Positions 1 through 40,803 of a stretch of DNA of 40,803 nucleotides are shown here, one piece after another (within the stretch, counting starts at the first letter, position 1; each line of letters starts with the position of its first letter). The stretch is from the NCBI GenBank assembly GCA_902554335.1, contig CACDOD010000010.1, positions 1 through 40,803 on the forward strand, given 5' to 3'. The DNA is from an uncultured Pelagibacteraceae bacterium. Its GTDB lineage: Bacteria > Pseudomonadota > Alphaproteobacteria > Pelagibacterales > Pelagibacteraceae. The translations under genes and the position numbers were made by a program. The notes below the pieces were generated by a model, which saw only the letters and a program-made list of their open reading frames with translations, made no database searches and was not told the DNA's origin.

Positions 1-720
1 GCTGTTTGTCATTTTCCAACGCTTGAAGATGCAGTCCAAACAGCCCAGCAAATTATTCAATATGGTGTTCCAATTGCAAGAATAGAAATGCTTAATAAAG
101 ATCAAATGGGGATTAGCATTAACTATTCAAAATTAAAAGATATTGAAGCAGTTCCAACTTTATTTTTCGAATTTCATGGATCTGAGAACTCTAACAATGA
201 AAATATTAAAATTGTAGAGGAAATATCAAAAGATAATAAGGGCAGTTCATTTAAATGGGCTAAGGATTTAGAGGAGAGAAATAAAATTTGGAGAGCAAGA
301 TGGGATGTATATTATTCTGTTAAAGCTTTGATTAACAATGGTAGAGTTTATTCAACAGATGTGTGTGTTCCTATTTCAAAAATAACAGAATGTGTAAACT
401 TTGCAGAAGAACAAGCTAAAAAATTTGGGGTAAGAGCTCCAATGGTAGGTCATCTTGGTGATGGAAATTTTCATGTAGTTTTACCTTTTGATCCAGCAAA
501 AAAAGAAATGTATAAAAAAATAAGAGCATTTAATGATACCCTAATTAAAAAAGCACTAGAACTTAATGGAACTATAACCGGTGAGCATGGTGTAGGACTT
601 CATAAAAAAGAGTATTTGTTAGAAGAGCATCCCGATAATATTCCAGTAATGAAATCAATTAAAAGAACTTTAGATCCAAATAATATAATGAACCCAGGTA
701 AAATTTTTGATTTAAATTAG
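1..720 (+). CDS. FAD-linked D-2-hydroxyacid (D-lactate type) dehydrogenase, 3' part
   Basis: Partial gene: the reading frame is open from base 1, so the N-terminal FAD-binding half lies outside the window. The visible 239 residues are the C-terminal substrate/cap domain of the LDHD/GlcD-like flavoprotein family, which oxidises D-lactate or related D-2-hydroxyacids and passes electrons to cytochrome c or quinone. Visible motifs are STDVCVPIS, the metal-binding GHLGDGNFH, the GEHGVG motif and the usual family ending DPNNIMNPGKIFD. An internal ATG at 88 is not the start, because family-like sequence continues upstream (AVCHFPTLEDAVQTAQQI). The next gene begins 2 bases after the stop and encodes another 2-hydroxyacid dehydrogenase, so the pair may interconvert hydroxy- and oxoacids. 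The exact substrate cannot be told from this fragment. Confidence 0.85.
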   Translation, partial: AVCHFPTLEDAVQTAQQIIQYGVPIARIEMLNKDQMGISINYSKLKDIEAVPTLFFEFHGSENSNNENIKIVEEISKDNKGSSFKWAKDLEERNKIWRARWDVYYSVKALINNGRVYSTDVCVPISKITECVNFAEEQAKKFGVRAPMVGHLGDGNFHVVLPFDPAKKEMYKKIRAFNDTLIKKALELNGTITGEHGVGLHKKEYLLEEHPDNIPVMKSIKRTLDPNNIMNPGKIFDLN

Positions 721-722
721 CG

Positions 723-1676
723 ATGAAAAGAATTTTAATCACCAGAAGGCTACTTAAATCTTGCGAAGAAAAAGCTTCAAAAATTTTTGAAGCAAACTTC
801 AATGATAATGACGAATTATATTCTCAATCTAAAGTAATTGAAATGAGCCAGGGATGTGACGGAATTCTAACATCTTTGACAGATAAAATGGATGCTGAAA
901 CAATAAATAAATTACCTGATAGTGTGAAAATACTATCAAATTTTGCGGTTGGATTTGGAAATATAGATTTAGAGGCTGCCAAGAGAAGAGGCATTACAGT
1001 TACAAATACACCTGACGTGCTTACCGACGCAACAGCTGAAATAGGAATATTATTAATACTAGGGGCATGTAGAAGAGCATCAGAAGGTATCGAAAGCGCC
1101 AGAGAAAGTAATTGGAAATGGTCAGCGGATTATTTAATTGGAAAACAATTAACTGGTACGAGATTAGGCATTCTTGGAATGGGTAGGATAGGTCAAAGAA
1201 TTGCAAAAATTGCAAAATCTTTAGGAATGATTATCCACTATCATAATCGTTCAAAATTAAGTGATGAAAAAGAACAAGGTGCAACTTATCATAATAATTT
1301 GAAAGATTTACTTTCAGTTTCAGATGTTCTATCAATTTGTTGTCCAGCCTCAAAAGAAACAGTTGATATGATAAATAAAGAAACAATTGAATATCTACCT
1401 AAAGGAGCTGTTGTGACCAATGTAGCAAGAGGTGATATTGTAGAGGACGAAGCATTAATAGATGCATTAAATCGAAGAAAAGTTTATGCTGTTGGATTAG
1501 ATGTTTATAAAAATGAACCTAATTTAAATTCAGGATATTTAAAACATAAAAGCGCGTTTATTCTTCCACATCTTGGTAGTGCAACAAAAGAAACAAGAAC
1601 AGCAATGGCCAATTTAGCCATAGATAATATTGATGAGTTCTTCAAGACTGGAAACTGTAAAAATAAAGTAAACTAA
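723..1676 (+). CDS. D-isomer-specific 2-hydroxyacid dehydrogenase (glyoxylate/hydroxypyruvate reductase-like)
   Basis: 317 residues, the usual length for the NAD(P)-dependent D-2-hydroxyacid dehydrogenase family. The Rossmann fingerprint GMGRIGQRIAK is at about residues 151-161. The catalytic triad is recognisable: Arg in NVARGDIVEDEAL (about 236), Glu in LDVYKNEP (about 265) and His in LPHLGSAT (about 283). The enzyme should reduce a 2-oxoacid such as glyoxylate or hydroxypyruvate, or run in reverse, in the cytoplasm. The start is ATG at 723, 2 bases after the previous stop, which implies one transcript with the FAD-linked oxidase. After the stop there are 138 AT-rich bases without a clear terminator before the alcohol dehydrogenase. 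Glyoxylate reductase is the best guess; substrate specificity is not readable from sequence. Confidence 0.88.
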   Translation: MKRILITRRLLKSCEEKASKIFEANFNDNDELYSQSKVIEMSQGCDGILTSLTDKMDAETINKLPDSVKILSNFAVGFGNIDLEAAKRRGITVTNTPDVLTDATAEIGILLILGACRRASEGIESARESNWKWSADYLIGKQLTGTRLGILGMGRIGQRIAKIAKSLGMIIHYHNRSKLSDEKEQGATYHNNLKDLLSVSDVLSICCPASKETVDMINKETIEYLPKGAVVTNVARGDIVEDEALIDALNRRKVYAVGLDVYKNEPNLNSGYLKHKSAFILPHLGSATKETRTAMANLAIDNIDEFFKTGNCKNKVN

Positions 1677-1814
1677 AATCCCATTATTCCATTAGATAAA
1701 ACATATCAATCTGAAGTTGTATTAAAAAAGATAATTTTTTTAAATCACAGTTTGGCATGTAGACATATTTTTTAATTCAATCTAAAATTTAAAAAAAAAT
1801 TTAGAAGGGAAAAT

Positions 1815-2876
1815 ATGAAAGCACAGGTTTTACATAAGTACGATCCAGAAATGAAAGAAGGCATTTGGGTTAAAAATGAAGAAATGCCTGATCCAAAAAT
1901 TGAAAAGGCATCAGATGTCATTGTGAAAATAGGCGCTGCTGGAGTTTGCAGGACAGATCTTCATATTATTGAAGGAGTTTGGAAACATATCCAAGACCCT
2001 GAAGGCAAACTACTACCATGCGTAATGGGACATGAAAATGCTGGATGGATAGAAGATGTAGGAAAAGATGTAACGGAATTTAAAAAAGGTGATCCTGTAA
2101 TTTTGCATCCTTTAATCTCAGGAACTGATGGAACGTGTCTAGATTGCAGAAGAGGAAATGATATGCACGCTGCTGCCGGCGCTTTCCCTGGCTTAAGTAT
2201 TAAAGAAGGTGGTTATTCAGAATTACTTAAAACAAGTGTAAGAAATTTAATTAAATTACCAAAAGTTTTAGCACCCAAAGATGTTGCGCCATTTTCTGAC
2301 GCAGGATTAACTGCTTATAGAGTTGTAAAAAAAGCTACAAGACATTTATTACCCGGTCAAAGTTGTACAATTATTGGTGCAGGTGGATTAGGTCATATTG
2401 CAATACAATGTTTAAAAGCGATGTGCGCAGCTGATATAATAATTGTTGAAAAATCTGAGAAAGCTCTAAAACATGCAATGGAACTTGGTGGAGACCATGG
2501 AGTTCTAATTGATGGAAATGAAATTGAAAAAGTTAAAGAACTTACTAAAGGCAAAGGCTCCGAGGCTGTAATAGATTTTGTTGGTGAAAAAGGTTCAACA
2601 GCCATGGGAATTCAAATGACTTCTAATGGTGGGTTCTATTATATTGTTGGATATGGAGAAGAAATTAAATCACTAGCAGTAGATTTAATTATTTCTGAGA
2701 AAACAATTGTTGGAAATTTAGTAGGAACGTGGTCTGAATTATATGAATTAATGGAGTTAGCTGACAGAGGAAAAGTTAAGCTATCCATGCAAGAATATAA
2801 ATTAGACGATGCTAACAAAGCGCTACATGATCTTAATGATGGCAAGGTTAAAGGTCGTGCAGTGTTAGTTCCATAA
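1815..2876 (+). CDS. Zinc-dependent NAD(P) alcohol dehydrogenase (MDR family)
   Basis: 353 residues, the normal length for medium-chain alcohol dehydrogenases. Catalytic zinc ligands are visible as Cys in GVCRTDLH (about 45) and the GHENAG His/Glu (about 73-74), with DAGLTAYR offering the Asp seen in some secondary-alcohol dehydrogenases. The coenzyme fingerprint GAGGLGHIAIQC lies near 187-198. The structural zinc lobe is reduced: only two of the usual four cysteines remain (TCLDCRRGNDMHAA, about 107 and 110), with an Asp at the first position and no Cys at the fourth. The start at 1815 has a good Shine-Dalgarno (AGAAGGGA, 1803-1810). The gene sits 19 bases before an ABC binding-protein gene, so it may oxidise or reduce the imported compound; that link is inference. 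Confidence 0.88.
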   Translation: MKAQVLHKYDPEMKEGIWVKNEEMPDPKIEKASDVIVKIGAAGVCRTDLHIIEGVWKHIQDPEGKLLPCVMGHENAGWIEDVGKDVTEFKKGDPVILHPLISGTDGTCLDCRRGNDMHAAAGAFPGLSIKEGGYSELLKTSVRNLIKLPKVLAPKDVAPFSDAGLTAYRVVKKATRHLLPGQSCTIIGAGGLGHIAIQCLKAMCAADIIIVEKSEKALKHAMELGGDHGVLIDGNEIEKVKELTKGKGSEAVIDFVGEKGSTAMGIQMTSNGGFYYIVGYGEEIKSLAVDLIISEKTIVGNLVGTWSELYELMELADRGKVKLSMQEYKLDDANKALHDLNDGKVKGRAVLVP

Positions 2877-2882
2877 ATAAAA

Positions 2883-2890
2883 AGGAGAGG
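2883..2890 (+). promoter_or_regulatory. Strong Shine-Dalgarno site of the ABC binding-protein gene
   Basis: AGGAGAGG lies 5 bases before the ATG at 2896. Most genes in this window have little or no recognisable ribosome binding site, so this points to high translation of the binding protein. It also supports the chosen start. Confidence 0.7.
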
Positions 2891-2895
2891 GAAAG

Positions 2896-4437
2896 ATGAA
2901 GATAATAAAGACATACGTAACCGTTCTAATATCAACTTTGTTGGTATTTAGCCCAGTTGCGTACGCAGATAAGTGGAGTGACCAATTTCCACATATCAAA
3001 GCTACCGGGGATATTCCTGGGGAGTGTTCTTACGAGTCAATGTCAAAAAAAGATTATTCCGGTAAAACACTTAAAATAAATACACACGCAGTTCCAGTTA
3101 TGGGTGAGCCAACAGCTTTACATGCTGAACAGTTTGCAAAACTTACAGGTGCAAAAGTTGATGTAACTCATACACCAGCTGGAGACTTGTACGCTAAAGC
3201 TATGGTTCCATTCCAAGCAGGACAGGCTCCATATGATATCGTTTTTGGATTTTCTAATTTCATTAACGATTGGAAAAGATATCTAGAACCAGTTCCAAAA
3301 AAATATACTGAAATGAGACAGATGAAAGACGTTACCAAGTCTCACATCGGTGTTGCTTCTTGGGATGGTGTTATGTATCAATTCCCAGTGGATGGTGACA
3401 GGCATTATCTAAAATATAGAAAAGATGTAATTGATAATCCTAAATACCAAAAGAAATATAAAGCAGATACAGGTAAAGAACTTCGAGTTCCAAGAACATG
3501 GAAGGAGTATGGAGAAATAGCTTCATACTTTAATGGCTGGGATTGGGATGGCGATGGAGAGCCAGAATATGGTTCTGCAGAAGTTATGAAAAAAGATGAC
3601 CTAATGTATGCAGCTTTTTTTAGTAGATCAGTTGCTTATTCTAAAAATCCAAGAACTCCTGGTGGTTTCTTTTTTGATTTAGATACAATGAAACCATTAA
3701 TTAATAATCCAGGTTTTGTTGAAGCTTTAACTGATTGGGTTGAAGCTACAAAATATGTTCCTCCAGGAGGAATTAACTTTGGATTAGGAGATGAAATTGG
3801 TTCTTTTGGTGGTGGCCAAACCCTCTTTAGTTTTTCATGGGATGATGCATTGATTGCAGCTATGCAAGATGATAGTCCAATTAAAAATAAAGTAGCCGCA
3901 GCTCCTCTACCTGGTGCTGATAGAGTTTGGAATAGAATGACAAACAGATGGGAAAACCAATACAATCAAGCTCCTTACATCGTATGGGGTTGGGCAGTTG
4001 GTGTTGCTAAAAAGAGTAAAGTTAAAGAGATGGCATTTGATTACTTATGCTTCTTTGCTAATGATGCAAACCACCAAGCCGACCTAGCAATAGGTAGATT
4101 TGGTGTTAATCCATTCAAAAAATCTGATTTTGATCCTAATATCTATATCGATACAATGGGTTGGGATCCAGAAATTGCAAAATCTTACACTGACACTTTA
4201 TTGGAAATGGAAGAAAAAAGTAAAAATAGAGTATTTCCATTAAGAGTACCTGGTGTTTTTGAATTCACTAGTGCTGTTGCAACAGGAACTTCAAAAGCTC
4301 TTGCAGGACAATTATCTCCTCAAGAAGCTTTAGATGAAGTTGCAAAAGAGTGGGAAGCAATACTAAATAGAGTAGGTAAAGATAATGTTAAGGCTGCCTA
4401 TGCTGTTGGTGTAGCGATGGAAGATAACAAGTTATAA
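2896..4437 (+). CDS. ABC transporter periplasmic substrate-binding protein (family 1, sugar/polyol type)
   Basis: 513 residues. An N-terminal signal peptide (MKIIKTYVTVLISTLLVFSP, probable cleavage after VAYA at residue 24) sends it to the periplasm. The mature protein has the fold-family features of family 1 extracellular solute-binding proteins: an N-terminal lobe resembling carbohydrate binders (LKINTHAVPVMGEPTALHAE, TPAGDLYAKAMVPFQAG), several aromatic residues likely to line a sugar or polyol site (FNGWDWDGDG, FSFSWDDALIA, YIVWGWAVGV), and an ending (VFPLRVPGVFEFTSAVATG, LSPQEALDEVAKEW) typical of the group. It heads a five-gene operon with two permeases and two ATPases, the composition of the rhizobial glycerol transporter GlpSTPQV, which I use only as an analogy. 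The ligand is unknown; glycerol, another polyol or a monosaccharide are the candidates. Confidence 0.85.
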   Translation: MKIIKTYVTVLISTLLVFSPVAYADKWSDQFPHIKATGDIPGECSYESMSKKDYSGKTLKINTHAVPVMGEPTALHAEQFAKLTGAKVDVTHTPAGDLYAKAMVPFQAGQAPYDIVFGFSNFINDWKRYLEPVPKKYTEMRQMKDVTKSHIGVASWDGVMYQFPVDGDRHYLKYRKDVIDNPKYQKKYKADTGKELRVPRTWKEYGEIASYFNGWDWDGDGEPEYGSAEVMKKDDLMYAAFFSRSVAYSKNPRTPGGFFFDLDTMKPLINNPGFVEALTDWVEATKYVPPGGINFGLGDEIGSFGGGQTLFSFSWDDALIAAMQDDSPIKNKVAAAPLPGADRVWNRMTNRWENQYNQAPYIVWGWAVGVAKKSKVKEMAFDYLCFFANDANHQADLAIGRFGVNPFKKSDFDPNIYIDTMGWDPEIAKSYTDTLLEMEEKSKNRVFPLRVPGVFEFTSAVATGTSKALAGQLSPQEALDEVAKEWEAILNRVGKDNVKAAYAVGVAMEDNKL

Positions 4438-4452
4438 AATATAACTTTATTT

Positions 4453-4478
4453 GTGGCCGTTTAACTATAAACGGCCAC
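4453..4478 (+). promoter_or_regulatory. Intergenic hairpin between binding protein and permeases
   Basis: A perfect 11-bp inverted repeat, GTGGCCGTTTA (4453-4463) and TAAACGGCCAC (4468-4478), encloses the 4-base loop ACTA. No T-run follows, so it is not a classic intrinsic terminator. It is better read as an RNA-stabilising or processing stem that protects the binding-protein message and reduces expression of the membrane subunits. Confidence 0.7.
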
Positions 4479-4500
4479 AGCATATTAAATCCAAAAAATT

Positions 4501-5364
4501 ATGAATTTTAAACACAAGTTTGTTTTTTTATTTCCAGGACTTTTTGTGTTAATTGGAATTTTAATATTTCCAATTATTTTTACCATTAGACTAAGTTTTT
4601 CTGGATGGAATAGCTACACACCAGAAATGAACTTTATCGGAATAACAAATTATATAAGATTATTCACTGATGACCCTAGATTTTGGGAATCATTTTTTAG
4701 ATTAAGTTTTTTATCAGTGACTACAGTTATTCTTCAATACATTATTGGATTTTCTTTAGCTTTAATGGTTTGGAGAGATATAAAGTTTAAAAGATTTTTT
4801 AGAGTAATGTTTTTGATACCTATGATGACCACTCCTGTAATAATGACTGTTATTTGGAGAACTTTTTTTCATGAATCGTTAGGTCCCGTAAATGACTTAT
4901 TGGGAACTTTTGGTATTGGTCCTAAATGGCTAAGTGATCCAGCAACAGCAAAAATAACTGTAATAATTGTTGAGGTATGGCAGTGGACACCTTTTATGTT
5001 TTTATTACTACTCGCAGGATTACTGTCATTGCCCAAAGAGCCTTTTTTGGCAGCTGCAATTGATGGAGCTAGTGCATTTAGAAAATTCGTCTTTGTTACT
5101 TTTCCTTTGATGGCCCCAATATCAATTGGAGCAATAATTATAAGATTAATTGAGGCTTCAAAAATAATGGATACAGTGTTTGTTCTAACATCAGGTGGAC
5201 CAGGTACAGCGACAGAGACGTCTAGTTTTTATATTTACATAAAGGGCTTGAGAGAGTTTCAGATGGGCTATGCAGCTACACTTTCTTTTACTTATCTTGT
5301 GATAATGATTATTAGCTTAACAATAATTGCTAAAGTTTTAACTAAATTAATGATCAAGGAATAA
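4501..5364 (+). CDS. ABC transporter permease, MalF/UgpA-like
   Basis: 287 residues, six or so membrane segments (first at about 7-28, then clusters near 70-95, 105-130, 155-178, 205-225 and 260-282). The ATPase-docking EAA loop reads AAAIDGASAFRKFVFVTFPL near residues 183-202, with the conserved Gly. It belongs to the MalF-type half of carbohydrate importers and should pair with the next gene in the inner membrane. The start is ATG at 4501 with no visible Shine-Dalgarno, 63 bases after the binding-protein stop and 22 bases after a strong hairpin, which suggests lower expression than the binding protein. The MalG-type partner follows after 2 bases. Confidence 0.92.
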   Translation: MNFKHKFVFLFPGLFVLIGILIFPIIFTIRLSFSGWNSYTPEMNFIGITNYIRLFTDDPRFWESFFRLSFLSVTTVILQYIIGFSLALMVWRDIKFKRFFRVMFLIPMMTTPVIMTVIWRTFFHESLGPVNDLLGTFGIGPKWLSDPATAKITVIIVEVWQWTPFMFLLLLAGLLSLPKEPFLAAAIDGASAFRKFVFVTFPLMAPISIGAIIIRLIEASKIMDTVFVLTSGGPGTATETSSFYIYIKGLREFQMGYAATLSFTYLVIMIISLTIIAKVLTKLMIKE

Positions 5365-5366
5365 AC

Positions 5367-6215
5367 ATGTATAAATTATACACTTTTTTGAAATATTCTT
5401 TTGTAACTTTTTGGACCATGTTTGTAGTTGCACCTTTCTTGTGGGCACTCTCGACTTCATTTAAAGATTTCCAGTCTGTTAATAGTAAAGTTACTTACAT
5501 TCCTTGGGTTGATTATGAACCTTCTTTAGAGGGATGGAAAGTTTTAATAAAATCTCCAGCAAAGGGTGGAGTTGACATAGTAGAACCTTATTTTAATAGT
5601 ATTTTTGTAACTTGCACTGCAAGTGTGATAAGTATTGTTCTCGGAACATTGGCTGCTTATGCTTTATCAAGATTTACGTTCAAAGCTGGTTTTGTAAGAA
5701 ATAACGACATAACATTTTTTTTTATTTCTCAAAGGATAATGCCACCAATTGTTCTTTCGATCCCTTTTTTCATATTTTTGAGCACGATTGGATTATTAGA
5801 TAGTCTTATTGGTTTAGTAGTTGTTTATATAGTTTTACTAATGCCAATTGCAGTTTGGATAATGGTTGATTTTTTCAATAGGGTTCCAAAGGAATTAGAT
5901 GAAACAGCACTAATTGACGGATGTAATCCATATCAAGCATTTTATAAGGTAGTTCTTCCAAATTCTATTCCTGGATTAATTGTAGCTGGAATGTTTTGTA
6001 TAATTTTTGGTTGGATAGATTTCTTTTTTGCATTTATTTTAACTTTTACAGAAGTTCAATTGTTGCCAGTTAAAGTAGTTGCATTAAATTCTTCAGTAAC
6101 TCCATGGTGGAGTTTGTCTGCCTCTGCCCTAGTTTCGGTTGCACCTCTAATCATTGTTGCATTTATTGTTGAAAGATATTTATCAAAAGGAAATTTATCT
6201 GGAGCTCTAAAATAA
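5367..6215 (+). CDS. ABC transporter permease, MalG/UgpE-like
   Basis: 282 residues with about six membrane segments. The EAA docking loop is ETALIDGCNPYQAFYKVVLP (residues about 178-197). The N-terminal pattern FLWALSTSFKDF is typical of MalG-type permeases. It begins 2 bases after the MalF-type gene, and its stop TAA overlaps the next ATG by one base (TAATG at 6213-6217), indicating translational coupling with the first ATPase. The two permeases together should form the transmembrane channel of the importer. Confidence 0.92.
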   Translation: MYKLYTFLKYSFVTFWTMFVVAPFLWALSTSFKDFQSVNSKVTYIPWVDYEPSLEGWKVLIKSPAKGGVDIVEPYFNSIFVTCTASVISIVLGTLAAYALSRFTFKAGFVRNNDITFFFISQRIMPPIVLSIPFFIFLSTIGLLDSLIGLVVVYIVLLMPIAVWIMVDFFNRVPKELDETALIDGCNPYQAFYKVVLPNSIPGLIVAGMFCIIFGWIDFFFAFILTFTEVQLLPVKVVALNSSVTPWWSLSASALVSVAPLIIVAFIVERYLSKGNLSGALK

Positions 6216-7294
6216 TGAATTTAGTAGCAAAAAGTTTAACTTATAAGCCAGATAATGAGTTTCATTTAAAAGATGTTTCTTTCAATTTTAAAAAAGGGAA
6301 TTTGTACACCATTCTTGGAAGGACTCTTTCAGGCAAAACTACACTTTTAAAAACAATTGCTGGATTATTGAATCCTGATAGTGGTGAAATCAAATTTGAG
6401 GATAAAGAATTTAACAAAATACCAGTTTGGGAAAGAAATGTTGCAATGGTTTATCAGCAATTTATTAACTATCCTCACTTAACTGTTTATGAAAATATTT
6501 CTTTTCCATTAAAACAAAGAAAATTAGATAAGCAAAAAATTAAAATTGATGTAGAGGAAGCTTTAAAAACCGTGGGTCTGATGGGTTTCGAAAAAAGAAA
6601 AATACAAGAATTATCTGGAGGTCAACAACAAAGAGTAGCTTTAGCGAGATCATTAGCAAAAAAAGCAAAAATTTTATTATTAGACGAGCCTTTGGTTAAT
6701 TTAGATTATAAATTAAGAGAACAACTTAGAGAAGAATTTAAAAGAATTTTCTTAGGGGGTTTTGCAGAAGACACAATACTAATTTATTCAACAACAGATC
6801 CTCAGGAAGTAATGGAACTTAATGGAGAGGTGATTGTTTTAAATGAGGGAAAAGTTTTACAGACAGGACCTGCAAAGGAAATATTTGAAAAACCAAAAAA
6901 TTTAAAGGTTGCAGAAATATCCAATGACCCACCAATGAATATTATAAATGGATCAAAGACAAATGACAAAGTTAATTTCGAAAGTATAAATATTGATCTT
7001 CCAAATTATTTATCAAAATTGAAAAATGATAATTATAGTTTTGGAATTCGAGCTTCAGAAGTTAAATTAAGTGAACGAGGTGAGGAATTTGAGGTTGAAT
7101 TAGCTGAAATAAGCGGCTCAGAAACACTTCTCCATTTAAAAAGAGGCAACACTAAAATAATATCGCTTATTGAGGAAGTCATGAATTTTAAAATCCATGA
7201 AAAAGTTAAAATAGAATTTAATTCAAATAAATTTTATGTTTTTGGAGATAATGGAAACTTAATTTCTTCACCATACGGATCAAATAATGGCTAA
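6215..7294 (+). CDS. ABC transporter ATPase 1 (MalK/UgpC type), H-loop His replaced
   Basis: 359 residues: an N-terminal nucleotide-binding domain (about 1-235) and a C-terminal TOBE-type regulatory domain, as in MalK/UgpC. Walker A is GRTLSGKTT (about 35-43), Q-loop VYQQF, signature LSGGQQQR (about 133-140, fully canonical) and Walker B ILLLDEP with the catalytic Glu. The switch/H-loop, normally THD, reads STTDPQE near 194, so the catalytic-site histidine is a threonine. The gene overlaps the second ATPase gene by 8 bases, and the two probably form a heterodimer. The defect here is complemented by that partner's intact H-loop, as set out in the findings. Confidence is high for the family and moderate for the mechanistic reading. 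Confidence 0.93.
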   Translation: MNLVAKSLTYKPDNEFHLKDVSFNFKKGNLYTILGRTLSGKTTLLKTIAGLLNPDSGEIKFEDKEFNKIPVWERNVAMVYQQFINYPHLTVYENISFPLKQRKLDKQKIKIDVEEALKTVGLMGFEKRKIQELSGGQQQRVALARSLAKKAKILLLDEPLVNLDYKLREQLREEFKRIFLGGFAEDTILIYSTTDPQEVMELNGEVIVLNEGKVLQTGPAKEIFEKPKNLKVAEISNDPPMNIINGSKTNDKVNFESINIDLPNYLSKLKNDNYSFGIRASEVKLSERGEEFEVELAEISGSETLLHLKRGNTKIISLIEEVMNFKIHEKVKIEFNSNKFYVFGDNGNLISSPYGSNNG

Positions 7295-8363
7295 AATAGA
7301 TTTATCAAATATTTCACACACTTATAATCCAAATGTTGAAAATCCAACTTATGCATTAAATCCTTTTTCAATGACTTGGAAAAATGGTGATCGTTATGCA
7401 ATTCTTGGTCCCTCTGGATGTGGGAAAACAACAATGTTAAATATTGTTTCAGGCTTAGTCAGACCATCAGGAGGAAAAATTTTATTTGATGACAAAGATG
7501 TAACTGACTTGATTACAGAAAGCAGAAATATTGCACAAGTTTTTCAATTTCCAGTTATTTATAATACAATGACAGTTTATGATAACTTAGCCTTCCCTTT
7601 AAAATGTAGAGATTTTTCAAAAAAAAAAATAGAGGAGAGGGTTCAATCAGTTTCAGAAACACTTAATCTTTCATCCTTTTTAAATATGCCAGCAAGAAAG
7701 CTTACAGCAGACCAAAAACAACTTATATCTCTTGGTAGAGGACTGGTAAGAGAAGATGTGGCCGCAGTTTTAATGGATGAACCTTTAACTGTCATTGATC
7801 CAGATTTAAAATTTAGACTTAGAAGAAGTTTAAAAGAAATTAATGAACAATATAAAACTACTTTAGTTTATGTCACCCATGATCAAAATGAAGCTATGAC
7901 ATTTGCTGATAATATTATTGTTATGGATCAGGGGGAGATTGTACAAGTAGGCCTACCAAAAGATTTATTCGAAAAACCAAAAACTACTTTTGTTGGATAT
8001 TTTATTGGATCGCCAGCCATGAATTTATTTAGTTCTGAGGTATCATCAAATAATTCAATTAAATTTAATAATTTAGAAATTAATACAAGAACAGATTTAT
8101 CAAAAATCAAAAATAAAAAAGTTAAATTAGGTATAAGATCTGAGTTTATTAAAATAGCAAATGAACAAAAAGATAATGTCGTAAATGTAAAAGTAATTAG
8201 AGTTGAAGATTTTGGTAATTTTAAACTAATTACAGGAAAAATTGGAGATTTCGAAATCAAATCAAAAGTTGAAAGAGAAATACCTATCTCATCAGATAAT
8301 CTTAAACTTTATCTGCCAGCAGATAAGTGTTGTATATATTCTGAAGATAAACTTATCCAATAA
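7287..8363 (+). CDS. ABC transporter ATPase 2 (MalK/UgpC type), degenerate signature
   Basis: 358 residues with the same layout as the preceding ATPase. Walker A GPSGCGKTT (about 41-49) and H-loop VTHDQNEA (His about 197) are canonical, and Walker B AVLMDEP carries the catalytic Glu. The signature motif, usually LSGGQ, is LTADQ (about 139-143), a clear loss of both glycines. A C-terminal TOBE-type domain follows (about 240-358). The gene ends the ABC operon; an 86-base spacer with a strong Shine-Dalgarno then leads to the first TRAP binding protein. Two separate, non-identical MalK-type ATPases in one operon are also found in the rhizobial glycerol transporter (GlpS and GlpT). Confidence 0.93.
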   Translation: MAKIDLSNISHTYNPNVENPTYALNPFSMTWKNGDRYAILGPSGCGKTTMLNIVSGLVRPSGGKILFDDKDVTDLITESRNIAQVFQFPVIYNTMTVYDNLAFPLKCRDFSKKKIEERVQSVSETLNLSSFLNMPARKLTADQKQLISLGRGLVREDVAAVLMDEPLTVIDPDLKFRLRRSLKEINEQYKTTLVYVTHDQNEAMTFADNIIVMDQGEIVQVGLPKDLFEKPKTTFVGYFIGSPAMNLFSSEVSSNNSIKFNNLEINTRTDLSKIKNKKVKLGIRSEFIKIANEQKDNVVNVKVIRVEDFGNFKLITGKIGDFEIKSKVEREIPISSDNLKLYLPADKCCIYSEDKLIQ

Positions 8364-8437
8364 GCTAAATAATTCAATAATTTTTTTATAAGACTCTGAT
8401 CAAGATTTATGATTATATGTCTAGACTTAATTAAGTA

Positions 8438-8446
8438 AGAGGAGGG
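8438..8446 (+). promoter_or_regulatory. Strong Shine-Dalgarno of first TRAP binding protein
   Basis: AGAGGAGGG ends 3 bases before the ATG at 8450. It is among the best ribosome binding sites in the window and fixes the start of the Tat-like leader. Confidence 0.7.
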
Positions 8447-8449
8447 AAA

Positions 8450-9577
8450 ATGAAGGAAAAGAAAATAATTTCGCCTAAAAATAATAGACGAAAATTTCTT
8501 AAAGCTGCAACCGCAACAGGTGTTGCTGCAGTAGCTGCATCTTCTTTAGCTGCTCCAGCTGTTGCCGCTGAAAGAGTAGAAGCAGCTATGGTAGCTACAT
8601 GGCCAAGGGACTTTCCTGGTCTTGGAACTGGTGCACAAAGACTTGCAAAAAGGATTGCTGATATGAGTGACGGAAGAATACAAGTTACTTATTATGCGGC
8701 AAATGAAAGAGTTAAAGCATTTGACTCTTTTGATGAGGTTGCATCTGGTAACTCACAAATGTACCACGGTGCTGATTACTACTGGGTTAAAAAACATCCT
8801 GCTTTTGGATACTTCACAGCATGCCCGTTTGGTTTTACATATTCTGAAATCAATGCTTGGATCCATTATGGTGGAGGACAAGAGCTTTGGGATGAACTAA
8901 CAGACGACTTTGGAACTCAAAGTTTCATTGCTGGTAACACAGGAGTACAAATGGGAGGTTGGTTTAATAAAAAAATTAGATCAGCTAACGACCTTAAAGG
9001 TTTAAAAATGCGTATGCCTGGATTAGGTGGACAAGTTCTAGGGAAACTTGGAGCTTCTCCAATCTCACTTCCTGGTGGACAAATATATGAAAACCTTGTC
9101 TCTGGTGCAATTGATGCAACAGAATGGGTTGGTCCTTGGAATGATGAAGCTATGAAATTCCACGAAGCAGCTAAATATTATTATTATCCTGGTATGCACG
9201 AACCTGGATCAATGTTAGCTTGTGGTGTAAATAAATCGTGGTTTACAAGTCTAAGCAAATCAGACCAAACAATTATTAAAACAGCATGTGCTTGGGCAGA
9301 TGAAATTACAATGTCAGAGTACAACGCTAAAAATGGTGCTGCATTGGCTCGATTAATAAACGACCATGGTGTTAAACTTGAGAAGTTTAACGACAAAGTC
9401 TACGATGCTTTTGCTAAAGGTGCTGCCGAGGTTTATGATGAAGTTCAACAACATAGCGAACTAGCAGCAAGAACTCATAAAGCTTTTGTTAAAGCTAGAA
9501 AAGAGATTGGTTCTTGGACAAACTTGTCAGACTCACCATACATTAGTCAAAGAAATAGAGCTTTAGGAATTAGCTAA
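8450..9577 (+). CDS. dctP: TRAP transporter periplasmic binding protein (DctP/TakP-like)
   Basis: 375 residues. A twin-arginine leader (NNRRKFLKAATATGVAAVAA, Arg 13-14) followed by an AAPAVAA cleavage region suggests Tat export of the folded protein to the periplasm. The mature part belongs to the DctP superfamily: GLKMRMPGLGG holds the conserved Arg that binds the ligand carboxylate, and IDATEWVGPWND resembles the TakP subgroup that binds 2-oxoacids such as pyruvate or lactate-like acids. The latter assignment is from memory of the subgroup and is moderate. It is followed by a terminator-like hairpin and then the DctQ and DctM membrane subunits. A 2-oxo or 2-hydroxyacid ligand would fit the two hydroxyacid dehydrogenases upstream. 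Confidence 0.9.
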   Translation: MKEKKIISPKNNRRKFLKAATATGVAAVAASSLAAPAVAAERVEAAMVATWPRDFPGLGTGAQRLAKRIADMSDGRIQVTYYAANERVKAFDSFDEVASGNSQMYHGADYYWVKKHPAFGYFTACPFGFTYSEINAWIHYGGGQELWDELTDDFGTQSFIAGNTGVQMGGWFNKKIRSANDLKGLKMRMPGLGGQVLGKLGASPISLPGGQIYENLVSGAIDATEWVGPWNDEAMKFHEAAKYYYYPGMHEPGSMLACGVNKSWFTSLSKSDQTIIKTACAWADEITMSEYNAKNGAALARLINDHGVKLEKFNDKVYDAFAKGAAEVYDEVQQHSELAARTHKAFVKARKEIGSWTNLSDSPYISQRNRALGIS

Positions 9578-9599
9578 AGATTTATTTATACATAAAATT

Positions 9600-9625
9600 A
9601 AGGGCCCTGGTCAGGGCCCTTTTTT
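9600..9625 (+). terminator. Intrinsic terminator/attenuator after first TRAP binding protein
   Basis: The stem AAGGGCCC (9600-9607) pairs with GGGCCCTT (9614-9621) around TGGTCA, and a T-run (9620-9625) follows. This is a textbook intrinsic terminator lying between a binding-protein gene and its own permease genes, so it probably acts as partial attenuation rather than the operon end. Confidence 0.85.
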
Positions 9626-9641
9626 AAATAAAAGCTTTTAT

Positions 9642-10625
9642 ATGGTTCCAAAAAGTAATTTATCAATATTTATTAGAATATTTAGTTATTCTATTTTAGC
9701 TATCACATTTGTGTTTTTATTAAATAACGTCTTAACAGTATGGTTTGATTGGCCTGGTGTAAAAAAATTATTTTCACACTATGAAATTTTTGGTTTTAAA
9801 AAAATAAATAAACCTCTTGAGGGTGGATTATTAACTTCAGCCTATATACAATTATTTTTATACTTTGTTTCAATTTTATTGGCAGCGTTTTATGTTTTTA
9901 GATCTTTTACACAAACTTTAGAAACTGATGCAAAAAATCTTTCAAACATTACAGCTTATATTATTAGATCATCTTTTTGGGCAGTTTTCATTGTGGGTTT
10001 AGCAGATTTTTTAATTTCATTAATGGTTGTAGAAAAACTTGTTGAACCAATTTTTGGTGAAGCAATAAAAATTAAATTAATCATTCCTAGTTTTAGAATT
10101 ACATTTATTCACTTTCCATTAATATTAATTTCTTTTGTAATTGGATATTTTACAAGGTCTGTAGGTTTTATTTGGTTAGGTGTCTTAGTTGTTGGAAGTG
10201 AATTTGCGATTGTATTATCAAGATTTATATTCGAATATGAGCAGGCTTTTCAAGGAGATTTAGTACGTTTCTGGTATTCAGCCCTTTATCTATTTGCAAG
10301 TGCATATGCTTTAATTCATGAAGGCCATGTGAGAGTGGATGTTCTTTATACCGGTTTTAGTGAGAGAAAAAAAGCTTGGACCAATTCAATTGGATCACTG
10401 TTGTTAGGAATTCCTTTATGCTTAATTATTTTATTTTTAGGAATGGGTGGAAAAGCTAGCATAATAAACGGACCTGTAATTTCTTTTGAAATTACTCAAC
10501 AAGGATCAAATGGTTTATATCTACTCTATTTAATGGCAGTTTATCTAGCGGTATTTGCAGTATCAATGTTAATTCAATTTACAAGCTATTTCATGGGAAG
10601 TAGCTACAAACTTTTAAAAAACTAA
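9642..10625 (+). CDS. dctQ: TRAP transporter small permease DctQ, enlarged
   Basis: 327 residues, against roughly 160-200 for ordinary DctQ. About eight hydrophobic segments are visible instead of four. The canonical DctQ domain appears to be the C-terminal half (about 165-327), which has the family signature EGHVRVDVLY (about 226-235) also seen in the second DctQ of this window (AHVRGDVIYRLF). The N-terminal half (about 1-160) adds four predicted membrane segments of unknown role. The start at 9642 (ATG, no clear Shine-Dalgarno) follows the terminator hairpin by 16 bases. DctM begins 3 bases after the stop. Together they form the sodium-coupled membrane unit for the first TRAP binding protein. 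Confidence 0.85.
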   Translation: MVPKSNLSIFIRIFSYSILAITFVFLLNNVLTVWFDWPGVKKLFSHYEIFGFKKINKPLEGGLLTSAYIQLFLYFVSILLAAFYVFRSFTQTLETDAKNLSNITAYIIRSSFWAVFIVGLADFLISLMVVEKLVEPIFGEAIKIKLIIPSFRITFIHFPLILISFVIGYFTRSVGFIWLGVLVVGSEFAIVLSRFIFEYEQAFQGDLVRFWYSALYLFASAYALIHEGHVRVDVLYTGFSERKKAWTNSIGSLLLGIPLCLIILFLGMGGKASIINGPVISFEITQQGSNGLYLLYLMAVYLAVFAVSMLIQFTSYFMGSSYKLLKN

Positions 10626-10628
10626 TCT

Positions 10629-13280
10629 ATGGAACATTTATTCTTAACAATACTTGTACTAATCATGATAGTGGCTCTCGCTTCTGGCTTTCCAGTTGCA
10701 TTTGCTTTACCTGGTTCAGCTATAATTTCAATAGGTCTTGCGGCTTTTTTTGGATATTTGTTTGAGGGAGACACAAGTGCATATTTCGCTACCGATGGAC
10801 CAATAGAGTGGCTAACTGCTGGTATAACAAATTTTAGAAGTAATTATTGGGATGTAGAGACAGATACTTTAATCGCAATTCCACTATTTATATTTATGGG
10901 AATAATGCTGCAAAAATCAAAAATTGCAGAAGACCTTTTAGTTACTATGGGCCAGCTTTTTGGACCTATACCTGGTGGTCTTGGAATTTCTGTAATTTTT
11001 GTTGGGGCATTGCTTGCAGCAACAACAGGTATAGTTGGAGCGACTGTAATTGCAATGGGATTAATTTCTTTGCCTACGATGTTAAATAATAAATATGACA
11101 GAAGTCTCGCAAGTGGTATTGTATGTTCCTCGGGAACACTTGGGCAAATTATTCCACCTTCAATTGTTTTAATTATTATTGCTGATCAGTTAGCTAGCGC
11201 CTCTGATGTGGCGAATACAATGAGACAAGCAGATTATAAATTAGTCACTGGAGAATTCAATATGCCTGGTGAATTTAGAGTTGGATCTACAAGTGCCGGA
11301 GATATGTTCCTTGGAGCATTATTGCCAGGATTAGTATTAGTTGGACTTTATATGTTGTATGTATTTATATACGCAAGAATTTATCCAAAAGCAGCCCCAC
11401 CGGTACCATTTAAAGGTGAGTTAGATTTTAAATTTTGGACCAAGGTTGTGATGGTTATTATTCCACCACTAGCATTAATATTTGCAGTTCTTGGATCTAT
11501 TTTAATGGGTATTGCAACTGTTAATCAAGCAGGTTCAATTGGTGCGATCGGTGCAACTATAATGGCAGGTTACCGTCTTCATAAAGGAAAAAAAGATGAA
11601 TATTACCCCTTACTTTTAACCATTATCTCTATAGTTCCAATTTTTATATTATCAAAAAATTTTAATTTAAATATCAAAGCGGTTGAAACAAGAGATTTAA
11701 CTGCGATATTTATTACAGGTTTTTTCACTTTAATGTTTTTAGTGGGTATCATCTGGAGTTTTTGGAGAACCTTCAAAGTAGATAATGTTTTAAAAGAAGT
11801 TGTTATTGAAACCTGTACTACAACTTCGATGGTTTTTATAATTTTACTTGGCGCTGCTATGCTTACATCTGGTTTTAGGGCTTTTGGTGGAGAAGAATTA
11901 GTAAGGGATTTTTTACAAGATCTACCAGGTGGATTCTGGACCCAGTTCATAGTTGTTATGACTGTAATTTTTCTTTTGGGATTTTTTCTAGACTTTATTG
12001 AAATTGCGGTTGTAGTAGTTCCTATAATTGCACCAATATTATTAGCCGAAACTGGTGCAAATGTCAGTGCTATTTGGTTAGGGGTAATGATAGGTGTTAA
12101 TTTACAAACTTCCTTTTTAACACCACCATTTGGATTTGCCCTTTTCTATTTAAAAGGTGTTGCTCCAAAATTCATAACAACACTAAACATTTGGAAAGGT
12201 GTTGTAGCTTTTATTGTATTACAACTTATTGGTTTAGCTATTGTGGGTTTTTATCCAAGCTTGGTAAATTACCTACCAGCGAGAACTTATTTAACTTCTC
12301 ATGTAGCTCCTCCTCCAATGAATCCAAAACTTCAAGATTGTTTGCAAGAATATAAATTTGCAATTTATAGTGAAAAAGAACAAGAAATTAGAGCAGCAAT
12401 TACTGATTTTGAACAATCAATACCATCAAACCTTCCAGTTGATAAATTAGATATTTTTGAAGAGCATGTAGAGTATGCTCTAGGTACTTTTGCTTTAGTT
12501 GAAAAACTTCAAAAGACCGAGAAAGATTATAATTTATTTGCCCAAGATTATAGAGATTTACACTTTAGCGTTAGGAAGAAAGAAAAAAAAATAAGAAAAA
12601 TTGAAGAAAGAATTGAAAAATTAAAAGCGGAAATAAGAAATTTAGATGATGATAAATTAGACTCCAAAAACAAAATAGAGCTTAAAATAGAAAATTATGA
12701 ATTAGAAATCGAGGAAATAATTAAAGATGTTCCTGAGAACTGGGTATCTAGAAATAAAGAGTTTCAAATCATTCATAAAACAAAAATTAATCAAACGAAG
12801 AGATATAGAAAAAATATAGATGAAGCATATGACTTATTATTACAAATATCTCTCTTTATAGAAGATGCAGAAAAACTAGAAAATGTAAAATCAGAATTTA
12901 ATAAATTAAAAAACAGCATAGAAAGTCAATCTTATGAAGATGCTCTATCAGAAATTGATAATATATTTGAAAAAATCTCAGAAATTTCCGGTGTTGAGGA
13001 AATTGCAAATAAGCTTGATAATTTATATTCAGCATTAGATGCAGAAGAATTAAATAAAGAGGAAATTGATAATATAAGCAAAGATACCTTCAACCTTGTA
13101 GATCAAGAATTAGAATGGAGAAAAACTGCAGCAATAGATCTGATGCCTAAATTGAAAAAATATAACCAAATAATTAAAAACAATATAGGTTTAAGATTAC
13201 AGTCCAAATTAACTAAAGAACAAGCCAAGTTTGTAGCAGCTTGTAATGCTGATCATAAAGATATTTCACTAAATTTCTGA
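10629..13280 (+). CDS. dctM: TRAP transporter large permease DctM with long C-terminal helical tail
   Basis: 883 residues, about twice a normal DctM (about 430). The DctM fold is clear: IPLFIFMGIMLQKSKIAEDL, PGGLGISVIFVGALLAATTG, SSGTLGQIIPPSIVLIII and the late LQTSFLTPPFGFALFYLKG. It carries an insertion (about 320-380) with two extra hydrophobic segments. The membrane domain ends near residue 550 (GFYPSLVNYLP). The remaining 330 or so residues are charged, Lys/Glu-rich and predicted alpha-helical or coiled coil (RKKEKKIRKIEERIEKLKAE). No frameshift is needed to explain it: the frame is continuous and the codon use unchanged. The tail has no domain that I recognise. An MFS transporter gene starts 2 bases downstream. 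Confidence 0.9.
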   Translation: MEHLFLTILVLIMIVALASGFPVAFALPGSAIISIGLAAFFGYLFEGDTSAYFATDGPIEWLTAGITNFRSNYWDVETDTLIAIPLFIFMGIMLQKSKIAEDLLVTMGQLFGPIPGGLGISVIFVGALLAATTGIVGATVIAMGLISLPTMLNNKYDRSLASGIVCSSGTLGQIIPPSIVLIIIADQLASASDVANTMRQADYKLVTGEFNMPGEFRVGSTSAGDMFLGALLPGLVLVGLYMLYVFIYARIYPKAAPPVPFKGELDFKFWTKVVMVIIPPLALIFAVLGSILMGIATVNQAGSIGAIGATIMAGYRLHKGKKDEYYPLLLTIISIVPIFILSKNFNLNIKAVETRDLTAIFITGFFTLMFLVGIIWSFWRTFKVDNVLKEVVIETCTTTSMVFIILLGAAMLTSGFRAFGGEELVRDFLQDLPGGFWTQFIVVMTVIFLLGFFLDFIEIAVVVVPIIAPILLAETGANVSAIWLGVMIGVNLQTSFLTPPFGFALFYLKGVAPKFITTLNIWKGVVAFIVLQLIGLAIVGFYPSLVNYLPARTYLTSHVAPPPMNPKLQDCLQEYKFAIYSEKEQEIRAAITDFEQSIPSNLPVDKLDIFEEHVEYALGTFALVEKLQKTEKDYNLFAQDYRDLHFSVRKKEKKIRKIEERIEKLKAEIRNLDDDKLDSKNKIELKIENYELEIEEIIKDVPENWVSRNKEFQIIHKTKINQTKRYRKNIDEAYDLLLQISLFIEDAEKLENVKSEFNKLKNSIESQSYEDALSEIDNIFEKISEISGVEEIANKLDNLYSALDAEELNKEEIDNISKDTFNLVDQELEWRKTAAIDLMPKLKKYNQIIKNNIGLRLQSKLTKEQAKFVAACNADHKDISLNF

Positions 13281-13282
13281 TT

Positions 13283-14527
13283 ATGGATAAATTTATTCTC
13301 CAAAAAAATCAGGCCATCACTGTATTTTTAGTATTTGCATTTGGTTATTTTTTATCTTGTTTATTAAGGGCTATTACAGCAACTCTATCACCGGTTTTAA
13401 CTTCAGAATTTAATTTATTAGCTGCAGACCTGGGTTTACTGGCTGGAGGTTATTTTTTTGGTTTTGCTTGTATGCAAATACCACTTGGATATTTGTTAGA
13501 TAAATTTGGACCCAAAAAAATTATTTCAATATTTTTATTAATTGCTTTTGTAGGGACAACTTCATTCGCATTATCTCAAACTTTTTCAGGATTATTTATT
13601 TCAAGAATACTAATTGGAATTGGGGTAAGTGCATGTTTAATGGCACCTTTAACAGGTTATAGAATATGGTTTCCTGAAAATTTGCAACAACGAGCAAATT
13701 CATGGATGTTAATGATTGCCTCTTTAGGATTTGTGTCCTCAACATTACCTGTACAACTTTTACTACCTAGTTTTGGATGGCGATGGATTTTTGGTGGAAT
13801 AGCGATATTAATATTAGCAAGTATTTTTCTAATGTTAATCTTCATACCAAATTGGAGTCAAAATGAGATTATTAATTCAACAAAAAATTTAGATCAATCA
13901 GGAAGTCTAAGTGATGTTTGGAAAAGCAAATTTTTTATAAGTGTTATACCAATGGGTTTATTTAATTACGGAGGGCTAATGGCAATCCAAACTTTATGGG
14001 CAGGTCCATGGATGATAAGAGTAGCTGGTTACACACCCATTGAAAGTGCAACCGGTTTATTTTGGATAAATATTACGATGCTCTTTTCGTTTTTTGTGTG
14101 GGGATATTTCTTACCAAAAATTAATGATCAAGGATTTAGCGCACTAAAAATACTAAAATTTGGACTACCTGTCAGTTTTATTGTAATGTTAATTATAATT
14201 ATACTTGGCAGCAAGGCTGGCGCAGCATACCTAACTTTATTTATACTAAGTTCAATTTTTTTATCTGTAACCCAACCTGCGGTAGGTTTATCATTTCCTA
14301 GTTATTTAGCTGGAAAAGCCCTTACTTCATTTAATTTACTAATATTTTCAGGAACTTTTATTATGCAATGGTTAATTGGTTTCTTAATTGATTATGTAAA
14401 GACACTGGGTTATTCAGAATTACTAGGATTTAAGATAGCATTTACGACTTTCCTTTTTTTAAGCTTGGTCTCATATATATTTTTTATAATTTTAAATAAA
14501 AATAGAAATTACAATCTGAAATTGTAA
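13283..14527 (+). CDS. Major facilitator superfamily transporter
   Basis: 414 residues with about twelve hydrophobic segments. The MFS signature between the second and third segments is present (LGYLLDKFGPKK, near residue 69), and N- and C-terminal six-helix halves are separated by a polar loop around 190-210 (NWSQNEIINSTKNLDQSGS). It lies in the inner membrane. It starts 2 bases after the DctM stop, so it is in the first TRAP operon, and a terminator-like structure follows. Substrate and direction of transport cannot be read from sequence; it could export a product of the compound taken up by the TRAP system or be an unrelated nutrient uptake protein. Confidence 0.88.
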   Translation: MDKFILQKNQAITVFLVFAFGYFLSCLLRAITATLSPVLTSEFNLLAADLGLLAGGYFFGFACMQIPLGYLLDKFGPKKIISIFLLIAFVGTTSFALSQTFSGLFISRILIGIGVSACLMAPLTGYRIWFPENLQQRANSWMLMIASLGFVSSTLPVQLLLPSFGWRWIFGGIAILILASIFLMLIFIPNWSQNEIINSTKNLDQSGSLSDVWKSKFFISVIPMGLFNYGGLMAIQTLWAGPWMIRVAGYTPIESATGLFWINITMLFSFFVWGYFLPKINDQGFSALKILKFGLPVSFIVMLIIIILGSKAGAAYLTLFILSSIFLSVTQPAVGLSFPSYLAGKALTSFNLLIFSGTFIMQWLIGFLIDYVKTLGYSELLGFKIAFTTFLFLSLVSYIFFIILNKNRNYNLKL

Positions 14528-14532
14528 AAAAT

Positions 14533-14595
14533 ACCCAAAATGGAAAATTTAGCTCATGTGAATTAGAATCTTTCTAGGGACAATTTGGGTTTTTT
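14533..14595 (+). terminator. Terminator-like stem with long internal segment
   Basis: ACCCAAA (14533-14539) pairs with TTTGGGT (14584-14590) and a T-run (14590-14595) follows. The 44-base interior contains a small hairpin TAGAA/TTCTA with loop TCT. It may end the MFS transcript. The unusually long interior also leaves room for a structured leader, which is why confidence is limited. Confidence 0.5.
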
Positions 14596-14636
14596 ATGCT
14601 TAACTTAGTTAGTTAATTAATTAACTTCAATAAAAA

Positions 14637-14644
14637 GAGGAGAG
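14637..14644 (+). promoter_or_regulatory. Strong Shine-Dalgarno of second TRAP binding protein
   Basis: GAGGAGAG lies 3 bases before the ATG at 14648, similar in strength to the sites of the other two binding-protein genes. Confidence 0.7.
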
Positions 14645-14647
14645 AAA

Positions 14648-15805
14648 ATGGTTAAAGAAAACAAAAAGTCTTTGAAGAAAATTTCTTCTAGACGAAAGTT
14701 CTTTAAGGCAGCAGCAGCAACTGGTGCAGCAGCAACAGCAGCTGTAGCTATGCCTAACCTTGCATTAGGTGATGGACATGTAACACTTAAAATGCAAGCT
14801 GCTTGGCCTAGTGGAGCTAACATATTTTTCGAAATGGCAGGAGACTATGCGAAAATGGTTAGCGACATGTCAGGTGGAACTTTAAAAATAGACCTTCAAC
14901 CAGTTGGTGCTGTTGTTAAAACATCAGAAATTGGTGATGCTGTGAGTTCAGGTGTATTAGATATGGGTCACTGGGTGACTGCATATTGGTATGGTAAAAA
15001 CGCGGCAGCTTCATTATTCGGAACTGGTCCTTCATACGGTATGTCATCTCAAGAAGTAATGGGATGGATGGAATACGGTGGAGGAAGAGCTCTATACGAA
15101 GAAACTTTAGCAAAAGTTGGATATGACTATGTTGGATATTTCCACATGCCGATGCCAGCTCAGCCTTTTGGATGGTTCAAGAAGAACGTAACAAAAGTTT
15201 CTGATGTTAAAGGAATGAAGTATAGAACAGTTGGTCTTGCAACAAACGTTCTTACTGCAATGGGAATGGTAGTTAGACAATTACCAGGTGGTGAAATTCA
15301 ACCAGCGATGAAAACTGGATTGATTGAAGCTGCTGAGTTTAACAACCCGACTTCAGACTCTCAGTTTGGTATGCAGGATGTTTCTAAGCATTATCACTTA
15401 GGATCTTTCCACCAATCTCAAGAGATGTTTGAAATTCCTATTAACAAGAAAAAATTAAATAGTTTATCTCCAGCACATCAAGCAATTTTGAAAAACGCTG
15501 CATATGCTGCTAACTCTGACAACTACTTTAAGGCGTTAGTAAGATATTCAGCTGATTTATCTAAATTGATGAATGAGCATAAGGTAAACGTTTACCAAAC
15601 TTCAGATGAAATCCTAGCAGAGCAATTAAAAGGTTGGGATAAAGTGATCGGCGACTTTAATAAGAAAGATCCTTTCTTTAAGAAGATCGTAGACTCACAA
15701 AAAGCATATGCTAAGAGAGTTATGAAGTACTTGCTGATGAATCAGCCTAACTACAGACTTGCATATGAAAATGAGTTTGGTTCACTAGCTAAGGTAAAAA
15801 TCTAA
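14648..15805 (+). CDS. dctP: TRAP transporter periplasmic binding protein (DctP family), second system
   Basis: 385 residues. A Tat-like leader has SSRRKFFKAAAATGAAATAA (Arg 15-16) and a probable cleavage near NLALG. The mature protein is a DctP-superfamily binder: GEIQPAMKTGLIEAAEFNNP occupies the position of the ligand-contact segment, and GMKYRTVGLATNVL holds the conserved Arg that contacts a carboxylate. It shares the WMEYGGGRALYEE region with the first TRAP binder (WIHYGGGQELWDE), so the two are homologous but clearly diverged. The membrane subunits follow after a hairpin, and an amidase is further downstream. The ligand is unknown; an organic acid, or an acid amide given the amidase, is possible. 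Confidence 0.9.
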   Translation: MVKENKKSLKKISSRRKFFKAAAATGAAATAAVAMPNLALGDGHVTLKMQAAWPSGANIFFEMAGDYAKMVSDMSGGTLKIDLQPVGAVVKTSEIGDAVSSGVLDMGHWVTAYWYGKNAAASLFGTGPSYGMSSQEVMGWMEYGGGRALYEETLAKVGYDYVGYFHMPMPAQPFGWFKKNVTKVSDVKGMKYRTVGLATNVLTAMGMVVRQLPGGEIQPAMKTGLIEAAEFNNPTSDSQFGMQDVSKHYHLGSFHQSQEMFEIPINKKKLNSLSPAHQAILKNAAYAANSDNYFKALVRYSADLSKLMNEHKVNVYQTSDEILAEQLKGWDKVIGDFNKKDPFFKKIVDSQKAYAKRVMKYLLMNQPNYRLAYENEFGSLAKVKI

Positions 15806-15833
15806 TTAAAACTTAGTTAATAAATTTATATTG

Positions 15834-15857
15834 AGGGGGGTATTTACCCCCCTTTTT
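15834..15857 (+). terminator. Intrinsic terminator/attenuator after second TRAP binding protein
   Basis: AGGGGGG (15834-15840) pairs with CCCCCCT (15847-15853) around TATTTA, and a T-run (15853-15857) follows. As with the first TRAP system, it sits between the binding-protein gene and its permeases. Confidence 0.85.
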
Positions 15858-15905
15858 ATTATAAATAGTTGATATTTTTTAATTATAGTAGATATTGATT
15901 TTCTC

Positions 15906-16493
15906 ATGAGATCATTCATAAAATTTGCAGATACACTAAGCGCTTCAATGGGAAAAGCGTTCTCTTGGTGTATTGTGGTTTTAATGGGTGGTACTTGTTA
16001 CGAAGTATTTATGGCTTACGCATTAAACGCACCAACTCTTTGGAACTTTGATTTTAGTTTACAAATGTACGGAGCAATTTTTATGATGGCAGGCGCTTAT
16101 ACACTTAGCACTGAAGCACATGTGCGAGGTGATGTAATTTACAGACTTTTTCCTGTAAAAGTTCAAGGTTCAATTGATTTAGTATTATATTTTGTTTTTT
16201 TCTTTCCCGGTGTTCTTGCTTTGGCTTTTTATGGTTGGGATTATGCTGCCCAGGCTTGGAAAATAAAAGAGACTAGCTGGAACAGTCCTGCTCAAATTCA
16301 AATTTACATGGCAAAATCTATGATACCACTTGCTGGAATTTTATTAATTATTCAAGGAATAAGTGAAGTTTTTAGATCTATAATATGTATACAAACTGGT
16401 CATTGGCCGAAAAGAGCTTCGGCAGATGCTGAGGAAACAGAAAAAATTTTAATGAGAACTTCACAAGACGAGGATCAAAAAGATGTTATTTGA
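15906..16493 (+). CDS. dctQ: TRAP transporter small permease DctQ
   Basis: 195 residues, normal size for DctQ, with four hydrophobic segments (about 17-36, 50-70, 90-110 and 135-155). The DctQ signature EAHVRGDVIYRLF is near residue 74. It has a polar C-terminal tail rich in acidic residues (ADAEETEKILMRTSQDEDQK). Its last 11 bases overlap the start of dctM, so the two are translationally coupled. With DctM it forms the membrane part of the second TRAP transporter in the inner membrane. Confidence 0.9.
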   Translation: MRSFIKFADTLSASMGKAFSWCIVVLMGGTCYEVFMAYALNAPTLWNFDFSLQMYGAIFMMAGAYTLSTEAHVRGDVIYRLFPVKVQGSIDLVLYFVFFFPGVLALAFYGWDYAAQAWKIKETSWNSPAQIQIYMAKSMIPLAGILLIIQGISEVFRSIICIQTGHWPKRASADAEETEKILMRTSQDEDQKDVI

Positions 16494-17844
16494 ACTTACA
16501 AATCCTGAGATAGCAATAATGATGATGGGGCTGTTTTTATTTGCAGTCCTATTAGGTTTTCCAATTGCATTTACACTTATGGCGATGGGTATTGGTTTTG
16601 GTTATTACGCTTATTATGATCCCGCACTAATGGAAAATATATTTGATAATCGGATATTTAGATTATTTATAAATAATACCTATTCAGTAATGGATAACAC
16701 CGTACTTACTGCCGTACCATTATTTTTGTTTATGGGTTATCTTGTTGAAAGAGCTGGAATTGTTGCAAGATTATTTTTTGCAATTAGATTAGCCTCTCAT
16801 GGACTTCCTGCATCAATGGCTGTTGCTGCTCTAGTTACGTGTGCTTTATTTTCTACAGCAACTGGAATTATAGGTGCTGTAGTTACACTTATGGGATTAT
16901 TAGCTTGGCCTGCTATGATTAAGGCTGGATATGATAAAAAATTTGCCTCAGGAATTATTTGTTCAGGAGGATGTTTAGGAATATTGATACCTCCCAGTAT
17001 TATGCTTATTGTATATGCTGTAATAGCACAGCTGTCACCTTTAAGACTCTTTGCTGCAGCTATATTTCCTGGTTTAATGTTAGCAGGATTGTATATTGGA
17101 TATGCAATCTTTAGAGCTTGGTTAAATCCTTCAATTGCTCCTAAACCACCAAAAGAGGAAATTCCTCCAAGGGCAGTTATATTGAGAGAAGTTTTAGTTT
17201 CTTTCTTACCTTTGTTTTCATTAATCATTTTAGTGCTCGGTACAATCTTAGCAGGAATTGCAACTCCAGCAGAAGCCGCTGCAGTAGGTGCATTTGGTGC
17301 ACTTGTGCTGTCCTATTTCTATAAGACACTTAAGTGGAAAAATTTTAAAGAGTCGGTATTTTTAACAGCGAAAACAACTGCAATGATAATGTGGTTGTTC
17401 ATTGGTTCATGGACATTTGCGGCTGTTTTTTCTTATTTAGGTGGCCATGAAGTTTTTGAACATTTCTTTAAATCAATGAATTTACAACCATGGCAGTTCT
17501 TAGTTATCACTCAAATAATTATTTTTTTACTTGGATGGCCACTTGAATGGACTGAAATATTAATTATTTTTGTACCAATATTTTTACCTCTAGTAGAATT
17601 TTTTGGAGTAAACCCATATTTTTTTGCAATGCTAATAGCTTTAAACCTACAAACTTCTTTTTTGACCCCTCCAATGGCAATGTCAGCTTATTATTTAAAA
17701 GGTGTTCAATCTAGAAATGTTGAATTACTAGATATATTCAGAGGAATAATGCCGTTCCTAGGTATCGTAATTCTCGCAATGTTTTTAATGTACATGTTTC
17801 CTGGCATAGCACTTTGGTTGCCGGAAACATTATTTGCAAATTAG
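16483..17844 (+). CDS. dctM: TRAP transporter large permease DctM
   Basis: 453 residues, ordinary DctM length, with about twelve hydrophobic segments. Typical stretches include VPLFLFMGYLVERAGIVARL, SGGCLGILIPPSIMLIVYAV, AGIATPAEAAAVGAFGA and LQTSFLTPPMAMSAYYLKG. It is the sodium-coupled translocation subunit of the second TRAP transporter. It overlaps dctQ by 11 bases and is followed after 2 bases by the amidase gene. Compared with the first DctM in this window, it has neither the insertion with two extra helices nor the long tail, which makes it a useful internal reference. Confidence 0.94.
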   Translation: MLFELTNPEIAIMMMGLFLFAVLLGFPIAFTLMAMGIGFGYYAYYDPALMENIFDNRIFRLFINNTYSVMDNTVLTAVPLFLFMGYLVERAGIVARLFFAIRLASHGLPASMAVAALVTCALFSTATGIIGAVVTLMGLLAWPAMIKAGYDKKFASGIICSGGCLGILIPPSIMLIVYAVIAQLSPLRLFAAAIFPGLMLAGLYIGYAIFRAWLNPSIAPKPPKEEIPPRAVILREVLVSFLPLFSLIILVLGTILAGIATPAEAAAVGAFGALVLSYFYKTLKWKNFKESVFLTAKTTAMIMWLFIGSWTFAAVFSYLGGHEVFEHFFKSMNLQPWQFLVITQIIIFLLGWPLEWTEILIIFVPIFLPLVEFFGVNPYFFAMLIALNLQTSFLTPPMAMSAYYLKGVQSRNVELLDIFRGIMPFLGIVILAMFLMYMFPGIALWLPETLFAN

Positions 17845-17846
17845 TA

Positions 17847-19181
17847 ATGGATGTTTTTAATTTAACTGTAAAACAAATTTCTGCAAATATTAAAAATGCT
17901 CAACTTACATCGGTTGATCTCTGCAAAAATTACATTGAAAGAATAAAAAAATTTGAGAAAGACATACATGCTTGGGCACATTTTGATGAAAAAATTCTAT
18001 TAGAAAAAGCTGAGGAGTCAGATAATCATAGGCGATCTGGAAAACCTCTAGGATTGTTACATGGAATACCAGTTGCACTAAAAGACATAATCGGAACTCT
18101 TGATATGCCTACTGAGTGTGGAACTGTGTTGAGGAAAGGAATGTCTGCTTCTCAAGATGCTGAAATAGTTGATCTTTTAAAATCTGAAGGTGCAATAATT
18201 ATGGGAAAAACAGCAACCTCTGAGTTAGCTTATTACAGTCCAAGTAAGACAAAAAATCCACACGATTACTCAAGAACTCCTGGTGGTTCTTCCAGCGGTT
18301 CAGCGGCAGTAGTAGCTGCACACATGGCCCCTTTGTCAATAGGTTCCCAGACAGGTGGATCAGTAATAAGACCAGCATCTTATTGTGGTGTAGTTGGATA
18401 CAAGCCATCATTTGGATTAATTTCTAGAAATGGAGTTCTTAAGACATCTGAAAATTTAGATCATGTAGGTATATTTGGAAAATCAGTTGAAGATGTAGCT
18501 TTAGTAGCAAAAGTTTTAATTAAAAAGGATTCTTATGATAAAGCAACAGTGCATTATTCAGCAGATACTATGTTGGAAGAGTGCAACAAAACTCCTACAT
18601 ATGAACCAAAATTTATATTTTATAAAACTGAAAGTTGGAAAAAAATAGATAAAAAATCCAGAGATGCTTTAGAGTATTTTATTAAATCATTTAAAAAAAA
18701 TATTGAAGTCTTTGATACACCTTCTTACTTTAAAGACATAAAAAAATATCATCAAATTATTCATGAAACAGATATGGCAAATAATTTTTATAATTATTTT
18801 AAGAAAAACAAGAAAAAATTATCAAAAGAAATGCAAACAGCCATTTCAAGAGGAATAAAATATTCCGCTAAAGATTATGCTGAGGCCAGAGATTTTATGA
18901 GCAGAAGTTATGAGTCCTATAAAGAGGTATTTGAGGATTATCATGGTGTAATTTCACCATCTAGTACTGGTGTTGCAGATAAAGGTTTGTCTAGTACTGG
19001 AAGTCCAGAATTTTGTACTGTATGGTCATTTATGGGGACACCCTCAATTTCTTTACCTTTACTAGAAGGAGAAAATAACCTACCATTAGGAGTTCAATTA
19101 ATAGGTAATAAATATGATGATCTAAGATTCATTGGTATTGCAAATTGGTTGGAAAAAGAAAGTGAAAAATTTAATGAATAA
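17847..19181 (+). CDS. Amidase signature family hydrolase
   Basis: 444 residues. I chose ATG at 17847, 2 bases after the DctM stop, rather than an upstream in-frame ATG at 17814 that would lie inside dctM. The Ser-cisSer-Lys catalytic apparatus is present: Lys in GIPVALKD (79), the GGSSSGSA run (146-153) and the nucleophile region GSQTGGSVIRP (Ser about 172). The family hydrolyses carbon-nitrogen amide bonds; GatA is a member, but no gatB or gatC is nearby and the C-terminal part is not GatA-like. It is in the operon of the second TRAP transporter, so it may release ammonia or an acid from the imported compound. That role is inferred from position only. Confidence 0.88.
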   Translation: MDVFNLTVKQISANIKNAQLTSVDLCKNYIERIKKFEKDIHAWAHFDEKILLEKAEESDNHRRSGKPLGLLHGIPVALKDIIGTLDMPTECGTVLRKGMSASQDAEIVDLLKSEGAIIMGKTATSELAYYSPSKTKNPHDYSRTPGGSSSGSAAVVAAHMAPLSIGSQTGGSVIRPASYCGVVGYKPSFGLISRNGVLKTSENLDHVGIFGKSVEDVALVAKVLIKKDSYDKATVHYSADTMLEECNKTPTYEPKFIFYKTESWKKIDKKSRDALEYFIKSFKKNIEVFDTPSYFKDIKKYHQIIHETDMANNFYNYFKKNKKKLSKEMQTAISRGIKYSAKDYAEARDFMSRSYESYKEVFEDYHGVISPSSTGVADKGLSSTGSPEFCTVWSFMGTPSISLPLLEGENNLPLGVQLIGNKYDDLRFIGIANWLEKESEKFNE

Positions 19182-19350
19182 AATTACAACGTTAATAGGA
19201 TTAGGATTTGCAATTTTTTTTCTTGTTGGGCTAGCAACAACTTTGACTAGATCAATGTTAATAACTACTTTAGATGTGCTTCCAGTATATATTCTTATGG
19301 GAGCTGCAATCATAATGATGATTTACGAAGCCTTTTTTGATAAAAAATAA
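19174..19350 (+). CDS. Small membrane protein, unrecognised
   Basis: 58 residues from ATG at 19174, overlapping the amidase end by 8 bases. I prefer this to an in-frame ATG at 19132, which would extend it further into the amidase. Two hydrophobic segments (about 5-25, TLIGLGFAIFFLVGLATTL, and 30-52, LDVLPVYILMGAAIIMMIYE) are joined by a short loop and end in a charged tail (AFFDKK). I do not recognise the family. The tight overlap and the conserved-looking membrane pattern favour a real gene. It might be an accessory of the adjacent TRAP or EamA transporter. Confidence 0.6.
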   Translation: MNKITTLIGLGFAIFFLVGLATTLTRSMLITTLDVLPVYILMGAAIIMMIYEAFFDKK

Positions 19351-19367
19351 TCAAAATCAAATTTAAA

Positions 19368-20261
19368 TTGAACAATACAAATAAAAATTTATTTCCATTT
19401 TTTTTATTATTTATACAGCCAATATTTATGGCGAGTAATCTAGTTGTTGCTAGAGGAGGTATAGAATATGTTCCTCCGATTTCTTTATCATTTTGGAGAT
19501 GGTTTCTAGTTTTTTTAATTTTGCTTGCATTTAATTTTTTTTATTTAAAAAAAAATTATCCTAAAATCATAAAAGAATTTAAAAAATTATTTTTTTTAGG
19601 AGCTATGGGATGTGGCGTTTGCAGCGTTTTTCCATATCTTGCTGGAGAGACAACAACGATTGTAAATATGGGTATTATTTATACATCGTCTCCAATATTC
19701 ATAATATTAATCTCAAATATTTTTTTTAAAGAAAAAATAAATAATTTTATGTTATTAGGACTGATAATTTGTTTAATTGGTGTTATAGTAATAATAATTA
19801 AAGGAAATATTACTTTTTTACTAAATCTTAAATTTACATCTGGAGATTTATGGATGCTTGGAGCAGCAATAGGATGGGCTCTTTATTCAGTTTATTTGTT
19901 TCGATGGAAATCAACCCTTAGTGTTTTTCCTAGATTTACAATTATCTCTTTATTGGGATCTATAAGCTTATTTCCCTTCTATTTAATTGAACAAAATTTA
20001 TTTCAATCAACAAATTTCGATTTAAATTTTTATATATGGGTGGTTTTTGCAGCGATTTCTCCTGGAATAATCGCATTTAGTTTATATACAATTACCCAAA
20101 AACATCTTGGAGCATCAACAACAGGTTTTACACTATACTTATTTACAGTTTACGGTGCATTTTATGGCATAATTTTTTTTGGAGAAACAGTGGAATATTA
20201 CCATTTTATTGGGGCGTTATTAGTATTCGTAGGGATATACTTAGTAAAAAAAAATAAATGA
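19368..20261 (+). CDS. EamA/DMT-superfamily permease, TTG start
   Basis: 297 residues with ten hydrophobic segments in two EamA repeats (about 10-140 and 155-295), the usual layout of drug/metabolite exporters such as RhaT/RarD-type proteins. TTG at 19368 is the likely start, because the first in-frame ATG (19428) lies inside the first membrane segment (FLLFIQPIFMASNLVVARGG). The gene starts 17 bases after the small membrane protein and overlaps the next gene by 4 bases (ATGA). The probable role is export or facilitated movement of a small metabolite. Substrate unknown. Confidence 0.85.
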   Translation: MNNTNKNLFPFFLLFIQPIFMASNLVVARGGIEYVPPISLSFWRWFLVFLILLAFNFFYLKKNYPKIIKEFKKLFFLGAMGCGVCSVFPYLAGETTTIVNMGIIYTSSPIFIILISNIFFKEKINNFMLLGLIICLIGVIVIIIKGNITFLLNLKFTSGDLWMLGAAIGWALYSVYLFRWKSTLSVFPRFTIISLLGSISLFPFYLIEQNLFQSTNFDLNFYIWVVFAAISPGIIAFSLYTITQKHLGASTTGFTLYLFTVYGAFYGIIFFGETVEYYHFIGALLVFVGIYLVKKNK

Positions 20262-21067
20262 AACTAGATAAAATGACAATTGGATACACATTTTTATTTT
20301 TATTACTAATTTATATAATTATTTGTATCGTAATTTTTTTTAAGCAAAGATCTTTAATGTATCATCCAAGTGAAAATAATTATTTAGACGAAAATCAATT
20401 AAATCATAAAGTAGAACAAATTATAATCCCCTCAGATAATCAACTTAATTCGTGGTATTTTGAGAAAGATAAAAATTTTAAAACATTATTATTTTTTCAT
20501 GGAAACGCAGGTAGTTTAGAAAATAGAATTTATAAATTAAATGATCTTTCAAAGTTAGATTTAAATTATTTGATAGTTGCTTATAGAGGTTTCAGCGGAA
20601 ATAAAGGAAGTCCAACAGAACAAGGATTGTATAAAGATGCAAGAGCAGCAAAATATTGGTTAAATTTAAATAATATTAGTGATCAAAATATTATAGTTTA
20701 TGGCGAGTCCTTAGGAACAGCAGTTGCAATAGATCTTGCGAAAGACCACAAATTTGCTGGAATTATTTTAGAATCCCCATTTACATCAATGTTGAAACTT
20801 TCGAGAAAATATTATGCATGGTTGCCAACAGCACTATTGTTAAAAGATAAGTACGAAACAGATAAAAAAATTAATAAAGTATTTTCTCCAATACTTATTT
20901 TACATGGCCGGAAAGATGAAATTGTTCCTTTTGAAATGGGAGAAACCTTATTTAAGAAAGCTAATAATCCAAAATTTAATTACTTTGTTGATAATGATGA
21001 TCATATGATGAACTTTAACGAAGATTTAGTTAATTCAATCAATCAATTTGTTAAAAGCTTAAATTAG
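20258..21067 (+). CDS. Membrane-anchored alpha/beta hydrolase (BEM46/ABHD13-like)
   Basis: 269 residues. An N-terminal membrane anchor (about 10-30, FLFLLLIYIIICIVIFF) is followed by a serine hydrolase domain. The oxyanion motif FHGNAGSLENR is near residue 80, the nucleophile elbow GESLG near 149-153 and the acid in HGRKDEIVPF near 213. The likely catalytic His is in DNDDHMMNF near 249. These features match the BEM46/ABHD13/ABHD17 group, which includes thioesterase-like and esterase-like enzymes. The gene overlaps the EamA gene by 4 bases. Substrate unknown. Confidence 0.85.
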   Translation: MKLDKMTIGYTFLFLLLIYIIICIVIFFKQRSLMYHPSENNYLDENQLNHKVEQIIIPSDNQLNSWYFEKDKNFKTLLFFHGNAGSLENRIYKLNDLSKLDLNYLIVAYRGFSGNKGSPTEQGLYKDARAAKYWLNLNNISDQNIIVYGESLGTAVAIDLAKDHKFAGIILESPFTSMLKLSRKYYAWLPTALLLKDKYETDKKINKVFSPILILHGRKDEIVPFEMGETLFKKANNPKFNYFVDNDDHMMNFNEDLVNSINQFVKSLN

Positions 21068-21115
21068 ACACAATTTAAACAAATCATTTCCACTTATAAT
21101 TTTTAAATTAAAGAA

Positions 21116-21667
21116 ATGAAATATTTAATATTTTTTATTTTTTTTATTTTTAATACTGCTTTGTCAGACTCAGAAAATTTAGAAGATGATTATTTTTTTA
21201 TAGGTAAAATGGAATCTTATAATAAAGATTTCACGCTTTACTTTAAGACGAGAGATAAAGCTGTTTTATCAAGAGGCGAGGATTTCAATTACATAACTGA
21301 TTTTCCTCAAGATTTATATATATATAACCATAAGTCACAAACAGACGAACCTTTGATAACTTACGAATGGTTTCCATCTTATGTCAAAAAACTATCTAAT
21401 AATTATGATTATCCAGTTTTTCCAGAAGATTTTGCATATTATTTAATGGAAGATAATAATACTTTAATATTAGTAAGTGCTAGTAAGAACTTCTTTGAAA
21501 ATTTAAAATTTGATATTGCGCTTAAGAAAATTAGTAAGATTAAAGAGAGGGGAAAAATAAGTTTTATTATTTCCTCTTATGCAAAAAACTGTGGTTTTAA
21601 GGATATATCAAGTACACTTAACTGTAAAATTTATAAACCTTTAATATCTACAAATTTAATCAATTAG
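21116..21667 (+). CDS. Hypothetical exported protein
   Basis: 183 residues. A hydrophobic N-terminus (MKYLIFFIFFIFNTALS) looks like a Sec signal peptide, probably cleaved after residue 17, so the product should be periplasmic or outer-envelope. The rest is rich in Lys, Tyr, Phe and Asp, with two Cys near the C-terminus (CGFKDISSTLNCKIY) that could form a disulfide. I do not recognise the family. It begins 48 bases after the hydrolase stop and runs 8 bases into the convergent ftsY gene, so it is the last gene of the left-hand plus-strand block. Confidence 0.7.
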   Translation: MKYLIFFIFFIFNTALSDSENLEDDYFFIGKMESYNKDFTLYFKTRDKAVLSRGEDFNYITDFPQDLYIYNHKSQTDEPLITYEWFPSYVKKLSNNYDYPVFPEDFAYYLMEDNNTLILVSASKNFFENLKFDIALKKISKIKERGKISFIISSYAKNCGFKDISSTLNCKIYKPLISTNLIN

Positions 21668-22577
21668 TTCTAACAAAAGCACTTGCAAAAACCTCTGAGT
21701 CAAAAATTTCTAAGTCATCTTCTTTTTCGCCTAAACCAAGAGCAACAATAGGAATTTTAAATTTTTTTGCAGTAGCAATAAGAATTCCACCTTTTGCAGT
21801 ACCATCTAATTTAGTCATTATTAAACCCGTTAAAGGAATAATTTTATTAAATTCTTCGACTTGATTAATTACATTTTGTCCGGATGTAGCATCTAAAACT
21901 AACAGAACCTCATGTGGCCCAGTATCATCAAACTTTTTAATTACTTTCGCTATTTTCTTATACTCCTCCATAAGATTTTTTTTATTCTGAAGTCTACCAG
22001 CAGTATCGATTATAACTTGGCTATAATTATTCTTTTTCGCCTCATCTAAAGATTTAAATGCTACGGAAGCTGGGTCTGAACCAGGTTCAGATTTAACTAT
22101 TCCTACATTTATTTTATTTGCCCACTGCTCTAGTTGATCGATAGCTGCCGCTCTAAATGTATCACAGGCAGAAAATAATACTTTACTATTATTTTCTCTA
22201 AATCTTTTTCCAATTTTACCTATGGATGTTGTTTTGCCTACTCCGTTAACTCCAGATACTAAAATTATATTTAGTTTATGTTGAGCATCAAAAAAATCTT
22301 TTCTTTCTAAGGGTTGCATTAAACTCAGAATATATTGTTTTAATAAATGATTAACTTCTTCTATTATATCTTTAGAAGGATCAATTTTTTTTTGTGATAT
22401 AATATCTTTTATATCACTAGCAGCATCCACACCTACGTCTGAAGAAATTAAAAAGTCTTCTATTTTATTAAGAGTTTGATCATCTATCTCTTTTTTAAGA
22501 ATTATTTCTTTTAATCCGGTAGTTAAATTTGAAGCACTCTTTTGAAATCCAATTTTAAACTTTTCAAAAATACCCAT
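21660..22577 (-). CDS. ftsY: Signal recognition particle receptor FtsY
   Basis: 305 residues. This is the SRP receptor GTPase that docks the SRP-ribosome complex to the inner membrane. G1 is GVNGVGKTTS (109-118), DTAGRLQNKKN starts at 191 and TKLDGTAKGG at 255. The protein consists almost entirely of the NG domain: the long acidic N-terminal A domain of enteric FtsY is missing, and a short N-terminal helix (MGIFEKFKIGFQKSASNL) remains as membrane-contact region, as in other reduced FtsY proteins. It starts one base inside the dapF stop (TAATG), so the two genes are coupled. Its partner ffh lies just across the divergent intergenic region. The 3' end overlaps a convergent gene by 8 bases. Confidence 0.97.
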   Translation of the reverse strand: MGIFEKFKIGFQKSASNLTTGLKEIILKKEIDDQTLNKIEDFLISSDVGVDAASDIKDIISQKKIDPSKDIIEEVNHLLKQYILSLMQPLERKDFFDAQHKLNIILVSGVNGVGKTTSIGKIGKRFRENNSKVLFSACDTFRAAAIDQLEQWANKINVGIVKSEPGSDPASVAFKSLDEAKKNNYSQVIIDTAGRLQNKKNLMEEYKKIAKVIKKFDDTGPHEVLLVLDATSGQNVINQVEEFNKIIPLTGLIMTKLDGTAKGGILIATAKKFKIPIVALGLGEKEDDLEIFDSEVFASAFVRTN

Positions 22578-23401
22578 TATAATTTTATTTTAATCTTCTC
22601 TATACTTGAAACTGGTCCTTTCATAAAAATAGAATTATCATTTCCTATTCTTATCGATAAAATTCCTGTAGAAAATTTTATATCAACATAATTGGAAACT
22701 TTATTTGTTATAAAACCCGCATAAGCGGTTGCACATGCTGCTGTCCCACAAGCCTTTGTCAATCCTGCACCTCGTTCCCAAACTTTAACACTAATCAAGT
22801 TTTCATTTTTAATTGTTGCTATAGTTACATTGCATTTTTCTGGAAAATATTCATGTTGCTCAATTACAGGCCCTATATTTTCTATCTCGTAATTATTATT
22901 ATTTTCTACAAAAAAGATTATATGGGGATTACCAACGTTAATTGCGATACCACCAGTAAATTTTTTTTTGTTAATATCATTAATAGTTATATTTAAGTTT
23001 TTAGTGTTCATTTCTTTAATTAAAGGAATTTTATCCCACTCCATAGAAGGTATACCTATATTAGTTTCAACTAAATTTTCTTTTAGTATCAATGAATGTA
23101 AGTTTCCAGACGATGTCTCTAAATTTATTTCTTCTTTTCCATATTCTTTTGATAAAAGTTTAGCTACACATCTTGTACCGTTCCCACATGCACCAGAAAT
23201 ACTTCCATCAGAATTATAGAAAATAAGTTTATCTCGATTATCATTATTTTTGTTAATATAAATTAACTGATCACAGCCAATAAAATCTCTACTACAAATT
23301 TTTATTATATTTTCTTTAGTTAAATTTACAGCTTTCACTCTTTGATCAATGATTACGAAATCATTTCCTAAGCCATCCATTTTAAATGCATTAAATTCCA
23401 T
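22577..23401 (-). CDS. dapF: Diaminopimelate epimerase
   Basis: 274 residues, standard length. DapF converts LL- to meso-diaminopimelate in the lysine and peptidoglycan pathways in the cytoplasm. The two active-site cysteines are visible in ACGNGTRC (Cys72) and KACGTAAC (Cys218), and the N-terminal FKMDGLGNDFVIID is the family start. Many alphaproteobacteria have a MiaB-like methylthiotransferase gene between dapF and ftsY; here it is absent and the two genes overlap by one base. The promoter is probably the TATAAT on the minus strand at 23449-23444. Confidence 0.97.
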   Translation of the reverse strand: MEFNAFKMDGLGNDFVIIDQRVKAVNLTKENIIKICSRDFIGCDQLIYINKNNDNRDKLIFYNSDGSISGACGNGTRCVAKLLSKEYGKEEINLETSSGNLHSLILKENLVETNIGIPSMEWDKIPLIKEMNTKNLNITINDINKKKFTGGIAINVGNPHIIFFVENNNNYEIENIGPVIEQHEYFPEKCNVTIATIKNENLISVKVWERGAGLTKACGTAACATAYAGFITNKVSNYVDIKFSTGILSIRIGNDNSIFMKGPVSSIEKIKIKL

Positions 23402-23422
23402 ATATTTTAATGTTTATCTTAT

Positions 23423-23451
23423 TTGTTGACATTTTGAACCTCTATTATAGT
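23423..23451 (+). promoter_or_regulatory. Candidate promoter of ffh leader/ffh
   Basis: TTGTTG (23423-23428), a 17-base spacer and TATAGT (23446-23451) predict transcription from about 23458, just upstream of the first leader hairpin. In such AT-rich DNA this is suggestive rather than firm. Confidence 0.4.
23444..23449 (-). promoter_or_regulatory. Candidate -10 element for dapF-ftsY
   Basis: The minus strand reads TATAAT, a perfect -10 hexamer, giving a leader of about 36 bases before the dapF ATG at 23401. No good -35 was found. It overlaps the plus-strand -10 candidate, so the two promoters may compete. Confidence 0.4.
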
Positions 23452-23463
23452 TTATCGCAATTT

Positions 23464-23539
23464 CCGCAAATACAGCATTTTGCGGTGTCTTTGGTAACAA
23501 AGAGATCGACACCAGTCAGCGAGGGTTCGCCCACTGGTG
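23464..23539 (+). ncRNA. Structured leader RNA upstream of ffh (candidate)
   Basis: Three consecutive hairpins lie in the dapF-ffh intergenic region. The first is CCGCAAA (23464-23470) with TTTGCGG (23479-23485). The second is TCTTTG (23488-23493) with CAAAGA (23498-23503), closed by a GNRA-type loop GTAA. The third is CACCAGT (23510-23516) with ACTGGTG (23533-23539), extended by a 2x2 internal loop and GCGA (23519-23522) with TCGC (23527-23530). The segment is visibly more GC-rich than its surroundings. It lacks the conserved domain IV of 4.5S SRP RNA. The ffh ATG is 21 bases after the third stem, so either a cis-acting leader or a small RNA is possible. I cannot name the family. Confidence 0.5.
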
Positions 23540-23560
23540 CTATAGCTGTTGGGTAAAATT

Positions 23561-24919
23561 ATGTTTGAAAACTTAACAAATAAATTTGAAGAAATATTTT
23601 CTTCTTTAAAGAGGGCACCTTCGTTGAATGAAGCCCAAGTAGATGAGGGTTTGAGAGGAATTAGACAAGCTTTGTTAGAAGCAGACGTTTCTTTGGATGT
23701 AGCTAAAGACTTCGTAGATAAAGTTAAACCAAAAGCCCTTGGAAAAGAAATAGTTAGATCAACATCTCCAGGACAGATGGTTGTAAAAATTGTTTATGAT
23801 GAATTAGTAAATTTTCTAGGAGAAAAAAATTCAGAAGTTAATCTGAATGCAGTTCCACCCGTTACAGTTATGATGGTTGGTCTCCAAGGATCTGGAAAAA
23901 CAACTTCGACAGCTAAGCTTGCTACATATTTAGAAAAAAATAAGAAAAAAAAGGTTATGATGGCCAGTTTAGATATATACAGACCGGCTGCTCAAGAACA
24001 ATTAAGACTTCTTGGAGAACAAAATAATATCAATACGCTCCCGGTAATTGAAGGACAATTGCCCACCGATATTTGCCAAAGAGCAATTAACGCAGCAAAA
24101 CTAAATGGCAGTGATGTAATTTTATTTGATACCGCAGGGAGAACACAAATAGATTTACAAATGATGAGTGAGATAAAGCAAATTGAGAGCATAATTAATC
24201 CTTCAGAAGTAATGTTAGTGGCAGACTCACTTACAGGACAAGTTGCTGCGAATGTAGCGAAAGAATTCAAAAATACAGTTAACTTGACAGGAATTATTTT
24301 AACTAGATCAGATGGTGATGGAAGAGGTGGTGCAGCTTTAAGCATGAAATACGTTGCAGAAGTCCCTATAAAATTTTTAGGGGTTGGAGAAAAAATTGAA
24401 AATCTGGAAGCTTTCCATCCAGATCGTATAGCAAATAGAATATTAGGGATGGGAGATATAGTATCTTTAGTAGAAAAAGCCACAGAAGATCTTGATCAAG
24501 AAAATGTTAGAAAAGCAGAGGAGAATTTAAGAAAAGGACAATTCACCCTTGAAGATTATTTATCGCAACTACGTCAAATGAAAAAAATGGGAGGGATTGA
24601 AGGCGTAATGTCTTTCTTGCCAGGTGTTTCAAAAATGAAATCTCAAATGGATCAAGCTGGCATTGATGAAAAAATAATTTCTAAAAATGAGGCAGTAATT
24701 TTATCTATGACTAAAAAAGAAAGAGCTAATCCCAAAATTATTGATGGCTCTAGAAAAAAAAGAATTGCTAATGGCTCAGGAACTGACATTGCCACTATCA
24801 ATAAACTGTTAAAACAATTCAAAATGATGTCTGAAATGATGAAGAAGATGTCAAAAGGGAATATGAAAGGAATGGCGGATAAAGGAATTCCACCTGAACT
24901 TTTTAATCAACTTAAATAA
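23561..24919 (+). CDS. ffh: Signal recognition particle protein Ffh
   Basis: 452 residues. Ffh binds signal sequences and 4.5S RNA and targets ribosomes to FtsY. The N-terminal N domain is followed by G1 GLQGSGKTTSTAKLA (107-121), DTAGR (about 190) and TRSDGDGRGGAALSM (about 248). The C-terminal M domain is Met-rich (QFKMMSEMMKKMSKGNMKGM). I prefer the ATG at 23561 (MFENLTNKFEEIF, the normal Ffh start) to a TTG four codons upstream. The preceding region carries three hairpins that may control expression. rpsP follows 14 bases later. Confidence 0.97.
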   Translation: MFENLTNKFEEIFSSLKRAPSLNEAQVDEGLRGIRQALLEADVSLDVAKDFVDKVKPKALGKEIVRSTSPGQMVVKIVYDELVNFLGEKNSEVNLNAVPPVTVMMVGLQGSGKTTSTAKLATYLEKNKKKKVMMASLDIYRPAAQEQLRLLGEQNNINTLPVIEGQLPTDICQRAINAAKLNGSDVILFDTAGRTQIDLQMMSEIKQIESIINPSEVMLVADSLTGQVAANVAKEFKNTVNLTGIILTRSDGDGRGGAALSMKYVAEVPIKFLGVGEKIENLEAFHPDRIANRILGMGDIVSLVEKATEDLDQENVRKAEENLRKGQFTLEDYLSQLRQMKKMGGIEGVMSFLPGVSKMKSQMDQAGIDEKIISKNEAVILSMTKKERANPKIIDGSRKKRIANGSGTDIATINKLLKQFKMMSEMMKKMSKGNMKGMADKGIPPELFNQLK

Positions 24920-24933
24920 AAGGAGAATAAAAT

Positions 24934-25338
24934 ATGTTAAAACTAAGGTTATCAAGAGGAGGAACAAAAAAAAGACCTGTATATAAAATCGTTGTTGCAG
25001 AAAGTAGATTTGCAAGAGACGGTAGATTTATAGAAAAATTAGGTTTTTTTAATCCTCTACTTCCAAAAGAAAAAAAAGAAAGAATAGGTTTGGAAAGTGA
25101 AAGAATAAAATATTGGTTAAGTCAAGGAGCACAACCAACAACTAGAGTTGCTAGAATTTTAGGTGAAAATAATTTTATTCCTATGCCAAAGTCTGGAAAT
25201 AATCCAAATAAGGCTATCCCTAAAAAAGAAAGAAATAAAGAAGCAGAAGCTCCAAAGGAAGAAGCTAAACCAGCAGCAGAAGCTCCAAAGGAAGAAGCTA
25301 AACCAGCAGCAGAAGCTCCAAAGGAAGAAGCTAAATAA
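24934..25338 (+). CDS. rpsP: 30S ribosomal protein S16 with repeat-bearing C-terminal tail
   Basis: 134 residues, against about 80-90 for most S16 proteins. The core (about 1-84) is standard, starting MLKLRLSRGGTKKRPVYKIV and containing SRFARDGRFIEKLGFFNP. From about 86 a Lys/Glu/Ala-rich tail begins, and residues about 105-134 are nearly three copies of an 11-residue unit (EAPKEEAKPAA), the last ending at EEAK. A Shine-Dalgarno AAAGGAGAA lies about 7 bases before ATG. In most bacteria rimM follows rpsP; here trmD follows directly after 12 bases. Confidence 0.96.
   Translation: MLKLRLSRGGTKKRPVYKIVVAESRFARDGRFIEKLGFFNPLLPKEKKERIGLESERIKYWLSQGAQPTTRVARILGENNFIPMPKSGNNPNKAIPKKERNKEAEAPKEEAKPAAEAPKEEAKPAAEAPKEEAK
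25246..25335 (+). repeat. 33-bp tandem repeat inside rpsP, 2.7 copies
   Basis: Two identical 33-base units (25246-25278 and 25279-25311), each beginning GAAGCTCCAAAGGAAGAAGC, are followed by 24 bases of a third (25312-25335) that abuts the stop codon. The unit length keeps the frame and encodes EAPKEEAKPAA. Exact identity suggests recent duplication, and copy number may vary between strains. Confidence 0.93.
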
Positions 25339-25350
25339 AAAGTAGTACAA

Positions 25351-26040
25351 ATGCTCAAAGTCAAAATATTTACACTTTATCCTGAATTTTTTCCTGGTCC
25401 TTTTGATAAAGGTATTTATGGAAATGCACTTGAAAAAAAAATTTGGGAATTGAAAATTGTAAATATAAGAGACTTTGCAAAAGATAAACACAAAACAGTC
25501 GATGACACGCCTTATGGAGGTGGCTCTGGAATGGTAATGAGAGCTGATGTAGTTGCGAGTTCCTTAGATAAAAATTTGGAGTCTAAAGAGAAAGTATATT
25601 ATTTAAGTCCAAGAGGAAGACTTTTAAACCAAGAGATTGCAAAAAAAATTTCAAAAGAGAAATCTTTAAATATTTTATGTGGTCATTTTGAAGGTGTTGA
25701 CCAAAGAGTCCTAGATAATCGCAATATTGAAGAGATTAGTATTGGTGATTATGTAATTTCTGGTGGAGAAACCGCTTCCTATATTGTTCTTGATAGTGTG
25801 CTAAGATTAATCCCTGGAGTATTAGGAAATGAAGCTTCAATAGTAGATGAAAGCTTTGAAAATGGACTTTTAGAATATCCTCAATATACCAAACCTCAAA
25901 TTTGGCAGGAAAATAAGGTTCCAGAGGTTTTATTATCAGGTGATCATGCTAAAATTAAACACTGGCGTTTATCTCAATCTGAGGCTATAACACGCGACCG
26001 AAGACCAGATTTGTGGCAAAAACATAACAAAAAAAATTAG
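25351..26040 (+). CDS. trmD: tRNA (guanine-N1)-methyltransferase TrmD
   Basis: 229 residues. TrmD makes m1G37 in tRNAs and prevents frameshifting. The SPOUT knot shows as [16 protein letters not shown] (about 90), [14 protein letters not shown] (about 110), [14 protein letters not shown] (about 130-143) and the C-terminal YTKPQIWQ. It starts 12 bases after rpsP and precedes rplS by 4 bases, in the ordinary ribosomal-protein operon order except that rimM is missing. Confidence 0.96.
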
Positions 26041-26044
26041 TAAA

Positions 26045-26626
26045 ATGAAAAATATAGAAGAAATAAATAATTCAAAAGTAAAACAAATTATTGCACAAAA
26101 GAAACATCCAGAATTCTTTCCTGGAGATATTATTAAAGTTGGAGTTAAAATAACAGAAGGTAAAAGAGATAGAATTCAATACTTTGAGGGTGTTTGTATT
26201 GCAAAAAAAAATAGAGATATAAACTCTTCTTTTACAGTTAGAAAAATTTCTTTCGGTGAAGGCGTTGAAAGAACATTTGCACTTTATAGTACAGCTGTTG
26301 ATACAATTAAAGTTATTAGATCAGGAAAAGTAAGAAGAGCTAAACTATATTATTTAAGAGAGAGAACAGGTAAATCTGCAAGGATTTCAGAAAAAATAAA
26401 AAAGAAAATTGGAATTGATTTAGAAACAAAAATTCAAGAGGTTAAAGAAGAGAATTTAGCTGCTCCAATTGTGGAAGAGATTAAAAAAGAAAAAACAAAA
26501 TCTTTAGAGGCTCCAAAAGTAGATGCAAAACTAAAAACTGATTCTTCAAAAGTAGAGGTAAAGAAAGAAGAAGCTAAGCCTCAAAATAAAACTGAGCTTA
26601 AGAAAGAAGAAGAGTCTAAAAAATAA
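26045..26626 (+). CDS. rplS: 50S ribosomal protein L19 with Lys/Glu-rich C-terminal tail
   Basis: 193 residues, against about 115-130 for typical L19. The core (about 1-120) includes [33 protein letters not shown] and the terminal [18 protein letters not shown]. From about 130 the chain is a low-complexity Lys/Glu/Ala tail (about 60 residues) with units [10 protein letters not shown] and [11 protein letters not shown], resembling the EAPKEEAKP units of S16 two genes upstream. L19 sits at the 30S-50S interface. It ends 22 bases before leuC. Confidence 0.96.
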
Positions 26627-26648
26627 GAAAAGATATAATTTTTTCTAA

Positions 26649-28052
26649 ATGTCTAAAACACTTTACGATAAAATTTGGAATGAACATCTAGTTCACCAAC
26701 AAGAAGATGGAACCTCATTATTATTTGTTGATAGACATTTAATACATGAAGTTACAAGTCCCCAAGCATTTGAAGGATTAAGAAATTCTAAAAGAAAAGT
26801 AAGACAACCAGGTCTTACCTTAGCTGTTGCAGATCACAATGTTCCAACAACAGATAGATCAAAAGGAATTTCTGATGAGGAGTCAAAAATTCAAGTCGAT
26901 ACACTAGACGCTAATTGTAAAGAATTTGGTATTCAAATTTTTGGAATGAATGACAAAAGACAAGGTATTGTGCATATAATTGGTCCTGAACAAGGTTTTA
27001 CTCAGCCGGGTACAATAATTGTATGTGGAGATAGTCATACAGCAACGCATGGAGCGTTTGGAGCATTAGCCTTTGGAATTGGAACTTCCGAGGTTGAACA
27101 TGTTCTAGCAACACAAACTTTAGTTCAAAAGAAATCTAAAAATTTTAGAATAAATGTTAATGGCAGCCTACCAATTGGAGTTACTTCTAAAGACGTAATT
27201 TTACAAATTATCGGAAAAATAGGTACTGCTGGAGGGACTGGTTATGTCATTGAATATGCAGGGAATCTAATTTCGTCTTTAAGTGTAGAAAATAGAATGA
27301 CTATCTGTAATATGACTATTGAAGGCGGAGCTAGAGCTGGACTAATTGAACCAGATCAAAAAGTTTTTGATTACTTAAAATCTAAACCAATGTCTCCTTC
27401 AGGGGAAAATTGGAACAAAGCAATTGAATATTGGAATACCCTTAAGTCGGACGAAGGTGCCAAATTTGATAAAGAGGTTAATCTCGATGGAAAAGATATT
27501 AAGCCAATGGTAACCTGGGGTACCTCACCTCAAGATGTGCTAACTATAGATGAAAATATTCCAAATCCAGAAACCGAAACAGATTTAGATAAAAAAAACT
27601 CTATTGAAAGATCTTTGAAATACATGGGTTTAAAACCTGATACAAAAGTTAAAGATATTAAAATAGACAAGGTTTTCATAGGTAGTTGCACAAATGGAAG
27701 AATTGAAGATTTAAGAGAAGCGGCTAAAATTTTAAAAGATAAAAAAATTGCTGGTCATGTAAATGCAATGGTTGTACCTGGTTCAGGACTGGTTAAACAA
27801 CAAGCAGAACAAGAAGGACTTGATAAAATATTTATAAATTCAGGTTTTGAATGGAGAGAGCCTGGATGCTCAATGTGTTTAGCAATGAATGCTGATAAAC
27901 TTCAGCCTGGAGAAAGATGTGCATCAACATCAAATAGAAATTTTGAGGGAAGGCAAGGCAGAGGTGGAAGAACTCACCTAGTAAGTCCCGGTATGGCTGC
28001 AGCCGCAGCAATTTCTGGAAATTTAGATGATGTTAGAAAGTATCAAAACTAA
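26649..28052 (+). CDS. leuC: 3-isopropylmalate dehydratase large subunit
   Basis: 467 residues. With LeuD it isomerises 2- to 3-isopropylmalate in leucine synthesis. The three [4Fe-4S] cluster cysteines are Cys about 347 ([12 protein letters not shown]) and about 407 and 410 ([10 protein letters not shown]). Family motifs include [10 protein letters not shown] near 58 and [13 protein letters not shown] near 127. The gene abuts leuD by one base (TAATG), and leuB follows, so leuCDB is one unit. leuA is not in this window. Confidence 0.97.
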
Positions 28053-28657
28053 TGCAAAAATTTGATAAATTAAAAAGCATCCCAGCATATTTACCAATTG
28101 TAAATATTGATACAGATATGTTAATTCCAAAGCAATTTCTAAAAACAATTAAAAGAACTGGTCTTGGTAAAAATTTGTTCTTTGAAATGCGATATGACGA
28201 TCATGGAAATATCATTAAAGATTTTATTTTAAATAAAGAACCCTTTAATAAATCAAAAATCTTGATTGCCGGTAAAAATTTTGGATGTGGTTCTTCGAGA
28301 GAACATGCCCCTTGGGCATTGCTAGATTTCGGAATTACATGTGTAATTAGCTCGAGTTACGCTGATATTTTTTATAATAATTGTTTTAAAAATGGAATAT
28401 TGCCAATCGTATTAGATGAGGAAAAAATTAAACAAATTTCAGAGTACTCCAACAGAAAGGAAGAAATTGAAATAGATTTAAATAATCAAAAAATTGTATT
28501 TGGAAATAATGAAATTAGCTTCGAAATAGATTCATTCAAAAAAAAATGTCTTTTAGAAGGTTTAGACGACATAGCATTATCCTTAGAAAAAACTGATAAA
28601 ATAATATCTTTCGAAAAAAATTTAAGAAATTCGAAGCCTTGGATCTTTAATGATTAA
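28052..28657 (+). CDS. leuD: 3-isopropylmalate dehydratase small subunit
   Basis: 201 residues, usual size. The swivel-domain motifs are [16 protein letters not shown] (about 18-33) and [15 protein letters not shown] (about 75-89). It forms the heterodimer with LeuC. The last 8 bases overlap the leuB start. Confidence 0.97.
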
Positions 28658-29756
28658 AATTAAAAAAAGAAAATTTCTGCTTTTGCCAGGAGACGGGATT
28701 GGGCCTGAAGTAGTTGCTGAAGTAAAAAAAATTATAGTTTGGTTTAATAAAAATAAATCTTTAGATTTTGAAATTGATGAAGATCTAGCAGGTGGTGTTT
28801 CATATGATAAACATGGTACTCCAATTACCGATGAAGTATTTTATAAAGCATTAGAATCAGAGGCTGTAATATTGGGTGCTGTAGGTGGTCCTAAATGGGA
28901 TAATGTGGAATTTTCAAAAAAACCAGAGAGAGCATTACTAAAACTAAGAAAAGAGCTAAAACTTTTTGCAAATTTAAGACCTGCTATTTGCTTTGAACAA
29001 TTGGTCGAAGCATCAACCTTAAAACCTGAAATAGTTTCAGGATTAGATATCATGATAGTAAGAGAACTTACAGGAGGTATTTATTTTGGAGAGCCAAGAG
29101 GAATAAAACCAATTGATAATGGAGAAAGGAAAGGAATTAACACTCATACATATACATCGAGTGAAATACAAAGAGTTGCAAGAGTAGCCTTTGATTTAGC
29201 AAAAAAAAGACAAAATAAAGTAACTTCTTGTGAAAAATCAAATGTAATGGAAGCAGGTTTGCTCTGGAGAGAAGAGGTTCAAGATTTACATGATAAAGAA
29301 TATACAGATATAAAACTTGATCACATGTTAGCTGACAATTGTGCGATGCAACTTTTAAGAAATCCGAAACAATTTGATGTTATAGTAACTGATAATTTAT
29401 TTGGCGATATGCTGTCGGATCAAGCATCAATGTTAACAGGTTCACTAGGGCTTTTACCATCAGCTTCGTTAGGAGCTAAAAATAAACAGGGGGAGATGAG
29501 AGCTATGTATGAACCAATTCATGGGTCAGCACCTGATATAGCAGGAAAAGGTGTTGCAAATCCTATTGCGACTATTTTAAGTTTTGCAATGGCGTTGAGA
29601 TATTCTCTTGATCTAGACAAAGAGGCAAATTCTCTTGAGAAAGCGGTCCAGAATGTATTGAATGATGGTTTAAGAACAAAAGATATTATTTCTAAAGGAA
29701 AAAAAGAAGTATCCACATCTCAAATGGGTGATGCGATAATTTCAAAATTGCAATAA
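28650..29756 (+). CDS. leuB: 3-isopropylmalate dehydrogenase
   Basis: 368 residues. LeuB oxidatively decarboxylates 3-isopropylmalate to the leucine precursor 2-oxoisocaproate with NAD. Visible are the [11 protein letters not shown] start, the substrate-binding [14 protein letters not shown] (about 132-145), the metal-site Asp residues in [15 protein letters not shown] (about 248) and the NAD loop [15 protein letters not shown] (about 290). It overlaps leuD by 8 bases and is followed after 26 bases by the DMSP gene set. Confidence 0.97.
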
Positions 29757-29782
29757 TTATTCATTTATTTTAAGGTTCTCAA

Positions 29783-31546
29783 ATGCCAAATTACACCGCA
29801 CCAGTAGAAGATATGATGTTTCTTTTCGATAAATTAAGAAATAATAAAAATTACAATGAGATTGAAAAATATAAAGAAGTTAATTCAGAACTTGTAAAAA
29901 ATATATTAGATGAAGCAGCTAAAATAAATCAGAATATAATTTTACCACTTGCTAAAATAGGAGATGAAAACCCAACTGTTTTAGAAAATGGTATTGTTAG
30001 AACACCTCCAGGATATAAAGAGGCATATTCAAAATTTATTGAAGATGGATGGACATCTTTATCATGTGATCCTAAGTATGGCGGTCAAGGAATGCCAAAA
30101 ACAGTAAGTGCATTTTTTGATGAAATGTTATCATCTGCAAGCTTATCATTTAAACTATATAGTGAACTTAGTATTGGAGCATATAATTGTATTAATCACC
30201 ACGCTACAGAGGAAATAAAAAATAAATATTTACCAAAGATGGTAGAAGGTAAATGGAGTGGAACTATGTGTTTGACTGAACCGGTATGTGGAACTGATTT
30301 AGGTTTGCTAAAAACAAGAGCAGAAGAACAAAGTGATGGTACATACAAAATAAATGGTCAAAAAATATTTATTACATCTGGTGATCATGATTTGACAGAA
30401 AATATTATTCATCTTGTTATTGCTAGAGCAACTGACTCTCCTAAAGGAACGAAAGGTATTAGTTTATTCTTAGTGCCAAAGTTTAAAGTAAACGATGATG
30501 GTTCTTTGGGGCAAAGAAATGGTATTTCAACGGGGTCTATTGAAAGCAAAATGGGTATAAAAGGTTCAGCGACTTGTGTTTTAAATTTTGATGATGCTGT
30601 TGGATATATGATTGGTCCCAAAAATAAGGGTTTAAACTCAATGTTTACTATGATGAACTTAGAAAGAATTGTTGTTGGAATTCAGGGATTAGGAATTTCA
30701 GAAATAGCTTACCAAAATTCTTTAAGTTATGCCAAAGAGAGAAAACAAGGCAAATCAAATAATAGCAAATCAATAAATGGTGCAGATACAATAATTGAAC
30801 ACGCTGATATTAGAAAATCACTTCTAAATATGAAATCAATTATTGAAGGCGAGAGAGCACTATGTTTTTGGTTGTCTCAACAAACTGAGGTAAGCCTGTA
30901 TCACAAAGATGAGTCTATAAGAAAAGAGGCATCTGACTACGTTTCTTTGATGACTCCAGTTGTTAAGACAATGTTTACTGATTTAGGAATGGAAATCACA
31001 AGTGATGCAATGCAAATTTTTGGAGGATATGGATATACTAAAGACCAAGGTATTGAGCAACTTTACAGAGATAATAGAATTACACCAATTTATGAAGGAA
31101 CAAATTCTGTTCAAGCACTTGATTTAGTTTTTAGAAAATTAGTTAATAAAAATGGTGATGTAATTGATAAATATTTAAATATGATTAAAAATGATTTTAA
31201 TAAATCTGATGAAAAAATTAAACCATTTATAGAAGATTTTAATAATAGTTTAGAAATGCTAAGTAACTTTACGTCTTGGATTAAAGATAAACTTAATAAT
31301 TCAAAAGATGAAGCTAGTGCTGCTTGTAATGATTACTTAAAAGCACTAGGTTTTGTTTCAATTGCTCATTCTTGGATAAAGGTGTTAGAAATTTGTTATA
31401 GTGATTATGAAAATAATAAATCTTTTTATGAAGACAAGGTCCAAACTGCTAAATTTTATTTCAAAAGAGTATTACCTAGGGTAGAAAATCACTTTAAAAC
31501 GGCCATAACTGGAAGTGATTATATCATGAACTTTAAATTTAATTAG
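29783..31546 (+). CDS. dmdC: Methylmercaptopropionyl-CoA dehydrogenase, acyl-CoA dehydrogenase family
   Basis: 587 residues, the length class of DmdC-like acyl-CoA dehydrogenases with an extra C-terminal domain. FAD/substrate motifs are MCLTEPVCGTDLGLLKTRA (about 162-180), INGQKIFITSG, the family signature QIFGGYGYTKDQGIEQLYRD (about 412-431) and ITPIYEGTNSVQALDLV, which holds the likely catalytic Glu (about 439). It should oxidise 3-methylmercaptopropionyl-CoA to methylthioacryloyl-CoA. Identification as DmdC rather than a generic acyl-CoA dehydrogenase rests mainly on its direct abutment to dmdB and dmdA. The stop TAG is followed immediately by the dmdB ATG. Confidence 0.88.
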   Translation: MPNYTAPVEDMMFLFDKLRNNKNYNEIEKYKEVNSELVKNILDEAAKINQNIILPLAKIGDENPTVLENGIVRTPPGYKEAYSKFIEDGWTSLSCDPKYGGQGMPKTVSAFFDEMLSSASLSFKLYSELSIGAYNCINHHATEEIKNKYLPKMVEGKWSGTMCLTEPVCGTDLGLLKTRAEEQSDGTYKINGQKIFITSGDHDLTENIIHLVIARATDSPKGTKGISLFLVPKFKVNDDGSLGQRNGISTGSIESKMGIKGSATCVLNFDDAVGYMIGPKNKGLNSMFTMMNLERIVVGIQGLGISEIAYQNSLSYAKERKQGKSNNSKSINGADTIIEHADIRKSLLNMKSIIEGERALCFWLSQQTEVSLYHKDESIRKEASDYVSLMTPVVKTMFTDLGMEITSDAMQIFGGYGYTKDQGIEQLYRDNRITPIYEGTNSVQALDLVFRKLVNKNGDVIDKYLNMIKNDFNKSDEKIKPFIEDFNNSLEMLSNFTSWIKDKLNNSKDEASAACNDYLKALGFVSIAHSWIKVLEICYSDYENNKSFYEDKVQTAKFYFKRVLPRVENHFKTAITGSDYIMNFKFN

Positions 31547-33175
31547 ATGAATAATTACGAAAAAAATTTGGAAAAAAATAACGCAAATTTTGTTCCTTTA
31601 ACTCCATTAAGTTTTTTAGAGAGAGCAAAAGATATTTATCCAAATTACGAAGCTCTTGTTTACGAAACAAGAAGCTATAGTTGGACTGAGGTATATAAAA
31701 GATGTATTAAATTTGCAAGCGCTCTGGAAAAAATTGGAATTAGAAAAGGTGATACAGTCTCAGTTATGGCGTTTAATACACCTGAAATTTTTGAGGCACA
31801 TTATTCTGTCCCAATGACTGGAGCAGTTTTAAACACAATTAATGTAAGACTAGATGCTAAAACAGTTTCTTATATTCTTAACCATAGTGAGGCAAAAGTA
31901 TTTATTGTTGATAGACAGCTTCATTCTATTATTCAAAAGGCACTAACAACAGTTGATAAAAAACCTATCATTATTGATATTCAAGATGACTTTGCAGATC
32001 AAAAATTATTAAAAAAAATAGGTGAGCACGAATATGAAAGTTTTTTAAATACTGGAGATGAAAGTTATTTTTGGAAAAGACCAAAAGATGAATGGGATGC
32101 AATCTCATTGAATTACACATCAGGTACTACAGGAAATCCCAAGGGAGTAGTTTACCATCACAGGGGATCATATCTTATGTCTACTGGAAGTGCTGTTGCA
32201 TGGAATATGCCAAACAGATTAAATTTCTTAACTGTCGTACCAATGTTTCATTGTAATGGTTGGGGTTATCCATGGACCATACCAATGTTGAATGGAAAAA
32301 CTATTTGTTTAAGATCTATAGATATTAAAAAAATTTTTGAATTAATCGAAAAACATAAAATTACTCATTTTGGTGGAGCTCCGATAGTATTAAATATGAT
32401 TACAGGGGCTTCTCAAGCTGATCAAAAAAAATTAAATCACAAAGTTCATGTTTTAACAGCCGGAGCACCTCCACCAAGCATAATATTCAAAAAAATGAAA
32501 GAATTAGGTTTTGAAGTTATGCATGTATATGGATTAACAGAAACATATGGCCATATAACTCAATGTGCATGGAATGATGAATGGAATTCATTCGATGAGG
32601 ATAAACAAAACGAAATTAAAGCAAGACAAGGTGTAAGATACCCAAATACTGAAGATGCTATGGTAATAAATCCAGAGACTATGAAGCCCGTTCCTAGTGA
32701 TGGAAAAACAATGGGCGAAATAATGATTCGAGGAAATATTGTAATGAAAGGTTATTTTAAAGATAAAGAGGCAACTGAAAAAGCAATGGCAAATGGTTGG
32801 TTTCATTCTGGAGATTTAGCGGTAATGCATCCTGATGGATATATAAAAATACAAGATAGATCAAAAGATATAATAATTTCTGGTGGAGAAAATATTTCTT
32901 CTATTGAAATTGAAAATACTATAGCCAAACACCCTGCAGTTTCGATAGCTGCTGTAGTTGCAAAGTCTGATGAAAAATGGGGAGAAGTACCATGTGCTTT
33001 TATCGAAAAAATAAAAGATAAAGATGTTTCAGAAAAAGAATTAATTGATTTTTGTAAAGAGACTTTAGCAGGGTTTAAAGTACCCAAAAAAATTGAATTT
33101 ATAGAACTACCAAAAACATCAACAGGTAAAATTCAAAAATTCGAATTAAGAAAAATTGCTAAGGAATTAAATTAA
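31547..33175 (+). CDS. dmdB: Methylmercaptopropionate-CoA ligase (acyl-CoA synthetase)
   Basis: 542 residues, an AMP-forming acyl-CoA synthetase. The ATP loop is YTSGTTGNPKGVVYHHRG (about 189), followed by the adenine-binding YGLTETYGH (about 327), the hinge GWFHSGDLAVMHPDGY (about 418) and RSKDIIISGGENIS. The C-terminal catalytic Lys is in KTSTGKIQKFELR (about 527). Its predicted reaction is ATP-dependent activation of 3-methylmercaptopropionate, the product of the DmdA reaction. It directly abuts both neighbours with zero intergenic bases. Without that context it would be annotated only as a medium- or short-chain acyl-CoA synthetase. Confidence 0.88.
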   Translation: MNNYEKNLEKNNANFVPLTPLSFLERAKDIYPNYEALVYETRSYSWTEVYKRCIKFASALEKIGIRKGDTVSVMAFNTPEIFEAHYSVPMTGAVLNTINVRLDAKTVSYILNHSEAKVFIVDRQLHSIIQKALTTVDKKPIIIDIQDDFADQKLLKKIGEHEYESFLNTGDESYFWKRPKDEWDAISLNYTSGTTGNPKGVVYHHRGSYLMSTGSAVAWNMPNRLNFLTVVPMFHCNGWGYPWTIPMLNGKTICLRSIDIKKIFELIEKHKITHFGGAPIVLNMITGASQADQKKLNHKVHVLTAGAPPPSIIFKKMKELGFEVMHVYGLTETYGHITQCAWNDEWNSFDEDKQNEIKARQGVRYPNTEDAMVINPETMKPVPSDGKTMGEIMIRGNIVMKGYFKDKEATEKAMANGWFHSGDLAVMHPDGYIKIQDRSKDIIISGGENISSIEIENTIAKHPAVSIAAVVAKSDEKWGEVPCAFIEKIKDKDVSEKELIDFCKETLAGFKVPKKIEFIELPKTSTGKIQKFELRKIAKELN

Positions 33176-34285
33176 ATGAAAACCTTTTCTATTGCCAAAT
33201 CAAGAAGGTTGAGAAGCACTCCCTATACTTCAAGAATTGAGAAACAAGGTGTTACGGCTTATACATCATATAACCATATGTTATTACCAGCAGCCTTTGG
33301 ATCATTGGAAGACTCTTATCATCACTTAAAAAAAAATGTTCAGATCTGGGATGTTGCAGGAGAAAGACAAGTAGAGGTGACTGGTAAAGATTCTGCTAAA
33401 TTAGTTCAAATGATGACCTGCCGGGATTTATCAAAATCAAAAGACGGAAGATGTTATTATTGTCCAATAATAGACGATAACGCAGGAATAATAAATGATC
33501 CTGTTGTTTTAAGACTAAGAGAGGATAGATGGTGGATTTCAATTGCAGACTCCGATGTAATTTTATTTGCAAAGGGTTTGGCTATAGGTAGTAAATTTGA
33601 TGTAAAAATCTTTGAACCAAATGTTGATATAATGGCTATTCAGGGTCCAAAGTCATTCAGTTTAATGGAAAAAGTTTTTGGAGAAAAAATTACAAATTTG
33701 AAATTTTTTGGTTTCGATTATTTTGATTTTAAAGGAACAAAGCATCTGATTGCTAGGTCAGGATGGTCCAAGCAAGGTGGTTATGAGGTTTATGTTGAAA
33801 ATACAAAATCTGGATTAGAACTTTATGATCACTTATTTGAAATTGGAAAAGAATTTGATGTAAAGCCTGGATGCCCAAATCTTATTGAGAGAATAGAAAG
33901 TGGACTTTTATCATATGGAAATGATATCGATCTTTACGATAATCCCTTTGAATGCGGATTTGATAAATATGTAAACTTAGATTCAGATGTAAACTATTTG
34001 GGAAAAGAGAAATTGAAGACAATAAAATCTGAAGGTATTAAAAAGAAGTTAATGGGGCTTATTATTGATGCAAATGAAATAAGTATGACAAAGTCATTAA
34101 ATGTAAAAAATGAAAATAGTGATGTAATTGGAGAGCTGAGATCAGCTTGCTTCTCACCTCATTTTGATAAAGTTATTGGTATTGCAATGATTAAGAAACC
34201 TTTTTATACACCATCTCAAAATGTAAAAGTTGATATAAATGGGAATATTTGCAATGGAAAAGTTTGTGATTTACCATTCATTTAG
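33176..34285 (+). CDS. dmdA: Dimethylsulfoniopropionate demethylase
   Basis: 369 residues. DmdA moves a methyl group from DMSP to tetrahydrofolate, yielding methylmercaptopropionate and 5-methyl-THF. The sequence matches the Pelagibacter DmdA (SAR11_0246) pattern that I recall at many stretches, for example [20 protein letters not shown] at the N-terminus, [40 protein letters not shown] and the C-terminal [20 protein letters not shown]. The fold is the GcvT/aminomethyltransferase type, but this protein lacks the remaining glycine-cleavage neighbours. The ATG directly follows the dmdB stop. In SAR11 DMSP is a main source of reduced sulfur. Confidence 0.95.
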
Positions 34286-34305
34286 TATAACATCACATAA
34301 TTACC

Positions 34306-35304
34306 ATGAATATTTGTATTGTAGGAGCTACTGGAAACGTTGGTAGAAAAATTTTAGATGTTTTAGAAAAAAAAAATTTTTCTTTTGATAACCTATATTT
34401 AGTGGCTTCAGAAAAAAGTGCTGGAAAAAAAATCTTTTTTAAAAAAAAAGAATATACAATTTCAGGCTTAGAAGAATTTGATTTTTCTAAATGCGATATT
34501 ACCTTCTTTTCAGCAGGTGGTAAAATTGCAGGAAAATTTGCAGAAAAAGCTGCTGAACATTCAATTGTAATTGATAACTCAAGTTTTTTTAGAATGGATC
34601 CAGATGTCCCTTTAATTGTCCCACAAGTAAATGCTGCTAATATAAAAAATATTAAAAAAAATATTATTGCTAATGCCAACTGTTCAACTATTCAGATGGT
34701 ACTAGCATTAAAACCATTACATGAAGTATTTAAAATTAAAAGAATAATTGTTTCAACTTATCAATCAGTGTCTGGTGCAGGCAAAGATTCAATGGACGAA
34801 CTTATTGATCAAACAAAGCTTGCTCTTGATAAAAAAAAAATTAAATCAATAAACTTTACTAAGCAAATTGCTTTTAATGCAATTCCACATATCGATGTTT
34901 TTTCGGATAATGGTTATACAAATGAAGAAATGAAAATGATAAATGAAACTAAAAAAATCTTAGATAAAGATATTAATGTAACTGCAACCTGTGTCAGGGT
35001 ACCAGTATTGGTTTCACATGCAGAGTCAGTTAATATAGAATTTGAAAAAAAATTTACTTTGGAAAAAGTAATAAAGTTGTTGAATGCTGCAGAGGGATGC
35101 AAAGTAATTAATGATCCACAAGATGGTGGATATATAACACAGCTTGAAGCAGAGGGAAAAGATGAAACTTTTATCTCAAGAGTCAGAAAAGATAATACAA
35201 ATGAAAAAGCAATAAATCTTTGGATAGTATCTGATAATTTACTAAGAGGTGCGGCTCTAAACGCCGTAGAAATAGCAGAGGCATATATTAAAACAAAGAA
35301 ATGA
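34306..35304 (+). CDS. asd: Aspartate-semialdehyde dehydrogenase
   Basis: 332 residues. Asd reduces aspartyl phosphate to the semialdehyde that feeds lysine, diaminopimelate, threonine and methionine synthesis, and so supplies DapF upstream. The NADP fingerprint is GATGNVGRKILDVLE at 6-20; the catalytic Cys is in NANCSTIQM (about 126), and the His-bearing HAESVNIEF near 240 also fits. The start ATG is at 34306, 20 bases after dmdA. The last 4 bases overlap sdhC (ATGA), linking it to the succinate dehydrogenase operon. Confidence 0.95.
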   Translation: MNICIVGATGNVGRKILDVLEKKNFSFDNLYLVASEKSAGKKIFFKKKEYTISGLEEFDFSKCDITFFSAGGKIAGKFAEKAAEHSIVIDNSSFFRMDPDVPLIVPQVNAANIKNIKKNIIANANCSTIQMVLALKPLHEVFKIKRIIVSTYQSVSGAGKDSMDELIDQTKLALDKKKIKSINFTKQIAFNAIPHIDVFSDNGYTNEEMKMINETKKILDKDINVTATCVRVPVLVSHAESVNIEFEKKFTLEKVIKLLNAAEGCKVINDPQDGGYITQLEAEGKDETFISRVRKDNTNEKAINLWIVSDNLLRGAALNAVEIAEAYIKTKK

Positions 35305-35681
35305 ATAACAATCCATTATCACCTCATATACAAATATATAACTGGCATATTTCTTCTTTAGTATCTATCTCTAACAGAATAACAGGCGTAATTAATATTT
35401 TAACTCTGTCATTGATTTGCTTTTGGGTTTGTATGCTTCTTTTAGGAAATGAGAGTTATGAAAGTATATTTAACTTCTTAAATTCAATCTTTGGTAAATT
35501 TTTCATTATTGGATTTGTTTGGTCTTATTCTTTCCAAATTCTCAGCGAAATTAGACATTGGTTTTGGGATTTAGGATATGGTTTCGAATTAAAAACTTCC
35601 AAGATTACTGGAATTCTTGTAATTCTTGGATCAATAATTATGACAATAATCATATATTCACTTAGAGGATTTTTAATTTAA
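35301..35681 (+). CDS. sdhC: Succinate dehydrogenase cytochrome b556 subunit
   Basis: 126 residues with three membrane segments. The family opening SPHIQIYNWHISSLVSISNR is followed by ITG; the usual HRITG appears here as NRITG. The likely heme b ligand His is in SEIRHWFWDLGYG (about 88). It anchors the complex in the inner membrane and helps bind quinone. It overlaps asd by 4 bases and sdhD by one base (TAATG). Confidence 0.93.
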   Translation: MNNNPLSPHIQIYNWHISSLVSISNRITGVINILTLSLICFWVCMLLLGNESYESIFNFLNSIFGKFFIIGFVWSYSFQILSEIRHWFWDLGYGFELKTSKITGILVILGSIIMTIIIYSLRGFLI

Positions 35682-36004
35682 TGTTAAACGCTACAAAAAA
35701 ATGGTTATCATTAAAATTGAGTTCAGTAATAATGGTTCCCTTTATGATATGGTTTTTGGTCAATTTTGTATCTATTTACGACAGTAATTATGAAAATATA
35801 GTTGAATTTTTTTCGAGTTCACAATCTGCTTTAATTTTTTCAATATTTATCATAATTACTTTCTTTCATTCAGCGTTAAGCATTAGTGAAATATTTGAAG
35901 ATTATATTGGTAGCGAAAAAACAAGAAAATTTGCTAATATGATGGTTTATTTGTCATCTTTCATTATTCCAACAATTACACTACTTACACTCTACAAATT
36001 ATAA
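35681..36004 (+). CDS. sdhD: Succinate dehydrogenase hydrophobic membrane anchor subunit
   Basis: 107 residues with three membrane segments (about 16-30, 47-65 and 83-105). The heme-ligand His region is [20 protein letters not shown] (about 61-80), matching the SdhD pattern H-x(n)-EDY. It pairs with SdhC as the quinone-reducing membrane anchor. sdhA follows after 4 bases. Confidence 0.88.
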
Positions 36005-36008
36005 AAAT

Positions 36009-37784
36009 ATGAATTCTTATAAAATTATAGACCACGTGTATGATGTTGTAGTTTTGGGAGCTGGAGGTTCAGGACTCAGAGCAGCAGTTGGACTTAGTGA
36101 GGCTGGATTAAAAACTGCCTGTATTTCAAAAGTTTTTCCAACCAGAAGTCATACTTCAGCTGCACAAGGTGGAATTTCAGCAGCTTTAGGGAACATGGGC
36201 GAAGATGATTGGCGCTGGCATATGTATGATACTGTTAAAGGATCTGATTGGCTTGGAGATCAAGACTCAATAGAATATTTATGTAAAGAAGCACCAAGGG
36301 CAGTTTTAGAGTTAGAACAATACGGAGTTCCTTTTAGCAGAACGGAGGATGGAAAAATTTATCAGCGGCCTTTTGGTGGTATGACAAAAAATTATGGAAA
36401 TGGAACTGTTCAGAGAACTTGTGCAGCAGCAGATAGAACTGGACATGCGATTCTTCACACACTTTATGGTCAGGCTTTGAAACATAACACCGAGTTTTTT
36501 ATTGAGTATTTTGCTTTAGATCTTTTAATGAAAGACGGTCAATGCAAGGGCTTAATTGCTTGGAATTTGAATGATGGAACTATACATCGTTTTAGATCAC
36601 ATATTACTATTATTGCTACAGGAGGATATGGTAAGGTTTATTACTCTGCAACATCAGCACATACATGCACAGGAGATGGAAATGCAATGGTGTTAAGAGC
36701 GGGCCTTCCTTTGCAAGATATGGAATTTGTGCAATTTCATCCCACTGGAATTTATGGTCATGGAACTTTAATTTCAGAAGGAGTTAGAGGAGAAGGTGGT
36801 TACCTTTTAAATTCTAAGGGTGAGAGATTTATGGAAAAATATGCTCCAAAAGCAAAAGATTTAGCATCAAGAGATGTTGTTAGCAGATCTATTGCTATTG
36901 AAATAAATGAAGGCAGAGGAGTAGGAAAAGACAAGGACCACGTTCATCTTCATTTAAATCATTTAGATCCAAAAGTGATCGACGAAAGATTACCTGGGAT
37001 TGCAGAGTCATCAAAGTTGTTTGCAAATGTTGATGTAACTAAAGAGCCAATTCCTGTAGTTCCGACAGTCCATTATAATATGGGAGGCATACCAACGAAC
37101 TATAAAGCAGAAGTATTAACTGTTAATGGTTCTGAAAAAACGGTACCAGGACTAATGGCAATCGGGGAAGCTGCATGTGTTTCTGTACATGGTGCTAATA
37201 GGTTGGGTTCAAACTCACTAATAGATTTAGTAGTATTCGGTAGAGCAGCTGCAAAAAGAGCCTCTCATTTAGTAAAGCCAGGAACTCCTCATGAATCTAT
37301 TCCAAATTCTGAGACAGAAAAATGTTTAGAAAGATTTGATAAACTAAGATATGGAGATGGCGATAATAGGACCGCAGATCTAAGAATTGCAATGCAAAAA
37401 ACTATGCAATCTAAATGTGCAGTATTTAGAACTGATAAAACTTTAAAAGAAGGTGTCGAGGAAATTAGAAAACCTTTTGATGGCATGGATAAGATAAACG
37501 TTAAAGACAAATCACTAGTATTTAACACTGACCTTGTCGAAACGCTAGAGTTTGATAATTTAATAAGACAAGCAATTACAACAATGGACTCCGCATATAG
37601 TAGAAAAGAAAGTAGAGGAGCTCATGCAAGAGAAGATTATCCAAAGAGAGATGACCAAAATTTTATGAAGCATACTCTATCTTGGTGTCATGGGAGTAAG
37701 TCAAAAATAGCTTATAGAGAAGTTCACAAGTCAACTTTAACTAATGAAGTTCAATATTTTCCACCTCAGGAAAGAGTTTACTAA
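36009..37784 (+). CDS. sdhA: Succinate dehydrogenase flavoprotein subunit
   Basis: 591 residues, standard length. This catalytic subunit oxidises succinate to fumarate. The FAD fingerprint is [20 protein letters not shown] (about 16-35), and the covalent flavin His is in [16 protein letters not shown] (about 48). The active-site stretch is [20 protein letters not shown] (about 244-263), and [20 protein letters not shown] follows near 395. Nearly all features are canonical. sdhB overlaps by one base (TAATG). Confidence 0.98.
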
Positions 37785-38557
37785 TGGTCCAAATTAATCT
37801 TCCTAAAAAATCGGAAATTAAAAAAGGACATTATTACAAAGATAAAACTGGATCAAAAAATATTAGAAAAGTAAATATTTACAGATGGGATCCAGCAACC
37901 GGCGAAAATCCCAGGATTGATACTTATGAAGTTGATATGGATAACTGCCCTTCAAAAGTTTTAGATTTATTAAATAAGATAAAAAACGAGATAGACCCAT
38001 CACTTGCATATAGAAGGTCTTGTGCTCATGGTGTTTGTGGATCTTGTGCAATGAATATGGATGGAAAAAATGGATTGGCTTGCACAAAACCCCATTCTGA
38101 AATCAATGGGGATATAAATATTTATCCTCTACCTCATTTAAAAGTTTTAAAAGATCTAATTGGAGATTTAAGTACTCTATATAAACAGTATGAGTCAGTT
38201 CAACCTTGGTTAAAAACAACAAAAAGAATAGATGATACTGAGCATCATCAATCTAAAGAAGATAGATCTAAATTAGACGGTTTATATGAATGTATAATGT
38301 GTGCATGCTGTTCAACATCATGTCCTAGTTATTGGTGGAATGGAGAAAAATATTTAGGACCAGCGGTATTATTACAAGCATATAGATGGATAATAGACAG
38401 TAGAGATGAGGATAGAAAAGAAAGACTTAAAAAAGTTGCAGATGAATTGAAGCTATATAGATGTCATACAATTATGAACTGTACTAATGCATGCCCAAAA
38501 GGTTTAAATCCTGCAAAAGCCATAGCTTCAATTAAAAAAATGCTTGCAACTAGTTAA
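37784..38557 (+). CDS. sdhB: Succinate dehydrogenase iron-sulfur subunit
   Basis: 257 residues. The [2Fe-2S] cluster ligands are in [20 protein letters not shown] followed by GLAC (about 73-94), the [4Fe-4S] ligands in [12 protein letters not shown] (about 168-179), and the [3Fe-4S] ligand pattern [17 protein letters not shown] is near 227-243. It carries electrons from SdhA to the quinone site. mmsA follows after 22 bases. Confidence 0.98.
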
Positions 38558-38579
38558 TTATATATTTAAATAATTTCTG

Positions 38580-40073
38580 ATGAATTTAATACAACATTAC
38601 ATTAATGGTAAAGTTGTTTCAGGAGATTCTAAAAGAAAAGGAAAAGTATTTAATCCTGCAACTGGAAATCAAGAGTCAGAAGTTTTGTTGGGAACCAAAT
38701 CTGATTTAGATAAGGCTGTTGATAATGCGAAAAAAGCTTTCTTAAATTGGTCAGCAAAACCCCCAATTCAAAGAGCAAGAATAATTTTTAAATATAAAGA
38801 ATTAATTGAAAAAAATTCTGACGAATTAACAAGGCTTATTGTTTCAGAGCATGGTAAAGTTTATGATGATGCAAAAGGTTCGCTCACCAGAGGTTTAGAA
38901 GTGGTTGAGTTTGCCTGTGGAATACCTCAAATGCTAAAAGGTGAATTCACTGAAAATGTTGGAACTGAGATTGACAGTTGGTCAATTAGACAACCTTTAG
39001 GAGTTTGTGCTGGCATAACTCCTTTTAATTTTCCAGCCATGGTGCCTATGTGGATGTTTCCAATGGCAATAGCATGTGGAAATACTTTTATATTAAAACC
39101 TTCAGAAAAAGATCCATCCTGCTCACTTAAATTAGCAGAATTATTTACAGAAGCTGGTTTACCAGAAGGTGTTTTAAATGTCATAAATGGAGACAAAGAA
39201 GTTGTAGATGCAATATTGACAAATAAAGATATTCAAGCGGTTAGTTTTGTAGGATCTACTCCTATCGCAAAATACATTTATGAAACAGCTGCAAAAAATG
39301 AAAAAAGAGTTCAAGCATTAGGTGGAGCTAAAAACCATTGTGTTGTAATGCCAGACTGCGATTTGGATCAAGCTGTGAATGGTTTAATGGGTGCAGCTTA
39401 TGGATCTGCAGGTGAAAGGTGTATGGCACAATCCGTTGCTGTAGCAGTTGGAAATATTGGAGATAAACTTGTTAATGAATTAGCGAAAAAAGTTGAAGCA
39501 TTAAAAGTTGGACCAGGTATGGATAAAAACTCAGAGATGGGTCCGTTAGTAACCAAAGAGCATTTGGAAAAAGTTAAAGGTTACGTTGATCTTGGAGTAA
39601 AAGAAGGTGCTAATTTAGTTGTCGATGGTAGAAATATTAAACTTCAAGGTTATGAAAATGGTTTTTATATAGGCGGATGTTTGTTTGATAATGTAAAAAA
39701 AGACATGAGAATTTACAAAGAAGAAATATTCGGGCCAGTTTTATCTGTAGTCAGAGCTAAGGATTTTGATGAGGCCGCACAACTGATAAATGACCATGAA
39801 TTTGGAAATGGTACAAGTATTTATACTAGAGATGGAGATGTAGGTAGAACTTTTGCAAGTAAAATTAAAGTTGGCATGGTTGGAATAAATATTCCTATAC
39901 CTGTGCCAGTTGCCTTTCATAGCTTTGGTGGTTGGAAAAGATCATTATTTGGAGATCAGCATATGCATGGTCCTGAAGGAGTAAGATTTTATACAAAATT
40001 AAAAACAATAACTTCAAGATGGCCCTCTGGTGTTAGATCTAATCCAGAATTTGTAATGCCTACAATGAAGTAA
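38580..40073 (+). CDS. mmsA: Methylmalonate-semialdehyde dehydrogenase (CoA-acylating)
   Basis: 497 residues, the usual MmsA length, in the aldehyde dehydrogenase superfamily. It converts methylmalonate semialdehyde to propionyl-CoA (or malonate semialdehyde to acetyl-CoA) with NAD and CoA, in valine, inositol or 3-hydroxypropionate-type degradation. The NAD/nucleotide region PFNFPAMVPMWMFPMAIACG is near 141-160, the catalytic Cys is in GSAGERCMAQSVAV (about 280) and EEIFGPVLSVVRA near 382. The C-terminal FYTKLKTITSRWPSG is typical of MmsA. It is placed between sdhB and mdh. Confidence 0.93.
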   Translation: MNLIQHYINGKVVSGDSKRKGKVFNPATGNQESEVLLGTKSDLDKAVDNAKKAFLNWSAKPPIQRARIIFKYKELIEKNSDELTRLIVSEHGKVYDDAKGSLTRGLEVVEFACGIPQMLKGEFTENVGTEIDSWSIRQPLGVCAGITPFNFPAMVPMWMFPMAIACGNTFILKPSEKDPSCSLKLAELFTEAGLPEGVLNVINGDKEVVDAILTNKDIQAVSFVGSTPIAKYIYETAAKNEKRVQALGGAKNHCVVMPDCDLDQAVNGLMGAAYGSAGERCMAQSVAVAVGNIGDKLVNELAKKVEALKVGPGMDKNSEMGPLVTKEHLEKVKGYVDLGVKEGANLVVDGRNIKLQGYENGFYIGGCLFDNVKKDMRIYKEEIFGPVLSVVRAKDFDEAAQLINDHEFGNGTSIYTRDGDVGRTFASKIKVGMVGINIPIPVPVAFHSFGGWKRSLFGDQHMHGPEGVRFYTKLKTITSRWPSGVRSNPEFVMPTMK

Positions 40074-40091
40074 ATCTACACAAGGAAATAA

Positions 40092-40803
<712 letters not shown>

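Follow-up and report, generated by a model that had tools for sequence, protein, structure and literature searches.

A catalogued leader RNA ahead of ffh in SAR11 and other Alphaproteobacteria, more likely to control ribosomal protein S16 than Ffh

The genes dapF and ffh are separated by a gap of 159 bases (23402-23560) in the 40,803-nt stretch of DNA analysed here, referred to as the window. Its source is a Pelagibacteraceae genome of the SAR11 type that is 70% complete, in 46 contigs. The length of the gap is as given in a preliminary description of the locus, and a 159-base gap is also found for HTCC1062 in a table of Meyer et al. (PMC2704228). By Pfam, the gene order in the window is ftsY-dapF-ffh-rpsP-trmD-rplS. 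The rimM gene is absent between rpsP and trmD (25338-25351). It is also missing from this position in a genome of another family, here called f41 (locus L164, 2004-2231), and is present there in locus L175 of the same family. The C-terminal tail of S16 is long, repetitive and rich in Ala/Glu/Lys or Ala/Pro in the window (25200-25338) as well as in f41 (L175, 6300-6477; L112, 1022-1280). The features of the locus are listed in Table 1. The local rise in GC content that had been pointed out earlier is present, with 0.49 at 23458-23547 versus 0.38 in the gap and 0.32 in the window.

Table 1. Genes, promoter and RNA features around the dapF-ffh gap (positions in the window)
Feature	Position	Strand	Basis and remarks
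dapF	22577-23401	-	Pfam
Putative promoter	23426-23453	+	Sequence; TTGACA 23426-23431, 16-nt spacer, TAGTTT 23448-23453
P1, CCGCAAA...UUUGCGG	23464-23485	+	7-bp inverted repeat; weak support
P2, GUAA loop	23483-23508	+	Fold and covariation; G·G mismatch in stem
RF01793 (ffh sRNA) match	23495-23547	+	57 bits, full model; gathering score 35
P3, conserved core	23510-23539	+	Covariation; 7 bp, CA/CC internal loop, 4 bp
ffh	23561-24919	+	Pfam SRP54, SRP_SPB, SRP54_N; first gene of the unit
rpsP (ribosomal protein S16)	24934-25338	+	PF00886; proposed source of the ligand
trmD	25351-26040	+	PF01746
rplS (ribosomal protein L19)	26045-26626	+	PF01245

The hairpins ahead of ffh are an already catalogued leader RNA. 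RF01793 is the sole Rfam match over the cut-off in the window, and the marks of this family, a bulged hairpin with a covarying stem and a conserved bulge ahead of ffh, are all present. In the available text of Meyer et al. 2009 (PMC2704228), the motif of 'Cand. P. ubique' is a lone hairpin with a bulge, and regulation of ffh is given as its possible role. A Mesorhizobium paper mentions it in passing among small or leader RNAs (PMC5596092, text seen in part), and a Bartonella paper does so as 'ffH leader RNA' (PMC7717549, likewise in part). A later functional study of RF01793 or the ffh motif was not found in the open-licence literature. What is new beyond the Rfam record is the architecture of the element, its range and its likely target.

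Three neatly spaced hairpins had been described for the gap. Three inverted repeats are indeed found, and two of them, P2 and P3, fold; P1 and P2 are not separate, as the triplet CGG at 23483-23485 is common to P1 and the base of P2. The hairpin with the GTAA tetraloop (P2) was recovered as described. It ends one base 5' of P3 and is left unpaired by the Rfam model. Both P2 and P3 are present in 3/3 folds, with probabilities of 0.98-1.0 at the tested pairs. The first hairpin of the preliminary description exists as an inverted repeat. The best fold lacks it both for the whole gap and for 23460-23560, the likely transcript. The pair probability of P1 is 0.02 in 23460-23560 versus 0.99 in 23460-23545. 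In the best fold of the longer segment, the P1 loop ACAGC pairs with GCUGU just before ffh. By eye, the register of this pairing varies among SAR11 sequences, and the pairing is absent in a second family. Depending on the transcribed length, P1 competes with both the base of P2 and the ACAGC-GCUGU pairing in the predicted folds, a possible two-state switch in SAR11. Another possible switch, in which GGUGUC would take part together with the 5' strand of P3, was noted by eye and in SAR11 only.

The plus strand of the gap folds at -41.6 kcal/mol (shuffled mean -31.8, z -2.59), and 4 of 200 shuffles were as good; the minus strand has a z of -3.64. Pairing of UUCC with GGAA and of CCGCCCA with UGGGCGG in some loci prompted a search for a helix that encloses the element, formed by the 5' end of the leader and the stretch after P3. 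As a general feature this helix was rejected, since the longest-stem test did not exceed the controls (p<0.05 in 7/90 against the 3' segments of other loci and in 4/90 against shuffles). P1 as a terminator was rejected as well: the one terminator-like match in 23380-23620, after P1, is followed by a broken U run. No terminator-like site was found after P3 in this interval.

Covariation of P3 was assessed in 62 leaders, obtained from 130 parsed leaders by thinning at 82% identity. Changes on both sides occur in 11 of 12 pairs, and 93.8% of cells are paired compared with 26-47% when the arms are slid. Among 500 shuffles, none reaches the observed value on four of five measures and seven do so on the fifth. 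All 46 unpaired cells fall on the position beside the mismatch. These 62 leaders served to build a covariance model (R1). Of 94 additional loci searched with R1, 84 match at E<=0.01. One of the 84 (L203) is identical to a row of the model, and no other is >=95% alike. Both-sided changes are found in 10 of 12 P3 pairs of these matches, in an alignment that is itself fitted to the model.

The inner part of P3 had been described as a symmetric 2x2 internal loop. This is correct for the window, where a C·C mismatch (23517/23532) is followed by A·C. In the 84 model-aligned matches, the mismatch is C·C in 80 and U·C in 4, and the position beside it is A·C in 57, C-G in 13, G-C in 10, G·U in 2, A-U in 1 and U·U in 1. 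From these base counts, the apparent 2x2 loop of the window is better read as a C·C mismatch that hardly varies and, beside it, a variable position with frequent pairing in other lineages. The hairpin parser gave C·C in 78/78, a count biased by the preference of the parser for C·C and pairing.

P2 has a mean stem score of 17.6 versus 12.3 in shuffles among 78 class-wide upstream regions (thinned to 80% identity), and p<0.05 is reached in 30 of the 78, with about 4 expected. Both-sided changes affect 4 of 10 P2 pairs in 37 Pelagibacterales sequences. It is seemingly missing in some lineages, judging from partial model matches (L305, L313, L316, L320). For P1, 95.1% of cells are paired in the Pelagibacterales alignment, with a both-sided change in 1 of 5 pairs. 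RNAalifold recovered P2 and P3 from the Pelagibacterales alignment and not P1. By these comparisons, covariation appears strong for P3, good for P2 and weak for P1. The covariation that had been named as the check on the hairpins is present, in P3 in 62 and 84 sequences and also in P2, and the earlier view that a structure retained here is functional agrees with a conserved, covarying leader of the ffh transcription unit.

In 88 of 90 non-redundant upstream regions, a TTGAC box is found 55-135 nt ahead of P3, compared with 8.8% (572/6500) of random 84-nt windows from the same, mostly coding, loci. A consensus promoter scanner did not list the site in the window, the second hexamer of which is weak. 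From the promoter sequence, the leader transcript probably starts near 23459-23461. Taken together with the gene order, the element is best read as the 5' leader of a (ffh)-rpsP-(rimM)-trmD-rplS unit behind a conserved promoter box. The end of P3 and the ffh AUG are 21 nt apart in the window and 17-126 nt apart in 119 loci, one of them with 292 nt. Plain blocking of the start site therefore cannot apply to all loci.

The element is widespread in Alphaproteobacteria. RF01793 matches were obtained in 81 of 101 relatives and, in a search that scored part of the first-look candidates, in at least 112 of 387 genomes of the class at E<=0.001, at least 86 of them over the cut-off. From genomes of the class that had given no such match, 20 stretches ahead of rpsP were also analysed. 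A direct Rfam scan of the 20 gave no RF01793 match over the cut-off. R1 found the element in 12 of them at E<=2e-5 (L302, L303, L305-L309, L313, L316, L319-L321) and in L315 at 0.013; the remaining 7 had no match below E 1. RF01793 hence under-detects the element family. The element is recovered by R1 at E<=0.0065 in 75 of 80 named alphaproteobacterial rpsP loci; this sample is uneven, as similarity to a single S16 was the basis of selection. The five negative loci are L187 and L188, with ffh, and L201, L221 and L234, where the stretch is without ffh.

The ffh gene is found in 134 of 139 fetched loci, and all five exceptions belong to f41. In the 119 parsed loci outside f41, ffh starts within 500 nt after P3. 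Downstream rpsP on the same strand was found in 83 of 84 class loci checked out of the 112 (50 matched by eye, 34 new); the remaining one, in G106, is cut off by the end of its contig. Five of these loci have 1.9-3.7 kb of sequence separating ffh from rpsP. By eye, about 2-6 GNAT-like acetyltransferase ORFs are located between the two genes in L277-L281, L217, L219 and L249. Several such loci also contain a chorismate-mutase-like ORF, and the inserted ORFs are co-directional and often overlap.

Seventeen loci were selected for having no L19 match within 6 kb. Native queries, used in a repeat search, likewise located no L19 within 6 kb downstream, and trmD was not found in 7 of the 17; such translated searches for L19 and trmD may miss diverged genes. 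The element is present in all 17. Of the products of the unit, S16 is the one with its gene located downstream in every case that could be checked.

Family f41 appears to separate the element from the SRP. Its record names refer to the OCS116 cluster and the PS1 clade (L175-L177), which are marine groups, and its 18 genomes are G139, G245, G326, G394, G456 and G487-G499, with L175, L112 and L088 among the loci. The ffh family TIGR00959 was found in 0 of 5 f41 genomes. The SRP54 GTPase domain PF00448, which is matched by both Ffh and FtsY of the window, was found over the cut-off in 0 of 18 f41 genomes, six of them >=90% complete, and in 14 of 14 control genomes. The only match below the cut-off (G489) lies in an ORF that reads as adenylylsulfate-kinase-like. 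With the Ffh of the window as query at E<=10, weak matches were obtained in 7 of the 18 (best 0.0067); the two that were read by eye resemble a transhydrogenase subunit and a P-loop kinase. An order-wide search at a completeness of >=85 gave 0/6, all six genomes being f41 members, with no sister families. No 4.5S RNA match was obtained in 18/18 f41 genomes, with a model that also misses some SAR11 genomes: it locates the gene elsewhere in 76 of 101 relatives at E<=0.001 and has no match in the incomplete genome of the window itself.

The element is present in 14 of these 18 genomes, and rpsP starts 26-33 nt after the Rfam match in 14/14 copies. The order in L175 is mtaB-dapF-[element]-rpsP-rimM-trmD-rplS (mtaB by eye), so that, relative to the window, mtaB takes the place of ftsY and rpsP the place of ffh. 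Among 12 distinct f41 sequences of the element, 132/132 cells are paired and two pairs show compensatory changes; 5-7 pairs of P2 are retained, also with base changes. On these searches, f41 appears to have lost the whole SRP, i.e. Ffh, FtsY and 4.5S RNA. The count of 0/18 suggests that the loss of Ffh precedes the family, in which case selection on the hairpins would have continued without Ffh.

Ffh binds RNA, which had made it an attractive ligand in the preliminary description. Its gene is present in 134 of 139 loci and starts no more than 500 nt beyond P3 in the 119 parsed ones outside f41, and where extra genes have enlarged the unit, the element stays before ffh. Both the preliminary description and Meyer et al. 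suggested autorepression of ffh, with Ffh or the SRP bound to the leader. This autoregulation now seems improbable, as the element is not confined to genomes with Ffh: f41 retains it, with compensatory changes, in 14/18 genomes, with SRP54 in 0/18 and 4.5S RNA in 0/18 and without detectable FtsY. The leader is not the 4.5S RNA either, as had been stated from the start. No RF00169 match was found in 23380-23600 at E up to 10, and the motif is without likeness to 4.5S RNA also in the available text of Meyer et al. (PMC2704228). Resemblance to the segment of 4.5S RNA that Ffh binds was considered by eye and was not supported. The leader more likely controls S16 than Ffh, because the apparently SRP-less lineage keeps the element directly before rpsP. 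This separation of S16 from Ffh comes from one lineage, since the checked loci outside f41 have ffh in between.

The ligand of a similar leader could instead be L19, TrmD or RimM, which are also products of the unit, since the ligand of a multigene ribosomal leader is often not the product of the first gene (PMC7247131, text seen in part). The genes rplS and trmD are linked to the element in L175 and the window, and this linkage in f41 too counts against specificity for S16. Such a ligand is nevertheless unlikely given the 17 element loci in which L19 was not found, seven of them also without a trmD match, and the absence of rimM from the operon of the window. About as doubtful is an element that sets mRNA stability, processing or transcription without an operon-encoded ligand. 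The widely varying distances to the start codon would be in line with this, and a single core hairpin with a mismatch could suit a nuclease or a general factor; the near-invariant C·C within covarying stems fits a specific recognition site better, and a single type of operon was found to be headed by the element. An independent small RNA that acts in trans is implied by the Rfam type 'Gene; sRNA' and by the listing among small or leader RNAs in Mesorhizobium (PMC5596092) and Bartonella (PMC7717549), as far as these texts were available. This is very improbable in view of the missing terminator-like site after P3 in the window, the spacing of just 21 nt between P3 and ffh, and the same operon being headed by the element in nearly all loci seen.

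The preferred reading is that the element is an autoregulatory leader of S16, with a probability of roughly 0.6; binding of S16 is itself inferred. The element heads a unit with S16 in 83 of 84 loci and stays with rpsP where ffh is not detected, in 14/14 f41 copies. S16 in excess of free 16S rRNA would bind P3/P2. Bound S16 would lower translation of the first gene and then expression of the operon by coupling or decay, and ffh would be regulated as a passenger. With P3 ending 21 nt before the ffh AUG, a bound protein could hinder the ribosome in the window. In SAR11, P1 and the ACAGC-GCUGU pairing may provide two alternative folds. There is about an even chance that a wider statement holds, in which the autogenous control so far missing for the S16 (trmD) operon of Alphaproteobacteria is exerted through the 'ffh motif' and recognition relies on the C·C mismatch. 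The motif would then have outlived loss of the whole SRP in the OCS116/PS1-named clade and would now head rpsP there without a gene in between.

In the available text of a review, the regulation of this operon is given as unknown (PMC10931766). With a leader this widespread, and a ligand that can be tested, the question would become directly approachable, and synthesis of the SRP protein and of ribosomes would be seen to be tied in one control unit. A bacterial clade without SRP, as f41 may be, also bears on how essential co-translational targeting is.

A candidate S16 leader of Flavobacteria was reportedly proposed by Eckert and Weinberg in 2020. This candidate likewise lies before rpsP, which is followed by rimM, and S16 is its proposed ligand (PMC7247131, text seen in part). 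It belongs to another phylum, and the comparison with the element described here concerns gene context. The similarity to 4.5S/SRP RNA (RF00169) is limited to a functional link to Ffh, with no sequence match. Autogenous ribosomal protein leaders are structured 5' UTRs of ribosomal protein operons, as is the present element. Unlike these leaders in general, it usually has an SRP gene in first place, and rRNA mimicry was not found: a loose stem scan of the leader against three 16S genes, run with no control, gave scattered matches only. The motif was reported as absent from Caulobacterales and Rhodospirillales in the available text of Meyer et al. 2009 (PMC2704228), whereas a record named as Caulobacterales (L250) scores 30 bits here. 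The element of the window agrees with the RF01793 ffh motif in its hairpin, its position and the gene that follows; to that description the present analysis adds P2, the C·C core, the wider range and S16 as a likely target.
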